From assembly GCF_001880325.1 (NCBI RefSeq), contig NZ_CP016313.1, positions 248,001 through 312,000 of the forward strand: a stretch of DNA of 64,000 nt, read 5' to 3'. Made by a program: the position numbers and the translations under genes. The notes beneath the pieces were generated by a model. The model did no database searches, had not been told where the DNA came from, and saw nothing but the letters and a program-made list of their open reading frames with translations. This stretch comes from Thermus brockianus. GTDB lineage: Bacteria > Deinococcota > Deinococci > Deinococcales > Thermaceae. Below, piece after piece: positions 1-64,000 of the stretch (position 1 is the stretch's first letter; every line of letters starts with the position of its first letter).

Positions 1-1
1 G

Positions 2-841
2 AGCCCCGAACAGAAAAAGCGCTACCTGGAGCCCCTGGTGGCTGGGGAGGTGCGCTCCGGCTTCGCCATGACCGAGCCCATGGGCGCCGGGGCCGATCCC
101 ACCCTCCTCAAGGCCACGGCGAAGCGGCGGGGTCGTAAGTACGTCCTCAATGGACGGAAGTGGTTCACCACGGGGGCGGAGGGGGCGGCCTTCTTCCTCG
201 TCCTGGCCCGGGCGGAGGAGGGCCCCACCCTCTTCCTCGTGGAGCGGGACAGCCCGGGCCTCAAGCTGGTGCGCACCATTCCCACCATGGACCACTGGTC
301 CATAGGGGGGCACGGGGAGCTGGTCCTGGAAGAGTGCGAGGTGGGGGAGGACGCCGTCTTGGGCGAGGTGGGCAAGGGCTTCGCCTACGCCGAGCTACGC
401 CTGGACCCCGCCCGGCTCACCCACTGCATGCGCTGGCTCGGCGTGGGGGTCCGGGCCACGGAACTCGCCCAGGACTACGCCCTGCGGCGGGATTCCTTTG
501 GAAAGAAGCTGGCCGAACACCAGGGCGTCCAGTTCATGATCGCCGACAGCCACATGGAGCTCCACGCCGCCCGGCTCATGGTCTGGCACGCCGCCTGGAA
601 GCTGGACCGTGGGGAGAGGATCCGGCACGAGGCCTCCATGGCCAAGGTCTTCGTCTCGGAAGCGGTGAACCGGGCCGTGGACCGGGCGGTGCAGATCACC
701 GGGGCCCTGGGGATCAGCGAGGACATACCCCTCTCCATCTTCTACCGGGAGGTGCGCCCCTTCCGCATCTACGATGGGCCTAGCGAAGTCCACCGGGCCT
801 CCGTGGGGAAGCGGGCCCTCTTTAAGGGGCTTAGGCCATGA
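2..841 (+). CDS. Acyl-CoA dehydrogenase, C-terminal part (5' end outside window)
   Basis: FAD-dependent oxidation of an acyl-CoA in fatty- or branched-acid breakdown. The reading frame is open from base 2, so the start lies upstream. Visible family signatures are SGFAMTEP near the left edge (the acyl-CoA dehydrogenase flavin-contacting motif) and, near the C-terminus, the helix RAVQITGALGISEDIPL followed by FRIYDGPSEVHR, typical of this superfamily. About 280 residues are present of a usual 380-400. The stop overlaps the start of the next gene (ATGA). Co-occurrence with an APH-like kinase resembles ACAD10/ACAD11-type gene pairs, so a role in breakdown of unusual or hydroxylated fatty acids is possible; the substrate cannot be read from the sequence. 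Confidence 0.93.
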   Translation, partial: SPEQKKRYLEPLVAGEVRSGFAMTEPMGAGADPTLLKATAKRRGRKYVLNGRKWFTTGAEGAAFFLVLARAEEGPTLFLVERDSPGLKLVRTIPTMDHWSIGGHGELVLEECEVGEDAVLGEVGKGFAYAELRLDPARLTHCMRWLGVGVRATELAQDYALRRDSFGKKLAEHQGVQFMIADSHMELHAARLMVWHAAWKLDRGERIRHEASMAKVFVSEAVNRAVDRAVQITGALGISEDIPLSIFYREVRPFRIYDGPSEVHRASVGKRALFKGLRP

Positions 842-1815
842 AGGAAGCGCTGGAGGCCACCCTGAGGGAGCTCCTGGGCCAAGGGGAGGTGGTCCGGCTC
901 CAGCGCCTCCCCGGAGGGGCCTCCAAGGAGGCCTGGGCGGTGGACTACCGCACGGGGGACATCCTCCACCCCCTCTTCCTGCGCCGGGTGGCGGGGGGGG
1001 TTATCTACCGGGGCACCCTCAGCCTGGCCACGGAGTTCCGCATCCTGACGCTGGCCCAGGCCCAAGGGGTGCGGGTGCCGGAACCCCTGGTGTACCTTCC
1101 GGACCTCGAGGGCAAGGAGGCCTTCCTCATGCGCCGCCTCGAGGGGGAGTCCATCGGTGCCCGGGTGGTGCGGCGGCCGGAGTACCAAAGGGCCCGGGAG
1201 CGGCTTCCCGAGGCCATGGCGGAGGAGCTCGCCAAGATCCACGCCATCCCCCTGGAAAAGGTGCTCTTCCTCCCCGCCCCCACATCGCCCCCGTGGCGCG
1301 CCGCCCTGGAAACGGCGTACCAGGACCTGGACGCCCTGGAGGAACCCCACCCCGCCCTGGAGTGGGGTCTCCGCTGGCTCCTGGACCATCCACCCCGGGA
1401 ACGCCCCTTGGTCTTGGTCCACGGGGACTTCCGCATCGGCAACCTGCTGGTAAACGAGGAGGGGCTGGTGGCTGTCCTGGACTGGGAGTTCGCCCATCTG
1501 GGGGATCCCCGGGAGGACCTGGCCTGGCCCCTGGTGCGGGCCTGGCGCTTCGGCGAGGACCGCAAGCGCCTTGGGGGCGTGGGCGAGGTGGGGCCCTTCC
1601 TTGAGCGCTACAACGCCCGGTCGGGCCAGGACATCGGGGAGGAAGAGCTTTTCTGGTGGGAAGTCCTAGGCAACGCGCGCTGGGGCCTGGGAGCGCTAAA
1701 GCAGGCCCGGAGGCACCTTCGGGGGGAAGAGCGGAGCGTGGAGCTCGCTGTCTTGGGCAGGCTGGCGGCGGAGATGGAGTACGAGATCCTCCACCTTTTG
1801 GAGCGGTATGGATAG
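838..1815 (+). CDS. APH-family phosphotransferase (ACAD10-like kinase domain)
   Basis: 325 residues. The kinase fold is recognisable from the catalytic loop LVHGDFRIGNLLV (about residues 197-209; catalytic Asp in HGD) and the metal-binding VLDWEFAHLGDP segment that follows, both typical of the aminoglycoside phosphotransferase/choline kinase superfamily. The N-terminal LPGGASKEAW is the nucleotide-loop region. Members beside acyl-CoA dehydrogenases are known as ACAD10/11-like kinases, thought to phosphorylate hydroxyacyl-CoAs so that the dehydrogenase partner can eliminate phosphate; an antibiotic-resistance role is unlikely here. The start overlaps the preceding stop by 4 nt, and the end overlaps the next gene by 8 nt, indicating a translationally coupled operon. 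Confidence 0.88.
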   Translation: MKEALEATLRELLGQGEVVRLQRLPGGASKEAWAVDYRTGDILHPLFLRRVAGGVIYRGTLSLATEFRILTLAQAQGVRVPEPLVYLPDLEGKEAFLMRRLEGESIGARVVRRPEYQRARERLPEAMAEELAKIHAIPLEKVLFLPAPTSPPWRAALETAYQDLDALEEPHPALEWGLRWLLDHPPRERPLVLVHGDFRIGNLLVNEEGLVAVLDWEFAHLGDPREDLAWPLVRAWRFGEDRKRLGGVGEVGPFLERYNARSGQDIGEEELFWWEVLGNARWGLGALKQARRHLRGEERSVELAVLGRLAAEMEYEILHLLERYG

Positions 1816-2158
1816 GCCCACGTTGGACGAGTTGCTGGAAGCGGTGGCGGAGTTCTTAGAAGGGGAAATCCTCCCCGCCCTCACGGACCCCAGGCTTCGC
1901 TTCCAGACCCTGGTGGCCTTGAACGCCCTGGGGATAGCCCGGAGGGAGCTGGCCCTGGGGGAGGTTCTCCTCCGAGAGGAGCGGGAGGCCTTGGGAAAGC
2001 TCTTGGGCGCCCAGGGGGAGGTGAGGGAACTCCTCGCCTCCCTGGCTGGGCTTATCCGCCAGGGCCACGCCCCGCCCGGCACCCTCGGCTATCTCAAGGA
2101 CCACGTGGCGCGCAAGCTCAAGGTAGCCAACCCCAAGTACCTGGAGCGCTACCCATGA
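1808..2158 (+). CDS. DUF6285-type small protein
   Basis: 116 residues, acidic and helical, beginning MDRPTLDELLEAVAEFLEGE and containing the conserved-looking FQTLVALNALGIARRE helix. This matches what I know of the DUF6285 family, a small partner habitually encoded directly after APH-like kinases in acyl-CoA dehydrogenase operons. No catalytic motif, signal peptide or membrane segment is visible; it is probably a cytoplasmic helper of the kinase or dehydrogenase, but its function is unknown. It overlaps both neighbours (8 nt upstream, ATGA downstream), so it belongs to the same transcript. Confidence 0.75.
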   Translation: MDRPTLDELLEAVAEFLEGEILPALTDPRLRFQTLVALNALGIARRELALGEVLLREEREALGKLLGAQGEVRELLASLAGLIRQGHAPPGTLGYLKDHVARKLKVANPKYLERYP

Positions 2159-2796
2159 GGAGGCGGCTTCTCCTCCTGCGCCACGGCGAGGTGGACTACT
2201 TCCCCCAAGGGAAGCCCGTGCCCCCGCAGGGGGTGGGCCTCACGGAAAGGGGGCGAAGGCAGGCGGAAGCGGTGGGGAGGCTCCTGCGGAGGGTACCCCT
2301 GGACCTCGCCCTCCACACGGGCCTGCCCCGCACCGAGGAAACCCTCGCCCTCGTCCTCAAGGGGCGGCCGGTCCCGGTGGAGGCTTGGCCGGACTTCCAG
2401 GAGATCCGCCCCGGGAGGCTCAAGGACCTGGAGGACCCGGAGCGGGCTTTCCGGGAAGCATTCCATCCCAAGGACCTCTCCGAACGCTTCCTGGGCGGGG
2501 AACGGTACGGCGACTTCCTGGACCGGGTCCTCCCCGCCTACGAGCGCCTCCTGGCGAGGCCCTGGAACACCGCCCTCCTGGTGGCGCACGGAGGGGTGAT
2601 CCGGGCCCTCCTCACCTTCGCCCTCACCGGACAAAGGGGTTTCCTGCCCCTGGAGGTGCACCCCTGCGGGCTTTCCGTCCTGGACCTAGGGGAAAGGCCC
2701 CTCCTCCGCCTCCACAACCTTACCCCTTACGATCCCCTCCCCAAGACCCGCCTCTCCACCATGGAAGCCCTCTGGTTAGCCTACCAGACGCCCTAG
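2155..2796 (+). CDS. Histidine phosphatase family protein
   Basis: 213 residues. The N-terminal LLLLRHGEVDYF is the RHG phosphatase signature (nucleophilic His in RHGE), and a second catalytic region LLVAHGGVIRALL is present near residue 145. These identify the phosphoglycerate mutase/histidine phosphatase superfamily. Substrate unknown; family members dephosphorylate sugar phosphates, nucleotides or alpha-ribazole phosphate. It is the last gene of the ACAD-kinase operon (ATGA coupling), so it could act on the phosphorylated intermediate made by the kinase, which is inference. Its stop overlaps the stop of the convergent TAXI gene within one CTAG tetranucleotide; no terminator hairpin separates them. 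Confidence 0.88.
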   Translation: MRRRLLLLRHGEVDYFPQGKPVPPQGVGLTERGRRQAEAVGRLLRRVPLDLALHTGLPRTEETLALVLKGRPVPVEAWPDFQEIRPGRLKDLEDPERAFREAFHPKDLSERFLGGERYGDFLDRVLPAYERLLARPWNTALLVAHGGVIRALLTFALTGQRGFLPLEVHPCGLSVLDLGERPLLRLHNLTPYDPLPKTRLSTMEALWLAYQTP

Positions 2797-3776
2797 CGCC
2801 ACACCCCCCTTTCCCGGAAGTAGCGCACGGCCCCCTCGTGGTAGGGCACCTTACCGTTCCGGGAGCGGGTGGCGTTCTCCAGGGTGGTGTCCCGGGCAGG
2901 GGCCACGGCGGCGTGCAGGGTGGGGAGGCTCTCAAAGACCGCTTTGACCATGGCGTAAGCGAGCTCCTCGGGGAGGCTCGCCGGGCAGACGAAGAGGTTC
3001 CAGAAGGTAAGGGTGGGGGTATCGTACCGCGTGTTGTACACGCCCTTGGGGATGACGCCCGTGTCCACCACCCCGGGGAAGCGGCGCATGAGGACCTGCA
3101 CCGGGGTGCTCTGGGACGGCAGAGGAACAAGGAGGAGGCGCTTCCCCTTGCGGGCCAGGCTACCCGCAAGCTCCAGGATGCTCCCCGTGGGCAGGCCCCC
3201 GGACCAGAAAAAAGCATCCAGGTTCCCTTCGGAAAGCATCTGGGCCGCCTCCGCCACCCGTACCCGCTCCCACTTGCCGAAGTGGACCTTGGGGTCAAAC
3301 CCCGGGATGGCGGCGGACATGAGGAGGCGGGCCTCGTACTCAATAATTCCCCCGGCCACCTCGGTGGAGACGCGCTTCCCCTTGAGGTCCTGGAGGACCC
3401 GGATGCCGCTATCCTCCGTGGTCACCACGTGGAAGTAGTTGGGGTACATGGTGAACAGGACGCGCGCGGGCGCGGGTTTCCCCTGAAAGCGTTCCTCCCC
3501 CTGGAACGCCAGGAGGGCGGCATCGGGAAGCACGGTGCCGCAGTAGTAGAGCCCCCGGGTGGGGTCCGTGCGGTCCCGGAGGAGCATGAGGTTCTCCATG
3601 GAGCCGCCCGACTGCATGGCCTGGGCCTGGACCACACCGGCCTTGTTCAGAATCTCCGCCACCGCCGTGCCGTAGTAAAAGTACACCCCACCCACACCCC
3701 CGGTGCCGATGACGATCTGGGGCTTTTGCGCAAGTGTAACTCCCAAAAGGACCACAACCCAAAGCCACCACCGCAC
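2793..3776 (-). CDS. TAXI-family TRAP transporter solute-binding protein
   Basis: Periplasmic binding protein of TAXI type. I place the start at GTG 3776 because GGAGG precedes it by 6 nt; upstream in-frame codons lack a ribosome site. The resulting 327-residue protein opens with a signal peptide (RWWLWVVVLLGVTLAQ), then IVIGTGGVGGVYFYYGTAVAEIL, the TAXI hallmark near the mature N-terminus, followed by the QSGGSMENL region and a C-terminal half rich in aromatic residues. TAXI proteins bind glutamate/glutamine or other small acids and work with a fused DctQM membrane protein; no such partner is visible here, so it must use a transporter encoded elsewhere. Not co-directional with any neighbour. 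Confidence 0.85.
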   Translation of the reverse strand: MRWWLWVVVLLGVTLAQKPQIVIGTGGVGGVYFYYGTAVAEILNKAGVVQAQAMQSGGSMENLMLLRDRTDPTRGLYYCGTVLPDAALLAFQGEERFQGKPAPARVLFTMYPNYFHVVTTEDSGIRVLQDLKGKRVSTEVAGGIIEYEARLLMSAAIPGFDPKVHFGKWERVRVAEAAQMLSEGNLDAFFWSGGLPTGSILELAGSLARKGKRLLLVPLPSQSTPVQVLMRRFPGVVDTGVIPKGVYNTRYDTPTLTFWNLFVCPASLPEELAYAMVKAVFESLPTLHAAVAPARDTTLENATRSRNGKVPYHEGAVRYFRERGVWR

Positions 3777-3798
3777 GGTGCACCTCCGGTTGGCGAGG

Positions 3799-3827
3799 AG
3801 TCTACCGATAAAAGGCATGGAGCACAA
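3799..3827 (-). promoter_or_regulatory. Predicted sigma-A promoter of the TAXI gene
   Basis: On the minus strand TTGTGC (3822-3827) and TAGACT (3799-3804) are separated by 17 nt. The expected transcription start is near 3792, leaving about 15 nt of leader containing the GGAGG used for GTG 3776. Prediction from sequence only. Confidence 0.5.
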
Positions 3828-3952
3828 GCCCCTGGCGAACCAGGGTAGACATGAAGGTTATTCCGCACACCACCTCAGGAAGCTAAGGGCAGGGAGGAAG
3901 TGAAAAAGGCCCATCTGGCAGCCAGGCTCGGCAAAGCTAAGCCTAGCTCACC

Positions 3953-5500
3953 AGTCCATCCCCACGTGCGTGGGGACTACACCCTGCGGCACATTGCTGG
4001 GGCCAACCTGGTCAGTCCATCCCCACGTGCGTGGGGACTACATGAAGCGCCGAGGCCGTGGCGAAGGCTCCATCGGTCCATCCCCACGTGCGTGGGGACT
4101 ACTGGGGGCCTCCTACGGGGCGGCCCTGGCCGGCTGGTCCATCCCCACGTGCGTGGGGACTACATGTTGCCGTACTGGTCAAGGTCGGCCCACACCGGTC
4201 CATCCCCACGTGCGTGGGGACTACGGATACCCTGATGGCATAAATCAACCGCAACCTGGTCCATCCCCACGTGCGTGGGGACTACGGCGTTGACGAAGAA
4301 GGACCCTTACAAGGTGATGGTCCATCCCCACGTGCGTGGGGACTACTCGCTATCGGGGTGCCGTTGTGGGGGCCTTTCGGTCCATCCCCACGTGCGTGGG
4401 GACTACCTCCTCATACCCCCCCCGAATAATGCCGCCCACGGTCCATCCCCACGTGCGTGGGGACTACACTGTCTGGGCTAACTCCTGCTTGATGCTCATC
4501 CGGTCCATCCCCACGTGCGTGGGGACTACTCTGATGAGTGGTCGCCTATTCAGTGGGCCGCCGGTCCATCCCCACGTGCGTGGGGACTACGCGCTATTGG
4601 CCGCATTGCGGAAGGAAATGTACGGTCCATCCCCACGTGCGTGGGGACTACCCAGTGGTGGCACTGGTCGGGGCCGTGGCTGTAGGTCCATCCCCACGTG
4701 CGTGGGGACTACATGACGCCTTTCAGTAGCTGGACTGGCTGTTCGGTCCATCCCCACGTGCGTGGGGACTACGCTCCTCGGAGGTGGCCGGCGCCGCCCA
4801 GGTCGGTCCATCCCCACGTGCGTGGGGACTACATGGCGAGTTTGATGAGGGATATGTCCATGTTCGGTCCATCCCCACGTGCGTGGGGACTACACGACGA
4901 CATGGTGGACGCCCTGGTCTACGCCGGTCCATCCCCACGTGCGTGGGGACTACCAGGAGAGAGGCCACCCGGCTCAGGTCCTCCACGGTCCATCCCCACG
5001 TGCGTGGGGACTACCTCTTTCTACCCTCTCCCACACGTCAGGGTACCGGTCCATCCCCACGTGCGTGGGGACTACGCCCTGCCCGAGCGGGAGGACCACC
5101 ACCACGTCGGTCCATCCCCACGTGCGTGGGGACTACGATGTTCTCCCCTCCGCTTTCTCCAACACGGACGGTCCATCCCCACGTGCGTGGGGACTACTTG
5201 TACTTCTCTAGGAGGGGGTGCTCTAGTAGCGGTCCATCCCCACGTGCGTGGGGACTACTGGGTGCGTTGGAGGAGGCTGCACGCGGCCCCCGGTCCATCC
5301 CCACGTGCGTGGGGACTACGCACCTCCTGAGGCTCCTCCGAGGAGGTTCCCGGTCCATCCCCACGTGCGTGGGGACTACACGGTGAGCTTCCCCGTGCGG
5401 GCGTCCACCAGCGGTCCATCCCCACGTGCGTGGGGACTACGGATGGGCTCGCTCTGAATGATCTCGGGGAGCGGTCCATCCCCACGTGCGTGGGGACTAC
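3953..5500 (-). CRISPR. Type I-E CRISPR array 1 (26 repeats, 25 spacers), transcribed leftward
   Basis: 28-nt repeats recur every 60-62 nt. In crRNA sense (minus strand) each repeat starts GTAGTCCCCAC, has loop GCAC, and ends GTGGGGATGGACC; the CCCCAC/GTGGGG arms form the Cas6e hairpin and the last bases give the AUGGACC-type 5' handle. Counting by eye gives 26 repeats from 3953-3980 to 5473-5500, with 32-34 nt spacers. The two leftmost repeats (3953, 4014) carry a change at the last base of the crRNA-sense repeat, as expected for the old, leader-distal end. The leader is therefore on the right (from 5501), next to the regulator and cas operon. Open frames across the array, giving repeated GPSPRAWGL or VHPHVRGDY peptides, are repeat translations and not genes. 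Confidence 0.98.
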
Positions 5501-5596
5501 ACATGACCTAGACGGCGAAAACCCTTTCTGCCCCCCACCTAAGTGTCTAATGAGGAAAGGGTACAAAAAAGGGCAAAAGGCGAGTTGTCAAGATCC
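5501..5596 (-). promoter_or_regulatory. Leader of CRISPR array 1
   Basis: Reading leftward into the first repeat, this AT-richer segment contains GGATCTTGACAA (5585-5596), which includes a consensus -35 TTGACA, and ends with a 21-nt block of the form TTTT-N-GCCGTCT-N-GGTCA-N-GT directly against repeat 26 (5501-5521). Both blocks recur in the leader of array 2. The end block is the expected position of the integration-complex recognition site; TTGACA likely belongs to the pre-crRNA promoter, but I see no convincing -10 box at 16-18 nt. Confidence 0.75.
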
Positions 5597-5633
5597 CCAC
5601 TGGGTCAGATCTGCTGCTGGTGGGCTATGCGAA

Positions 5634-5665
5634 TAGACCTGTCACCCAGCCTAGGGTATAATACC
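5634..5665 (+). promoter_or_regulatory. Promoter and possible operator of the WYL regulator/cas operon
   Basis: TAGACC (5634-5639, 4 of 6 to TTGACA), 17 nt, then a perfect TATAAT (5657-5662). The -10 box lies inside a perfect 11-bp palindrome, GGTATAATACC (5655-5665), which would be a natural site for autorepression by the WYL protein encoded 38 bp downstream. Expected transcription start near 5669; ATG at 5703 preceded by AGAAGG. Promoter call is firm on sequence, operator call is inference. Confidence 0.7.
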
Positions 5666-5702
5666 ACATACGGCCGCGGAAAAGCGTTAGACTCAGAAGG
5701 TA

Positions 5703-6671
5703 ATGGCAAGCGTGTCTAAAAGTGCTCGCCTTCTGGAGATGGTTGAGCGGCTTCGTCTTCGGCCTTACCGGGTTGTCGAGCTGGCCCGCCACTTCGGGGT
5801 GAGCGAACGCACGATAGAGCGGGACCTCGAGGCCCTCTCCCTCCAAGGCTACCCGGTGGAGCCGGTTAGGCGTGGCGTTTACCACATACCCGACCGCCCC
5901 CCTCCCCTCCATCCCGTAGAAGCCTTAGCCCTTTTCGCTGCTGGCCGTCTCCTGTACCACCAAGCCCCCACTCGGCAGTACGGCGCGGCGCTAGAAAAGC
6001 TCGCTCGTATGCTTCCCGAGCCATTGCGCACCCTTCTCCTTAGGAGCACAGAGGGCCTGGCCGAGCGCAGAGGTGATAGCCGGAACCTGGAAATGGTGGC
6101 CCGGGCCCTTTTGGAGCGACGGGTGCTTGCCTTTGAATACCGGTCTGGAGGTTCTAAGCACTGGCGACCGAAGGAGGTCTTGGTCTATTTTCTGGAGGCC
6201 AACCGCACTAATCTAGGGCTCTACGCCGTGGGCTACGAGCGAACCTACCATCGTTCTGTCTTAACCTTCAAGCTTTCCCGGATGCGCAATGGCCGTTTGC
6301 TAGACGAGGTTTACGAGCTTCCCCATGACTTTGACCCTAACCTGTACTTTCGGCAAGCGTGGGGTGTGGTAGGGATAAGGGGGGAAGCCATGGACATTCA
6401 CCTTCGCTTCGCCCCCGAAGCGGCGTGGCGCGTCGTAGAGGGGGACTACCCTGGCCTGGAGATTGAGCGGGAACTGCCCGATGGGGGGCTCCTAGCCCGC
6501 CTTAAGGCGGCGCCTTTTAAGGGGGGTGTGCCTTGGGAAGTCCTGGCTTGGATCCAAAGCTTCGGTCCCCGCGTGGAGGTTCTGGCCCCGGCTGAGCTCC
6601 GGGCCCTTTGGTTAGAGGAAGCGCGGAGGGTCTTGGAGAAAGCGACAACGCCCGTCACGTCTGCTGTATAG
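5703..6671 (+). CDS. WYL-domain transcriptional regulator of the CRISPR locus
   Basis: 322 residues. Residues about 8-55 form a DeoR-type winged HTH (RVVELARHFGVSERTIERDLEAL), followed by a WYL-like central domain with the run LEMVARALLERRVLAFEYRSGG and a conserved beta segment (LGLYAVGYERTYHRSVLTFKLSRM), and a WCX-like C-terminal region. WYL domains sense nucleic-acid or nucleotide ligands, and such regulators often sit beside CRISPR or other defence loci. The gene ends 15 bp before the cas3 start and has its own strong promoter, so it probably heads a polycistronic regulator-cas transcript and controls it, most simply by repression at the palindrome over its own -10 box. Confidence 0.88.
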   Translation: MASVSKSARLLEMVERLRLRPYRVVELARHFGVSERTIERDLEALSLQGYPVEPVRRGVYHIPDRPPPLHPVEALALFAAGRLLYHQAPTRQYGAALEKLARMLPEPLRTLLLRSTEGLAERRGDSRNLEMVARALLERRVLAFEYRSGGSKHWRPKEVLVYFLEANRTNLGLYAVGYERTYHRSVLTFKLSRMRNGRLLDEVYELPHDFDPNLYFRQAWGVVGIRGEAMDIHLRFAPEAAWRVVEGDYPGLEIERELPDGGLLARLKAAPFKGGVPWEVLAWIQSFGPRVEVLAPAELRALWLEEARRVLEKATTPVTSAV

Positions 6672-6686
6672 AACGGAAGGGTGAAC

Positions 6687-9443
6687 GTGGACATTGCCCA
6701 AACTGCGCTAAGCCTCTGGGCCAAAAGCGGAAACCCCTATCACCCTCTGTTGGGGCACATGCTGGATAGCGCTTCCGTGGCCCGGGCTATTCTCTTGCGG
6801 GAGCCTAAACGCACCCTTTGCCTCTACGGCCAGGACTGGGGCCTGCCGCCGGAAGAAGCGGTGCTCTGGGTAGCCTTCCTGGTGGGACTCCACGACCTCG
6901 GCAAGGCCAGCCCGGTTTTCCAAGCCGGCTGGGAGGAAGGGGCCAAGAAGGTATGGGAAGCTGGGCTTACCTGGAAAAGGGAGTTGTTAGAAACGGAAAC
7001 TTCCTGGGTAGCCCACGGCGTCTTGACCGAGATTTACGTGAAGGAGTTTTTGCGTGCCTTCGGGTTAGGGCGTAGGGCTTCTTTACAGTTAGCGCGGGCC
7101 CTCGGAGCGCACCACGGGTTTCCTGCTCAGAGAGAGGAACTGGACCTAGCCCACCGTCACGTGCAAGTAGAGCCCGAAGCTTGGCAAGAGGTGCGGAAGT
7201 GGCTCGTGGAGCACCTTCGCCAGACGGTAAAGGCCCCCGTGCCGAAGGTCCCAGAAGTTTCGCCCCAAGGGGTGCTCCGGGTTATGGCCCTAACTTCCTT
7301 CGCCGACTGGATTGCCTCCGATCCAAGCCTCTTCCCCTATGGTCGGGATCCCTCGAGGCCCGATTACTGGCAAGAAGCTTTGGACCTAGCTGAAAAGGCG
7401 TTGGACCAAGTGGGATGGTCGCGACCAAAAGCTGGAGGGCAAAAGGGGTTCACCGAAGTTTTTCCCTTTCCCCCCAACGCGCTACAAAAGGGCATCCCGT
7501 CGCTTTTGGAATCTACACACGAACCCATCTTGCTTCTTGTGGAAGCGCCTATGGGCATGGGCAAAACCGAGGCGGCTTTATACGCATACCACCTTCTCGT
7601 GGAGCGTTTGGGCCACCGCGGTCTATACATGGCCCTACCCACCCAGGCAACGGCCAACGGCCTTTTCCCTAGGGTGCGGGACTTCTTGGCGGGGTTAGGC
7701 ATTGGACCCCTAGACCTCCAGCTCCAACACGGCACGGCCATGCTCAACCCGCTTTACGAAGACCTCCTGGAACGCGCCCGCCCCGCCCAAGTGTACGAAG
7801 CGCAAGGAAGTGTATCCGCTTCCACCTGGTTCTCCGCCAAGAAGCGGGCCATGCTGTCCCCCCATGGGGTGGGCACCCTAGACCAGGCGTTGTTGGGGGT
7901 GCTCACCGTCAAGCACCACTTCGTGCGGCTTTGGGGACTCATGAACCGGGTGGTGGTGCTGGATGAGGTCCACGCCTATGACGCATACACTTCGGGTCTC
8001 CTCGAGGCCCTTCTCCGTTGGCTCAAGTCCCTAGGTTCCAGCGTCATCCTCATGACCGCCACGCTCCCCAAGGCCAAGCGGGAAGCGTTGCTTTCGGCGT
8101 GGGGAGTGTCGGGGGAAAACCTACCCACCTACCCCCGCCTGGCCGCCTTCGGCGAGCGGTTTCTTGGGGGCCTACCCCTGCCCTATCCCGATAAGAGCGT
8201 CTTCCTGAAAAGCGCACCGGTAGAGCCCGAAGCCCTGGCCAAGGAGCTCCTTGCGGCGCTGCCGGGGGTTTTGGGGGCGGTGGTGAACACCGTGGACCGG
8301 GCCCAAGCCCTTTACCAGGCTTTGGGCAAGGGTACGCCCCTCACGCTGGGGGACCTTTTGGACCGCTTCAACCCCTCCCCATCCGAAGGGGGCCCATGGG
8401 CGGAGTTAGGAAAGGTAAGGGAGGAAAAGGCCGGAGCGGTGGTGGGTAAAGCCCTTCCCGATGGGACTTTGGTCTTCCTCCTCCACGCCCGTTTTCCCGC
8501 CGAGGAAAGGGCCTTACGGGAGACGGTGGCCCTGGCGCTTTTTGGGAAGCGGGGGCCCAGGCCCGAGCGGGCCATCCTCGTGGCCACCCAGGTGGCGGAG
8601 CAGAGCCTGGACCTGGACTTTGACCTCCTTTATAGCGACCTGGCCCCTGTGGACCTCCTTTTCCAGCGGGCGGGGAGGCTTCACCGGCACGAAAGGCCCC
8701 GCCCTTTGCCCCACGGCAAACCCCAGCTTTGGGTGGGCGGCCTGGAAGAGCCCCACTTCGGCGGCGACCTCTACTGGGACCGGGTTTATGAGGAGTACAT
8801 CCTCCTCTCCACGTGGGTTTCCTTGCGGAACCGGGATGCGCTCAGGTTTCCGCAGGACCTCGAGGCCCTCTTGGAAGAGGTGTACGAGCGAAAACCCGAA
8901 GCTTTCCCTGAAGAGCTACGGGAACGGGCCCAAGAAAGCCATCGGCGCCTGCACGAGCGCTTGCAAAAGGAGGAAGAAACCGCCAAGAACGTGGCGCTTT
9001 CTGAGCCAGAGAGGCTTATCCGCGAAGGGGACGCAGCCCACCTCGCCGCCAGCTTCCGAATGGACGACGAAGCGGAAGACCCCCACACCCAGCGCCTCCT
9101 CACCCGCCTCGGGGACCCCAGCGTGCCCGTGGTACCGGTCTACCGCAAGGACGAAGGACTCTACTTGGACCCCGAGGGGCGGTGGCCTGTCAGGCTTAGA
9201 GGGGAGCCTTCCAAGGAAGAGGCGGTGGCCCTTTGGCGGCGGGCGGTGCGCCTCTCCCGCTATCCCATACCCCAGGAGCTTTCCCAAGAGGAGCCGCCAC
9301 CAGCGTGGAGAAAAAGCGGTCTCCTCCGGGGCCTCAGGCTTCTGGAGGTGGGCCGGGAGTTCGGGAAGGGCAGGGGAGCTTTCCGCGTGCAACTTGACCC
9401 AGAGCTCGGGGTGGTGTACGTTCGCCTTCCCGACAATAACTGA
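6687..9443 (+). CDS. cas3: Cas3 helicase-nuclease, type I-E
   Basis: About 918 residues. Cas3 is recruited by Cascade and degrades target DNA. HD nuclease part: His near residue 24 of GHMLD, HD in GLHDLGK (about 69-70) and the HH of GAHHG. Helicase part: Walker A APMGMGKTEA (about 288), DEVH box in VVLDEVHAYD (about 425), LMTATLPK (motif III), and motif VI LLFQRAGRLHRH (about 660), all in canonical order, so it looks intact. Two GTG codons compete for the start: 6681 directly abuts GGAAGG, while 6687 has 6-nt spacing from it; I prefer 6687. It follows the WYL regulator by 15 bp and precedes cas8e by 35 bp. Confidence 0.96.
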   Translation: MDIAQTALSLWAKSGNPYHPLLGHMLDSASVARAILLREPKRTLCLYGQDWGLPPEEAVLWVAFLVGLHDLGKASPVFQAGWEEGAKKVWEAGLTWKRELLETETSWVAHGVLTEIYVKEFLRAFGLGRRASLQLARALGAHHGFPAQREELDLAHRHVQVEPEAWQEVRKWLVEHLRQTVKAPVPKVPEVSPQGVLRVMALTSFADWIASDPSLFPYGRDPSRPDYWQEALDLAEKALDQVGWSRPKAGGQKGFTEVFPFPPNALQKGIPSLLESTHEPILLLVEAPMGMGKTEAALYAYHLLVERLGHRGLYMALPTQATANGLFPRVRDFLAGLGIGPLDLQLQHGTAMLNPLYEDLLERARPAQVYEAQGSVSASTWFSAKKRAMLSPHGVGTLDQALLGVLTVKHHFVRLWGLMNRVVVLDEVHAYDAYTSGLLEALLRWLKSLGSSVILMTATLPKAKREALLSAWGVSGENLPTYPRLAAFGERFLGGLPLPYPDKSVFLKSAPVEPEALAKELLAALPGVLGAVVNTVDRAQALYQALGKGTPLTLGDLLDRFNPSPSEGGPWAELGKVREEKAGAVVGKALPDGTLVFLLHARFPAEERALRETVALALFGKRGPRPERAILVATQVAEQSLDLDFDLLYSDLAPVDLLFQRAGRLHRHERPRPLPHGKPQLWVGGLEEPHFGGDLYWDRVYEEYILLSTWVSLRNRDALRFPQDLEALLEEVYERKPEAFPEELRERAQESHRRLHERLQKEEETAKNVALSEPERLIREGDAAHLAASFRMDDEAEDPHTQRLLTRLGDPSVPVVPVYRKDEGLYLDPEGRWPVRLRGEPSKEEAVALWRRAVRLSRYPIPQELSQEEPPPAWRKSGLLRGLRLLEVGREFGKGRGAFRVQLDPELGVVYVRLPDNN

Positions 9444-9478
9444 CGGAATTGGGTGGTAGTCTAGGGACAGGTGGGAAT

Positions 9479-10936
9479 GTGGAAAAGTTTAACTTGCTTG
9501 AGGAGCCGTGGATCCCCGTTCTTGAAGGAGGGCGAGTACGGGAGGTAAGCATAAGGGAGGCCCTTCTCCGTGCCCCGCGCATCGCCCGTATTGAAACCGC
9601 TTCCCCACTGGAGGAAGCAGCCCTCCACCGCCTTCTGCTCGCCATTCTCCACCGGGCGCTACCTCCCGTGAGGGATGTGGTGGACGCCGCAGACCTTCTG
9701 GAGCGTGGGGCTTTTGACCAAAAGGCCCTCGAGGCCTACCTGGACCAATACCACGACCGGTTTTGGCTCTTCCACCCGGAGGCGCCCTTTTTCCAAATCG
9801 CCGACCTTCCCTTAGAAGACCCTCTTCCATGGACCAAGTTGCGTCCCGAGCTTGCCACCGGCAACAACCCTACCCTCTTTGACCACACCACCGACCCGGA
9901 TCCGCCGGAAATCCCCTACGCCGAGGCTGCCCGAGCCTTGGTGCTCCACCAAAACTTCGTTTTGGGTGGCCTAGTTAGGCGGCTTGGCGTGACCTCAGGC
10001 AAGGATGGGCCCTTGGCTCGCCCGGCGGTGTTCCTCCCCACGGGGGACACCCTCTTTGAAACCCTTGTCCTGAACCTGGTACCGTATGAGCCCGAGGGTG
10101 ATGAACCCCTTTGGGAGAAGCCTCCTTTGCGGCGAAAGGACGTAGAAAAGGCCGCTACAAAGTGGCCTCTCTCCGGCATCACTCGGGTCTACACGTGGCC
10201 GAGCCGCGGGGTGCTTCTCCTGGACACAGGGAAAGGAGTGCGCTGGATGGCCTATGGCCCCGGGGTGGAGCCTGATCCCGTGTTTTTCCGCGATCCCATG
10301 GTAGCCTACCGCCAAAGCTCCAAGGGAAACGTTGTTCCCCTTCGCCTAAGCGAGGAGAAGAGTTTCTGGCGTGACTTTAGCGCCATGCTTCCTGCGCAAG
10401 GGGGGGCATTCCCCGCCGCACTCCAACATGCGGGAGGCGTCCAGGACGAAACAGAAAGGACCTACCGGCTAAGGGTTTTGGGGCAGGTATCGGACCAGGC
10501 TAAGGTCCTGGATGTGCGGCGGGAAGTGTACCCTCTGCCCTCGGCCCTCCTCAAGGAAGAGGGCGCCCTTGAACTCCAAATCGCCTTGCGCCAAGCCGAG
10601 GACCTGGGTAAGGGGCTCGTCTCGGTGGCTTGGCAGGTGGCGCGGGGTGTTCTAGGGGACAAAGACGCCGCGGAGCTGGAAGCTTTTGTCCGCTCCCTGC
10701 CCCTACTCCCGGGTTATTGGGCGAACCTGGACTTGGCCTTTCCAGAGTTCCTAAACGCCCTTGGTGAGCCTCACTCCCTGGAAGCTTGGCGTGAGGAGGT
10801 TTTCCGGGCGGCCTTAAGGGCCTGGGAGGCAACCCGCCTCTTTGTGGGCACAGGGGGGCGGCACTTGGCCGCTCTGGCAGCGGGTGAAAGGGCGTTGGCT
10901 AGGGTGTTAGGGGCGCTTAAGGAGGTGAAAGCGTGA
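9479..10936 (+). CDS. cas8e: Cas8e (Cse1/CasA), large subunit of Cascade
   Basis: 485 residues beginning FNLLEEPWIPVL, the characteristic Cse1 N-terminus. Cse1 recognises the PAM and recruits Cas3. The middle carries DHTTDPDPPEIPYAEAAR and ALVLHQNFVLGGL, segments typical of thermophilic Cse1; the C-terminal part is a helical bundle. I chose GTG 9479 rather than an in-frame codon 30 nt upstream because AGGTGGG lies just before 9479 and homologues begin with the EKFNLLEEPW segment. Length is close to the roughly 500 residues of the T. thermophilus protein. Coupled by GTGA overlap to cse2. Confidence 0.95.
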   Translation: MEKFNLLEEPWIPVLEGGRVREVSIREALLRAPRIARIETASPLEEAALHRLLLAILHRALPPVRDVVDAADLLERGAFDQKALEAYLDQYHDRFWLFHPEAPFFQIADLPLEDPLPWTKLRPELATGNNPTLFDHTTDPDPPEIPYAEAARALVLHQNFVLGGLVRRLGVTSGKDGPLARPAVFLPTGDTLFETLVLNLVPYEPEGDEPLWEKPPLRRKDVEKAATKWPLSGITRVYTWPSRGVLLLDTGKGVRWMAYGPGVEPDPVFFRDPMVAYRQSSKGNVVPLRLSEEKSFWRDFSAMLPAQGGAFPAALQHAGGVQDETERTYRLRVLGQVSDQAKVLDVRREVYPLPSALLKEEGALELQIALRQAEDLGKGLVSVAWQVARGVLGDKDAAELEAFVRSLPLLPGYWANLDLAFPEFLNALGEPHSLEAWREEVFRAALRAWEATRLFVGTGGRHLAALAAGERALARVLGALKEVKA

Positions 10937-11433
10937 CGGGAACCGCATTTGTGGAGTGGCTCACCGCCCTGCAAAAGGGGTCTGGCTGGACCCCCGCTCG
11001 GGCGGCATTACGCCGGAGTTTGGCCTTTCCCCTGGGAACATACCCTCCCGCCATGCCTTACGTGGAACCTTTCGTGAAGGCGGAGGGGTGGGCTCGGGAA
11101 GCCCACTACCTGGTGGCGGGGCTTTTCGCCCTCAAGGACGGCGCTCACCAGGGCGGGCGGAGTCTGGCTCTAGCCCTTTGGGAGGCGGCGAGGGAGCGGG
11201 ACTCCAAGAGCGTGGAGAAGCGCTTTCTGGCCCTCCTGGATGCTGACCGCGACCAGATAGCCTTTCGGCTCCGGCAGGCGGTGGGGTTGGTGGAGGGGGG
11301 GCTGGACTTCGCCCGGCTTCTGGATGACTTGTTGGATTGGTTTCACCAGAACCGGCGGGTGCAGGCCCGTTGGGCCAAGGAGTATTACGGCGCAAAGGAG
11401 CAGGACCTGGAAGAAGAGGAGGTGGAAGGATGA
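10933..11433 (+). CDS. cse2: Cse2 (CasB, Cas11), small subunit of Cascade
   Basis: 166 residues, all-helical and basic, starting at a GTG that overlaps the cas8e stop (GTGA). The FVEWLTALQKGSGWTPARAALRRSL opening and the AREAHYLVAGLFAL segment fit Cse2, two copies of which line the belly of type I-E Cascade and contact the target and non-target strands. Identity rests on family features plus position between cas8e and cas7. The stop overlaps the cas7 start (ATGA), so stoichiometry is probably set by coupled translation. Confidence 0.92.
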   Translation: MTGTAFVEWLTALQKGSGWTPARAALRRSLAFPLGTYPPAMPYVEPFVKAEGWAREAHYLVAGLFALKDGAHQGGRSLALALWEAARERDSKSVEKRFLALLDADRDQIAFRLRQAVGLVEGGLDFARLLDDLLDWFHQNRRVQARWAKEYYGAKEQDLEEEEVEG

Positions 11434-12548
11434 AGCTTTTGGAAGTCCATGTGATCCAGACGGTAGCCCCTAGCAACCTGAACCGGGACGATACAGGAAG
11501 CCCTAAGGATGCCCTTTTCGGTGGGTTCCGCCGCGCCCGCATCTCCAGCCAGGCGCAAAAACGGGCGGTGCGGGTAGCCTTCAGGGACTGGCCCCTTTTG
11601 GCCCCGGAAGAGCAGGCTGTGCGCACTAAGCGCTTGATGGACGCCCTTCTAGAGCGCCTGGCGGACATTCCCGAAGCGCAAGCCCGCCAAGCCATTGAGA
11701 ACGCCTTAAACAGCTTGGGTTTTGGCATGAAGGAAGGGGGTGTGAGCGAGTACCTTCTTTTCCTTGGAAACCGGGAGCTAAACCGTTTGGCGGAAACGAT
11801 CCGTACCCACATCCAGGCGCTTTCGGGCGAGGTAAAGGGCAAAAAGAAAGCCGACGTGAGTTCAGAGGTGAAAGAGGCCCTGGAAGGCGTTTTGGACGGG
11901 GGCAAGGCAGTGGACCTGGCCCTTTTCGGCCGGATGTTGGCGGATCGGCCGGAACTTGGGGTGGACGCCGCTGCTCAGGTAGCTCACGCCCTTTCCACCC
12001 ATAAGGTGGACCGGGAGTTTGACTTCTACACCGCCGTGGACGACCTGAACCCCGAGGAAGACACGGGTGCGGGGATGATGGGGGACGTGGAGTTCTACTC
12101 CGCCACCCTGTACCGCTACGCTGTGGTGGACTTGCAAAAGCTTTTGGAGAACCTTCAGGGCGATAAAGAACTCGCCTTGAAGGGAGCCTTGGCCTTCTTC
12201 GCAGCTTTCGCCGCCACCTTGCCCTCTGGAAAACAGAATAGCTTTGCCGCTCATAATCCTCCTCTGTTTGTAGCCTTCCGGGCGGGGGAAGGCCTTCCCC
12301 GTAACCTGGCCACAGCCTTTGAGCGGCCCGTACGGCCTAGGGAGGACCGGGCACTTTCCGCCATTTCCGTGGAGGCCTTGGTGCGGGAATGGGAGCGCTT
12401 TGACCGGGCTTTTGGCCCCTTGAAGCCCGAGTGGAAGGGGGCCATTAACCTTACGGACGCAGCCCCAGGAACCTTGCCTGTAGTGGAGGATTGGCCAACG
12501 CTCCGCAACCAGATTGAGCAGGCGTTAAAAGCGCTCTTGGAGGTGTAG
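11430..12548 (+). CDS. cas7: Cas7e (Cse4/CasC), Cascade backbone subunit
   Basis: 372 residues. The N-terminus MKLLEVHVIQTVAPSNLNRD followed by SPKDALFGGFRRARISSQAQKRAVR is diagnostic of Cas7e, which polymerises six-fold along the crRNA spacer. DREFDFYTAVDDL and GDVEFYSATLYRYAVVD in the middle and a basic thumb region (VKGKKKADVSSEVK, about residue 135-150) are consistent with the family. ATG 11430 overlaps the cse2 stop and has GGTGGAAGG before it. Confidence 0.96.
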   Translation: MKLLEVHVIQTVAPSNLNRDDTGSPKDALFGGFRRARISSQAQKRAVRVAFRDWPLLAPEEQAVRTKRLMDALLERLADIPEAQARQAIENALNSLGFGMKEGGVSEYLLFLGNRELNRLAETIRTHIQALSGEVKGKKKADVSSEVKEALEGVLDGGKAVDLALFGRMLADRPELGVDAAAQVAHALSTHKVDREFDFYTAVDDLNPEEDTGAGMMGDVEFYSATLYRYAVVDLQKLLENLQGDKELALKGALAFFAAFAATLPSGKQNSFAAHNPPLFVAFRAGEGLPRNLATAFERPVRPREDRALSAISVEALVREWERFDRAFGPLKPEWKGAINLTDAAPGTLPVVEDWPTLRNQIEQALKALLEV

Positions 12549-12549
12549 C

Positions 12550-13221
12550 GTGCCGACCCTCCTCTTGCGGCTACAGGGGCCGATGCAGTCATGGGGGACC
12601 CGAAGCCGCTTTGACTACCGGGACACCTGGCCTTACCCCACCAAGAGCGGGGTGGTGGGGCTTCTCGCCGCCGCCTTAGGCCGGGACCGGGCGGAGGATA
12701 TCTCTGACTTGGCCTCCTTGCGCTTGGGAGTGCGGGTGGACCGGAAGGGCGTGCTTAAAGTGGATTACCAGACCGCCCGGAACGTGGTGGCCGCTAGCCT
12801 CAGGGCCCAACGCGATGTCCAAAGTTGGCGTTACTTCCTCTCGGACGCCGCCTTCTTGGTCGGCATGGAGGGGGACAAGCCCCTTTTGGAAGAGATCCAT
12901 CGGGCTCTCCTGAACCCACGGTTTCCCCTCTACCTGGGCCGAAAGGGGTATCTCCCAAGTCCGCCCCCTTATCTGCCCGACGGCTTGCGGGAGGAGCCTC
13001 TGGAGGAGGCCTTGCTCCACTATCCCTACTTGGGTAAGGGAGCGCCTCGGGAGGACCTATTGCTGGCCCTCGAGGCCCCCCAAGGCCGCTTGGTCTACGA
13101 CCAACCCGTGGCCCCCTTTAGCCAACGCCGCTTCGGGGCCCGCTACGTGGAGGAGAAGGTATTGCCCAAAGATCAGGTTCCTAAGGGGCCTCCAGCTTGG
13201 GAGGAAGCCCATGTGGATTAG
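12550..13221 (+). CDS. cas5: Cas5e (CasD), Cascade subunit binding the crRNA 5' handle
   Basis: 223 residues. The RRM-like N-terminus LLLRLQGPMQSWGTRSRFDYRDTWPYPTKS is the Cas5e signature (GPMQSWG), followed by GVVGLLAAALGRDR. Cas5e caps the Cascade backbone and anchors the 8-nt 5' handle. Starts at a GTG one base after the cas7 stop; the 3' end overlaps cas6e by 11 bp. Confidence 0.95.
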   Translation: MPTLLLRLQGPMQSWGTRSRFDYRDTWPYPTKSGVVGLLAAALGRDRAEDISDLASLRLGVRVDRKGVLKVDYQTARNVVAASLRAQRDVQSWRYFLSDAAFLVGMEGDKPLLEEIHRALLNPRFPLYLGRKGYLPSPPPYLPDGLREEPLEEALLHYPYLGKGAPREDLLLALEAPQGRLVYDQPVAPFSQRRFGARYVEEKVLPKDQVPKGPPAWEEAHVD

Positions 13222-13843
13222 TAAGCTCGTCCTGGACTTGCGGTCTAGGTCTGCCCGGCGGGACCTGGCTAACCCGTACGAGATGCACCGCACCCTCTCC
13301 CGGGCAGTCTCCCGGGCGCTCGAGGAGGGCAAGGAGCGCCTCCTTTGGCGTGTGGAACCAACCCGTACCCACGAGCGGCCTGTGGTCTTGGTGCAAACCC
13401 TCACGGAGCCCGATTGGAGCGTCCTGGAGGAGGGGTATGCGGAAATCTATCCCCCAAAGCCCTTCCATCCAATCTTCCGGCCGGGCCAAGTGCTCCGATT
13501 CCGCTTGCGAGCGAACCCTAGCAAGCGCATAGCCGGTACGGGAAAGCGGGTCGCCCTCAAGACGCATCGGGAGAAGGTGTCCTGGCTTGAGAGGCGGTTA
13601 GCGGAAGGTGGCTTTCGCTTGCTAGACGGGGAAGAGGGGCCCGCGGTGCGCATCCTACAGGACGCCTTTTTAGAGGTGCCCCGGAGGAAAAAGGAGGGCG
13701 AAAGCGCAAGGATACAGGTGCAAGCGGTACTTTTTGAGGGGCGCCTCGAGGTGGTGGATCCCGAAAAGGCCCGGGCCACCTTGGAGCGGGGTATCGGTCC
13801 GGGAAAGGCTTTGGGCCTAGGGCTCCTTTCCCTCGCCCCCTGA
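13211..13843 (+). CDS. cas6e: Cas6e (CasE/Cse3) pre-crRNA endoribonuclease
   Basis: 210 residues. Cleaves pre-crRNA at the base of each repeat hairpin and stays bound to the crRNA 3' end. Tyr23 and His26 in NPYEMHRTLS occupy exactly the positions of the catalytic pair known for T. thermophilus Cse3. The C-terminal GIGPGKALGLGLLSLAP is the G-rich loop typical of Cas6 proteins. A single copy must process both arrays, whose repeats have the same stem but different 4-nt loops. Confidence 0.96.
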   Translation: MWISKLVLDLRSRSARRDLANPYEMHRTLSRAVSRALEEGKERLLWRVEPTRTHERPVVLVQTLTEPDWSVLEEGYAEIYPPKPFHPIFRPGQVLRFRLRANPSKRIAGTGKRVALKTHREKVSWLERRLAEGGFRLLDGEEGPAVRILQDAFLEVPRRKKEGESARIQVQAVLFEGRLEVVDPEKARATLERGIGPGKALGLGLLSLAP

Positions 13844-13851
13844 AGGGTTCT

Positions 13852-14820
13852 ATGCCTCCTGTTCCCAATACCCGGAACCTGAAGGAACTCCCCAAATTCC
13901 GGGATGGTCTTTCGTACCTCTACGTGGAGCACGCCTTTGTAGAGCAGGAGGCCCAAGGGATAGGCATTTACGACAAGGAAGGCTTGACCCTTGTTCCGGC
14001 TGCCGCTTTGGGCGTCCTCTTCCTCGGGCCAGGCACCCGCATCACGCACGCCGCCATCCAGGCCCTGGCGGGAAACGGTTGCACCGTATGTTGGGTGGGG
14101 GAAGGTTTCGCCCGCTTTTACGCCCAAGGGCTGGGCGACACCCGCAGTGCCCTTCGCCTTGAGCGGCAGGCGAAAGCTTGGGCCGACCCCAAGTTGCACC
14201 TGGAGGTGGTCTACCAGCTTTATGCGAAGCGTTTTTCAGAACCTCTTCCCCGGGACCTAAGCCTAGAGCAGGTGCGGGGCCTCGAGGGAGTCCGCGTTCG
14301 CGCCGCTTACGCCCGTTGGAGTCAGGAAACGGGTGTCCCGTGGAAAGGTCGGAGCTATGACCGCCGCCATTGGATTGCGTCAGATCCAGTAAATCGGGCA
14401 TTGTCTTCCGGGGCTGCCTACCTCTACGGCCTGGCCCACGCCGCCATCGTAAGCGCAGGGTTCAGCCCCTCCCTCGGGTTTATCCACACGGGCAAGCTAC
14501 TTTCCTTCGTTTACGATATAGCCGATCTTTACAAGACGGAGTATTTGATACCTGCCGCTTTCCGTACCGTGGCGGAGTCTGAAGCGGAGGTAGAACGTCG
14601 TGTCCGCCGTGCTCTCCGGGAGCACATAGAAGAAGGAAGGCTTCTTGAACGTATGGTGGAAGACCTTCTGGACCTCTTCTCTGGGTTTGGCCCCGAGGAC
14701 CTCCTTTCGGAGGAAGACGACCCCACCCTCCCTGGGGGTCTTTGGGACCCGGAGGGGGTGGTGGAGGGGGGCGTGGCCTATGGTGGTGATGGTGTTGGAG
14801 AAGGTGCCGAGGAGTCTTAG
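13852..14820 (+). CDS. cas1: Cas1 integrase, type I-E
   Basis: 322 residues. Metal-dependent integrase of spacer acquisition. Putative catalytic residues are Glu145 (LEGVRVRAAYA), His212 (GFIHTGK) and Asp222/Asp225 (FVYDIADLYKTE), spaced as in Cas1 of type I-E. The tail after about residue 290 is a low-complexity Gly/Glu-rich extension (DPEGVVEGGVAYGGDGVGEG) whose coding DNA overlaps the first 41 bp of cas2. Starts 8 bp after cas6e. Confidence 0.96.
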   Translation: MPPVPNTRNLKELPKFRDGLSYLYVEHAFVEQEAQGIGIYDKEGLTLVPAAALGVLFLGPGTRITHAAIQALAGNGCTVCWVGEGFARFYAQGLGDTRSALRLERQAKAWADPKLHLEVVYQLYAKRFSEPLPRDLSLEQVRGLEGVRVRAAYARWSQETGVPWKGRSYDRRHWIASDPVNRALSSGAAYLYGLAHAAIVSAGFSPSLGFIHTGKLLSFVYDIADLYKTEYLIPAAFRTVAESEAEVERRVRRALREHIEEGRLLERMVEDLLDLFSGFGPEDLLSEEDDPTLPGGLWDPEGVVEGGVAYGGDGVGEGAEES

Positions 14821-15136
14821 AGGGGAGCTTACCCGTTGGCTTCTGGAGCTAGATACGGGCGTGTTCGTTGGGCGCGTAAATGCTACGGTCCGTGAGCTGC
14901 TTTGGGCCAAGGTGGTGGAACGGGCCGGGGATGGACGGTGCGCCATGGCCTGGCGTACCAACAACGAGCAGGGTTTTGCGCTAAGGCTTCATGGGTACAC
15001 GGACCGCATCCTCCGGGACTTTGATGGTATACTCCTCATAACGGTGCGCAACGCCGAGGCGATTCGCAAAGCTCAAAAGCTACAACGCCTCAATAAAGGG
15101 TTGCGCGAGGATCTTGACAAGTCAACCTTGGAATAG
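14780..15136 (+). CDS. cas2: Cas2, type I-E
   Basis: 118 residues beginning VVMVLEKVPRSLRGELTRWLLEL, the characteristic Cas2e N-terminus; ELDTGVFVGRVNATVRELLW completes the ferredoxin-like core. Cas2 dimers bridge two Cas1 dimers in the spacer integration complex. ATG 14780 lies within the 3' end of cas1 in another frame (41-bp overlap). The last codons contain the TTGACA-bearing block shared with the other CRISPR leader, so the end of this gene doubles as upstream leader DNA of array 2. Confidence 0.94.
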   Translation: MVVMVLEKVPRSLRGELTRWLLELDTGVFVGRVNATVRELLWAKVVERAGDGRCAMAWRTNNEQGFALRLHGYTDRILRDFDGILLITVRNAEAIRKAQKLQRLNKGLREDLDKSTLE

Positions 15137-15193
15137 ATTCTCTTAAAAGACATAAAGGGGGGTGAAGGGAAGTTTTTGCCGTCTGGGTCAAGT
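15109..15193 (+). promoter_or_regulatory. Leader of CRISPR array 2
   Basis: Begins with GGATCTTGACAA (15109-15120) inside the 3' end of cas2 and ends with the 21-nt leader-anchor block (15173-15193) directly against the first repeat. Eighteen of 21 positions of that block match the array 1 leader, and the 12-nt block is identical. Between them is an A/G-rich stretch with an AGACA-containing segment also present in leader 1. TAGATT at 15134-15139 is the nearest -10-like hexamer but sits only 14 nt from TTGACA. Confidence 0.75.
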
Positions 15194-16861
15194 GTAGTCC
15201 CCACACGCGTGGGGATGGACCGGCGTTAGGGAGGGCGTTGTTGCCCGGATGCAGTAGTCCCCACACGCGTGGGGATGGACCGTATGTTGATGCCTTCCGA
15301 AATCTAGCTCACGAGTAGTCCCCACACGCGTGGGGATGGACCGAGGATGAGCCCGGTGGAGAACGCATCGGCAAGTAGTCCCCACACGCGTGGGGATGGA
15401 CCGGAGGTGGAAGATGGTAACGGCAGAGGCTAGGAGTAGTCCCCACACGCGTGGGGATGGACCGCCTCGGCACGGAGCACCTCCACGCTCACGGCGTAGT
15501 CCCCACACGCGTGGGGATGGACCGGTGGCTTCCGCCCGCTCATTCGTCAGGGCGTGTAGTCCCCACACGCGTGGGGATGGACCGAGGAGGCCTTCTTTGA
15601 GGCTGAGTTTGGAGGCGTAGTCCCCACACGCGTGGGGATGGACCAGAGCAAGTGGCTCAGCGAGGAACAGGTCGGGAGTAGTCCCCACACGCGTGGGGAT
15701 GGACCGAAACCGCGAAGGCGCTATACGAGGCGGCAAAGTAGTCCCCACACGCGTGGGGATGGACCGTCAAGGGGGACCCCCGCTTGCGGTGGGCCGAGTA
15801 GTCCCCACACGCGTGGGGATGGACCGTAGGTAATCACCCCGAGGCTATTCTGGTAGACGTAGTCCCCACACGCGTGGGGATGGACCGTTAGACTTTGCGT
15901 TGCCGCGCCTCATACTCTAGTAGTCCCCACACGCGTGGGGATGGACCGAGGGCGATGCGGTTCTTGTGGTGGTAGGAGTCGTAGTCCCCACACGCGTGGG
16001 GATGGACCGTGGGGTAGGCGGCTTATTGGGGCGCCCCATGGGTAGTCCCCACACGCGTGGGGATGGACCTACAGGCTCACCGCCGTGCCTAGGTCCAAGA
16101 GCGTAGTCCCCACACGCGTGGGGATGGACCGCCGCGTCCCTAAGGGGCGACGCGATTATAGCCGTAGTCCCCACACGCGTGGGGATGGACCGTGCCCGTG
16201 GCCGCTAACGGTTACCGGTGTATGGTAGTCCCCACACGCGTGGGGATGGACCGCCGCGTGGCGCCCCCTCCGCCACCTATGACCCGTAGTCCCCACACGC
16301 GTGGGGATGGACCGAAGTCTATCCCGCCCCAGCAATGGGCGGCTTTGTAGTCCCCACACGCGTGGGGATGGACCGCTCCGGGCCATTCCTGAGCACCTTA
16401 TCTATACCGTAGTCCCCACACGCGTGGGGATGGACCGTCCCACTCGGAGTAGGCGCCCACGTCGGACGCGTAGTCCCCACACGCGTGGGGATGGACCGGA
16501 ACTGGTGGAAGGCTACTGGCAGGGGAGCACGTAGTCCCCACACGCGTGGGGATGGACCGGACAGGGTTCCCTCCGGCTTGACGGTGGTTTTGTAGTCCCC
16601 ACACGCGTGGGGATGGACCGTCTTTGTACCCGTGTTTCCGCGCAAGCCAAAGTAGTCCCCACACGCGTGGGGATGGACCGCCTACGAGGCCCTTAGGCGA
16701 GCGGGGCTTGTGTAGTCCCCACACGCGTGGGGATGGACCGAGGACGGGGTGAAGGCGCTAGGCGCTTCCCCCGTAGTCCCCACACGCGTGGGGATGGACC
16801 GCCAACGTTGCCCCGAAAAACCTATTACCATTTGTAGTCCCCACACGCGTGGGGATGGACC
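15194..16861 (+). CRISPR. Type I-E CRISPR array 2 (28 repeats, 27 spacers), transcribed rightward
   Basis: 28-nt repeats begin GTAGTCCCCAC, carry loop ACGC, and end GTGGGGATGGACC. Counting by eye gives 28 copies from 15194-15221 to 16834-16861, with 32-34 nt spacers; no degenerate copy was noticed, including the last. The repeat differs from that of array 1 only at two loop positions, so Cas6e should process both. The leader is on the left, directly after cas2, the usual type I-E order. Reading frames giving SPHTRGDGP or VHPHACGDY peptides across this stretch are repeat translations only. Confidence 0.98.
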
Positions 16862-16961
16862 GCTGGGAACCCCCATCGCCCAGGTGGAACGAGCCATCCC
16901 CGGGAACCATGAGGCCAGTCGCGGTCTGGGGGTCCGCCCCGTTGCGCAAAAGGGCTTCCCC

Positions 16962-17423
16962 TACACCCATACCCGCACCTCCACCTATCCCCCACGGCCA
17001 CGAAGAAGCGGCGGGGGGTATCCAGGTTGGGACCGAAAGAAAAGGGCTCCAGCAGGTGGGACACCGCAGAAGGCGTTGCCCCCATGCACCAGGCCACCTC
17101 CCGGGCGGTGAGGCCCGAGGTCTTCAAGGCCCGCCTCAGCTCAGGGCTCACGGGGTTCACCAGGGCGGGGGTCACGTAGGCCAGCAGTTAGTCCCCATCT
17201 CCCGCTCCGCCTCCTCTTCAGGGGTTAGGGCGCGTCCAGGCAAAGGGAGAGCCCTTCCCGCCTCCCTGCGCTCCAGAATGGCTAGGGCCAAACCCCTCGC
17301 CAGGCTCCGCTCCACCTCCTCAGGGGAAGCCTTCCCCCACACCGCCACAGGCAGGTCCAGGGCGAACCCCGCCCACCTCCCCGTCTCATCCCTTTCCAAA
17401 CAGTAGGCGCCTTTTCCTCTCAT
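16962..17423 (-). pseudogene. Decayed HicB-type antitoxin gene
   Basis: Reading leftward from ATG 17423, about 75 codons encode a HicB-like N-terminal domain (GAYCLERDETGRWAGFALDLPVAVWGKASPEEVERSLARGL, seen across the join). Near 17188 the frame breaks: the first frame stops at TGA 17172-17174, while another frame continues with the HTH part (NPVSPELRRALKTSGLTAREVAWCMGATPSAVSHLL), which then degenerates after LDTPRRFFVAVG near 16990. HicB antitoxins bind DNA through such a C-terminal HTH and neutralise HicA ribonuclease. A frameshift plus a stop at the join make an intact product unlikely. It adjoins the leader-distal end of CRISPR array 2. Confidence 0.6.
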
Positions 17424-17460
17424 GTTCTTCCCAAAAGTGGGGCCGAAGCCCCCCTCTCCC

Positions 17461-17562
17461 CTACTCTTTGCCCTTCCCGCCACCCGTCCGGGAAAGCTCC
17501 TCCGATAGCCCCGCCATCTTCAAAATCCGCTGGGTAGACTTCGAGCTAAGTCGTGGGGTGCT
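17461..17562 (-). pseudogene. Possible 3' remnant of a HicA toxin gene
   Basis: A short open stretch ending at TAG 17461-17463 reads STQRILKMAGLSEEL, which resembles the C-terminal helix of HicA mRNA interferases (typically GTLRxILKQAGL). It lies immediately upstream of the hicB remnant on the same strand, the usual hicA-hicB order. A stop codon about 30 codons upstream and the lack of the dsRBD-like core with its catalytic His indicate that only the tail survives. The similarity is short, so this is tentative. Confidence 0.35.
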
Positions 17563-17772
17563 AGGACCCTAGCTGCTTCCAGCAAGGACCCTGGGAGGTC
17601 CATCTCTTCGAAACCAAGCAGGGGACCTAGAAATGAAGGTATCCCAAGCTACCCATCGCTAATCGACAAAGCTTATCCAGACGGAGTACCCGAACTCCTA
17701 GCTTCCCTGGGCGTGCGCAGGGTGTGCCCGGGCCATACCGGCTAGCCTTGGTCCAGCCCAGGCCGCACCCGC
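17563..17772 (+). other. Intergenic stretch without recognisable gene
   Basis: About 210 bp between the hicAB remnant and the promoter of the next operon. It contains several short stop-rich frames, is less GC-biased than its surroundings, and shows no RNA gene, repeat or convincing reading frame. Possibly decayed mobile or toxin-antitoxin DNA. Confidence 0.4.
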
Positions 17773-17804
17773 CTGATGGTCCTCTGACAGACCTCCTTTA
17801 CTCT
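17773..17804 (+). promoter_or_regulatory. Pho-box-like promoter of the 17823 ABC operon
   Basis: Direct repeats CTGATG (17773-17778) and CTGACA (17784-17789) start 11 bp apart; exactly 9 nt later comes TACTCT (17799-17804), a TANNNT -10 box. There is no separate -35 box. Transcription should start near 17811; AGGAGGTGA precedes ATG 17823. The same layout recurs at 29392-29423, 29519-29550 and 32550-32581. Confidence 0.65.
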
Positions 17805-17822
17805 GGGAACAGGAGGTGAAAG

Positions 17823-19094
17823 ATGAAGGCCTTCCTAGGGTTTTGGGTAGCGGCGGGCCTGGCCTTGGCCCAAGCCCCCATCACCCTTCAGTACTGGCAC
17901 ATCAATACCGAAGCTTTCGGCCTCCCAGCTGTAAAGGAGCTTATCCGGGAGTTTGAACGGCAAAACCCTGGGATCAAGGTGGAGGAGCGCTACCAGCCCA
18001 ACGCCTATACTGGCCTTCTACAAAACCTACAGGCGGCCTTGGCAGCAGGCACCCCTCCTGACGTGGTGCAGATGGGTTACCTCTACACGCGTTATGCCGC
18101 TAAGAATCTCCCCTACGTGCCCATAGAACAGCTGGCTAAGCGCTTTGGCGGCGAACGACATCTCCGCCGCTTCGCCCCCAACATTCTGGCCCTGGGCCAG
18201 GTGGACGGGGTCCTGGTGGGGATGCCTTACTCCCTCTCCAACATTGTTACCTACTACAACGCCGATCTCTTCCGCCGCGCTGGTCTGGACCCTGATCGTC
18301 CCCCTGCCACCTGGGAAGGCTGGAGGCGGGCCGCCCGGCAAATCAAGGAGCGCACAGGCAAGTATGGCGTATACCTGATCCTCCTGGATGACAACTGGGC
18401 AGTGGAGGCCCTTATCCGCTCCAATGGGGGAACCCTCCTACGCTGTGAAGACGGGTTCTTACGTGCAGGCGTAGACACTAAGGAGGCTGCCGAAGCTCTA
18501 GGGATGTGGGCAGGTTTGGTCCGTGAAGGGCTCGCCCTAGGGGTCATCCTCCAACAGGGGGAACAGGCCTTTCTGGCAGGGGAGGTTGCCAGTTTTATGA
18601 CCACCATTGCACGCCGGGCTGGACTCCAAGAACAAACCCGCGGTCGGTTTGAGCTTCGGGCTACCCGCTTCCCCACCTTTGGGGGCAAGCCCCCGGCCCT
18701 GCCCGCTGGGGGGAACGCGCTCATGGTCTTCAGCAAAGATCCCAAACGACAGGAAGCCGCCTGGAAGTTTATCCAGTTTCTCACTAGCCCTGACGGGTTC
18801 ACCATCTGGACCAAGGGGACGGGATACGTCCCCCTCCTCCCCGAGCTCAGCCGTGACCCTCGGTACCTGAAGGAGTTCGTGGAGAAGAACCCCATCCAAA
18901 GGGTGGCTATCGAGCAACTCCCCTTTACCGTGCCTTGGACTAGCTTCCCTGGTCCCAATGGCCTCGCCGCTAGCCAAGCCCTTTTCCGAGCAGTACAGAA
19001 GGCCTTGGCAGGCCAGGCTACCCCTGAGGCGGCCCTCAAAGAGGCATCTGTAGAGATCAACCGCCTCATTGGGAGGGAGCGGTGCAGCGAGTAG
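17823..19094 (+). CDS. ABC importer, family 1 extracellular solute-binding protein
   Basis: 423 residues with a cleavable signal peptide (MKAFLGFWVAAGLALAQAP) and mature start ITLQYWHINTE. The INTEAFGLPAVKELIREFERQNPGIKVE segment and later GEVASFMT, NALMVFSKDPKRQEAAWKFIQFL are typical of family 1 (MalE/UgpB-type) binding proteins, which capture sugars, glycerol phosphates or similar ligands. It lacks the lipobox Cys, so it is free in the periplasm. The ligand is unknown; the Pho-box-like promoter and the coupled metallophosphoesterase favour a phosphorylated compound over a plain sugar (inference). Overlaps the permease gene by 13 bp. Confidence 0.9.
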   Translation: MKAFLGFWVAAGLALAQAPITLQYWHINTEAFGLPAVKELIREFERQNPGIKVEERYQPNAYTGLLQNLQAALAAGTPPDVVQMGYLYTRYAAKNLPYVPIEQLAKRFGGERHLRRFAPNILALGQVDGVLVGMPYSLSNIVTYYNADLFRRAGLDPDRPPATWEGWRRAARQIKERTGKYGVYLILLDDNWAVEALIRSNGGTLLRCEDGFLRAGVDTKEAAEALGMWAGLVREGLALGVILQQGEQAFLAGEVASFMTTIARRAGLQEQTRGRFELRATRFPTFGGKPPALPAGGNALMVFSKDPKRQEAAWKFIQFLTSPDGFTIWTKGTGYVPLLPELSRDPRYLKEFVEKNPIQRVAIEQLPFTVPWTSFPGPNGLAASQALFRAVQKALAGQATPEAALKEASVEINRLIGRERCSE

Positions 19095-20002
19095 TTCAGG
19101 TATGGGGGTTGCTCCACCGGGGCCAAGGGGGGCGGATTGACATTGAGGCCCTCCTCCTCCTGGTCCCAGGTCTTCTGCCCATCCTAGTCTTCGTTTACTG
19201 GCCCCTCCTCTACAATCTCTGGCTGAGCCTCCACGACTGGAACCTGGTCCGGTCAGAAGCTGTTTTCGTAGGGCTAGCCAACTACCACTTCCTCCTCCAG
19301 GACCCTCTGTTCGGCCAAGTGCTCCGCCAAAGCCTCCTCTACATGGGCCTGGCCCTTCTGGGTAACTTTCTCCTCCCCCTGGTCCTCGCCCTCCTCACCC
19401 TCCAGGTCAGGGGGCGCTGGGCCGAGCTCTACCAAGCGCTCCTCTTCGCCCCCACGGTGGCCGCGGTGTCCGTAGCTGCCCTGGTGTGGTTGTACCTCTA
19501 CCTGCCCGCCGCCGGGCCCTTGGCCAAGCTTCTAGCCACCCTGGGCCTCCCCGCCCCGAACTTTCTGACGGACCCCCGTTATGCTCTTCTTGCCACCGCC
19601 TTGGTGGCCAATTGGAAGTTCATGGGCTTTCACTACCTCATCGCCCTGGCAGGGCTTAAGGCCATACCCCGGGACGTCCTGGAAGCTGCCCGAGTGGATG
19701 GGGCGCACGGCTGGCCCTTCTTGTGGCTCGTCCTCTTTCCGCTCCTTTTCCCCACCCTCCTTTTTCTCCTTTTAAGCACCTTGGCAAACGCTTTAGACTA
19801 TGCCTTTGTCCCCGTGGAGGTCATGACCCAGGGAGGGCCCTTCGGCCACACGTCCCACCTCATGTACGCCGTCTACCAGGAGGCGTTCCGCTTCTTCCGG
19901 GCCGGAGTGGCCGCGGCTCAGGCTGTCCTCTTAACCTTGGGGTTTGGGACCATAATCCTGGGGCAGCTTTACCTATTGGGGCGTAGGTATGCGTCTCCTT
20001 AG
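19082..20002 (+). CDS. ABC importer permease (MalF/UgpA type)
   Basis: 306 residues with six predicted membrane helices, first at LLLLVPGLLPILVFVYWPLLY. The EAA loop for the ATPase appears as DVLEAARVDGAHGWPFLWLVLFPLL (near residue 200-225), matching the EAA-x(3)-G-x(9)-I/L-x-LP pattern. Starts at GTG 19082 inside the 3' end of the binding-protein gene. It forms a heterodimer with the next gene product. No ATPase gene lies in this operon. Confidence 0.92.
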   Translation: MQRVVQVWGLLHRGQGGRIDIEALLLLVPGLLPILVFVYWPLLYNLWLSLHDWNLVRSEAVFVGLANYHFLLQDPLFGQVLRQSLLYMGLALLGNFLLPLVLALLTLQVRGRWAELYQALLFAPTVAAVSVAALVWLYLYLPAAGPLAKLLATLGLPAPNFLTDPRYALLATALVANWKFMGFHYLIALAGLKAIPRDVLEAARVDGAHGWPFLWLVLFPLLFPTLLFLLLSTLANALDYAFVPVEVMTQGGPFGHTSHLMYAVYQEAFRFFRAGVAAAQAVLLTLGFGTIILGQLYLLGRRYASP

Positions 20003-20807
20003 GCAGTTCCTCCCTCACAGCCTCCTTCTGCTGGCGGCAGGGCTTAATCTCCTTCCTTTTGCCTACCAAGTGAGTCTGAGTCTAACGCCGCCGGACGCCC
20101 TTTTCTCCAATCCTTACCCCTTTGCTCACCCCCTGACCCTGGAAAACTACCAGGTGGTCCTTGAGAAACTCCCTTGGGCCCGTTATACCCTAAACACCTT
20201 GGTTTTCGCCTTGGGCTCCGCCCTAGGCCAGGTCCTCATAGGGGCTCTGGCGGGTTATGCCTTCGCTTTCCGACGGCTACCCCTAGGGGGATTTCTGTTT
20301 GGTTTCTTCGTGCTTAGCATGCTGGTACCCTTCGTAGTCACCTACTTGCCAAATTACCTATTGGTGGCCCGTCTGGGCCTTCTCAACACCCTCCCCGGCC
20401 TCATTCTGCCTATGCTCACTGTAGGGTACGCTACCTTTCTGTTGCGGCAGCACTTCCTGGGCTTTCCTAAAGAGATCCTCGAGGCAGCCGTCGTGGATGG
20501 AGCCGGGACCAGGGACCTCCTCTTTCGAATTCTCCTCCCTGCCAACTACCCCACTCTCCTAGCTCTTTTCCTCACCCTCTTCATTGGGGCATGGAACCAA
20601 TTTGTCTGGCCTATGCTCGTAGCCAACCGGCCTGACATGTACGTACTCACCGTAGCTGTGCAGCGCTTTGCTGGGGGGGAAGGCTCCGACGCTTGGGGAC
20701 CCCTCATGGCGGCCTCTGTGCTGGCCACGCTGCCCACCTTAGCGCTCTTCCTTTTTTTCCACCGGAGGATCCTAGAAACCCTGATGGAGGGAGGCGTACG
20801 TGGATGA
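19989..20807 (+). CDS. ABC importer permease (MalG/UgpE type)
   Basis: 272 residues, six predicted helices, starting LLRQFLPHSLLLLAAGLNLLPFAYQVSLSLTP. EAA loop: KEILEAAVVDGAGTRDLLFRILLP. Overlaps the preceding permease gene by 14 bp and the metallophosphoesterase gene by 4 bp (ATGA). As no ATPase is encoded in the operon, a shared MalK/MsiK-like ATPase from elsewhere in the genome must energise it, a common arrangement for family 1 importers. Confidence 0.92.
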   Translation: MRLLRQFLPHSLLLLAAGLNLLPFAYQVSLSLTPPDALFSNPYPFAHPLTLENYQVVLEKLPWARYTLNTLVFALGSALGQVLIGALAGYAFAFRRLPLGGFLFGFFVLSMLVPFVVTYLPNYLLVARLGLLNTLPGLILPMLTVGYATFLLRQHFLGFPKEILEAAVVDGAGTRDLLFRILLPANYPTLLALFLTLFIGAWNQFVWPMLVANRPDMYVLTVAVQRFAGGEGSDAWGPLMAASVLATLPTLALFLFFHRRILETLMEGGVRG

Positions 20808-21595
20808 GGGTACTCTTTTTTGGGGATGTGGTGGGGGAACCAGGAATTAGAGCCTTGGAACGGGAGCTACCCCGACTAAGACGGGAATTGGAGCCTGACT
20901 TCGTAATCGTCAACGGCGAGAACCTGGACATTACGGTTCCCGAACTGGGTAGGGCCGGAATGCGGTCCGAAAGCGTGGAGCGCCTAGTGCGCCTGGGGGT
21001 GGATGTCCTCACCGGAGGTAACCACTCCTTTGACCCGCCAGAGGCTGAAGCGGTCCTAGGGCACCCCCGGGTCCTAAGGCCCCTCAACTTTAGCCGCTAC
21101 GCCCCTGGTAAGGGAAGTCTCCTCCTACGCAAAGGGGAGAAGGTGCTTTTGGTGGTGAACTTGGTGGGCCGGAGCGCCATGCCCCTAGCAGGGGATCCTT
21201 TAGAAACTCTGGAAGTTCTCTTGGAAAAATGGGATGGAGTACCCGTTCTCGTGGATTTCCATTCGGAGTCCGTGTTTGAGAAGCTAGGGCACGCCTTCCT
21301 CTTCGATGGGCGGATTTCCGCCCTCCTCGGCACCCACACCCATGTGGCCACCCAAGATGGCCGCATTCTACCTAAGGGGACGGCTTATGTTTCCGATGTG
21401 GGCATGGTGGGCGCCGACGGGGGATACCAGGGGTATGAGCCCGACTTCTTGGTGGAGGCTCTGAAGCGGAAGCTTCCTCCCACAGGTCTCGTGCTCAGGC
21501 CAGCCTTGGGTCCCCTGCGGGTGAGCTACGTGTTCCTGGAGTTCGCAGCTAAAAAGGCCAAGGCTCTCGGTCACGTGTCGAGGGTCCTGGATTGA
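20804..21595 (+). CDS. YmdB-like (TIGR00282) calcineurin-type metallophosphoesterase
   Basis: 263 residues starting MRVLFFGDVVGEPG, the hallmark of this family, with further metal-binding segments NGEN (about 44-47), GGNHSFD (about 70), and LLGTHTHVATQD (about 180). YmdB-type enzymes are dinuclear-metal phosphodiesterases acting on cAMP and 2',3'-cyclic nucleotides and form octamers. ATG 20804 overlaps the permease stop (ATGA), so it is translated with the transporter. That coupling, together with the Pho-box-like promoter, suggests that it releases phosphate from, or senses, an imported phosphodiester; no direct evidence. Confidence 0.9.
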   Translation: MRVLFFGDVVGEPGIRALERELPRLRRELEPDFVIVNGENLDITVPELGRAGMRSESVERLVRLGVDVLTGGNHSFDPPEAEAVLGHPRVLRPLNFSRYAPGKGSLLLRKGEKVLLVVNLVGRSAMPLAGDPLETLEVLLEKWDGVPVLVDFHSESVFEKLGHAFLFDGRISALLGTHTHVATQDGRILPKGTAYVSDVGMVGADGGYQGYEPDFLVEALKRKLPPTGLVLRPALGPLRVSYVFLEFAAKKAKALGHVSRVLD

Positions 21596-21720
21596 AAACC
21601 AAAACCCGATGACTCTCCCTCCCTAGGTGGAGGTAAAGATTGAGCTTCACTGAGCTGATACGAGGCGCTTAAGGAGGCCTTGGCTTCTTGTATCTTGCCC
21701 TTTGAGGGAGGCTCTACCGC
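21596..21720 (+). other. Non-coding junction left of the IS110 remnant
   Basis: Stop-rich in all frames. It should contain the left boundary of the IS110-family insertion, but I could not locate the end by eye; members of this family lack long inverted repeats. It shows no clear remainder of the cobW 3' end. Confidence 0.35.
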
Positions 21721-22605
21721 TTGGCTTGCCGGGCCACCACGCCCGCGGGATTGATGGGTAGCCACCCGCCCCGGCCTCCCCGCCGCACCGTATCCCGGTC
21801 CTCCACGACCGCATCCACATGCACGGCACACGGGGTCGGGTGGCCACCTCCCTCACTCTACGCCCCCGCCCGGGTCGCCCTGGTCAACCCCTACCACCTG
21901 GCCGCCTTCCGCAGGGCGATGGGGGAGCGGAACAAGACCGACCGCCAAGACGCCTCCCTCCTGGCCCGCTACGCCCTGGTGTACCGGGAGGAACTCCGGG
22001 CCTACACCCCTCCCCCCCAGGCACTCCAGGAGCTCAAGGCCCTGGTGGGGTACCAGGAAGACCTGGCCCGGCGAGAACGGGCCATCCTGAACCAGCTGGA
22101 AGCGGCGGCGTGGGCAGGGAGCGAGGGGGTTTTGCCTCTCCTCGGCAGGGAGCTAGCCCTGGTGCGGGAGCTCCTTGAGGAGGTGGACCAGAGAATCCAA
22201 GCCCTCCTGGAGGCCCTCCCTGAGTCCCGGGTCCTCATGACCCTTCCCGGGGTGGGCCCCCAGGTGGCGGCGGCGGTGTTGGCCTTCCTGCCCTCCCACC
22301 TCTGGGGCCGGGCCAAGGCCGCGGCTTCCTACGCCGGCCTCATCCCGGAACGGGAGGTTTCGGGGAAGAGCGTGGAGCGGAGCCGGCTTTCCAAGAAGGG
22401 GCCTCCCCTTTTGCGGAAGCGGCTTTACATGGGGGCTTTGGTAGCGGTGCGGCACGACCCGGAGATGCGGGCTTTGTACCACCGGCTGCTTTCCCGAGGC
22501 AAGCGGAAAAAGCAGGCCCTTTTGGCAGCGGCCCACAAGCTCCTTCGGCGGATGATGGGACGGCTTAGGGCCTACTACGCCGGTCAGGTAGACCGGGTGG
22601 CTTGA
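21721..22605 (+). mobile_element. IS110-family transposase, 5' end decayed
   Basis: From about residue 45 the protein is clearly an IS110 transposase: ARVALVNPYHLAAFRRA with KTDRQDASLLARYA (end of the DEDD nuclease domain), a coiled middle, then the transposase_20 core LMTLPGVGPQVAAAVLAFLP, AAASYAGLIPEREVSGKS and RKRLYMGALVAVRHDP with the conserved serine region. The first 45 residues are low-complexity and lack the DxG-type start with the first catalytic Asp of the RuvC-like domain; roughly 60-70 family residues are missing or scrambled. The copy is therefore probably inactive. Its last 41 bp overlap the stop-proximal part of the opposing cobW gene. Confidence 0.8.
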
Positions 22606-23599
22606 CAGGGAAGACCGTATCAATCCCCTGGCCGATGAACACGATCTCCGTGGGGTCCTCGCCCTCGGGAAGGGCGAGGTAAAGGCCCTCCTCCCCTTGG
22701 GGTGCGGCCAGGGCCTCTAGGACCAGGCTGGTGCCGGCGTGGGACAGGAAGGCAGGGGGGTGGTCGGCAAAGCGAACGAAGCCCTTGGCCCGAAGTACAT
22801 AGGGAGGCCAAGACTCTAGGAAAGCCCAAAAGGCGGCAAAGCGGAAGGGACGCTCCTGGCGGTAGACGAAACTCTGGAACCCGTACTCCTCGGTTTCCTT
22901 GGTGGGGGCGTTCCACTCCCTCTCCCAATCGGGGTGTTCCGGGCCCTCCTCGTAGCGGTAGAGCCCGGTGCCGAGGAGGAGGGAGGGGTCTAGCTGGCCC
23001 CGCACCGCCCGGTAGATCCGGGCTTTGGGGTTAAGGGCCTTGAGGAAGTCCTCGAGGCGGGATAGCTCCTCAGGGGAAACCAGGTCCACCTTGTTCAGGA
23101 CGAGGATGTTGCTAAACTCCACCTGATCCGCCAAGAGGGGGGCCAGGGGCTCCTCCTGGGGGTTCCCCTCCGCATCCTCCACCACGCCCACCTCCTCCCA
23201 AAGCGAGAAGAAGCGGGAGGCGTCCACCACGGTGACAATGGCGTCCAGGCGCACTTTGTCCGGCAAGCTCCCCATGTAAAACGTCTGGGCGATGGGAAGG
23301 GGCTCCCCAATACCGGTGGACTCCACGAGGATGTAGTCCGGTTCTTCCTCCGCCAAGCGCTCCAGCTCCACCAGGAGGTCCTCCCGCAGGGTGCAACAGA
23401 TGCACCCGTTGGAGAGCTCCACCAGGCGCTCTGTGGTGCGCACCACCAGCCGGGCGTCCACGTTGACCTCGCCGAAATCGTTTACCACCACCGCCACCCG
23501 TTTGCCCTGGAGACCATAGCGGAGCAGGTGGTTGATGACGGTGGTTTTGCCAGCCCCCAGGAAACCCACGAGCACGGTGACGGGAACAGGCCTCGCCAT
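22565..23599 (-). CDS. CobW/COG0523-family GTPase (zinc metallochaperone type), C-terminus altered by IS110
   Basis: About 344 residues. GTPase motifs: Walker A GFLGAGKTTVINHL (about 12-19), CICC at about residue 67-70 in the form SNGCICCTLREDL (the CxCC metal-binding motif), ESTGIGEP, and NKVDL. COG0523 proteins deliver zinc or other metals in a GTP-dependent way. ATG 23599 is preferred over GTG 23605 because AGGGGGTG precedes it at good spacing. After the conserved EIVFIGQGID the reading frame runs into DNA antisense to the IS110 transposase, so the last 17 or so residues (ending PDRRSRP) are foreign. It is co-transcribed with the DsrE-like gene 10 bp upstream. Confidence 0.9.
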   Translation of the reverse strand: MARPVPVTVLVGFLGAGKTTVINHLLRYGLQGKRVAVVVNDFGEVNVDARLVVRTTERLVELSNGCICCTLREDLLVELERLAEEEPDYILVESTGIGEPLPIAQTFYMGSLPDKVRLDAIVTVVDASRFFSLWEEVGVVEDAEGNPQEEPLAPLLADQVEFSNILVLNKVDLVSPEELSRLEDFLKALNPKARIYRAVRGQLDPSLLLGTGLYRYEEGPEHPDWEREWNAPTKETEEYGFQSFVYRQERPFRFAAFWAFLESWPPYVLRAKGFVRFADHPPAFLSHAGTSLVLEALAAPQGEEGLYLALPEGEDPTEIVFIGQGIDTVFPVKPPGLPDRRSRP

Positions 23600-23608
23600 C
23601 CCCACCCC

Positions 23609-24010
23609 CTAAAGGGTGATCACCTGGTCCACCCGCCCAGCCAGGGCCCGGTAGAGGTCCGGAAAACACCCCACCTCCACCCCTTCCACCACGTGGGCCG
23701 CCACCCGGCACCCCCCAGGCTCCATCCGCCCCTCACCCCTCGGCGTGCACCATCGGGGCTCCCCCTCCGCAAGCCCCCTTTCCAGGGCGCAAAGGTCGCA
23801 CATCATCAGAAGAATCCCCTTCTCCTTGGCTACCCTCGCCAGGCGCTCCCCGATGGGGTTCCCCCGTTGCAGGACCAAGGTGTTGTCGTCAAAGAAGAAA
23901 AGGCCCACCACCTCCACCCCGTGCACCCCCGCCTCCAGTTGGGGCAGGATCATCCCCCCAAGCTTGTGGCTCGCCGCCCGAGGGCTTGCCAAAACGTAGG
24001 CCACGCGCAT
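23609..24010 (-). CDS. DsrE-family small protein with CDLC motif
   Basis: 133 residues from ATG 24010 (MRVAYVLASPRA). A DsrE/DsrF-like Rossmann fold is suggested by the N-terminal strand, VVGLFFFDDNTLVLQRGN and the GVEVGCFPDLYRAL C-terminal region, which recall SaoD/DsrE-family proteins. Four cysteines (CDLC near residue 79, CTP, GGC) plus GCFP could bind a metal or carry sulfur. The start lies about 9 nt after a consensus -10 box, so the mRNA is almost leaderless. Its operon partner CobW and the palindromic operator suggest a role in metal limitation; the exact activity is unknown. Confidence 0.65.
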   Translation of the reverse strand: MRVAYVLASPRAASHKLGGMILPQLEAGVHGVEVVGLFFFDDNTLVLQRGNPIGERLARVAKEKGILLMMCDLCALERGLAEGEPRWCTPRGEGRMEPGGCRVAAHVVEGVEVGCFPDLYRALAGRVDQVITL

Positions 24011-24015
24011 AGTAG

Positions 24016-24048
24016 CGTAATGATAATACATTCTCAGTTTCTTGTCAA
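24016..24048 (-). promoter_or_regulatory. Promoter with Zur-like palindrome, DsrE-CobW operon
   Basis: Minus strand: TTGACA (24043-24048), 17 nt, TATCAT (24020-24025). A 20-bp imperfect palindrome, 7-6-7, covers the -10 box (24016-24035; on the plus strand CGTAATG, six bases, CATTCTC). Its right half CATTCTC is nearly the same as CAATCTC of the operator at 27782-27801. A Fur/Zur-type repressor bound here would block RNA polymerase. Confidence 0.6.
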
Positions 24049-24059
24049 GGAGCGCAAAA

Positions 24060-24083
24060 GGCCCCGGCCTCGAGGCCGGGGCC
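24060..24083 (-). terminator. Intrinsic terminator of the zinc operon
   Basis: A perfect 24-nt GC palindrome (arms GGCCCCGGCC and GGCCGGGGCC, TCGA centre) followed on the minus strand by TTTTGC. It lies 16 bp after the aztD stop and ahead of the DsrE promoter, so it separates the two minus-strand operons. Confidence 0.8.
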
Positions 24084-24099
24084 GGAAGGGAAACCCTAG

Positions 24100-25257
24100 C
24101 TAGTGCTTCATCCCCTCCACCTCAAAGAGGGCCAGGAAGAGGGGAGCACCCCCCACCTTCAGGCGGGCCGCTACCTCCCACTCCTCCAGGTCCACCCGGA
24201 CCACCTCGCCCCGGCCGGGGTCCGCCAGGTAGGCCACCCCGTGGCCTAGGGCGAGGCCCGGAGCGGTGTCCGTGGGAGGGATGGCCTCCAGCGTCCCCAC
24301 CACCTGGCGCCCCACCGGGTCCACTTTGTGGAAGCGCCCGTCAGCGGTGAGGACGTAGAGGGACCTCCCTTCCAGGTCAAAGGCAAAGCGCAGGGGACGG
24401 GCGGGCAAGGAGGGGGTCTCCATCCCCCCCTCACCGGGCTTCAAAAAGGCGAGGCCCTGGCCAAAGTTCCCCACAAAGACCCCCGCCTTAGGGTGCGCGG
24501 CCAGGGTGCCCACCCGGACCCCTTGGGGGCTTCCCGGAGGGTTCGCCACCTTCCGCCCTACAAACCCCTGGCCCCTGCGCTCCACTAGGAGCACCCCATC
24601 GGCGCAACCGAAGGCGGCCACGTCCTCGAGGACCGCCGCGCCGTGGAGCCGGGGGCAAGCCTCGGGGAGGATTAGGGCCCGGCGGCCCTCCAAGGTGTAG
24701 ACCTCCACCCGCCCCGCCTCCATCAAACCCACCAGGAGCGCATTCCCCCACACCACAGGGGCCCCGTGGTCCGTCCCTCCCGTGGCCGTGAGCCTGGGGG
24801 TGAAGTCCAGGCCCAGCCGCCTCAGGTCAAAGAGGGCCACGGTGCCGTCCCCATCGTGGAAAACCGCCAGGAAATCCCCGTGGGCGAAGTTGTGGGTGGG
24901 CTTGGGCCCGGTACGCAGGGTGGCGGCCACGTAGGGGTTCTCCTCCTTCACGTCCTGGTGGTCGCCGTGGTCCTCGAGGCGGAAACCCCCGAAGAGGAAG
25001 CTCACCGCTCCCGCCTCCCGGTGCACGGCAAGGGCATACTGCCCGCCCGGCAGGGGGTAGAGGCGGGCGGGCGACGGCACGGTGAAGCGGCCGAGCTCCC
25101 TCCCTTCCTCGTCCAGGATGCGCACCACGGCCTCCTTGGCGTCCGCCACCGCCAATCTGCGGAATAGGCCTTCGCCGTGCTCCTCGGCGTGCCCATGCTC
25201 CCCATGGGCCAGGGCGAGACCCAAAGCCAACACCAACCAACTAACCTTTCCTCGCAT
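24100..25257 (-). CDS. AztD-like zinc metallochaperone, periplasmic beta-propeller
   Basis: 385 residues from ATG 25257 (GGGAGGG upstream). Signal peptide GKVSWLVLALGLALAHG is followed by a His-rich mature N-terminus (HGEHGHAEEHGEG), as in AztD proteins, where it binds zinc. The rest is a beta-propeller-like repeat pattern with further candidate ligands (GGFRLEDHGDHQD, NFAHGDF, GTDHGAP, PRLHGAA). AztD hands zinc to the ABC binding protein AztC; the adjacent upstream gene is such a binding protein. Last gene of the operon, followed by a terminator. Confidence 0.82.
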   Translation of the reverse strand: MRGKVSWLVLALGLALAHGEHGHAEEHGEGLFRRLAVADAKEAVVRILDEEGRELGRFTVPSPARLYPLPGGQYALAVHREAGAVSFLFGGFRLEDHGDHQDVKEENPYVAATLRTGPKPTHNFAHGDFLAVFHDGDGTVALFDLRRLGLDFTPRLTATGGTDHGAPVVWGNALLVGLMEAGRVEVYTLEGRRALILPEACPRLHGAAVLEDVAAFGCADGVLLVERRGQGFVGRKVANPPGSPQGVRVGTLAAHPKAGVFVGNFGQGLAFLKPGEGGMETPSLPARPLRFAFDLEGRSLYVLTADGRFHKVDPVGRQVVGTLEAIPPTDTAPGLALGHGVAYLADPGRGEVVRVDLEEWEVAARLKVGGAPLFLALFEVEGMKH

Positions 25258-25291
25258 GCGTACCCTCCCTTCCCTAAGGCCCCAAGGGCCT

Positions 25292-26155
25292 TTAAGGACG
25301 TTCATGGCACAAAGCCCTCCGGTTCCACCGGAGAAGGTCCAGATAGGTGGGGACCCTCCGGTCCAGGGCATCGGTGTACAGGACCACCAACCGGGCCCGG
25401 AGCTCCTCTGCCAGCCGGCGCATGGGAGCGGGGTCCAGCTGGGGCTCCGCCACCACCAGGTCCACCCCTTTCCCCTCCGCCTCCTTCAGGAGAACGAGGC
25501 GCTCGCGGACGCTCCCCTCCTGCCCGTGGGCGTCCCGCAGGGCCCCCACCACCTCCAGGCCGTAACGCCGGGCCAGGTAGGAGAGGGAGAGGTGGCTTAC
25601 CACGAGCCTCAGGCGCCTACCCTTCAGGCAGGCGGTGAGGGCCTCGTCCTCCCGCTCCACCGCTTGTCGGAAGGCCTCGAGGTTCCTCTGGTACACCCCT
25701 TTCCCCTCAGGGTCCAGACGGGCAAGCTCGCTGGCGATTCGCCCGGCGTAGCGCAAGGCGTAAGCGGGGTCCAGCCACAGGTGAGGGTCGCAGTCCCCGT
25801 GGAGGTGGACCCCCTTTTCCCGGAGTCCCAGGAGGCCGCAGATGGGATCGGGCATCCCTGGGGCGAGCTCCACCACCCTGGCCCCCGGGGGCAGGAGGGA
25901 CCTGAGCCGTGGCAGGTAAGGCTCCAGGCCTAGGCCATTGGCGAAAAGGACCCGCACCCCGGCGAGCTGCCGAGCGGTGGAAGGCCGGAGGTCAAAGGCG
26001 TGGGGGTCAGCCCCGGGAGGCACCACGCTTTCCACCCAGACCCTCTTCCCCCCAACCTGGCGGACCAGGTCTGCCAGGACGCTGGTGGTGGCTGCCACCT
26101 GGAGCTGGGCCAGGGCGGCGGCGGCAAAAAGGCTAAGGGCAAGGAGCCTTTTCAC
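25292..26155 (-). CDS. Zinc/manganese ABC transporter substrate-binding protein (ZnuA/AztC type)
   Basis: 287 residues. Signal peptide KRLLALSLFAAAALAQ, then LQVAATTSVLADLVRQVGG, the cluster A-I N-terminus. Metal ligands by position: His in GADPHAFDLRPS, HLWLDP, His in VVSHLSLSYLARRYGL, and a late Asp/Glu region (VLYTDAL). There is a short His/Asp loop (GVHLHGDCDPH) where ZnuA proteins carry a His-rich loop. It captures Zn2+ for a ZnuBC-type transporter, whose membrane and ATPase genes are not in this window. Starts at GTG 26155 overlapping the preceding stop. Confidence 0.9.
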   Translation of the reverse strand: MKRLLALSLFAAAALAQLQVAATTSVLADLVRQVGGKRVWVESVVPPGADPHAFDLRPSTARQLAGVRVLFANGLGLEPYLPRLRSLLPPGARVVELAPGMPDPICGLLGLREKGVHLHGDCDPHLWLDPAYALRYAGRIASELARLDPEGKGVYQRNLEAFRQAVEREDEALTACLKGRRLRLVVSHLSLSYLARRYGLEVVGALRDAHGQEGSVRERLVLLKEAEGKGVDLVVAEPQLDPAPMRRLAEELRARLVVLYTDALDRRVPTYLDLLRWNRRALCHERP

Positions 26156-26595
26156 GGGGTGCCCTCCTTCCCGGAGGCCCCTTCAACCGCGGCCCAAAGG
26201 GCCTTCCAGTCCTTTAGATGGCGGCGGGCAAGGGGAGGAAGGTGGCGCAGGAGGCGCTCCCGCCCCTCCCCCCGGAGGGCCCGCACCCTCGCCTCGTGGT
26301 CCTGGAGGAAGGGGAGGTAGTGGGTTAGGCCCTCCCCAAAGGGCAGGGGCTCGGCCTGGGGGGCCACCTCCGGGGCATAGGGGGGGATGGGCACCCGGTA
26401 GAACCGCTCCTTGGGCCTGAGGTAGAGGACCCCCCGGTACCAAAGCCCCGTGGAGTGGAGCACCGCCTCCTCCCCCAGGTAGAGGCTGGAGCCCACCCCC
26501 TGGGGGTGAGGGGCTTTCCGGTAGCCCAGGGCCTCCAGGAGGCCATGGGCCGCATCCACCCCCAGGAGGTACATGAAGACGGGCATGGGGTTCAT
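26152..26595 (-). CDS. Unrecognised 147-residue protein of the zinc operon
   Basis: I do not recognise this protein. It begins MNPMPVFMYLLGVDAAHGLLEALGY, has no clear signal peptide, and contains aromatic and Arg-rich segments (LWYRGVLYLRPKERFYRVPIPPY) and a basic helical C-terminus (ERLLRHLPPLARRHLKDWKALW). Its ATG overlaps the inferred natural stop of the AztD-like gene (ATGA) and its stop overlaps the GTG of the ZnuA-like gene, so it is a coupled member of the operon and presumably has a role in zinc acquisition. Cellular location unclear. Confidence 0.75.
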   Translation of the reverse strand: MNPMPVFMYLLGVDAAHGLLEALGYRKAPHPQGVGSSLYLGEEAVLHSTGLWYRGVLYLRPKERFYRVPIPPYAPEVAPQAEPLPFGEGLTHYLPFLQDHEARVRALRGEGRERLLRHLPPLARRHLKDWKALWAAVEGASGKEGTP

Positions 26596-27763
26596 GGCCG
26601 CACCAGGACGGCCGGGTGGGGTTACCCCCCGTGCGCAGGTAGCGCACCACCCGGCCCCTCTCCACGTCCACCTCGGCGAGGAGGCCCATGTGGGGCAGGC
26701 TCACGTAGAGGAGGCCCCGTTCGGGCCAGGGAGCGAGGTCTGGGTAGATGGCGCCCCCGGTATCCTCGTCCATCTCCGGGAAAGGTCTGGAAACCCGGAT
26801 CTCCCTAAGGAGTTTCCCGTCACGGGCTTCCCGCACCTGGAGCCGCCCGTCCGTGAGGAGGACGTAAAGCCGCTTGCCGTCGGCCTTTCCCCGGACAAAG
26901 ACCCCGCCCAGGGGAATGGGGGTAAGGCTAGGGACCACGGGGTCTAGGCGCTGCAGGTGGGCCACCCGGTCGGAATACCCGAAAAAGACCCCATCCCCCT
27001 CCAGGAAGGCCCCTATCCGCTCCCCCGCAGGGTAGGCCAGGCGGGTAAGCTCCTTGCCTCCCTCCAGCACCAGGACGTCCCTCGCGCAGGCGAAAAAGCT
27101 CCGGCCCGTCTCCCCATGGAATGCCTCCCCGTGTTGCACAGGGCAGGAGAAGCGGCCCCTTTCGTTCCGAAGGTCCCGGTCCAGGAGGACCACCTGCCCC
27201 CGGGCCAAGAGGGTCAGGTAGGTACCCTCCGGGGCCTCCACCACGTGGTAGTGGTCGGAGTTGGGGAGCCTCAGGGTCTCCGGCTGGAAGGCCGCCTTCG
27301 GGTCCAAGGCCTCCTCATCAAAACGGAAGGCCAAGGCATCCCGCTCGGCAAAGGCCAGGAGCCTACCCCCCAGGGTGTAGGCCTCCGCGCCGTGGCCGAT
27401 GTTCCACTCCCGCCCTAGGAGAAGGCTTTTGGCGATCACGGGCCGGCTCCAACGCCCCTCCTCCTTGCCCGTCCAGACCACGGTGAGCCACTGCCGATCC
27501 ACATCCCTCCCCCGGGACACCAGGAGGTAGCGGCCCGATGGGGTGGCCACCAGGCTCATCCCCCTTGGGGGAAGGCTCAGTTCCGCCACCACCTGGCCCT
27601 GGGGCAGGTCCACGGCCACGAGCCGGCTGTACCCCGGGCGGTTGTCCAGGGCGAAGAGGCGGGCCTCGAGGGGGAAGGCCTCCTCCCTCTCGGGCACCGC
27701 GCCGTGGGCCATGGCCAAGGCCAGCAAGAACCCAACCGTTCCCCAAAACCCTCGCACGCCCAT
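26592..27763 (-). pseudogene. Second AztD-like protein, frameshifted near its last codons
   Basis: Signal peptide GFWGTVGFLLALAMAHG, then a beta-propeller-like protein resembling the AztD-like protein at 24100, with candidate metal ligands (NIGHGAEAY, SDHYHVVEA, VQHGEAFHGETG). Homology runs to LRTGGNPTRP. There the frame slips near 26611: restoring it gives VLVRP and a TGA (26592-26594) overlapping the ATG of the next gene, exactly the coupling seen elsewhere in the operon. Without the correction the frame continues 130 Pro/Gly-rich codons as a shadow of the next two genes. Either a sequencing error or a recent frameshift affecting only the last residues; function may persist. Confidence 0.72.
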
Positions 27764-27781
27764 GGTTCTCCTCCCGTAAAA

Positions 27782-27811
27782 GATATTGAAAGTGCAATCT
27801 CAAAAAGTCAA
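27782..27811 (-). promoter_or_regulatory. Promoter with Zur-like palindrome, aztD-znuA operon
   Basis: Minus strand: TTGACT (27806-27811), then CAATAT (27783-27788) at 17-nt spacing. The region is covered by a 20-bp palindrome with one mismatch (plus strand GATATTG, six bases, CAATCTC; 27782-27801). The layout and half-site match the operator of the DsrE-CobW operon. GGGAGGAG precedes ATG 27763. Confidence 0.6.
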
Positions 27812-27823
27812 GCCCAAGCAAAA

Positions 27824-27844
27824 CCCGCCCCTTCCCGGGGCGGG
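27824..27844 (-). terminator. Intrinsic terminator of phoA
   Basis: Eight-base-pair arms CCCGCCCC and GGGGCGGG with a five-base loop, followed on the minus strand by TTTTGC. It lies about 20 bp after the phoA stop and insulates the zinc operon from phoA read-through. Confidence 0.78.
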
Positions 27845-27864
27845 CGGAAGGAGGAGCCAAGGTC

Positions 27865-29370
27865 CTAGGCCCAGACGTCCTCCGGGTGGCGCACGGCCTG
27901 GGGACGCGTCTTGAGGATTTCCAAGGCTTCTTCTTCGCTCATCACGGGGTTCTGGTAGCGGATCCCCAAGGCCTCCCCCATGAGGCGGAAGACGTGGGTG
28001 TTGTCCACAAGGCCCAGGCTCACCAGGCGGAGGCCCTGGCCGTAAAGGGTAAGAACCACGGGGCTCGCCGTGTGCTGGCCCGAGCTGTAGCCGATGTTGG
28101 GCCGGTCGGGCTTGCTGGCGTTCCGTTGCACCATGGCCCAGGCCATGGTGTTGTCCGGCTGTACCCCTTGGCGCACGCCCTCGGGCCAGTAGATCCGCTC
28201 CCGGATGGCCCGCACCACCCGCTCCGCCTCCTCATCGGTGAGGACCACGCCCTTCATGGTCCGGTAGGCCTCCTTCACCTGGGCGGCGTCGGGGCTATTC
28301 CCCAAAAGGCGGCGCATGTGCTCAAAGCTCGCCTTCTGGGCCTCGAGGAGGTCAATCCCGGCGGAGCTCTCCAGGTAGCTCCGGCCCGCCCCATAAAGTC
28401 CCCCGACCCCGGTGGCGTGGTCGGACGCCAGGAGGAGAAGGGTGTCGGGGTTGCGGTCCACGAAGGCGGTGAGGAGTTCTAGGGTCTCGTCGGCGGCCAG
28501 GACGTCCCAAAGGGTGGCGGCGGGGTCGTTGAGGTGGTTGGCGTGGTCAATCCGGCCCGCCTCCACCTGGAGCACGAAGCCGTTGCGGTAGGAGGCTAGC
28601 CGGGGCAAAGCAGCCTGCACCATCTCCTTGAGGCTCGGCACCCTCACCCCCTGGAAGCGGCGGTCCACCTCGTAGGGGACGTGGCTGTCGGAAAAGACCC
28701 CAAGGAGCTTGCTGGCGTTGCTGCGGGCAAGCTCCTCGGGGGTACGCACCACCCCGTAGCCCGCCTGGGCAAAGGCGGCGTAGAGGTCCTTCTTGTCCTG
28801 GCGCCTTTCCGGGTTGAAGAACCGGTCCCCCCCGCCCAGGTAAACCTCAGCCCCGAACTCCAGGTACTGCTCAGCGATCCGCTCCTCCGCGTTGCGGTCG
28901 GGATTGGAGATCACAAACCCCGCGGGCGTGGCGTGGGTGATGGTGGTGGTGGTGAGGAGGCCCACCGCCTTTCCCACCTCCTTGGCGGCGGCGAAGAAGG
29001 GCTTCAGGGGGGTACCATCGGCGTGGATGGCGAGGCCCCCGTTCACAGTCTTCACGCCGCAGGACATGGCGTTGGCCGCGGCGCTGGACTCGGTGACGTA
29101 GCTCGTGAGGCTGTAGGTGTTCACCTGGCCGCTAGGGTAGCGGGCAAGAAGCCTCTCCAAGGCGAGAACCCGCCCCTGGCGCCGCCTGGCGTAGGCCTGG
29201 GCCACGGCGTAGTCCTCCCAGGAAAACCCGTCGTAGACGAAGACGATGAGGTTCCGGTACCGCCGCCCTAGGGAGGGGGTGTTCTGAGGGGCGCCTTGGG
29301 CTACCCCCTTGGGCAGGAAGGCAAGGGCGCCGGCAACGAGGCCGCCTTTCAACAGTTCACGGCGTTTCAC
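27865..29370 (-). CDS. phoA: Alkaline phosphatase, Tat-exported
   Basis: 501 residues from GTG 29370 (GGAGGTGG upstream), the same length as reported for Thermus alkaline phosphatases. The N-terminus KRRELLKGGLVAGALAFLP is a twin-arginine signal. Active-site features: first metal Asp in VFVYDGF, nucleophilic Ser region SYVTESSAAANAMSCG, HATPAGF, EAGRIDHANHLND (metal ligands), LLASDHATG and SSGQHTAS. It hydrolyses phosphomonoesters outside the cytoplasm. Divergent from an Ugp-like importer and preceded by a Pho-box-like element, so it should be induced by phosphate starvation. Confidence 0.94.
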   Translation of the reverse strand: MKRRELLKGGLVAGALAFLPKGVAQGAPQNTPSLGRRYRNLIVFVYDGFSWEDYAVAQAYARRRQGRVLALERLLARYPSGQVNTYSLTSYVTESSAAANAMSCGVKTVNGGLAIHADGTPLKPFFAAAKEVGKAVGLLTTTTITHATPAGFVISNPDRNAEERIAEQYLEFGAEVYLGGGDRFFNPERRQDKKDLYAAFAQAGYGVVRTPEELARSNASKLLGVFSDSHVPYEVDRRFQGVRVPSLKEMVQAALPRLASYRNGFVLQVEAGRIDHANHLNDPAATLWDVLAADETLELLTAFVDRNPDTLLLLASDHATGVGGLYGAGRSYLESSAGIDLLEAQKASFEHMRRLLGNSPDAAQVKEAYRTMKGVVLTDEEAERVVRAIRERIYWPEGVRQGVQPDNTMAWAMVQRNASKPDRPNIGYSSGQHTASPVVLTLYGQGLRLVSLGLVDNTHVFRLMGEALGIRYQNPVMSEEEALEILKTRPQAVRHPEDVWA

Positions 29371-29391
29371 CGCATACCACCTCCGGGATTC

Positions 29392-29423
29392 AGGGTAAGC
29401 CGGTTTTTTCAGGAGAACGTCAT
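29392..29423 (-). promoter_or_regulatory. Pho-box-like promoter of phoA
   Basis: Minus strand: ATGACG (29418-29423) and CTGAAA (29407-29412) start 11 bp apart; 9 nt then TACCCT (29392-29397). Transcription should begin near 29385, leaving a leader with GGAGGTGG before GTG 29370. The repeats are the least conserved of the four copies but spacing is identical. Confidence 0.6.
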
Positions 29424-29518
29424 GCCTAGCCCAAAGATGGCTCTTCCAAGGCCTGCTTCCGGCCCTTGGCCACCCCCGCGAGGACGGAGGGGGATTCCTT
29501 GGGCGAGCCCAGGCTAAG

Positions 29519-29550
29519 CTGACCTTTCCTTGACACGATGGGCCTAAACT
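29519..29550 (+). promoter_or_regulatory. Pho-box-like promoter of the Ugp-like operon
   Basis: CTGACC (29519-29524) and TTGACA (29530-29535) start 11 bp apart; 9 nt then TAAACT (29545-29550). Predicted transcription start near 29557, only about four bases before ATG 29561, so the mRNA is nearly leaderless. TTGACA here is not at a sigma-A -35 distance, which supports an activator-replaced -35. Confidence 0.68.
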
Positions 29551-29560
29551 ACCCCGCAGA

Positions 29561-30370
29561 ATGAAGGGTCCATGGGTCTTCCTCCTACTCCTTCCCACCC
29601 TAGCCTTTCTGGTGGTCTTCACCTACCTCCCCTTGGCAGTGGCGGCCAAGGAAGGGATCCCCGCCCTTCCCCAGCTACTCTCCCCGGAGAACCTAAACGC
29701 TCTCCGGGTTACTGCCCTTTACACGCTCCTCACAGCCCCCCTGTCCGTGGCCTTGGGCCTTCTTGCGGCGGTAGCGGTAGAAGGCCACGGCCGGTTGAGG
29801 TTACTCGCCCGCCTACTCATCTTTCACCCCGTCATCCTACCCACAGTGGGCTTTGCCGCCGTCTTCCTCTACCTGCTCAATCCCCTGGGCCCACTCCGCA
29901 ACGTCCTCCAGGCGGCGGGGTTCCCAAACCCCCTAGGGGAACCCCTTAGCGCCTTCCTGAGCGTGGTCCTCGTGGGTGTCCTGAAGGATGCGGGTTTTTA
30001 CATGCTCTACTACTTGGCTGGGCTCCAATCCATTCCCAAGGAACTCATCGAAGCTGCGCGGGTAGACGGCGCTGGCCGGATCGTCACTTTCCTGCGGGTC
30101 TCCCTGCCCCTCCTTTCCCCCACCACCTTCTTCGTGGGGGTAATGGCCGTGCTGGGGGCTTTGCGGAACGTGGACCACATCTTCGTGCTCACCAAAGGAG
30201 GTCCCCTGGGCGCCACGGACCACCTCCTCTACCGGATCTACATCCTGGGCTTTGAGTACTTTGACTTTTCCCAAGCGGCAGCCTTGAGCCTCGTCCTGTT
30301 TACCGCTCTCACCCTCCTTGCCCTCACCGCCCTGCCCCGCTTGGAAAGGGGAGTGTACTATGACGCTTAG
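29561..30370 (+). CDS. ABC importer permease, UgpA-like
   Basis: 269 residues, six predicted helices, beginning GPWVFLLLLPTLAFLVVFTYLPLAVA. The EAA loop is KELIEAARVDGAGRIVTFLRVSLPLLSP. Late TKGGPLGATDHLLYRIY is typical of sugar/glycerol-3-phosphate permeases of family 1. Placed between phoA and a glycerol facilitator, and under a Pho-box-like promoter, the best guess is glycerol-3-phosphate or glycerophosphodiester uptake. Overlaps the next permease gene by 11 bp. Unlike typical ugpA (about 295 residues) it is short at the N-terminus. Confidence 0.88.
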   Translation: MKGPWVFLLLLPTLAFLVVFTYLPLAVAAKEGIPALPQLLSPENLNALRVTALYTLLTAPLSVALGLLAAVAVEGHGRLRLLARLLIFHPVILPTVGFAAVFLYLLNPLGPLRNVLQAAGFPNPLGEPLSAFLSVVLVGVLKDAGFYMLYYLAGLQSIPKELIEAARVDGAGRIVTFLRVSLPLLSPTTFFVGVMAVLGALRNVDHIFVLTKGGPLGATDHLLYRIYILGFEYFDFSQAAALSLVLFTALTLLALTALPRLERGVYYDA

Positions 30371-31217
30371 CTCCGAACGCCCCAAGCCCCTGCTTCGTCG
30401 CATAGGACGGGTCTCGTGGAGGGGTGCGCGCCAACTGCCCGCCCTCCTTTTCGCCCTGCCCTACGCCTTCATCGTGGGGTACAGCCTCGTGGCCGCCATT
30501 ACCCCTACGGCGGATCTCCATCGGGGTGAGATCGGCAGGTTCACCTTGGAAAACTTCGCCCTCGCCTGGAGCTCCGCCGACTTTCCCCGCCTCTACCTCA
30601 ACACTCTGATCTTCACCCTGGGCCTTCTCCTGGTGCAGGTTTTCACAGTGACCATGGCTGGCTTTGCCCTTGCCCACCTGAAGGGGCAGGGGAAAGACGC
30701 CCTCTTCTACCTGATCCTCTTCCAGCTTTTCCTCCCAGCCTCCGCCCTTATCCTGCCCAACTACATCCTCGTAGAGAGGATGGGCCTAGCCGACACCCTG
30801 ACCGCCCTAGCCCTACCCTACGTCGCCTCGGCCACGGGGGCCTTTCTCTTGCGCCAAGGTTTCCTGCAGGTACCTAAGGAACTCGTGGAAGCCGCCTACG
30901 TGGACGGAGCCACGCCATGGCAGGTCCTATGGCGGGTACTCTTGCCCTTAGTCCGTCCTCAGCTCGCCGCTTTCGCCCTGGTCAGCCTAGTCTATCATTG
31001 GAACGAGTTTCTTTGGCCCCTGGTGATCATCCAAAGCCCCGAAAAGCGCGTGCTCTCCCTGGGTTTTGCCAGCTTTGCCCGCTCTGCCGAGAGCGGGATG
31101 GAGTGGGGCCTCATCGCCGCCGGGGCCCTGCTGGTGGCCCTACCCATGGTTGTGGTCTTCCTGCTCTTCCAGCGGAGCTTCATGGAAGCCTTTGCCCGAA
31201 GTGGCCTAAAGGGGTAA
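30360..31217 (+). CDS. ABC importer permease, UgpE-like
   Basis: 285 residues; ATG 30360 overlaps the upstream gene. Six predicted helices starting at LPALLFALPYAFIVGYSLVAAITP; EAA loop KELVEAAYVDGATPWQVLWRVLLPLVRP; YHWNEFLWPLVII is a conserved family segment. It pairs with the preceding permease. No ATPase (ugpC) gene follows; a shared ATPase elsewhere is required. Confidence 0.9.
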   Translation: MTLSSERPKPLLRRIGRVSWRGARQLPALLFALPYAFIVGYSLVAAITPTADLHRGEIGRFTLENFALAWSSADFPRLYLNTLIFTLGLLLVQVFTVTMAGFALAHLKGQGKDALFYLILFQLFLPASALILPNYILVERMGLADTLTALALPYVASATGAFLLRQGFLQVPKELVEAAYVDGATPWQVLWRVLLPLVRPQLAAFALVSLVYHWNEFLWPLVIIQSPEKRVLSLGFASFARSAESGMEWGLIAAGALLVALPMVVVFLLFQRSFMEAFARSGLKG

Positions 31218-31232
31218 GGAGGTGAAGTAGGG

Positions 31233-32513
31233 ATGAGGACAGGCAGGATCGTTGGCTTGTGGGTTCTCTTGGGAATAGGTTTGGCCCAGAGCACCACCAT
31301 CACCTTTTACTACCCGGTGGGGGTCGCGGGCCCCCTAGCCCGCTTCATTGAGGGCTACGTGCAAGAGTTTGAAGCCAAGAACCCGGACATCAAGGTGAAC
31401 ACGGTTTTTGGTGGGAACTACGAGGAAAACCAGGCCAAGGTGGTGGCCGCCATAAGGGCGGGGAACCCACCGGATACGGCCATCCTGCTTTCCCAGCAGC
31501 TCTATACCCTTTTGGCCATGGATGCCATAGAGCCCTTTGATGCCTATATAGCCAAGGACCCCGAGCTCAAGCGAGCGGTAAACGACTTTTTCCCTGCCTT
31601 CATGATGAACTCAACCCTGGACGGAAAGGTCTACAGCCTACCCTTCCAACGCTCCACACCCATCCTCTACTACAACAAGGAGGCCTTCCAAGAGGCAGGT
31701 TTGGATCCGGAAAGGCCCCCTGCCTCGTGGGACGAGCTGGTAGAGTATGCCAAGCGCCTTACCAAACGGGACGCGCAGGGGCGCATCGTGCGCTACGGAG
31801 TGGCCATCCCCACGGAGAACCGCTCCACGTGGCTTCTGGAGGCCCTCACCATCCAAGCGGGGGGTCTGCTCTATGACCCCGCGGGGAAGGGATGCAAGGT
31901 CCTGGTGGACACGGAGCCCGTACGAAAAGGAATGCAGTTCAAGGCCGACCTCGCCCGTAGGTACGGGGTGAGCCCCGAAGGGTTGGTGGCCTGGGGCACC
32001 ACGCCGGGGGACTTCACCGCCGGTAAAGTTGCCATGATCTACCACTCCACGGGCTCCTTGGGCTTTGTCCGGGCCAACGCCCGCTTCCCCTTCGGCACGG
32101 CCTTCCTGCCCAAACAGGTGCGGTATGGGGTCCCCACGGGCGGGGCTAACTTCTACCTCTTCAAAGGGTCTGACCCCAAGAAGCGGGAGGCCACCCTCCG
32201 CTTCATCAAGTTCATGACAAGCCCCGAGCTCCAAGCGCGGTGGGCCCTGGACTCGGGGTATGTGGCCGCCCGCCGCTCCAGTTGGAGCCTCCCCATCATG
32301 CAGAAGTACCTCCAAGAGTGGCCCCAACCCAAGACGGCTCGCGAGCAGCTGGCCTACGCCCGGGCTGAACTCCCCGTCTACAACCTTCAACAGGTCAAGG
32401 ACATCATTGCGGAGGCGGAGCAAGCGGTGGTCCTGGGCCGCAAGGACGTGCGGGAGACCACGAGGGAGGCCCAGAAGCGGGTGGACGAGGCCTTGAAGCC
32501 TTTCTGCCGTTGA
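31233..32513 (+). CDS. ABC importer solute-binding protein, UgpB-like
   Basis: 426 residues; signal peptide RIVGLWVLLGIGLAQS, mature start TTITFYYPVGVAGPLARFIEGYVQEFEAKNPDIKV, typical of UgpB-type proteins. PFQRSTPILYYNKEAFQEAGLDPERPPASWDEL is the classic hinge segment of family 1 binding proteins. FYYPVGVAGPL replaces the FWHAM opening of true UgpB, so ligand preference may differ. Periplasmic, no lipobox. Last gene of the three-gene importer; the sequence between it and the next gene carries a separate Pho-box-like promoter. Confidence 0.88.
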   Translation: MRTGRIVGLWVLLGIGLAQSTTITFYYPVGVAGPLARFIEGYVQEFEAKNPDIKVNTVFGGNYEENQAKVVAAIRAGNPPDTAILLSQQLYTLLAMDAIEPFDAYIAKDPELKRAVNDFFPAFMMNSTLDGKVYSLPFQRSTPILYYNKEAFQEAGLDPERPPASWDELVEYAKRLTKRDAQGRIVRYGVAIPTENRSTWLLEALTIQAGGLLYDPAGKGCKVLVDTEPVRKGMQFKADLARRYGVSPEGLVAWGTTPGDFTAGKVAMIYHSTGSLGFVRANARFPFGTAFLPKQVRYGVPTGGANFYLFKGSDPKKREATLRFIKFMTSPELQARWALDSGYVAARRSSWSLPIMQKYLQEWPQPKTAREQLAYARAELPVYNLQQVKDIIAEAEQAVVLGRKDVRETTREAQKRVDEALKPFCR

Positions 32514-32549
32514 GGGAAAGGGCGAGGTGGGTCAGGGGGGTACGTCCCC

Positions 32550-32581
32550 CTGACCTTTTCCTGACAGGGAAGGCTTAGGTT
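32550..32581 (+). promoter_or_regulatory. Pho-box-like promoter of the FbpA/AfuA-like operon
   Basis: CTGACC (32550-32555) and CTGACA (32561-32566) start 11 bp apart; 9 nt then TAGGTT (32576-32581). Transcription should start around 32588, at the ATG (32589) of the next gene, giving a leaderless mRNA. This decides the start against the in-frame TTG at 32580. Confidence 0.68.
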
Positions 32582-32588
32582 GGAAGGC

Positions 32589-33530
32589 ATGCGGAGGATA
32601 CCCCTGCTCGCCCTCTTTGCCCTCCTCGGAGGGGCCTGGGCTCAAAGCATTACCCTCTACACCTCGGAAATCCTTGCGGACGTCAACGCCCTGGTGGAAG
32701 CCTTTCAGGCCCAAAACCCAGGGGTGCAGGTGCGCGTTTTCCGCTCAGGCACCGGCGAAGTGGTGGCCAAGGTGAGGACCGAACTGGAGGCGGGCAACCC
32801 CCAAGCGGACATCCTCTGGTTTGCCAACGAGGACTTCCTCAAGGAGTTGGCGGGGAAGGGGTTACTCCGCCGAGTACCTCCCACAGTCCCCGGGTACCCG
32901 GTGGAGTACGCCCCCGGGGGCGGGCTCTACTACGAGGTGCGCCTGCTCTACAACGTGCTTGCGGTGAACCTTGAGCGCCTGCCCACCCCTCCCAAGAGCT
33001 GGCAGGACCTCCTCCAACCCGCCTACCGGGGCCTAATGGCCATGCCTGACCCCAACTTCTCGGGCGCCGCCTTGGCCACGGTGGGGACCCTTGCCTCCCG
33101 TTTTGGGCTGGCCTTTTGGGAAAGGATGCGGGAACAAGGCCTGCGCATAGAGCAGTCCAACCCCGTCCTCCAGCAAAAGCTCGCCCGGGGAGAATATTCG
33201 CTTGCCCTCACCACGGACTTTGGGGTACGGCAGGAAGCGGCCAAGGGAGCCCCCCTGGTCACCGTCTACCCGCGGGACGGGGCTATCCTGGTGCCCACGC
33301 CCCTGGCCATCCCCACGTGGAGCCGCAACCCACAGCTCGCCGAACGCTTCCTACGCTTCCTCCTTTCACCCAAGGCCCAGACCATCTTCGCCGAGAGGGG
33401 CTACTATCCGGTCATGCCCCAAGCCCCTAAGCCGAAGGGTGCCCCGGAGAAGGTTGTGGCCGTTCGGGCCCGGTTCGCGGACCAGGAAACCCTGGGGAGG
33501 TTCAACGCCCTCTTCGGCCTAAGGAGATGA
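32589..33530 (+). CDS. ABC importer solute-binding protein, FbpA/AfuA-like (copy 1)
   Basis: 313 residues from ATG 32589; signal peptide RRIPLLALFALLGGAWAQ; mature start SITLYTSEILADVNALVEAFQAQNPGVQVRVFRSGTGEVVAKV, the iron(III)/sugar-phosphate/phosphonate binding-protein pattern. It lacks the adjacent tyrosine pair arrangement typical of Fe3+-binding FbpA as far as I can see (a GLYYEVRLLYN stretch is present instead). In view of the Pho-box-like promoter and neighbours, an organophosphate ligand (AfuA-type sugar phosphate or PhnS-type phosphonate) is more likely than iron; this is inference. ATGA coupling to a tandem paralogue. Confidence 0.82.
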   Translation: MRRIPLLALFALLGGAWAQSITLYTSEILADVNALVEAFQAQNPGVQVRVFRSGTGEVVAKVRTELEAGNPQADILWFANEDFLKELAGKGLLRRVPPTVPGYPVEYAPGGGLYYEVRLLYNVLAVNLERLPTPPKSWQDLLQPAYRGLMAMPDPNFSGAALATVGTLASRFGLAFWERMREQGLRIEQSNPVLQQKLARGEYSLALTTDFGVRQEAAKGAPLVTVYPRDGAILVPTPLAIPTWSRNPQLAERFLRFLLSPKAQTIFAERGYYPVMPQAPKPKGAPEKVVAVRARFADQETLGRFNALFGLRR

Positions 33531-34495
33531 AGGGTATGATCCGTGGTTTCCGCTTGCCTTTGGCCTTCCTGGCATTCCTTACCTTACCCCTAGCCTGGTG
33601 CCAGGATGCGGGAACGCTAACCCTCTACGTCTCCGGTGCCCAACTGCCCGATGTCCAGGCCATCGTCCGAGGTTTTAACCAAATCTATCCCCAGGTGGAG
33701 GTGCGGGTGTTTCGCTCGGGAGCAGGGGAAGTGGCGGCCAAAATCCGTGCTGAACTGGAAGCGGGCAATCCCCAACCGGACCTCATCTGGAGTGTTGGCA
33801 AAGGGCTTTTCCACGAACTCCGGCAAAGGGGCCTCCTGCGGCGCGTGGCCCCAACCTTCCCCTCCTTGCCCCCCCAGTACGTCTACGAGGGAGGTTACTA
33901 CTACGAGGTACGCCTCCTCCACATCATCATCGCCGTGAATCCCAAAAAGGTCCCCACACCCCCCACCACCTGGGCGGACCTTACCCGGCCGGCCTATAGG
34001 GACCTAGTGGTCATGGCGGATCCCCACTGGCCCGCCCCCGTGGCGTTAGGGCATCTCACGGAGCGCTACGGATTTCCCTTCTGGCAAGGGCTCAAGGCGA
34101 ACGGCTTGGCCATAGAAGCCCCAAATCCCGTGCTTCAACAAAAGCTAGCCCGGGGTGAATACGGACTCGCCATCACAAACGATTACGGGGTCCAAAAGCT
34201 CCTGGCGGCGAGGGCTCCCCTAACCCTCGTATATCCCAAGGATGGAGCGGTTTACGCCCCTACCCCCGTGGGCATCCCCACGTGAAGCCCCAGACCAGAC
34301 TTGGCAGAAAAATTTCTCCGCTTCCTCCTCTCGGAAGGCGGCCAGCGGATCTTTTCCGAAAGGGGTTACTACCCCGTCATCCCCGGTTCTCCCGTTCCAA
34401 AAGGAAGCCCCCAACGCCTGGCCAGCATCCGCGGGCCAGAGGCTAGCCGGGAGGTTCTAGAGCGCTTCAATGCCCTTTTTGGCCTGCGGAGATGA
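33527..34495 (+). pseudogene. FbpA/AfuA-like binding protein (copy 2), interrupted by one in-frame TGA
   Basis: Tandem paralogue of the previous gene, same length class (322 codons) and same C-terminus ERFNALFGLRR. Reading is continuous from 33527 to 34495 except for TGA at 34283-34285, where copy 1 has TGG in the matching IPTWS context. After the stop the frame continues with DLAEKFLRFLLSEGGQRIFSERGYYPVIP, aligned to copy 1 without gaps. The lesion would remove about 70 residues including part of the C-lobe. The overlaps with both neighbours (ATGA each side) are preserved, so the event is recent or an error. Recoding is unlikely, because neighbouring genes use TGA as an ordinary stop. Confidence 0.8.
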
Positions 34496-35949
34496 CCTTC
34501 CTCCGGCGTCTCTATCCCCTCATCCCCTTCGCCCTCGCCCTCCTCGGTACCTCGCCCTTACTCGCCCTCCTCCCCCGAGGCCTCCCCCATCTCCTTCCCC
34601 CCAAAGACCTAGACGTGGTAGTCCTTAGCCTGGGACTCGCCGCGTCTGGAACCCTCCTAGCCCTTGGTTTGGGTCTCGCGCTGGCCTACCTGGCCTTGAT
34701 GGGTGGCGTAAGCCGCCTCTGGGAAGGGGTGTTTCTCCTCTCCTATCTGGTCCCCCCGTTCGTCACCGGGATGGGCCTCCTCTTCACCCTTCAGGAGTTG
34801 GGACTAAAGGCGTATGGGGTGCCAGGCATCCTGCTCGCCTGGACGCTGCACTACGCGCCCTTGGCCTACCTCCTCCTCAAGCCCCAGGTCCAGGCCGCCC
34901 TACCCCTGCTGCAAGCGGCCAGGGTCCACGGGCTGAAGGGCTGGAAGCGCCTTTACGCCTTCCTACCTCCCCTCCTGCCCTCCCTCCTCGTGACGGGGGG
35001 CGCGCTCTACCTGGCCCTTCTGGGTAACTTCGGCGTGCCGGCAGTCCTAGGCTTGCCCGAGCGGGTCTACACCCTCCCCACCCTGGCCTATGCCCGGCTG
35101 ACAAGCCCCTTGGCCCAGGACCCCATTGGGGAAGCCGCCGCCCTTGGGCTCTGGCTCGGGCTTCTGGCCCTCCCCGCCATCCTCCTTGCCCGCCCAGCCC
35201 TCCTAGAGGCCCACCCGGCCCTCCCCGAGGGGAGACGGGGGGGCTTCCGCCTCCTCTTCGCCACCTACAGCCTCTTTGCCCTCGGCCTTAGCCTCTTTGG
35301 CCTGCTGCGGGAAGCCCTCCTCAACCCCTACACCGGGGCTTGGGACCCCGCCTTTGCCCGCGCCTGGGAACTCCCCCTCGTCCGCCAGGGACTCCTCCAC
35401 TCCCTGCTCCTCGCCCTGTTGACCACGGGAGTCCTCCTCGCCCTTGCCCTTGTTGTCCGTCCCTTTCCCCACACCATGAGAAGCCTGCGGCAAAGCCTAG
35501 ACCTCGCCTACCTGCTTCCCGGCACCCTCCTCGGGATCGGGCTCATCCTCCTCCTGGCCCCCACACGCCTCTACGCCACCCCGGCCCTGCTCCTCCTCGC
35601 TTACCTTTGGAACTTCGCCAGCCTGGCCCTCCGGGCTGTGGAGGGCGGGGTAAAGGTGGAGGAGATGGTCCTCGCCGGGCGGGTGCACGGGCTCTCCCTA
35701 CCAAAGGCTTGGGCTCGGGTGGGCTACCCCCTCCTGCTCCCCTCCGCCTTCGCCGGGGCCTTCCTCATCTTTCCCCTGGCCGTCTCCGAAATCACGCTCT
35801 CCTCCCTCCTCTATGCCCCGGGGGCGGAAACGGTGGGGGTGGCGGTACTCTCCGCCCTTAACGGCGGGCTCTACCGGGAAGCGGCGAGCCTAGGCCTCCT
35901 CCTCCTTGCCCTCGCCGCTTTAGGTCTTCTGGGGAGGCCGAGATGGTGA
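34492..35949 (+). CDS. ABC importer permease, two-domain FbpB/AfuB type
   Basis: 485 residues with about twelve predicted helices in two homologous halves. EAA-like loops are visible as LLQAARVHGLKGWKRLYAFLPPLLP (about residue 140) and EEMVLAGRVHGLSLPKAWARVGYPLLLPS (about 395), which fits the fused permeases of the FbpABC/AfuABC/PhnSTUV group. Forms the channel for the two preceding binding proteins. ATG overlaps the copy 2 stop; the 3' end overlaps the ATPase gene by 7 bp. Confidence 0.9.
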   Translation: MTFLRRLYPLIPFALALLGTSPLLALLPRGLPHLLPPKDLDVVVLSLGLAASGTLLALGLGLALAYLALMGGVSRLWEGVFLLSYLVPPFVTGMGLLFTLQELGLKAYGVPGILLAWTLHYAPLAYLLLKPQVQAALPLLQAARVHGLKGWKRLYAFLPPLLPSLLVTGGALYLALLGNFGVPAVLGLPERVYTLPTLAYARLTSPLAQDPIGEAAALGLWLGLLALPAILLARPALLEAHPALPEGRRGGFRLLFATYSLFALGLSLFGLLREALLNPYTGAWDPAFARAWELPLVRQGLLHSLLLALLTTGVLLALALVVRPFPHTMRSLRQSLDLAYLLPGTLLGIGLILLLAPTRLYATPALLLLAYLWNFASLALRAVEGGVKVEEMVLAGRVHGLSLPKAWARVGYPLLLPSAFAGAFLIFPLAVSEITLSSLLYAPGAETVGVAVLSALNGGLYREAASLGLLLLALAALGLLGRPRW

Positions 35950-36871
35950 AGCTTGAGGGGGTGTACAAGCGCTTCCCCACGGGCGGGGGCGTGGAGGGAG
36001 TGGACCTCGAGGTGCGGGAAGGGGAGGTGTTCATACTCCTAGGGGCCTCGGGGAGCGGCAAGTCCACCCTCCTGAACTTGGCGGCGGGCCTCATCCCGCC
36101 GGACCGGGGACGCGTGTGGATTGGGGGAAGGGATGTGACCCGGCTGCCCCCAGAGGGGCGCCAACTGGCCTACGTGTTCCAGGACCAGGGGCTATGGCCC
36201 CACCTCACCGCCCTGGAACACCTCCTCCTGGTGATGCCCAAGCCAGATCCCAAGGAGGCCCTGGCCCTTCTTGAGCGGGTGGGCCTCTTGGAACACGCCC
36301 ACAAACGGCCCCACCAGCTCTCGGGGGACAGCGGCAACGGGTAGCCCTGGCCCGGGCCCTCGCCCGCAAGCCTCGGGTTATCCTCCTGGACGAGCCCTAC
36401 AGCGCCCTGGACCCGGTCCTTCGGGAGGGGCTACGCCTCGAGGTCCGCACCCTCCTCAAGGAGACGGGGATCACCGCCATCCACGTCACCCACGACCCGG
36501 AAGAGGCCATGCTCCTGGCTGACCGCGTAGGGGTGTTGGCCAGGGGCCGGCTCCTTCAGGTGGGCAGCCCCCAGGAGGTCTACCAGCACCCCAACTCCCT
36601 GGAGGCCTTCCTCGCCTTCGGACGGGCTAACCTCCTCACCACGGAAGGGGTGGTCCTCGCCTTCCGCCACGAATGGGTGCGCCCAGGTGGGGATTGGGAG
36701 GGTGTGGTGCTGGAACGCCGGGACCTGCGAGGGGAGGTCCTCTGCCGGGTGCGCCTGCCCGCGGGGGAGGCCTGGATCCGTTGGGAGGGAAACCCCGGGG
36801 AGCGGGTTAGGATGCGGATAGAACCCCTCCTGCGCTTCTCCCCCACAACCCCTCCCCACCCAGGGGGCTAG
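35943..36871 (+). pseudogene. ABC importer ATPase, frameshifted in the LSGGQ signature
   Basis: First frame: LLGASGSGKSTLLNLAAG (Walker A), YVFQDQGLWPHLTALEHL (Q-loop). Then at a run of five G (36323-36327) the frame breaks inside the signature: one more G would restore [33 protein letters not shown] (read across the join), giving signature, Walker B and D-loop, then HVTHDPEEAMLLADRV (H-loop) and a TOBE-like C-terminus to 36871. As written, translation stops at 36344 with 133 residues and no ATP hydrolysis possible. It is the only ATPase gene in the three importer operons of this window. Error, phase-variable tract or true inactivation cannot be told apart here. Confidence 0.85.
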
Positions 36872-36894
36872 GCAAGGGAGGACTGGAGGTGTCC

Positions 36895-37620
36895 ATGGTA
36901 GACCAAAACCAGCGGCAAAGGGCCTTCTTGGGCGAGTTGCTGGGCACCTTCCTCCTGGTGCTCCTCACCGTGGGCAGCGCCGCCAACGCCGTGCTGGGGC
37001 CCCGGCTGACCCCTGGGGCCTACGGGTACGATACCCTCGCCCTGGGCTCGGGGCTTGCCGTGTTGGTGGGCGTCTTGGTGAGCCGGGCGCTCTCCGGGGC
37101 CCACCTGAACCCGGCCGTGACCCTGGGCCTGGCCCTGGGGGGCTTCTTCCCTTGGCGCCTCGTGCCCCTTTACCTATTTGGGCAGTTTATGGGCGGGTTT
37201 TTGGGCGCCCTGGGGGCCTACCTGGCTTACCGGGAGGGCCTTTTAGCCCAAGGCCTGCCCAACGTCTTCAGCACGGGGCCAGGCTTCCTGCGCACCGCCC
37301 CCGAGGCCCTCTACGGCTTTTGGGGGCCCATGGTAGCGGAGGTGCTCGGCACCTTCGCCCTCATGGCGGTCATCCTCTTCGCCGGGCGGGACGGGAGGTT
37401 CCTTCCCCTCTGGCTCGCCCTCACCGTGGCGGCGGTGGGCTATGGGCTCGGGGGTCCCGGGGGCTTCGCCCTAAACCCCGCCCGGGACCTCTCCCCCAGG
37501 CTCCTCGCCTGGCTCCTCGGCGTGGAGGGGGCGGCAAGCCCCTACGCCTGGGTACCGGCCCTTGGGCCGGTCCTTGGGGCCGCCCTCGCCGTGGCGCTCC
37601 ACCGCTTCCACCGGGCGTAA
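36895..37620 (+). CDS. MIP-family channel, glycerol-facilitator type
   Basis: 241 residues, six predicted helices plus two half-helices carrying the NPA motifs SGAHLNPAVTLG (about residue 68) and FALNPARDLSPRL (about 192). The Asp after the second NPAR is the mark of glycerol-conducting rather than water-only channels. ATG 36895 has GGAGG at 5-6 nt; an in-frame GTG 6 nt upstream is too close to it. Located 23 bp after the ABC ATPase gene, so probably co-transcribed with the organophosphate importer; it could pass glycerol released by PhoA from glycerol phosphates (inference). Confidence 0.9.
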   Translation: MVDQNQRQRAFLGELLGTFLLVLLTVGSAANAVLGPRLTPGAYGYDTLALGSGLAVLVGVLVSRALSGAHLNPAVTLGLALGGFFPWRLVPLYLFGQFMGGFLGALGAYLAYREGLLAQGLPNVFSTGPGFLRTAPEALYGFWGPMVAEVLGTFALMAVILFAGRDGRFLPLWLALTVAAVGYGLGGPGGFALNPARDLSPRLLAWLLGVEGAASPYAWVPALGPVLGAALAVALHRFHRA

Positions 37621-37635
37621 AGGCCCCTTGCGGCC

Positions 37636-38520
37636 CTAGGCCCTGGTGGGGTTTGGGGAACAGGCCAAGTAGCTGGGCAGGACCTCCTCCAGGGGCGTCA
37701 GGGTGGGCAGGAGGTCCTTTAGCGCCTGGGGCAGGGGTGCGGTGTTGCCCTCTTTGAGCATGAGGTACTGGTCGCGGGTGATGGGGGCGAAGGGCAAGGG
37801 GGAAAGGAGGGGCACCAGGAGGTCCATGAGGGGCAAGGGGATGGGCAGAAAGGGCTTTTTACGGCCTACCGTGGCCATGACGAGCTCCAAAAGCTCCCGG
37901 AAGGTGTACTCCTTGGGCCCCACCAGGTCAAAGGTGCCCAGGACGTTCCCCTCGAGGGCCCGGGCGAAAGCCTCCGCCACGTCCCCCACGTACACGGGGC
38001 GGAAGGGAAACCGCCCGTCCCCGATGAGGGGCACGAAGGGCAAGGGGGCGCACACGAGGCCCCGGAGGATCTTCCCGAAGAACTCGTCCCCCGGGCCGAA
38101 GATGAGGCTTGGGCGGAAGATGGTCCACTTGAGGCCGCTTCGCCGCACGAGCTCCTCCGCCTCCGCCTTGGTCTCGTAGTAGCGGCTCCCCGTGCCCCGC
38201 CGGGCCCCCAGGGCGGACATGTGGAGGAGCCGCTCCACACCGGCCTCGCGCAGGGCGGTAAGGAGGTTTTTCACCCCCTCCACGTGCACCGCCTGGAAGC
38301 TTTGGCCCCGCTCCCGGATGATGCCCGCCAGGTAGATGGCGGCCTCCACCCCCTTCAGGTCCGGCACCTCCCGGGTGATGTCCCCCTCCACGAAGGCTGC
38401 CCCCTGGGGGAGGTGGTGGCCGCTCCGGGCCAGGACGATGGGGGTGTGGCCACCCTCCAGGAGGCGGCGCACCAGGTACCGCCCCACGAAACCCGTACCG
38501 CCGACGACAAAAACCCGCAC
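37636..38520 (-). CDS. NAD(P)-binding atypical SDR (NDUFA9-like)
   Basis: 294 residues. N-terminal VFVVGGTGFVGRYLVRRLLEGG is the GxxGxxG Rossmann motif; YYETKAEAEELVRRSGLKWTIFRPSLIFGPGDEF contains the YxxxK pair and the Arg-Pro-Ser motif of the NDUFA9/atypical SDR group. Probably binds NAD(P)H; substrate unknown, with links to quinone or carotenoid/lipid metabolism plausible from position. Starts at GTG 38520 directly after the ldrP stop, so it belongs to the carH-ldrP transcript. Convergent with the channel gene, 15 bp apart. Confidence 0.85.
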   Translation of the reverse strand: MRVFVVGGTGFVGRYLVRRLLEGGHTPIVLARSGHHLPQGAAFVEGDITREVPDLKGVEAAIYLAGIIRERGQSFQAVHVEGVKNLLTALREAGVERLLHMSALGARRGTGSRYYETKAEAEELVRRSGLKWTIFRPSLIFGPGDEFFGKILRGLVCAPLPFVPLIGDGRFPFRPVYVGDVAEAFARALEGNVLGTFDLVGPKEYTFRELLELVMATVGRKKPFLPIPLPLMDLLVPLLSPLPFAPITRDQYLMLKEGNTAPLPQALKDLLPTLTPLEEVLPSYLACSPNPTRA

Positions 38521-38521
38521 C

Positions 38522-39109
38522 TTAGGCCGCTTCCAAGGCGCCTTGGGCCTCGGCCTCGAGGGCCCCCAGGTCCAAGAGGTAAACCTTGCGGTAGGCGGTG
38601 GCGATCAGCCCTTCCCGGCGCATGTCGGAAAGGAGCTTGGACACCGATTCCCGGGTGGAGGCGGTGGCATCGGCGATCTCCTCGTGGGAGACGGTCACGT
38701 AGAGCCCTTCCTCATCCCGGAAGGAGGCGGGGGTGTCCGCCAGGAAGAGGAGGTAGCGGGCAATCCTGGCCCGAAGCTCCCCAGTCTGCAGGTGGGTCTC
38801 GTAGGCCAACACCCGCCGCATCTGCCGCGCCAGGTTGCGGGCCACCTGGTGGAGGGCCTGGTGGTCCATGGCCTTGGGGTCAAACCCCTGCACCACCGCC
38901 TCCGTCATGGCCTCGGCGGCGTAGCGGTGGCGCTTGCCCTCCAAGGCCTCCTCCCCGAAGTAGTCCCCGGGGAGCACGTGCCGAAGGGTCAGGGTACGCC
39001 CGTCGGGAAGGAGCTCCACGATGCGCACCAAGCCCGACTCCAGCCGGTAGAGGGTGTGGGCGGGGTCCCCCGCCAGGTAGATGACCTGCTTGCGTCCAAT
39101 CCGCTTCAT
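38522..39109 (-). CDS. ldrP: CRP/FNR-family activator LdrP
   Basis: 195 residues, same size as T. thermophilus LdrP (TTHB099), the cAMP-independent activator of the crtB promoter. Cyclic-nucleotide-binding-like fold: [27 protein letters not shown] and [11 protein letters not shown]; dimer helix; C-terminal winged HTH with [29 protein letters not shown] as recognition region. ATG 39109 overlaps the carH stop (ATGA) and has GGGAGGAGG upstream. Transcribed with carH, so it is derepressed by light through CarH and then activates the divergent crtB operon. Confidence 0.9.
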
Positions 39110-39945
39110 GCTGCCTCCTCCCAAAACACCTGGGGGAGTTTCCCCAGGTCTTCCACATAGAGCGCCCCAAGCCGCCTGGCCTCTTCCGCCGTGGCCCCGG
39201 CGCCGCCCAGGACCACCCGGGGGGCGAGGCCGTGCAGGGCCCCGTCGGGCAGGGCCTTTAGGCTTTCCGCCATGAGGACGGAGAGCACCACCCCTTGGGC
39301 CCCAAGCCCCTGGGCCAGGGCCTTGAGGTCGGGTAGAGGGGTATCGGGCCCCAGGTAGAGGGCGGGCAGGCCCTGGCGGCGGAGGTGGTAGGCGGCCAGC
39401 ATGGCCCCGATCTCGTGCCGCTCCCCAGGGGGCGTGGTGACCAGGATGGGGGCGCCCCTGGGCTGGCCGGTGAGGTCCAAAAGCTCCTGGAGCCGCGCCC
39501 GGAGGAAGGTGGAGGCCAGGTGCTCCTGGGCCACGGACACCTCCCCCCGGTGCCAGGCCTCGCCCAACTCCCGTAGGACCGGCAGGACCACCTCCCGGGC
39601 CGCCCCTTCTGGCCCAAGGAGGCGCACCGCCCTCCGGAAAAGGCCCTCCGCCTGCGCCAGGTCAGCGGCGAGGAGAGCTCTTTTGGTCTCCTCGGCCAAG
39701 CCCTCCGCCTTGGGCGTTACCGAAAGCACCCGCCGGATGGCCGCCTGCGGGGTAGCTCCCTCCTCCAGGAGGCGGCGGACCCGCTTTAGGAGCTCCACCT
39801 CCTCTTCCCCGTAGAGGCGGTGCCCTCCGGGGGTGCGCTCGGGCCGGGGAAAGCCGTAGCGGCGCTCCCACTGGCGGAGGACGTGGGCCGAAAGGCCGGT
39901 GAGGGCCTCCACCTCGGCGATGGTGTACGCCCCGCTTCGGGTCAT
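39106..39945 (-). CDS. carH: B12-dependent photoreceptor repressor CarH/LitR
   Basis: 279 residues. MerR-type [36 protein letters not shown] (about 7-38). Helical cap: Trp131 and the [12 protein letters not shown] segment with His132, Glu141 and His142. Rossmann B12 domain: GERHEIG with His177 as lower cobalt ligand. Numbering agrees with the T. thermophilus CarH residues known to bind adenosylcobalamin. In the dark, AdoCbl-CarH tetramers repress; light breaks the Co-C bond and releases DNA. The start codon lies 6 nt after the predicted -10 box, so the mRNA is leaderless. Represses its own operon and probably, by overlap, influences crtB. Confidence 0.95.
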
Positions 39946-39951
39946 GCCCTT

Positions 39952-39993
39952 AGGGTAGCAGGGCGTCTAGCTTTTGTCAAGCATGTGTATAAT
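39952..39993 (-). promoter_or_regulatory. carH promoter and CarH operator repeats
   Basis: Minus strand: TTGACA (39975-39980), 17 nt, TACCCT (39952-39957), then six bases to the ATG. Across the -35 box, segments TATAC, TTGAC and TAGAC recur with an 11-bp period, which matches the known binding mode of CarH tetramers to tandem 11-bp repeats over a -35 element. A plus-strand TGTGTATAAT (39984-39993) overlaps the first repeat. Confidence 0.7.
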
Positions 39994-40106
39994 GGCGGGG
40001 ATGCCTTGCGGCGGGCCCTCCCCGGCACCCTTCCCCCAAGGCTCCCTGGGGCGGAAGGGCCTGAAGCCTCAAGGGAAAGGGCCCGCCCTCCCCCAGGAGT
40101 GTGGTA

Positions 40107-40136
40107 GGGACAAAAGTCTCCAATCCGCCTTAAACT
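40107..40136 (+). promoter_or_regulatory. Predicted crtB promoter (activator-dependent)
   Basis: GGGACA (40107-40112, poor -35), 18 nt, TAAACT (40131-40136). GTGTGG at 40099-40104 could be half of a CRP/FNR-type site just upstream, in line with the known need for LdrP at the crtB promoter of T. thermophilus. Expected start near 40143, 14 nt before ATG 40157. Confidence 0.5.
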
Positions 40137-40156
40137 AGGATGCAAAAGAGGGCAGT

Positions 40157-40987
40157 ATGGAACCCGATTGGAAACGCCTGGGGAGCCTCGTCCGTATCCA
40201 TTCCTCCACCTTTTACTTGGGAAGCCTCCTCTTCCCCCCGGTGGAGCGGAAGGGGGCCTGGGCCGTCTACACCGCCTGCCGCCTGGGGGACGAGGCGGTG
40301 GATGGCCCCGGGGGCGGGTGGGAGGCCCTTTCCGCCTGGTGGGATGGGGTGGAACGGGCCTACGAGGGGCGGCCCAAGGCGGCGTGGGAGGTGGGCCTCG
40401 CCTGGGCCCTGGAGCGGTGGGATATACCCTTTGAGGCTTTCCGCCATATGCGGGACGGCTTCCTCACGGACCTGGGCCCCGTACGCCTGAAAACGGAGGC
40501 GGAACTCCTCCGCTACTGCTACCAGGTGGGGGGCACCGTGGGGCGGATGATGGTGGCGGTGGCGGGAGGGGAAAGGACCGAGGAGGAGGCCATCGCCTTG
40601 GGGCAGGCCATGCAGCTCACCAACATCCTCCGGGACGTGGGGGAGGACCTCTTGCGGAACCGGATCTACCTGCCCGAGGCGCTTTTGGACCAGTATGGGG
40701 TGCGGGTGGAAGACCTCCACGCCGGAAGGGCCACGCCGGGCTACCGGGCCATCATGGCCCACCTCGAGGCCCGGGCCCGCTCCCTTTACCGGGAGGGGCT
40801 AAAGGGCATCCCCCGGCTCCGGGTGGGCAAGGCGGCCATCGCCCTCGCCGCCCTCCAGTACCAGGGGATTTTGGACAAGCTCAGGCTCATGGGCTACGAG
40901 AACCTGGGCCAGCGCGCCCACCTGAAGCCCTGGGAAAGGCTTTGGCTCATCCCCCGGGCCTACCGCCTGGCCCGGATGGCGGAGTGA
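40157..40987 (+). CDS. crtB: Phytoene synthase
   Basis: 276 residues. Condenses two geranylgeranyl diphosphates to phytoene. First Asp-rich motif CRLGDEAVDG (about residue 42-50; DEAVD in place of DDVVD) and second motif LTNILRDVGEDL (about 155-166) chelate Mg2+; the QVGGTVGRMM segment is typical of the squalene/phytoene synthase family. First gene of the plus-strand carotenoid operon, overlapping phr by 1 nt (TGATG). Its promoter faces carH-ldrP. Confidence 0.95.
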   Translation: MEPDWKRLGSLVRIHSSTFYLGSLLFPPVERKGAWAVYTACRLGDEAVDGPGGGWEALSAWWDGVERAYEGRPKAAWEVGLAWALERWDIPFEAFRHMRDGFLTDLGPVRLKTEAELLRYCYQVGGTVGRMMVAVAGGERTEEEAIALGQAMQLTNILRDVGEDLLRNRIYLPEALLDQYGVRVEDLHAGRATPGYRAIMAHLEARARSLYREGLKGIPRLRVGKAAIALAALQYQGILDKLRLMGYENLGQRAHLKPWERLWLIPRAYRLARMAE

Positions 40988-42243
40988 TGCGCCTCGTCTG
41001 GCACCGGGCGGACCTCCGCCTGCACGACCACCCGGCCCTCCTCGAGGCCCTCGGGCAGGGCCCCGTGGTGGGCCTGGTGGTCCTGGACCCCAACAACCTC
41101 AAGACCACTCCCCGGCGCCGGGCCTGGTTTTTGGAAAACGTCCGGGCCCTGCGGGAGGCCTACCGGAGGCGGGGCGGGGCCCTTTGGGTCCTGGAAGGCC
41201 TCCCCTGGGAGAAGGTGCCCGAGGCGGCGAGGGCGCTCCGGGTGCAGGCGGTCTACGCCCTAAGGAGCTACACCCCCTACGGCCGCTACCGGGACGAGCG
41301 GGTGCGGGAGGCCCTAGGCGTTCCCCTCCACCTCCTCCCCGCCCCCCACCTCATCCCCCCCGACCTCCCCCGGGCCTACCGGGTCTACACCCCTTTCCGG
41401 CGGAACTTCCAAGGGGTGGACCCTCCCCTGCCCGCCCCCGAGGCCCTGCCCAAGGCCCCGGAGGAGGGGGAAATCCCCAGAGAAACCCCCGACGTGCCCC
41501 TTCCCGAACCCGGGGAAGGGGCGGCCCTCGGCCGGCTCCAGGCCTTCTTGGAGGAGAAGCTCGGCCGCTACGCCGAGGCCCGGGACCGGCTGGACGGGGA
41601 GGGGGGCTCGAGGCTCTCCCCCTACTTCACCCTGGACGTCCTCTCCCCCCGCCTCGCCGCCTGGGAGGCCCTGAGGCGGGGAGGAAGGGGGGCGGAGAAG
41701 TGGGTAGATGAGCTCCTGTGGCGGGACTTCTCCTACCACCTCCTCTACCACTTCCCTGGAATGCGGGAAAGGGCCTTAGACCCCCGTTGGGAAGCCCTCC
41801 CCTGGAACGAGGACGAGGGGCTTTTCCGGGCCTGGCTGGAGGGAAAGACGGGCGTCCCCCTGGTGGACGCCGCCATGCGGGAACTCTGGGCCACGGGCTT
41901 CCTCTCCAACCGGGCCCGCATGTGCGTGGCCCAGTTCGCCGTCAAGTACCTCCTCCTCCCCTGGCGGAAGGCGGAGGCTGCCTTTAAGGCCCTCCTCCTG
42001 GACGGGGACACGCCGCAGAACCTCCAGGGCTGGCAGTGGGCCGGGGGGCTTGGGGTGGACGCCGCCCCCTACTTCCGGGTCTTCAACCTGGTGGAGCAGG
42101 GGAGGCGGCACGACCCCGAGGGCACCTGGCTCGCCCGCTTCGCCCCCGAGTACCCCTCCTACGAGCCCAAGGACCCCGTGGTGGACCTAGGGGAGGCGAG
42201 GCGCCGCTACCTCTCCTTGGCCCAGGCCCTGGCGAAAGGGTAG
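40987..42243 (+). CDS. phr: DNA photolyase (CPD class I)
   Basis: 418 residues, near the 420 of the T. thermophilus enzyme. MRLVWHRADLRLHDHPALLEAL is the photolyase N-terminus; FAD-domain signatures are WVDELLWRDFSYHLLYHFPGM, TGVPLVDAAMRELWATGFLSNRARM and WQWAGGLGVDAAPYFRVFN. Repairs cyclobutane pyrimidine dimers with light. Its place in a CarH/LdrP-controlled operon with carotenoid genes makes a coherent photoprotection unit. Confidence 0.96.
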   Translation: MRLVWHRADLRLHDHPALLEALGQGPVVGLVVLDPNNLKTTPRRRAWFLENVRALREAYRRRGGALWVLEGLPWEKVPEAARALRVQAVYALRSYTPYGRYRDERVREALGVPLHLLPAPHLIPPDLPRAYRVYTPFRRNFQGVDPPLPAPEALPKAPEEGEIPRETPDVPLPEPGEGAALGRLQAFLEEKLGRYAEARDRLDGEGGSRLSPYFTLDVLSPRLAAWEALRRGGRGAEKWVDELLWRDFSYHLLYHFPGMRERALDPRWEALPWNEDEGLFRAWLEGKTGVPLVDAAMRELWATGFLSNRARMCVAQFAVKYLLLPWRKAEAAFKALLLDGDTPQNLQGWQWAGGLGVDAAPYFRVFNLVEQGRRHDPEGTWLARFAPEYPSYEPKDPVVDLGEARRRYLSLAQALAKG

Positions 42244-42286
42244 CCCAGAGGGGAGAAGGCCTGGCCTTCCCGGGTATCCTCTAACC

Positions 42287-43450
42287 ATGACCGCCACCTT
42301 GGACCTGAAGGAGGCCCTCCCCGACCTAAGGCGCCTCCGGGACGATCCCCTGGAAACCCTCCTCGCCTGGGGGAGGCGGCACGCCCGCCTAAGGCTTCCC
42401 CTCCCCGGCATGCCCCTCCACCTGGTCTTTGACCCCACGGGGGTGGAGGCGGTCCTCCTGGGCCTGGAGAGCAAGGCCACCTTCCAGTACCGGGAGCTCG
42501 CCCGCCTCACGGGGCGGGGCCTCCTCACGGACTTCGGCCCTACCTGGAAGGAGGCCCGGAAGGCCCTCAAGGACCCCTTCCTCCCCAAGGCGGTCTGGGC
42601 CTACGCCCCCCTCTTCCAGGAGGAGGCGGAAGGGTTTTTCGCCTCCTGGCGGCCCGGGGAAGCGCGGGACCTGGCCCGGGAGATGCTCGCCCTCTCCTTG
42701 CGCTTCCTGGGACGGGCCCTTTGGGGCAAGCCGCTTCCCGAACCCTTGGCGGAGGTGGCCCTGAAGGCCTTGGAGCGGGTAGTGGGAAGGATGCGAAACC
42801 CCCTCACCCGGCTGGACCTCCTAGCGGAGGCCCGCTTCGTGAGGCTCCGGCAGGCCCTGGAGCGGGAGGCGGAAGCCCTGGTCCGGGTGCCCCCCCTCGC
42901 CCACCTGCCCCGGGAAAGGGCCCTGGCGGAGGCCAAGACCCTCCTCATCGCCGGGCACGAGACCACGGGAAGCGCCCTCACCTGGGCCCTCTACCTCCTC
43001 TCGCAAGACCCCTCGGACCAGGCCCGGGTGGCGGAGGACCCCGCCTTCGCCCGCTCCGCCTTCCAGGAGGCCCTAAGGCTCTACCCCCCCGCCTGGGTCC
43101 TCACCCGCAAGGCGGAAGCCCCTTTAGACCTCCTGGGGGAGAGGATAGAGGCGGGGACCACGGTGGTCCTCTCCCCCTACGTGACCCACCGCCTCCACTT
43201 CCCCGAGGGGGAGGCCTTCCGGCCTGGGCGCTTCCTGGAAACCCCGGGCACCCCAAGCGGCCGCTACTTCCCCTTCGGCTTCGGGCCTAGGCTCTGCCTC
43301 GGGCGGGACTTCGCCCTCCTGGAGGGGGAGGTGGCCCTAACGGCCTTCTTCCGCCGCTTCCGCCTGGAGCCCCTGCCTAAGCCCGAGGTCCACGCCGGGG
43401 TCACCCTCTGGCCCAAGGGGGGGCTTCCCGCCCGCCTGGAGGCGGCATGA
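42287..43450 (+). CDS. Cytochrome P450, CYP175A1-type beta-carotene hydroxylase
   Basis: 387 residues (389 in CYP175A1). I-helix LIAGHETTGSALTW (about residue 222), ExxR in FQEALRLYPP (about 262), heme loop FGFGPRLCLGRDFALLEG with the axial Cys near 337. No membrane anchor, as in the soluble thermophilic enzyme that hydroxylates beta-carotene at C3 to give zeaxanthin. TATCCT at 42275-42280 followed by six bases and ATG 42287 may be an internal leaderless promoter; an inverted repeat GAAGGCC-T-GGCCTTC lies just upstream of it. Confidence 0.95.
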   Translation: MTATLDLKEALPDLRRLRDDPLETLLAWGRRHARLRLPLPGMPLHLVFDPTGVEAVLLGLESKATFQYRELARLTGRGLLTDFGPTWKEARKALKDPFLPKAVWAYAPLFQEEAEGFFASWRPGEARDLAREMLALSLRFLGRALWGKPLPEPLAEVALKALERVVGRMRNPLTRLDLLAEARFVRLRQALEREAEALVRVPPLAHLPRERALAEAKTLLIAGHETTGSALTWALYLLSQDPSDQARVAEDPAFARSAFQEALRLYPPAWVLTRKAEAPLDLLGERIEAGTTVVLSPYVTHRLHFPEGEAFRPGRFLETPGTPSGRYFPFGFGPRLCLGRDFALLEGEVALTAFFRRFRLEPLPKPEVHAGVTLWPKGGLPARLEAA

Positions 43451-44144
43451 CCTACCTGGAGTTTCACCTCGCCTTCATCCTACCGCCCCTCCTTCTCCTC
43501 CTCCTCTTGGGCCGGCCCAGGCCGCCCAGGCTTTGGGCCTACCTCCTCCTGCCCCTCATCGCCCTCCTCTACACCACCCCTTGGGACAACTACCTGGTCT
43601 GGCGGGGGGTGTGGGGCTACCCCGAGGGGCGGGTCCTCCTCCGCCTGGGGTACGTGCCCCTCGAGGAGTACCTCTTCTTCGTCCTCCAACCCCTCCTCAC
43701 GGGGGCCTTCCTCCTCCGCATCGCCGGGCCTCCCCCGCCCCCGGGGCCTGGGGTCTTCCGGGTGCTCGGGGGTGGGGGGTTCCTCCTCCTCACCGCCCTG
43801 GGCGTCCTCCTCCTCGCCCTTGGGGGGAAGGCCCTTTACCTGGGCCTCATCCTCGCCTACTTCGCCCCCGTCTTCCTCCTCCAGTGGGCCTTCGGGGGGA
43901 CCTCCTTTGGGGGTGGCGGAGGGCCCTCCTCCTCGGGGTGGGGCTTCCCACCCTGTACCTGTGGCTCGCCGACCTCTACGCCATCCGGACGGGCATCTGG
44001 TGGATCGCCCCCGAGTACACCCTGGGGCCCAAGGCCTTGGGGCTACCCCTGGAGGAGATGGTCTTCTTCCTCGCCACCAACCTGGCGGTGGTGCAGGGCC
44101 TCCTCCTGGCCTGGCACCCCGAGGCCCTAAGGCGCCTACGGTGA
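43447..44144 (+). pseudogene. CrtY-type (CrtYcd-like) lycopene cyclase, frameshifted in a G run
   Basis: Heterodimer-type cyclase domains: TYLEFHLAFILPPLLLLLLLG, YTTPWDNYLVWRGVWGYPEG and PLEEYLFFVLQPLLTG are CrtYc-like; after the break, YLWLADLYAIRTGIWWIAPEYT and PLEEMVFFLATNLAVVQGLLLAWHP repeat the pattern (CrtYd-like). The two parts lie in different frames: at a run of six G (43894-43899) one extra G would join WAFGG to DLLWGWRRALLLG without loss. As written the first frame runs out of phase to 44130. The downstream gene overlaps the restored stop (TGATG), supporting the corrected reading. The enzyme makes the beta-rings that the adjacent P450 hydroxylates. Confidence 0.85.
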
Positions 44145-44803
44145 TGGACCCCGAGCGCCCCTTCGCCCGGCTCCTCAAGGCCTTCGTGGAAGGCCTCCTC
44201 CTCCTGAGCCTCAAGGGGAGCCTCCGGGGGGTGTACCTGAAAGGGCACCTCCCCCAGGGGCCCGTGGTCCTCGCCATGAACCACCATAGCTTCTTTGACG
44301 GGCATTTGGTCTGGCTCCTGGGAAGGCTCGCCGGGCGGCCCACAAGCCTCCTGGTGGCGGAGGAGAACCTGAAGGCCTTCCCCGTCCTGGCCCTGGCCGG
44401 GGCCCTCCCGGCGGGCCGGGTGCGGGAGGCCCTAAGGCGGCTTGGGCGGGGGGCGTGGGTGGGGGTCTTCCCCGAGGGGGAGATGCGCTACCCCGGGCCC
44501 TTGGGCCCCCTGCGGCGGGGGGCGGCCTGGCTTGGCCAAAGGGCCGGGGTGCCCCTCCTCCCTGTGGCCGCCCGGGTGGTCCTGAGGGGCTTTGAGCACC
44601 CCGAGGCCTTCCTCCTTGTGGGGAGCCCCTTGCCCCCGGAGGGGGACCTCCCGGGGGCCTTGGGGGAACTCCTGGCGGAGCTGGACGGGCTCCTCGCCGG
44701 GACCCACCCCCGGGCGGTGCCGGAGGGCTTCCGGGAGGTCTTGAGGGGGAGAAGGAGCCTGGAGGAACGGGTGCGCCCCTGGGTGGAGGCCCTGAGGCGA
44801 TGA
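44144..44803 (+). CDS. PlsC-type acyltransferase of the carotenoid cluster
   Basis: 219 residues. NHHSFFD (about 47-53) is the HxxxxD catalytic motif of 1-acylglycerol-phosphate-type acyltransferases, and VFPEGEMR (about 107-114) is the second substrate-binding motif. Thermus makes thermozeaxanthins, zeaxanthin glucosides esterified with branched fatty acids; an acyltransferase beside a glycosyltransferase in this operon is the natural candidate for the acylation step (inference). ATG overlaps the cyclase stop; ATGA overlap with the next gene. Confidence 0.85.
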
Positions 44804-45831
44804 GGGGGGACTTCTTCTTCGGCGTCCTCCTCTTCCTCCTCCTGAGGTGGCTCGCCCTCCTCTACAACCTCCTCGCCTTCCCCCGCCTCTCCCCCAAGCC
44901 CACCCCCCCGAGGCCCCAGGCCTCCCTCCTGGTCCCGGCCCGGAACGAGGCGGAAAACCTGCGGCGCACCCTCCCTGCCCTCCTCCGGCAGGGGGCCCTC
45001 GAGGTCCTGGTCCTGGACGACGGCTCCGAGGACGGCACGGCGGAGGTGGCCGCCGCCCTGGGCGGGGGCCACCCGGGCTTCCGCCTCCTTCGGGGGAAGC
45101 CCCCTCCCCCGGGTTGGACGGGGAAGAACTGGGCCTGCTGGCAGCTGGCCCAGGCGGCGCGGGGGGAGGTCCTGGTCTTCACCGACGCCGACGTGCTCTG
45201 GCACGAGGGGGCCCTGGGGGGGCTCCTCGCCGCCCTGGAGGGGCGGGAGGCGGTCTCGGCCCTGCCCCGCCAGGAGGCCGGGGGAAATCCCCTGGTCCTC
45301 GCCACGGTGCCCTTCGTCATGGGGGGGCTCTTCTCCTTCCTGCCCCACCCCTGGCTCCTGGCCCTGCGGGTGGCGAACGGCCAGGTCCTGGCCTTCCGCC
45401 GGGAGGCCTACTTCGCCCTTGGGGGGCACGAAGGGGTGCGGGGCGAGGTCCTGGAGGACGTGGCCTTGGCGCTGAAGGCGAGGCACTACGGGCTTTTCCT
45501 GGGGGTGGAACTCTTCTCGGCCCGGATGTACCGGGGCTACGGGGAGGTGGTGGCGGGGTTTGGCAAGAACTTCCTGGAGATCCACCTGAAAAACCCCGCC
45601 GTCCTCCTGGGGTCGTGGTTCTACCACCTGGCCCTCTACACCCTCCCCTGGGCCTTCGGGCGCCCGGAGCTAGGCCTTTTGGGGCTTCTGGAAAGGGCCC
45701 TGGTCCAGGTGGCCACCAAGGGGGAATTCCTAGCCGGCCTCCTCACCCCCCTGGCGCCCCTCCTCCTCCTCCCCGCCTACCTCCGGGCCCTCCTTCCCGG
45801 GAAGCGCTGGAAGGGCCGGGCCTTGCCCTAG
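44800..45831 (+). CDS. Family 2 glycosyltransferase of the carotenoid cluster
   Basis: 343 residues. N-terminal membrane helix ([23 protein letters not shown]), GT-A core with [28 protein letters not shown] (first Asp motif), [14 protein letters not shown], and VFTDADVLW (DxD); C-terminal helices. The WxGKNWAxxxLA motif is shared with CruC/CrtQ-like carotenoid glycosyltransferases. Probably attaches glucose to the hydroxyl of zeaxanthin before acylation by the neighbouring acyltransferase. Confidence 0.86.
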
Positions 45832-45881
45832 GGTGTAGCCTCTCCCGCAATCCTTCCCTTCCCCTGGGGTAAGCTCCTCCC

Positions 45882-48445
<2,564 letters not shown>

Positions 48446-48470
48446 GGGCATTCTTGCGAGGGACAGGGAG

Positions 48471-48516
48471 CTTTCACCTGTCCTTTCACACCCTTTTCAC
48501 ATGGGGCCCTTACCCT
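48471..48516 (+). promoter_or_regulatory. Triple TTTCAC repeat promoter of the surface-protein cluster
   Basis: CTTTCAC at 48471-48477 and 48483-48489 and TTTTCAC at 48494-48500 (12- and 11-bp periods), then TACCCT at 48511-48516, about 10 nt after the last repeat. No -35 box. Expected start near 48523, ATG at 48534. The layout suggests a response-regulator-type activator different from the Pho-box binder. Confidence 0.5.
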
Positions 48517-48533
48517 TCCCAACGGGGTGGTAT

Positions 48534-49022
48534 ATGCGGCGACCCTGGTTCTGGCTCGGTTTCCTGGCCGTCCTAGTGGCCCTCGCCCAGGCGCTTAGCC
48601 TGGACCTGAGGCCCTACCTAGTACGGGTATTGGAAGGCAAGGAGGTCTACGAGGAAAACCCCGTGGCGGTGAAGCCCGGGGACGTGCTGGAGTGGCGCCT
48701 GGTGGCGGAAAACCGCTCCCAGGGTGCCTTGCGTCAGGTGGCCTTGGTGATCCCCGTCCCCAAGGAGACCCACTACCTGGACGGGAGCGCTAAGCCCCTG
48801 ACCCTAAGCGGGTCCACCATCCGCCCGGAGTTCAGCTTTGACGGGGGGAGGACCTACGGCTTCCCGCCCCTGAAGAAGCGGGTCCGGGTGGTGGAAAACG
48901 GCAAGGAGGTGGAAAAGGAGGCGGAAGTGAAGCCCGAAGAGTACACCCACGTGCGGTGGCTCGTTCCGGAGCTGCCTAAAGGCGCTAAAGTCCAGGTTTC
49001 CATGCGCACCGTGGTCAAGTAG
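48534..49022 (+). CDS. Small exported DUF11-like protein
   Basis: 162 residues. Signal peptide RRPWFWLGFLAVLVALAQA; mature part is one all-beta domain with VKPGDVLEWRLVAENRSQGALRQVALVIPVPKETHYLDGS, a DUF11-type pattern (AENxS/NxG, PVP). No membrane anchor at the C-terminus. Sits 14 bp before the large DUF11 protein gene and shares its transcript. Probably a periplasmic or surface component; function unknown. An in-frame upstream codon exists but homologous signal-peptide placement and a GGGGTGG before 48534 favour this start. Confidence 0.75.
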   Translation: MRRPWFWLGFLAVLVALAQALSLDLRPYLVRVLEGKEVYEENPVAVKPGDVLEWRLVAENRSQGALRQVALVIPVPKETHYLDGSAKPLTLSGSTIRPEFSFDGGRTYGFPPLKKRVRVVENGKEVEKEAEVKPEEYTHVRWLVPELPKGAKVQVSMRTVVK

Positions 49023-49036
49023 AGGAGGTTATGAGG

Positions 49037-51682
49037 ATGAAGAGAGGGATGTATCTTCTAGCCGCCCTATTCATGGTCCTGGGCCTTGCCCTGGCCATGA
49101 CCCCCGCCGGCACGGCCATCACCAACCAGGCCTCGGCTAGCTACATTGACTCGGCGGGGCAATCCAGGACCACCACGTCCAACCTGGTCACCACCATCGT
49201 CCAGCAGGTCTACGCCTTTACCATCACCCCAAACGGCAGTGAGACGAACCCTGGCCAAATCCGCTCCAACCTGCCCGGGGGACAGGTGCTCTTCCAGTAC
49301 GTGGTCACCAACAACGGCAACGGCACGGACACCATCAACCTAAGCACCGCCCAAGGGACAGGGGACAACTTTGACCTGCAAAACGTCCGCATCTACTTGG
49401 ACGCCAACTGCAACGGCAACGTGGATGCGGGCGAGGCCCAGGTGACGAACGTCACCCTGGCCATGGGGGCTCAGGCCTGCGTCATCGTGGCGGCCACCAT
49501 CCCCACCACCGCCCAGAACGGGCAGTACGGCAACCTGAACCTGACCGGCTCGTCCGTAGGTAGTAACAACACCCTCACGGACACGGACAACTGGGCCCGG
49601 GCCACCGCCAGTACCGCCGCCGCCCTCACCGCCTTCAAGAGCGCCTCGCCCTCGGGCAACGTGGCCCCCGGCGCCACCGTCACCTACACCATCTCCGGTG
49701 CCAATACCGGTGGGAGCGCCGCTTACGGCGTGAGCGTGACGGTGGACAACCAAACCAAGACGGGCATCCTGGTGGAGGACACCATCCCAAGCGGGCTCAC
49801 CGTGAGCCAGATGCCCACGGGAAGCGCCGGGGCGGGCACCGTGCGCTACGTCTACTACAACGGCACAAGCTGGGTCACGCTCACTTCCTCCCTGCTCCCC
49901 ATCACCGGAGACGGCACCAAGAAGATCGGCATGCTCATTGAGGGTACCGGGGCCTTCTTCCCGCAAGGGGCGCAGTACAGCCTCAGCTTCACCGCCCAGG
50001 TTCCCCAAAACGCTCAAGCCGGCACGGGCTACGCCAACAGCGCCGTTGTCCGCTTCAACGACGGGACGCAGAACCGGGACGTCACCACCAACACCACCAA
50101 CAACACCGTGGGGGCGAGCTACGACGTGAAGGTGGGTCCCTATGGCTATCCGGAGGGAAGCGCCACGGGCACTTACACGGTGGGTGCCTACACCATTACC
50201 CGCTCCGGTGATGCGCAAAGCGTTGCCCAGGTCTATAGCGGCACCAACGTCATCTTCCGCCACACCCTGAAGAATACGGGGAACACCCAGGATAGCTTCA
50301 CCCTTAGCCTCACGGGTGCTCCCTCTGGCTGGGCGTGCCAGCTCGTGGCCGACGACCTCACCACCCCCATCAACGGCCCTGTGGGTCCGGCTGCGGCGGG
50401 CGGCACCTACGACTTCGCCCTCAAGTGCGCCATCCCCGCTAACTACACGGGCGGGCCGGTGAACCTCACGGTCACCGCCACCAGCGTGGGCGATAGCAGC
50501 AAGAAAGACACCACCACGGACGAGGTAACCAGCATCCTCTCTGGCTACGCTGTGGACCTGGCTGCTAGGGGTTACAGCGGGGACGGCAACGCCAACAACG
50601 ACAACCCCGCCTCCCAAAGCGCCAACCCCGGTCAGACCGTGTACTTCCCCTTGGAGGTCTACAACGCCGGGGCTAACCCCGACGTCTACAACCTTACGGC
50701 CACGGTGCCCCAGGGGTGGAGCGTGGTCTTCTACCCCGATGCCAACTGCGATGGCGTGCCGGACGGGGCGCCCATCGCCAACACCAACCTGTTGAACCCC
50801 GGTCAAAAGCAGTGCGTGGTGGCGGCGGTGACGGTGCCGGCTCAAACTGCGCCTGGCAACAACCCCGTATCCTTCACCGCCACGAGCACCACCGTGTCTG
50901 GAGTGTCTGACACCGTCAGCAGCCAGGTGGCGGTGAACCTGGTGGCCCAGGTTACCCTGGACCCCGACCGCTCCGGCACCGTCACGAGCCCGGGCACCAT
51001 CGTCTACACCCACACCCTCCTCAACAACTCCAACGCCCCCGCCTACTGCGACATCTCCGGCAACGGCGGCGCCCACGGCTGGACCTACCAGTACTCCACG
51101 GACGGTACCAGCTGGTACGCCAGCCTGGCGGACGTGTACGTGGCCCCGAATGGCCGCACCGCTACCCTTTACGTCCGGGTCACGGTGCCGGCGGGCGAGC
51201 CCGTGGGCCGGGTGGACGTGAACACGGTCAGGGCTAACTGCGACGTGACCACCGGCACGCCCGACAACACCTACGAGGCCACGGACACCGCCACCGAGAC
51301 CACCACCGTCGTGGGTGGGGAGCTCAGGCTCACCAAGTCCGTGGACAAGACGAGCGCCTTCCCGGGGGATACCCTCACCTACACCATCGTGGCCGAGAAC
51401 ATCGGTACCGGGAACCTCACCAAGGTAATTGTCTCCGACCCCATCCCCGCCTACACCAGCTTCGTGAGCGTGTCGGCCACCGCCACGGGCTTCAGCGGCA
51501 CCTACACCATCCTCTACTCCACGGACGGCTCCACCTGGAGCCCGACGGCGCCTACCAGCGCGCCCACGGGCGGTAGCGTCTACGTGGCCGTGGACACCAA
51601 CGGGGACAACTCCATCACCGACCAAGACATCATGCCCCCGGGCGCCAGGATCACCATCACCCTGACGGTCCAGGTGCAGTAG
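49037..51682 (+). CDS. Large exported multi-domain DUF11 protein A
   Basis: 881 residues. I choose ATG 49037 (GGAGG 8 nt upstream; ATG 49031 is too close to it). Signal peptide to about residue 22, then TPAGTAITNQASASYID, an N-terminal module shared with the protein at 51810. Repeated Ig-like beta domains follow, each with NNGN/NTGN-D-type strands (VVTNNGNGTDTINLS, LKNTGNTQDSFTLS, VYNAGANPDVYNLT) and a final DUF11 domain (LRLTKSVDKTSAFPGDTLTYTIVAENIGTG). DANCNGNVDAG and DANCDGVPDG look like Ca2+-binding loops. Asn/Thr-rich and unlike its GC-skewed neighbours in composition. Likely a fibrous surface or extracellular protein; no sortase or S-layer anchor is seen. Confidence 0.82.
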   Translation: MKRGMYLLAALFMVLGLALAMTPAGTAITNQASASYIDSAGQSRTTTSNLVTTIVQQVYAFTITPNGSETNPGQIRSNLPGGQVLFQYVVTNNGNGTDTINLSTAQGTGDNFDLQNVRIYLDANCNGNVDAGEAQVTNVTLAMGAQACVIVAATIPTTAQNGQYGNLNLTGSSVGSNNTLTDTDNWARATASTAAALTAFKSASPSGNVAPGATVTYTISGANTGGSAAYGVSVTVDNQTKTGILVEDTIPSGLTVSQMPTGSAGAGTVRYVYYNGTSWVTLTSSLLPITGDGTKKIGMLIEGTGAFFPQGAQYSLSFTAQVPQNAQAGTGYANSAVVRFNDGTQNRDVTTNTTNNTVGASYDVKVGPYGYPEGSATGTYTVGAYTITRSGDAQSVAQVYSGTNVIFRHTLKNTGNTQDSFTLSLTGAPSGWACQLVADDLTTPINGPVGPAAAGGTYDFALKCAIPANYTGGPVNLTVTATSVGDSSKKDTTTDEVTSILSGYAVDLAARGYSGDGNANNDNPASQSANPGQTVYFPLEVYNAGANPDVYNLTATVPQGWSVVFYPDANCDGVPDGAPIANTNLLNPGQKQCVVAAVTVPAQTAPGNNPVSFTATSTTVSGVSDTVSSQVAVNLVAQVTLDPDRSGTVTSPGTIVYTHTLLNNSNAPAYCDISGNGGAHGWTYQYSTDGTSWYASLADVYVAPNGRTATLYVRVTVPAGEPVGRVDVNTVRANCDVTTGTPDNTYEATDTATETTTVVGGELRLTKSVDKTSAFPGDTLTYTIVAENIGTGNLTKVIVSDPIPAYTSFVSVSATATGFSGTYTILYSTDGSTWSPTAPTSAPTGGSVYVAVDTNGDNSITDQDIMPPGARITITLTVQVQ

Positions 51683-51689
51683 GCCATCC

Positions 51690-51756
51690 CCCCGCCCCGG
51701 GGTTTCCCGGGGCGGGGCCCCCCTCGGGGGGAACGAACAAACGAGAGTTTGTTTTT
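51690..51756 (+). terminator. Tandem hairpins ending in an intrinsic terminator
   Basis: First, a 12-bp GC stem with GTTT loop (51690-51717); then CCCCCC-TC-GGGGGG; then AACAAAC-GAGA-GTTTGTT (51736-51753) followed by TTT. The last is AT-rich, unusual here. Together they should stop or attenuate transcription after protein A and set its level apart from the genes downstream. Confidence 0.75.
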
Positions 51757-51766
51757 AGAACCAACT

Positions 51767-51783
51767 TTGACACGGTTTTGACC
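51767..51783 (+). promoter_or_regulatory. Weak fifth Pho-box-like direct repeat upstream of protein B
   Basis: TTGACA (51767-51772) and TTGACC (51778-51783) start 11 bp apart, as in the four Pho-box-like promoters, but the hexamer 9 nt downstream (AAAAGT, 51793-51798) is a poor -10 box. Some promoter is expected here because a strong terminator precedes it. Confidence 0.4.
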
Positions 51784-51809
51784 AGGAAAGGAAAAAGTGG
51801 GAAACGAAG

Positions 51810-54482
51810 ATGGGCGGTGACCGGGCAAGCAAAGGGTTCTGGGCCAGGTGGGGAGTGGGCCTCCTTTGGCTCCTCTCCCTGGCCTTGGCCCTAACCCCGG
51901 CCGGCACCGTCATCCGCAACCAGGCGGTGGCCTGGGCGGGGGAGGAGCGCTACCTTTCCAACGTGGTGGAGACGGTGGTGCGCCCCCTCTGCCTGCCCCA
52001 GCTCTCTCCGGATGGTACCCCGGCGAACCCTGGGCAGGTGGCGTCCATCAGCCCTGGGGGCTACGCCTACCTCCCCTACCTCCTCACCAACGGGGGGAAC
52101 GACCGCTTTACCTTCCGCCTGGGCTACACCTTGGGCTCCCGGGACTTTGACCCGGTGGAGGTGGCCTTCTTCCCCGACCTAAACGGGGACGGCCTTCCCG
52201 AGGGGAACCCCATGGCGGAGGTTACCTTGGGCATGGGGGAAAGCCTTAGGCTGGTGGTCCGGGTGAAGGCCCCCCTGGCGGCAAGGGGAAGCCTCCTCCT
52301 CTCCCCCACCGCCCGCTGCCCCGATGGGGCGGAGGACCGGGAGAACTGGGCCCGCCTCGAGGCCCGCCAAGGCCCCGCCCTCTTCCTGGAGAAGACGATG
52401 CCCAGGACGGCCCTCCCCGGGGCGGAGGTCCAGGTGGTGCTCCGGGTGCGCAACCTCGGGGACGGCGAAGCCCTAGGGGTAGCGTTGCAGGACCTCCCCC
52501 TTCCCCTCCCCTTCGTCCCCGGTTCCGCCCAGGCCCCCAAGGGCCAGGTGGAGTACTCCGACGGCCAAGGGTGGACGGCCCAGGAGCCCCCTTCCGTCCG
52601 AGGGGTGCGCCTCCTCCTCCCCCGCCTCCTTCCCGGGGAGGAGGCTACCATAAGCTTCCGGCTTCGGGTGCCCCTCGGAACCCCCCCGGGCCTGGTGGAA
52701 AACAGGGCCTCCGCCACGGGGCCCGGGGGGCCCGCGGAAGGGCGGGCAACCCTAAGGGTCCTTCCCCTCTACGCCCACCACCTGGGCCCCGCTGGGAACC
52801 CCAGGGCCCTCCCCGGGGGAGAGGGCTTCCAGGACGACCGGCAGACGGGCAGGGCCCTGACGGGACAACCCCTCTGCTTCCTCCACACCCTGGAAAACGC
52901 TGGCACCGTGGAGGATAGCTACGCCCTCCGGGTGGAGGGGGTACCTGTGGGGGTAAGCCTCTGGCTGGAAGACCCCGCGGGCACCCCCCTCCCAAACCCC
53001 CTCCCCCTCGCCCCCGGGGAAAGGCGGGACCTCAAGGTTTGCTACCAGGCCCAGGGCCCCGGGGCCTTCACCGCCAAGGTGGTGGCCCGCTCCCTGGCCA
53101 CGGGGGCGGAAAACGCCACGTGGGACGTCCTCGAGGCGGTGGGGGCGGAGGCCCTCACCCTCCTCAAGGAGGCAGACCCCCCCGCCGGCACCACCCTCCG
53201 CCCAGGCCAGGAGGTGGTCTACACCCTGAGGGTGCGCAACGCCTTTGGCCCCCTGGCCCAGGCCGTGGTGGAGGACGCCCTAGGCCCCCACCTGGAGTTT
53301 CTGGATGCCTCCCACGGCGGGGCTTACGACCCCCAGGGCCACAGGGTGGTCTGGACCTTGAACCCCTTGCCCCTTGGGGAAACCGTTTTCACCTTGCGGG
53401 TGCGCATCAAAGAGGGCACGCCCGACGACACCCTCTTGGAAAACGCCTTCTGGCTTAGGGCCAGGGAGGTGCCTAACCCCGTGGCCTCCAACCCCGTGCG
53501 CCACCCGGTCTTTGGGGTGAACCTCCTACTAAAGAAGGAGGTGAGCCCCAAGCAGGCGCGCATCGGGGACCTCCTCACCTACCGCCTCACCTTGGAAAAC
53601 CCCGCTTCCGCACCCCTCACTGTGCGCCTCACGGACACCCCGCCCCCGGCACCCGGTACGAGCCCGGCACCGCCCGGCTTTGCCAGGGGGGCACGCCCCT
53701 TGGAGCCCCAGGTGGCGGAGGGGAAGCTGGTGTGGGAGGGCCTAAGCCTCCCCGCCAAAGGGAGGCTTTGCCTCACCTATGCCCTCCGCCTCCTGCCCGG
53801 CGCCTCTAAGGAGCTCATCAATACCGCCGAGGCCCTAGGGCTAAGCGGCCAAGGGGCGGTGGTGGCGAGCGGGCGCGCCCAGGCCCTCGCCCAGGTGGAT
53901 CCCGGTCCCTTCGCCCTGGGCGGGGTCCTCCTGGGCCGGGTCTTCCTGGACCTGGACGGGGACGGGGTCTATAGCCCCGGGGACATCCCCCTTCCCGGGG
54001 CCCGGGTGCTCCTTGCCAACGGGCTCCAGGCCCTCACGGACCAGGAGGGGCGCTACGCTTTCCGCGACCTCTTGGGCCTCCACCAGGTGATGCTGGACCC
54101 CGCCTCCGCCCCCTTCCCGCCCAAAGCCCTGCCGGAAAACCTGGGAGAAGGCTACAGGAAGCGGGCCCTGGTGCAGGGGGCCACGGTGGTGGACTTTCCC
54201 TTGGTGCCCCCTAAAGGATGGGTGCGGGTGGAGCGGAGCACGGTCCTCCGCATGGGGCCCCTAATGGTGGAAAAAAAGCTTCTCAGCGTGGGGGAAAAGG
54301 TGTACGTGGAACTGCGGCTCCGAAGCGGGGAAACCCTTCCGGACTTCACCCTGACCGACCTCCTGCCCGCAGGCGGGGAGAAGACCTTCCACTTCCCCGA
54401 GTTCTCCGGGGAGGAAACCTTGGTCTACGAGGTGGGCGAGGCCCGCCTCACGGACCCCGAGGTGCGCTGGAGGTACCCATGA
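51810..54482 (+). CDS. Large exported multi-domain DUF11 protein B with SdrD-B-like domain
   Basis: 890 residues. Signal peptide WGVGLLWLLSLALALTPAG; the N-terminal module (LTPAGTVIRNQAVAWAGEERYLSN, then SPDGTPANPGQVASISPGG) parallels protein A. Four or more DUF11-type domains follow (FLEKTMPRTALPGAEVQVVLRVRNLGDGEALG; LLKEADPPAGTTLRPGQEVVYTLRVRN; LLKKEVSPKQARIGDLLTYRLTLEN, each a classic LxK...GD/GxxVxYxLxVxN start). Near residue 710, GRVFLDLDGDGVYSPGDIPLPGARVLL is an SdrD-B/carboxypeptidase-regulatory-like domain with a Ca2+-loop. ATGA overlap couples it to the beta-barrel gene, so the two products probably work together at the outer membrane. Confidence 0.83.
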   Translation: MGGDRASKGFWARWGVGLLWLLSLALALTPAGTVIRNQAVAWAGEERYLSNVVETVVRPLCLPQLSPDGTPANPGQVASISPGGYAYLPYLLTNGGNDRFTFRLGYTLGSRDFDPVEVAFFPDLNGDGLPEGNPMAEVTLGMGESLRLVVRVKAPLAARGSLLLSPTARCPDGAEDRENWARLEARQGPALFLEKTMPRTALPGAEVQVVLRVRNLGDGEALGVALQDLPLPLPFVPGSAQAPKGQVEYSDGQGWTAQEPPSVRGVRLLLPRLLPGEEATISFRLRVPLGTPPGLVENRASATGPGGPAEGRATLRVLPLYAHHLGPAGNPRALPGGEGFQDDRQTGRALTGQPLCFLHTLENAGTVEDSYALRVEGVPVGVSLWLEDPAGTPLPNPLPLAPGERRDLKVCYQAQGPGAFTAKVVARSLATGAENATWDVLEAVGAEALTLLKEADPPAGTTLRPGQEVVYTLRVRNAFGPLAQAVVEDALGPHLEFLDASHGGAYDPQGHRVVWTLNPLPLGETVFTLRVRIKEGTPDDTLLENAFWLRAREVPNPVASNPVRHPVFGVNLLLKKEVSPKQARIGDLLTYRLTLENPASAPLTVRLTDTPPPAPGTSPAPPGFARGARPLEPQVAEGKLVWEGLSLPAKGRLCLTYALRLLPGASKELINTAEALGLSGQGAVVASGRAQALAQVDPGPFALGGVLLGRVFLDLDGDGVYSPGDIPLPGARVLLANGLQALTDQEGRYAFRDLLGLHQVMLDPASAPFPPKALPENLGEGYRKRALVQGATVVDFPLVPPKGWVRVERSTVLRMGPLMVEKKLLSVGEKVYVELRLRSGETLPDFTLTDLLPAGGEKTFHFPEFSGEETLVYEVGEARLTDPEVRWRYP

Positions 54483-57400
54483 GGCGCTTACTTTCCGTCC
54501 TCCTCGCCCTACCCTTGGCCCTGGCCCAGGTGGAGCTCAAGGCCACCCTGGTGGGCACCGGCCTTTCCTGGGAAATGGACCGCCTCGAGGCCTGGCTCCT
54601 CCCCCAAAAGGAGGAGGGGCGGATTGTCCTCTTCTCCCCCGGCTTTGACCCTGAGGACTACCGGAGCGCCCTAAGGGGCAAAGAGGAGCTCGGGGACGAG
54701 CGCTACGATGGCGGCCAAGGGGAGCTAAAGGCGGTTTACGAACTCTACCGGGGCCAAACCCTCCTGAGGCGGGTGGAGTTTGGCCTGGAGCCCCACCGGG
54801 AAGTCCTCCTCTTCTCGGGCAGGCTGGAGAAGAACACCCCTTACCGCCTGGTGGCCCGCTTTGAGGGGTTGGGCAAGAACGCCTTCCTCCTGAAGGCGGA
54901 GGGCTTCGCCGTGCGGCTTGACCCCACGACCCTTACGGTGGAAGTACAGGACCAAGGGGCGGGCCTCACCCTTCGCCAACGCCCCGGTGAACGGGGCCGG
55001 TTCGTGGAGCTCTTCGCCCTCGAGGCCCCCCCCTCCCTCCTCCCCCTCCCCGTGCGCTTCTACGACGAGGACGGGCCGGAAGAGCTCCTGGCCCGGGTGG
55101 TCCTCCCCGATGGCCGCCTGGAGGAACGCCCCGTCTCGGGGGATAGGGCCTGGGCGGAGTACCCCGTGCGCCTTCCCGGCCTCACCCGCTTCCTCTTCGC
55201 CCAACCCCCCACCGCCAAGCAGTACTCCAACACCATCGCCATCCAGGTGAAGGCCTGCCTGGAGGTGGCCCAGGACCGCTTCCGGGCGGTTCCCCCTGGC
55301 CCTAGGCGGGTGGCCGTGGTGGATAGCGCCGGGAACCCCCTGGACCTGAAGCCCACCCTCACGGAGGACGGCCTGGCCTTCCTGGACCTACCCCAGGGCT
55401 ACCGCCTCCTGGAGGTTAGGGCCCAGGGGGCGGTGGTGGTGGAGGGCGACAGGGTCCGCTTCGGCTGCCCTGGGGGCGAGGCGGCCTTCGTGGTGGCCCC
55501 GCCCGAGGCCAGGCTCAGGGTGCGCCTCCTCCTGGACCTGCCTGGGGGGGAACGCCCGGGAGAGGGGGTGCTCCGCCTCGGGGAGGAGCGCCGGAGGGTG
55601 GCGGGCGAGGCCCTCTTCCCCTTGCCGCCTGGCACCTACCCCCTGGCCCTCGAGGCGGAAGTGGCCTTGGCGGAAGGGCCTACTGAGGTGCGCCTCCTCC
55701 CGGGCGAGGAGCGGGAGGTGGTCTTCAGGTTGCGGCCAGAGGTGAACCTCACCCTCACCCCCGAAGCCCAGCGCCACCCGGAAGGGGAAACCGCCCGCCT
55801 TCTCCTCCGGGCCACCACCCCTTACCCCGGCCTCCTCCCGGCAGAGCTTTCCCTAGAGCTTCCCCCTGAGCTTGAGCCCCTCACCGCCACCCGCCTCACC
55901 GCCCCCCTAAGCAAGGACCGCCCCCTGGAGCTCGCCGTGGAGCTTAAGGGCCCGGCGGGGAGCTACCAGGTGAAGGGGCGCCTCCTTCCCTTTGGCCTGG
56001 AAAAGGGGGCCGAGGTGGCCTTCTTCCGCCCCGCCACCTTCACCCTCAAGAAGGAGGCCCTGACCCCAAGGGTGGCCCAGGGCGAGGAGGCCCGCTTCCG
56101 CCTCACCGTGGTGAACGAGGGGGACGAGGCGGGCCGGATAAGGCTACGGGACCTCGGGGGAGAGGGCCTGGTGGGCCCCGGCCTGGACCAGGAGGTCTAC
56201 CTGGAACCCCGCCAAGGGAAGAGCTACGAGGTGGCCTTCCGGGTGGTGGGGCAAGGCCTCCTGGTGAACCGGGCGGAGCTTTTGCGGGGGGAGGAGGCCC
56301 TCGCCCGGGCGGAGGCAAAGGTGGAGGTCCTCCTCCCCAAGCCCGCCCTTGCCCGGGAAACCCCCCACCGGCGCTACCTGCCGGGCGAGGTAGTGGCCCA
56401 CCGCCTGGTGGTGAAAAACGGAGGGGATGCCCCCTTGCACTACACCCTGGAGGACACCTGCCCGGACATCCTGGAACCCGCCACCGCCCGCTTTGAGGGG
56501 ACGGTGCCCCCGGGCGGGGAAAGGGTCCACACCTACGAGGCCCGGGTGCGCTTTGGGGAGGAGCGGGAGGGCCTGTGCCAGGCCACCTTGCGGTACGAGG
56601 GAGGCGCCTTGCAAGCGGAAACCCCCGTGGCCCGGGTCCTCCTCGGGCTCAAGAAGGAGGCCCTGGCCCCCCGGGTCCTGGAGGGAACAGAGGCCACCTT
56701 CCTCCTCCGGGTGGAAAACCCCGCCGACCACCCCGTGCGCATCCGGCTCCTGGACACCCCGTCCAAGGGGCTTCCCATGGAGGGGCTGGACCTGGAGCTT
56801 CCCCTCGCCCCCGGGGAGGTGCGCACCTTTACCCTGAAGGCGGAGGGCGTCCCGCCCGGGGCCCACGTCAACCGGGCAAGCGCCTTCCTCGGGGAAACCC
56901 CGGCGGCCTTCCCGGCGGAGGCCACCCTGGTGGCCCTCCCCCTCCTCACCCCAGAAAGGCTTTCCGAGGTGCGCCTGCCCTTCCGGGTGGAGGGGGAGGG
57001 TGAGGGCCTTCTCCTCGCCTTCTCCCTGCCGGAAGGGGCCACCTACGTGCCGGGAAGCGCCCGCTTGGCGGAGGGGGAAAGGCTTCTTCCCCTCGAGGAC
57101 CCCCTCCTCCTGGAGGGCCGCCTCCTCTGGCGCCTCCCCTTCCGGAAGGAGGGCGAGGTCCGCCTTACCCTCCGCCACGAGCGGGCCCTGCCCCCCTTGG
57201 CCGAGCCCAGCCTGGCCCTCCTCGCCGGGGGGCGGGAGGTGTACCTGAAGGGGAAGGTGACCCTGGAGGAGTACCGCAAGGCCAGGCCCTTCCAAGGGGA
57301 GCGCCAAGGGGTCATCCGGGAGCCCAAGGACGGCGAGGTCTTCCGGGACCGGGACGCCATCCGGGTGGTCCTGGAAGCCCCTTTGGGCCCCCTTACCCTT

Positions 57401-59872
57401 AAGGTGAACGGCAAGCCCATCGGCCCGGAGCGCCTAGGGAAGGCGGAGCTGGACGAGGGGCGGGGCTGGCAACGCCTGGAGTACTACGGGATACCCCTGG
57501 AGGTGGGCCGGAACCTCCTGGAGGTGGAAGGCGTGGCCCAGGACCGCCTCGAGGTCTTCCGCCCCGGGAACCCCACCCGGCTAAGGCTCTCCCTCCTAGA
57601 GGCCCAGGCGGATGGGCGCACGCCCCTAAAGGTCTTGGTGGAGGCCCTGGACGAGAACGGCCTGGCCTCTGGCTTTGGCCCCGTCACCGTGGAAACCGAC
57701 CTGGAGCCCTTAAACCCCGACGCCTTCCCGGAGGTTTCCGGCTACCAAATCCTCCTCAAGGACGGCCGGGCCGAGCTCCTCATAAGGCCCCTCACCGCCC
57801 CCAAGGAGTTCCGGGTCAGGGCCCGCTTCAACCAGCTGGAGGCCGAGGCCCGCCTCTTCGCCGGGGAGCGCAAGGAAGCCCTTTGGCTTGCCCAGGGGAG
57901 CGTGGGGGTAGCCCTCGGGCCAAGCCTCGCCCGGCTCTCCCTGGAAGGCCTCCGCCTCTTCGGCCTCGCCCGGGCCTACGCCGAGGGCCCCCTTCTAGGG
58001 GGACAGGGGCAGCTCGCCCTGGACACGGCGGGCGGCCTTGGGGCGAAGCTCGCCCCGGACCGCTTCCCCATCACCGGGGCCGCCACCGAGGCCAAGCGCC
58101 CCCTGACCTCCGACGACCCCGTGGCCTTCCGCTACGACCAGCCGGAGTTCTCCGTAAGCTACGAGCGGGCTCCCCTGGGGGCGGGCCTCCCCGAGGCCAC
58201 CGCCCTCCGCCTAAGCACCCGGGGTGAGGGGCGCCTCGAGGCCTTCCTCGCCCTCCTCCCCCGGGGCACGGTGGAGGAGGTAATCCGGCCCGACGGCACC
58301 TCCTTCTACCGCCTCAGCCGGAGGCCCAAGCCCGGCACCCTCACCCTCACCCTGGTGGAGGGGGCCAGGGAAACCCGCCTGGTGCCCGGCAAGGACTACG
58401 TGGTGGACGACCTGGGCAACCTCCAGCTCTCCCGCCCCCTCTTCCCCACCGCCCCGGACCTGAGCCCCGTCTACCTCCTGGCGGCCTACGCCCCCGAGGA
58501 GGCCCCCAGGGACCTCCTGGCCTACGGCCTTTCCGGGGTTTACGAGGCGGGGGGCCTGCGGTTTGGCCTCTCCGCCGCCCATCTGGGAGGCTGGCGTTTC
58601 GGGGCCGAGGTGGGCTACCAGGAGGGGGCAAACCGCCTGAGCCTGAAGGGGAGCTACCAAGAGGGCCGCTTCGGCCTCTCCTTCGGGGGCGACGCCCGGC
58701 TTGGGGCCTTCCGCCTCAGGGGGGACTTAAGGGCGGAGGACCTCTCCCAAGGGCTTTCCGCCCTCCAAGGGCAGGCCCGCCTGGCCTACGAGGAGGGCCC
58801 CTTGGGCGTGGCCCTGGAGCACGCCACCCCGGCCCAGACCGCCTTCCTCCTGGAATACCGCCCCAGGCCCTTCACCGTGGGGGCGGGCCTCGGCTACCTC
58901 TGGGGCGAAGGGAGCTGGGCCTTCCTGGGCCGGGCGGGGTACGAGGCGGGTGAGGCCCGGGCCCTCCTCACCCACGCCCAGCCCTTCAGCGTGGGCAAGG
59001 CCATCACCCGCCTGGACGCCGCCTGGCCCCTGGACCCGAACCTCCGCCTGGAAGGGGGCCTGGCCTACACCTGGGGCGAGGGGGTTTCGGGAACCCTGGG
59101 CCTCAGGCAACGCCTGGGGGACGCCAATCTGGCCCTCGCCTACGAGCTTCCCACGGCGAGCGGCGAGGGGAACCGGGCCCGGTTTGGCCTGGAAGCCCCC
59201 TTCCCCCTCACGGACCGCCTGAGCCTGAACCTCTCCACCGGCCTGGAGCGCCGCCTCGGGACCGGGGAGACCCTCACCGCCTTCGGCCTCGCCGCCCGCT
59301 ACAAGGTGGCGGACCTCGTGGCCACCCTGGGGGTGGAAACCTCCCTGGGCCAGGAGACCAAACTGGTCCTCAAGGGCGGGGCCACGGGAAGCCTGGACGC
59401 GGAGAACACCCTCTCCGCCGACCTCGCCTACCAGGTCCTCCCCGAGCCCCGGGCCCGCTTCACCGTGGCCTACGCCCTCTTCGCCTCCCAGGTGAACCTC
59501 CTCACCTACCACCGCCTCGCCTGGGAAACCGAGCCCGTCCTCGAGGGCGAAACCCTCCTCGCCTACCACCAGCCGGGCTTCCAGCTCCGCCCCGGCTTCG
59601 CCTACCGGGTGAAGCCCCAAGACCCCGTGGCCAACACCTACCAAGTGGGCCTTGGCGGCAACCTCTACCCCACGGAGCGGTTCGGCCTAGGGGGTGCCCT
59701 CTACTACCTATTCCAGCCCGGAACGGGCGGAAACCGCTTTGCCTTTAGCGTGGAGGGAAGCTTTAGGGTGCTGGAAGGGCTTTGGCTCAACCTGGGCTAC
59801 GGTTTCGGCGAAACCCTCTTCCAGCCCGAAGGCCTGTACCTACGCCTGGACTTCTTTGGAGGTAGCCGATGA
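54479..59872 (+). CDS. Giant predicted outer-membrane beta-barrel protein with DUF11-type passenger
   Basis: 1797 residues. Start is ATG 54479 (ATGA overlap; signal peptide RRLLSVLLALPLALAQ); the frame is also open upstream but that is the 3' end of protein B in another phase. The first third is beta-rich; DUF11-like repeats start near residues 520 (FTLKKEALTPRVAQGEEARFRLTVVN) and 723 (LGLKKEALAPRVLEGTEATFLLRVEN). Around 940-1110 come Ig-like domains (EPKDGEVFRDRDAIRVVLEAP; LSLLEAQADGRTPLKVLVEALDENG). From about 1155 to the end, alternating amphipathic strands with Gly/Tyr turns (LAYEEGPLGVALEHA, AGLGYLWGEGSWAFLGRAGYEAG) and an aromatic end (GLYLRLDFFGGSR) indicate a large C-terminal barrel. 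It probably anchors or exports the surface proteins of the cluster. Confidence 0.8.
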   Translation: MRRLLSVLLALPLALAQVELKATLVGTGLSWEMDRLEAWLLPQKEEGRIVLFSPGFDPEDYRSALRGKEELGDERYDGGQGELKAVYELYRGQTLLRRVEFGLEPHREVLLFSGRLEKNTPYRLVARFEGLGKNAFLLKAEGFAVRLDPTTLTVEVQDQGAGLTLRQRPGERGRFVELFALEAPPSLLPLPVRFYDEDGPEELLARVVLPDGRLEERPVSGDRAWAEYPVRLPGLTRFLFAQPPTAKQYSNTIAIQVKACLEVAQDRFRAVPPGPRRVAVVDSAGNPLDLKPTLTEDGLAFLDLPQGYRLLEVRAQGAVVVEGDRVRFGCPGGEAAFVVAPPEARLRVRLLLDLPGGERPGEGVLRLGEERRRVAGEALFPLPPGTYPLALEAEVALAEGPTEVRLLPGEEREVVFRLRPEVNLTLTPEAQRHPEGETARLLLRATTPYPGLLPAELSLELPPELEPLTATRLTAPLSKDRPLELAVELKGPAGSYQVKGRLLPFGLEKGAEVAFFRPATFTLKKEALTPRVAQGEEARFRLTVVNEGDEAGRIRLRDLGGEGLVGPGLDQEVYLEPRQGKSYEVAFRVVGQGLLVNRAELLRGEEALARAEAKVEVLLPKPALARETPHRRYLPGEVVAHRLVVKNGGDAPLHYTLEDTCPDILEPATARFEGTVPPGGERVHTYEARVRFGEEREGLCQATLRYEGGALQAETPVARVLLGLKKEALAPRVLEGTEATFLLRVENPADHPVRIRLLDTPSKGLPMEGLDLELPLAPGEVRTFTLKAEGVPPGAHVNRASAFLGETPAAFPAEATLVALPLLTPERLSEVRLPFRVEGEGEGLLLAFSLPEGATYVPGSARLAEGERLLPLEDPLLLEGRLLWRLPFRKEGEVRLTLRHERALPPLAEPSLALLAGGREVYLKGKVTLEEYRKARPFQGERQGVIREPKDGEVFRDRDAIRVVLEAPLGPLTLKVNGKPIGPERLGKAELDEGRGWQRLEYYGIPLEVGRNLLEVEGVAQDRLEVFRPGNPTRLRLSLLEAQADGRTPLKVLVEALDENGLASGFGPVTVETDLEPLNPDAFPEVSGYQILLKDGRAELLIRPLTAPKEFRVRARFNQLEAEARLFAGERKEALWLAQGSVGVALGPSLARLSLEGLRLFGLARAYAEGPLLGGQGQLALDTAGGLGAKLAPDRFPITGAATEAKRPLTSDDPVAFRYDQPEFSVSYERAPLGAGLPEATALRLSTRGEGRLEAFLALLPRGTVEEVIRPDGTSFYRLSRRPKPGTLTLTLVEGARETRLVPGKDYVVDDLGNLQLSRPLFPTAPDLSPVYLLAAYAPEEAPRDLLAYGLSGVYEAGGLRFGLSAAHLGGWRFGAEVGYQEGANRLSLKGSYQEGRFGLSFGGDARLGAFRLRGDLRAEDLSQGLSALQGQARLAYEEGPLGVALEHATPAQTAFLLEYRPRPFTVGAGLGYLWGEGSWAFLGRAGYEAGEARALLTHAQPFSVGKAITRLDAAWPLDPNLRLEGGLAYTWGEGVSGTLGLRQRLGDANLALAYELPTASGEGNRARFGLEAPFPLTDRLSLNLSTGLERRLGTGETLTAFGLAARYKVADLVATLGVETSLGQETKLVLKGGATGSLDAENTLSADLAYQVLPEPRARFTVAYALFASQVNLLTYHRLAWETEPVLEGETLLAYHQPGFQLRPGFAYRVKPQDPVANTYQVGLGGNLYPTERFGLGGALYYLFQPGTGGNRFAFSVEGSFRVLEGLWLNLGYGFGETLFQPEGLYLRLDFFGGSR

Positions 59873-62853
59873 GGACGCCGTGGGCTTTGCTCTTCCTCCT
59901 GAGCACCGCCTTTGGTCAAGTGGTGACGCCCTTGCAAGCGCGCTTTGGACCAGTAAACGACCGAGGGGATATCGTCCTAGTGGGAAATACCCTAATGTGC
60001 GCGGCGAGCCGTAGCGGATGCGACGTCACTGTCATGAACAACCCAAACGCGAACAACAACCGATCCATGACCTTCATCAACGCAGACCCTTCCGCTCCCA
60101 ACTGGGGCACTGGCCGAGGGGGCTCCTCCGCCGCCACGCTCAGCCTTCCCACGGACGCCCAGGTGCTTTGGGCGGGTCTCTACTGGGGGGCACGCGCTGA
60201 TCCTGGTGCCTCCGGAAGAAACCAAATCTACTTAAAACCCCCGGGCAGCACTTCGTACCAAACCGTTACAGGCCAGCTCCTTGGGACAATCACAGACCGG
60301 GGTACATCTACCACTAGACCTTACGCCGCCTTCGCCAACATCACCTCCATCGTGCAAGCCCGGGGAAGCGGCACCTACTGGGTCGGGGGCATCCTTGCCC
60401 AAACAGGAAACGACGGGCTAGGCTTTTACGCCGGCTGGGCCCTGGTGGTGGTCTACAGCGACCCCAATGCCACCTTTAAAAACCTGGTGGTCTACGACGG
60501 CTTAGCGAGCGTGAGCTTGGGGAACCCCGTAACCCTAACACCTAGCGGCTTCCTCACCCCGGCCACCGGGACCGTTACCGCCCGGGTGGGTGCCGTGGCC
60601 TTTGAGGGGGATGGGGGAGTACCCGGAGACCAGCTCCTCTTGAACGGCCAGGCCCTTTCCGACAGCCAGAACCCCATCGACAACTTCTTCAATAGCTCTA
60701 TTTCCAACCTAGGCACACGCTTTACCCAAAAGACCCCGGATTACGTGAACCAAATGGCCGTGGACATAGACCGCCTGGACGCCACCGGCCGCATCCCCAA
60801 CGGGGCCACCTCGGCTACCCTTACCTTCACCTCCACGGGGGACGTCAACGCCAGCGACACCTACTTCCCCGCCGTGCTCACCTTCGCCGTGGATATCTAC
60901 TTCCCTGACTTGAAGACCACGTTTACCAAAACCGTAACCGACCTCAACGGGGGCCAGGTCCTCGTGGGGGACATCCTGGAATACGAGGTAAGCTTCCAAA
61001 ACACCGGTCTGGATGGCGCCACCAACGTGGTCCTCACGGACCTCATCCCCACCGGCACCCAGTATGTTCCCGGAAGCCTGCAAGTCGTCCAAAACGCTGC
61101 CGGAGCCCCCACGGGCACCTTTTCCGACACTCCGGGTGACGACATCGCCGAGTACGACACTACCAACAACCGGGTGGTCTTCCGGCTGGGAACCGGGGCC
61201 ACGGCCACCCAGGGGGGCCTCATCCTCCCAGGGCAAGGGGCGCGGGTGCGGTTTAGGGTCCGGATCCTTCCTAGCGCCGCCAACCAGAACGTGGTCAACA
61301 CTGCTTCGGTTTCCTATAACGGCCAGACTTTAGGAAACCAGTATAGGGACACCGCCACCGCCGCCGCCTCCGTAACCGTGGTGGGCTTCACCCTCTCGGG
61401 CCAGGTCTACCATGACCGGGAACCCAACGGCCTCAAAGGCCCGGCCGAGGACTGGGCGGACGGCGCCACGGTCTACGTCAAGCTCTTCTCGGGGACGGGC
61501 CTGGTGGCCTTCGCCCAGGTGGACCCGGGAAGCGGCGCCTTTAGCCTCCAAGGGGTGGCCCCAGGGAGCTACACCCTGGTCCTGGACACCAACAACACCG
61601 GAAGCGATACCACCCCCACACCCCCTACGGGCTGGCTCTTCATTAACCCGGCCGCGGGAAGCCTAGCGGTGAACGTGAGCAGCGACATCCAGGGCCTCCT
61701 CTTCGGCCTCTTCCGCGGCGGGGTGGTGGAGGGCCGGGTCTTCCTGGACGACGGCCTCGGGAACGGGACCGCCAACGACGCCCTGCAGAACGGGGGCGAA
61801 AGGGGCGTGGGGAGCGTGGAGGTGCGGGCCACGGACGGGAGCAACACCCGCACCACCCTAACGGACGGTAACGGCTACTACCGGCTTTATATCCCCGCAA
61901 GCTGGGGAACCGTCACCCTCTCCCACCCCCTTCGGCCGGCCACGGGCTGGAACGACGGGAGCACCGCGCAAAGGGTGGCTAGCTGGCAAGACGCCACGGG
62001 CGCCCTCTCCTCTGGGGGAAGGGTGGCCCTGGGGAGCGCCCTAGGCCTTGCCGGCTCCGGCCTCACCCGCAACTTCGGGGTGGTGCGGGATAGCCGCTTC
62101 TACCCGGACCAGTCGGGCCAGACCAGTTCCCCCGGCACCCACACCTTCGCCCACACCTACGCCCCGGGTACCTTGGGGACGGTGACGCTCAGCACCGGCA
62201 GCGCCCCCCGCTACGCCTACCAGGTACGCCTGGATGCCGACTGCGACGGGGTCTATGGCCCCGGGGAGGACTGGCAGCCCTTGCCCTACACCTTTGGCGT
62301 GGGCCCCGCCTGGCCCCGGGAGGTTGACGGGAGCCTGAAGGGGTGCACCATCGAGGTGCGGGCCCTCGTCCCCGCCGGGGAGCCAGCGGGGGCGGTGGAC
62401 ATCCTCCTCCTGCGCGCCGGCCTCACCTGGGGCAACAACGCCGCCGTGGTGGAGCCTGATGGGGTCACGGACACCTTGCAGGTGACGGGGGGCGAGGTAC
62501 GGCTCACCAAACGGGTGCGGAACGTGACGCAAAACGGCTCCTTCGGGGGCGCCGCCCAAGGTAGGCCCGGCGAGCATCTGGAGTACTGCATCGCCTACCA
62601 GAACCTGGGCACGGCGCCGGTTTCCGCCTTCACCCTAAGCGACCCCGTGCCCTTCTTCACCGACCCCCTCACCGCGGTGCCGGACTACAACAACCGGGCC
62701 ATCCGCTGGACCCACGGGACCACCACCCTCCACCTCACGGCCCAAACGGGCGACGACGCCGGGGAGATCCAAGGGGGCCTGGTGCGGGTGGTGGTGGGCA
62801 CGGTGAATCCGGGAGAGGCGGGGGAGGTCTGTTACCGGGTGCGGATCCGCTAG
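59869..62853 (+). CDS. Large exported DUF11/SdrD-B protein C
   Basis: 994 residues, ATGA-coupled to the barrel gene. Signal peptide RTPWALLFLLSTAFGQ. Residues about 20-300 form a distinct domain (GNTLMCAASRSGCDV, VLWAGLYWGARADPG, GWALVVVYSDPNATFKNLVVYDG) seen in surface proteins with DUF11 repeats. A DUF11 domain follows near 350 (KTVTDLNGGQVLVGDILEYEVSFQNTGLDGATN), SdrD-B-like domains near 510 and 620 (LSGQVYHDREPNGLKG; RVFLDDGLGNGTANDALQNGGERGVG), then a module homologous to the end of protein A (DADCDGVYGPGED; VPAGEPAGAVDI; VTGGEVRLTKRV). Compositionally rich in Thr, Asn, Gly. Its stop overlaps the convergent gene in CTAG. Confidence 0.82.
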   Translation: MRTPWALLFLLSTAFGQVVTPLQARFGPVNDRGDIVLVGNTLMCAASRSGCDVTVMNNPNANNNRSMTFINADPSAPNWGTGRGGSSAATLSLPTDAQVLWAGLYWGARADPGASGRNQIYLKPPGSTSYQTVTGQLLGTITDRGTSTTRPYAAFANITSIVQARGSGTYWVGGILAQTGNDGLGFYAGWALVVVYSDPNATFKNLVVYDGLASVSLGNPVTLTPSGFLTPATGTVTARVGAVAFEGDGGVPGDQLLLNGQALSDSQNPIDNFFNSSISNLGTRFTQKTPDYVNQMAVDIDRLDATGRIPNGATSATLTFTSTGDVNASDTYFPAVLTFAVDIYFPDLKTTFTKTVTDLNGGQVLVGDILEYEVSFQNTGLDGATNVVLTDLIPTGTQYVPGSLQVVQNAAGAPTGTFSDTPGDDIAEYDTTNNRVVFRLGTGATATQGGLILPGQGARVRFRVRILPSAANQNVVNTASVSYNGQTLGNQYRDTATAAASVTVVGFTLSGQVYHDREPNGLKGPAEDWADGATVYVKLFSGTGLVAFAQVDPGSGAFSLQGVAPGSYTLVLDTNNTGSDTTPTPPTGWLFINPAAGSLAVNVSSDIQGLLFGLFRGGVVEGRVFLDDGLGNGTANDALQNGGERGVGSVEVRATDGSNTRTTLTDGNGYYRLYIPASWGTVTLSHPLRPATGWNDGSTAQRVASWQDATGALSSGGRVALGSALGLAGSGLTRNFGVVRDSRFYPDQSGQTSSPGTHTFAHTYAPGTLGTVTLSTGSAPRYAYQVRLDADCDGVYGPGEDWQPLPYTFGVGPAWPREVDGSLKGCTIEVRALVPAGEPAGAVDILLLRAGLTWGNNAAVVEPDGVTDTLQVTGGEVRLTKRVRNVTQNGSFGGAAQGRPGEHLEYCIAYQNLGTAPVSAFTLSDPVPFFTDPLTAVPDYNNRAIRWTHGTTTLHLTAQTGDDAGEIQGGLVRVVVGTVNPGEAGEVCYRVRIR

Positions 62854-63794
62854 GAGCTCGCCAGGCTCATGAGGGGCTCGGGGTAAGGGGCAAAGAGGGC
62901 CTGGTCCAGGAGGTACCCCTCCTCCCAACGCAAGGCCCAGGACCGGAGAAGGGCGAGGGGGGCCTCGAGGGGCACCCGCTCCTCCCGGAAGCCCGCAAGG
63001 AGCTCCAGGAAGTGGGCCTTCTCCTTGGGGGCTAGGCCCTTCTTGAAGTACCCGAAGGCGTGGAGGAGGGTGTCCGCCATGGGCCCAAGGCGGAAGGGAA
63101 GCCTCGTGGCCCTTAGGAAGCCCTCCTCGTAGACCCGGCGCACCTCGGGGAAAGGCCTTCCCTTGGCCTCGGCGAGAAGCCGGCCTAGTTGGCGCGCCTC
63201 CCCTTGGTGGTAGGCGAGGAGGAGGAGCTTGTAGCGGGCGTGGAAGGCCATAAGGCCCCCCAGGTCCTCCACCCGGCGTAGCCTCGCCAGGGCGAAGATG
63301 CGGGTGAAGAAGTGGGCGCGGATGCGGGCGCTGGAAAGCCGGCCCTCGTCCTCCTTGGGCAGGAGGGGGAAGGCCCTTTCCACCGCCTCGGCAAAAAGCC
63401 CTGGCCCCCGGCCCACCACCCCGCCCGCATCGGCCCGGGCGTAGACCTTGGCGTCCTTCAGGGCGCAGGTAGGGGAGCGGTTCTTGAGGATAAACCCCTC
63501 CACCGGGCCCAAGCCCGCAAGAAAGCCCTCGCTAAAGGAACGCATCCTCTCGGTCAGGTCCTCCCCCGTACTGGGCTGGACCATCCGGGGGCCATCCTCT
63601 CCCCGCACCAGGCGCACCGTGGGCCTCGGCACCCCGAGGCCTATTTCCACCTCGGGGCAGACGGGGACGAAGTCCACGTGCTCCCTCAGGGCCGCCACCA
63701 CCTTGTCCGGGATGAGTTCCCCCGAGTAGCGCACGGCGGCGAAGCCCAAACAGGCGCTTATTGCGAGGCGGGGTCTAGGCCAAAAGGCTTCCAC
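62850..63794 (-). CDS. DUF523-DUF1722 fusion protein (TudS/YbgA type)
   Basis: 314 residues. N-terminal DUF523 (about 8-150): ISACLGFAAVRYSGE, VPVCPEVEIGLGVPRPTVRLV and LKNRSPTCALKDAKVY hold the three Cys (in SACL, PVCPE, SPTC) that ligate an Fe-S cluster in TudS thiouracil desulfidases. C-terminal DUF1722 (about 185-300): FHARYKLLLLAYHQGEARQLGRLL. In other bacteria this fusion often neighbours photolyase genes; here photolyase is 20 kb away. The GTG start abuts GGGAGG, so the true start is uncertain by a few codons. Confidence 0.85.
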   Translation of the reverse strand: MEAFWPRPRLAISACLGFAAVRYSGELIPDKVVAALREHVDFVPVCPEVEIGLGVPRPTVRLVRGEDGPRMVQPSTGEDLTERMRSFSEGFLAGLGPVEGFILKNRSPTCALKDAKVYARADAGGVVGRGPGLFAEAVERAFPLLPKEDEGRLSSARIRAHFFTRIFALARLRRVEDLGGLMAFHARYKLLLLAYHQGEARQLGRLLAEAKGRPFPEVRRVYEEGFLRATRLPFRLGPMADTLLHAFGYFKKGLAPKEKAHFLELLAGFREERVPLEAPLALLRSWALRWEEGYLLDQALFAPYPEPLMSLASS

Positions 63795-63846
63795 CTCCCG
63801 ATGCTAGCCGCCCCGCCACCCCCTCCCTGTGGGCGGGCCAACAAAA

Positions 63847-63870
63847 GCCCCGCCCCCTAGGGGGCGGGGC
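63847..63870 (-). terminator. Intrinsic terminator of the right-edge gene
   Basis: Perfect 24-nt GC palindrome (11-bp arms GCCCCGCCCCC/GGGGGCGGGGC with TA centre), followed on the minus strand by TTTTGTT. It ends the partial gene at 63885 and isolates the DUF523 gene. Confidence 0.82.
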
Positions 63871-63884
63871 CCTCCGGGCTCGCC

Positions 63885-64000
63885 TTAGTCAAACCTATTC
63901 TGCTGGAGGAGGCTCGCCGTCGCTTGCACCGAGGGGATGGCCCCTGCCACCTTGCGGAGGGCGGCCCGGGTGCCCTTGTACCAGGGGATGGTGGTCTTGG
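63885..64000 (-). CDS. C-terminal fragment of an unidentified protein
   Basis: The minus strand is open from the window edge to TAA 63885-63887, giving about 37 residues (TTIPWYKGTRAALRKVAGAIP ends in SVQATASLLQQNRFD when split). The reading frame ends 15 bp before a clear terminator, which supports it as a real gene end. I do not recognise the family from so short a tail. Confidence 0.6.
   Translation of the reverse strand, partial: KTTIPWYKGTRAALRKVAGAIPSVQATASLLQQNRFD

Follow-up and report, generated by a model that had tools for sequence, protein, structure and literature searches.

Putative tandem Pho boxes at the divergent promoters of phoA and a ugp-like importer in Thermus

The two divergent promoters between the alkaline phosphatase gene phoA and a ugp-like importer operon of Thermus each contain a pair of TGAC-type half-sites, which we read with high confidence as Pho boxes, i.e., as tandem operators for the Thermus PhoB protein, one per promoter; binding of PhoB, activation and a response to phosphate are deduced here from sequence. 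The window, i.e., the whole stretch of 64 kb that was analysed (G000:C2:248001-312000), stems from a 2.39-Mb Thermus genome. The operator appears to belong to the known kind of Pho boxes, with a variant sequence that is new, and in the open literature searched we found neither a description of a Pho box in Thermus or Deinococcus nor a study of PhoB binding there.

Tandem sites in the window

At both promoters, two TGAC-type half-sites lie 11 bp apart and are followed after 9 nt by TANNNT, as the initial annotation had proposed and as the coordinates confirm (Table 1). The phoA gene begins with GTG at 29370, is preceded by a GGAGG ribosome-binding site and encodes a Tat-like N-terminus; its product does not reach the equivalog cut-off for E. 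coli PhoA. With two mismatches, which count against the reading as a Pho box, and CTGAAA as its second half-site, the phoA box of the window is among the weaker versions. On the opposite side, the ATG of the first importer permease (29561) is situated 10 nt past the -10 box. Because all parts of this importer score below the equivalog cut-offs, its substrate is only putative. Both boxes persist at the syntenic position in T. brockianus, where the sequence separating them has diverged and shows insertions and deletions.

The consensus first given, YTGACN-N5-YTGACA-N9-TANNNT, turned out to be nearly right: the gap to the -10 box can also be N10, the -10 box may begin with C, and variation is greatest at the base following the second TGAC (A, less often C or G), such that the refined form reads YTGACM-N5-YTGAC(A>C,G)-N9 or N10-(T/C)ANNNT.

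Identical geometry had been claimed for four places, and a scoring matrix trained on 17 phoA promoters from other genomes, with the window excluded, indeed yielded exactly four strong sites in the 64 kb (starting at 17773, 29519 and 32550 on the plus strand and situated at 29392-29423 on the minus strand; 25.6 to 27.9 bits). The next scores were 19.1 and 15.9 bits, and the best score of the reversed window was 11.1 bits. That chance is an unlikely source of the pattern, as likewise stated at the outset, is borne out by genome-wide pattern searches controlled with the reversed pattern: with at most two mismatches, the first-noted pattern occurs at 16 sites in the whole genome and its reversal at one; with at most one mismatch, 163 sites are found in 27 Thermus genomes, again against a single reversed one. 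Furthermore, a match with at most two mismatches is present in the upstream 100 bp of all 18 phoA genes (17 orthologues and the gene of the window), regions that were picked via gene orthology and not via the pattern, versus 0.11% of dinucleotide shuffles.

Concerning the spacing, a scan of TGAC-N{2,14}-TGACA-N9-TANNNT found the 11-bp period in 42 of 48 exact matches, and a scan of the distance to the -10 box over gaps of 3 to 17 nt found N9 in 36 and N10 in 30 of 78 cases. The upstream half-site is conserved as well as the second one. The spacing scan also returned a variant with N5, TGACAGTATTGACA, which in this genome is close to genes for tRNA-Phe and tRNA-Asp and was set aside as unrelated to the Pho sites; together with its -10 box (TGACAGTATTGACA-N9-TAAAGT; G000:C1:1156812-1156840, minus strand, L106), it is almost identical in four Thermus genomes.

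Table 1. Predicted Pho boxes and associated genes. Positions are those of the window unless a contig (C1) or locus (L102) is given; mismatches refer to the first-noted pattern.
Feature	Position	Strand	Remarks
Predicted Pho box and -10, CTGATG-N5-CTGACA-N9-TACTCT (fourth box)	17773-17804	+	27.9 bits
UgpB-like substrate-binding protein	17823-19094	+	
phoA, alkaline phosphatase	27865-29370	-	PF00245, 209.5 bits
Predicted Pho box and -10 of phoA, ATGACG-N5-CTGAAA-N9-TACCCT	29392-29423	-	27.8 bits with the other-genome matrix
Parts of the phoA box	ATGACG 29423-29418, N5, CTGAAA 29412-29407, N9, TACCCT 29397-29392	-	
Predicted Pho box and -10 of the importer, CTGACC-N5-TTGACA-N9-TAAACT	29519-29550	+	0 mismatches; 25.6 bits
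Parts of the importer box	CTGACC 29519-29524, N5, TTGACA 29530-29535, N9, TAAACT 29545-29550	+	
Importer permease 1, UgpA-like	29561-30370	+	UgpA, 101 bits, below cut-off
Importer permease 2, UgpE-like	30318-31217	+	UgpE, 143.6 bits, below cut-off
Importer substrate-binding protein, UgpB-like	31233-32513	+	UgpB, 167.5 bits, below cut-off
Predicted Pho box and -10, CTGACC-N5-CTGACA-N9-TAGGTT (third box)	32550-32581	+	0 mismatches; 27.2 bits
Substrate-binding protein related to 2-aminoethylphosphonate binding proteins	32589-33530	+	TIGR03261, 87.6 bits, below cut-off
Weak candidate box, TTCACA-N5-TTCACA-N9-TACCCT	48485-48516	+	19.1 bits
Weak candidate box, TTGACA-N5-TTGACC-N9-AAAAGT	51767-51798	+	15.9 bits; upstream of a second uncharacterised ORF
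Predicted pstSCAB box	C1:1101671-1101702	-	directly upstream of pstS, the first gene
Predicted phoB-phoR-phoU box, TGACC-N6-TGACA-N10-TAGACT	C1:543286-543317		ends 6 nt before the phoB start
phoB-phoR-phoU	L102:2825-5061		PhoR-type kinase gene and phoU adjoin phoB

Behind the third box, the ATG follows the -10 box after 7 nt. The phosphonate-type importer situated there looks damaged (window positions 33527-34285 and 35943-36871), its second binding protein being short (252 aa vs 313) and its ATPase being divided into two ORFs in different frames; this may reflect decay or an assembly error. Concerning the two weak candidates, the ORF downstream of the first (48534-49022) gave no family match, and the second may be due to chance. 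A further ORF of the window (21721-22605) resembles, as judged by eye, an IS110-type transposase.

Putative regulon

A genome-wide search for the pattern at pstS and at the genes of phoB, phoR and phoU had been suggested as a check. One box is found immediately upstream of pstSCAB; it overlaps the end of mnmA, so that its conservation is partly coding and was therefore left out as independent evidence. The phoB-phoR-phoU operon possesses a box as well, though with 10 instead of 9 nt to the -10 box, and in 22 of the 27 Thermus genomes this N10 box recurs before phoB, by coordinates about 1.6 kb ahead of phoU. Outside phoB, sites with the N10 gap are also found before genes of UgpB-like binding proteins.

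For the reading of the regulon, 68 sites from nine genomes were considered, 66 of which have an ORF within 150 nt downstream; families were named by model matches or by similarity within clusters. The pattern is not equally common upstream of unrelated genes, which would have spoken against the proposal: about 50 of the 66 sites precede genes for the acquisition of phosphate or organophosphate. Most frequent are ugp-like permeases, SurE and PstS of two types (8 each), followed by phosphonate-type binding proteins (7), PhoA and the TIM-barrel protein of a ugp-surE operon (5 each), and UgpB-like proteins, phytase-like proteins, transporter ATPases and arsenate-reductase-like proteins (3 each). 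The remaining sites belong to short ORFs, receiver-domain proteins, pyruvate-kinase-like proteins and six singletons. A few genome-wide matches precede genes without an evident role in phosphate metabolism, which counts against the reading as Pho boxes.

One ugp-surE operon (L104, G000:C2:115500-127500) contains three predicted boxes on the minus strand (at 119508, 122633 and 123396), each of which directly precedes a start codon and overlaps in part with the end of the gene before it; pairs of sites at a similar spacing are present in other Thermus genomes as well. The arsenate-reductase-like gene (low-molecular-weight phosphatase) with such a box is found in several Thermus genomes (L105:1626-2117; relatives L127, L129 and L173) and suggests a link between arsenate defence and phosphate starvation. 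Pyruvate-kinase-like genes carry a box in two Thermus genomes (L137, L163).

At 41 of the 66 sites, a start codon is situated 5 to 10 nt past the -10 box. Leaderless mRNAs are therefore predicted for most targets, and most target mRNAs are probably of this type. Leaderless mRNA is common in this phylum, and TANNNT shortly ahead of the start codon is equally a feature of the leaderless-gene promoters described for Deinococcus-Thermus (PMC3160421), whereas the -10 box of the sites studied here is preceded by a predicted activator operator.

Comparison with known boxes and alternative readings

The Pho boxes of E. coli (phoA, pstS, ugpB, phoB) consist of 11-bp direct repeats that replace the -35 box at a short fixed distance to the -10 box (PMC4415409, PMC10294691). 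The Thermus sites share with them the 11-bp period of the two direct repeats, the location in place of the -35 box at a constant short distance from the -10 box, and the target genes, with sites upstream of pst, phoA and phoB. There are, however, differences: the half-site is YTGAC with a TGAC core and not CTGTCAT, the targets are predicted to be mostly leaderless, and Thermus PhoB possesses Gln at positions 197 and 201. Since the sequence of the Pho box varies between species according to a review, the deviating core concerns the E. coli subtype and not the kind of operator. In E. coli phoA, as checked in genomes, the TGTCA block is separated from TATAGT by 11 nt, whereas the TGACA block of Thermus is followed by 9 or 10 nt; if TGAC is aligned to TCAY, the distance to the -10 box amounts to 10 nt in both. 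The box of Bacillus PhoP is of the TTAACA type. That of Streptomyces PhoP is GTTCACC, according to the review just mentioned. Both share the 11-bp direct repeats and a T-N-A-C core and are closer to the Thermus YTGACM than the E. coli form is, but their second core base is C or A, whereas it is G in Thermus. A few Thermus sites carry TTCAC, and the tolerated variants TTCAC and TGAT agree with the alignment to TCAY or to Streptomyces TTCAC.

This alignment is preferred to the reading in which the half-site represents TGTCA of E. coli on the opposite strand, with PhoB reversed on the promoter and its preference unchanged. Indeed, TGTCA-N6-TGTCA read on the other strand gives exactly TGACA-N6-TGACA, and ATGACA occurs as the second half-site of several phoA boxes. 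Reversed E. coli boxes would, however, lead one to expect A or G before TGAC, where Thermus mostly has C or T, and the A after the second core is the position that varies most. Reading TGAC as TCAY retains exactly the 10 nt of E. coli phoA, and an unchanged preference would render the alteration of two base-contacting helix residues needless. Flanking bases and changed helix thus fit a reversed E. coli box less well, and we consider it unlikely.

Direct repeats are commonly bound by regulators of the OmpR type, and related genomes hold additional PhoB-like paralogues, such that another member of this family with a similar tandem site could respond to a cue other than phosphate. A well conserved box upstream of phoB-phoR-phoU itself and targets comprising pst, phoA, surE and ugp-like genes argue against such a regulator, which appears very unlikely. 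Hardly any weight remains for ordinary sigma-A promoters with TTGACA as -35 box and a second repeat by chance. The second half-site of the importer is a perfect TTGACA, the sigma-70 -35 consensus; yet the gap to the -10 box is 9 to 10 nt instead of 16 to 18, the upstream repeat at 11 bp is equally conserved, its period is prominent in the spacing scan, and the targets form a coherent phosphate regulon. A plain sigma-A promoter was rejected on account of the short gap and the upstream repeat.

The regulator and its occurrence beyond Thermus

Among response-regulator models, TIGR02154 fits the PhoB-type protein of Thermus best; the score of 202.5 bits falls short of the cut-off (296.2), a point against the reading as Pho boxes. 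In every Thermus PhoB read, the recognition helix is RTVDQH[IV]LQLR, compared to RTVDVHIRRLR in E. coli (checked against PDB chains), i.e., Gln occupies the equivalents of Val197 and Arg201, and Thr194 is kept. In the E. coli PhoB-DNA complex, Arg201 bonds a guanine, whereas Thr194 and Val197 touch thymines (PMC3973317). The two Gln would hence be changed specificity residues, compatible with PhoB orthology, and may explain why the half-sites have TGAC rather than TGTCA, a link that we infer from the two sequences. The PhoR-type kinase (L102:3493-4383, G000:C1) comprises only 296 aa, with a PAS-like N-terminal region and no membrane segment evident on reading; phosphate sensing may thus be cytoplasmic, through PhoU.

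According to the preferred reading as Pho boxes, two head-to-tail PhoB effector domains would bind the TGAC cores one DNA turn apart in the usual -35 position and would bring the housekeeping sigma factor to a -10 box consisting of TANNNT only. Under phosphate shortage, PhoB would be phosphorylated by the PhoR kinase, which is encoded together with phoU right behind phoB, and would then activate its own operon as well as phoA, pstSCAB, surE and the importers of the ugp-like and phosphonate-like types; most of these targets would be transcribed as leaderless mRNAs.

Beyond Thermus, all 16 Meiothermus examined have the pair of Gln residues and, before phoB, a TGAC repeat. In a more distant family, the pair recurs in most members, and the repeat (at most two mismatches) is present in 17 of 25; the gap at phoB is usually N10 in this family and in Meiothermus. 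A genome of another family of the order (G036) has boxes before phoB and before a pstS. It is conceivable, though we lean slightly against it, that this represents an order-wide second PhoB code in which Gln 197/201 reads TGAC tandems and the gap longer by one base is kept specifically at the phoB operon; in its most radical form, repeats of the E. coli type would be bound in reverse and still activate.

For Thermus and its relatives, the predicted sites would define a phosphate regulon whose motif is sharp enough for genome annotation. The natural swap of specificity (Val/Arg to Gln/Gln versus TCAY to TGAC) would make the DNA code of the OmpR/PhoB family directly testable, and the compact, probably inducible and mostly leaderless promoters might serve as low-phosphate switches for work with thermophiles.
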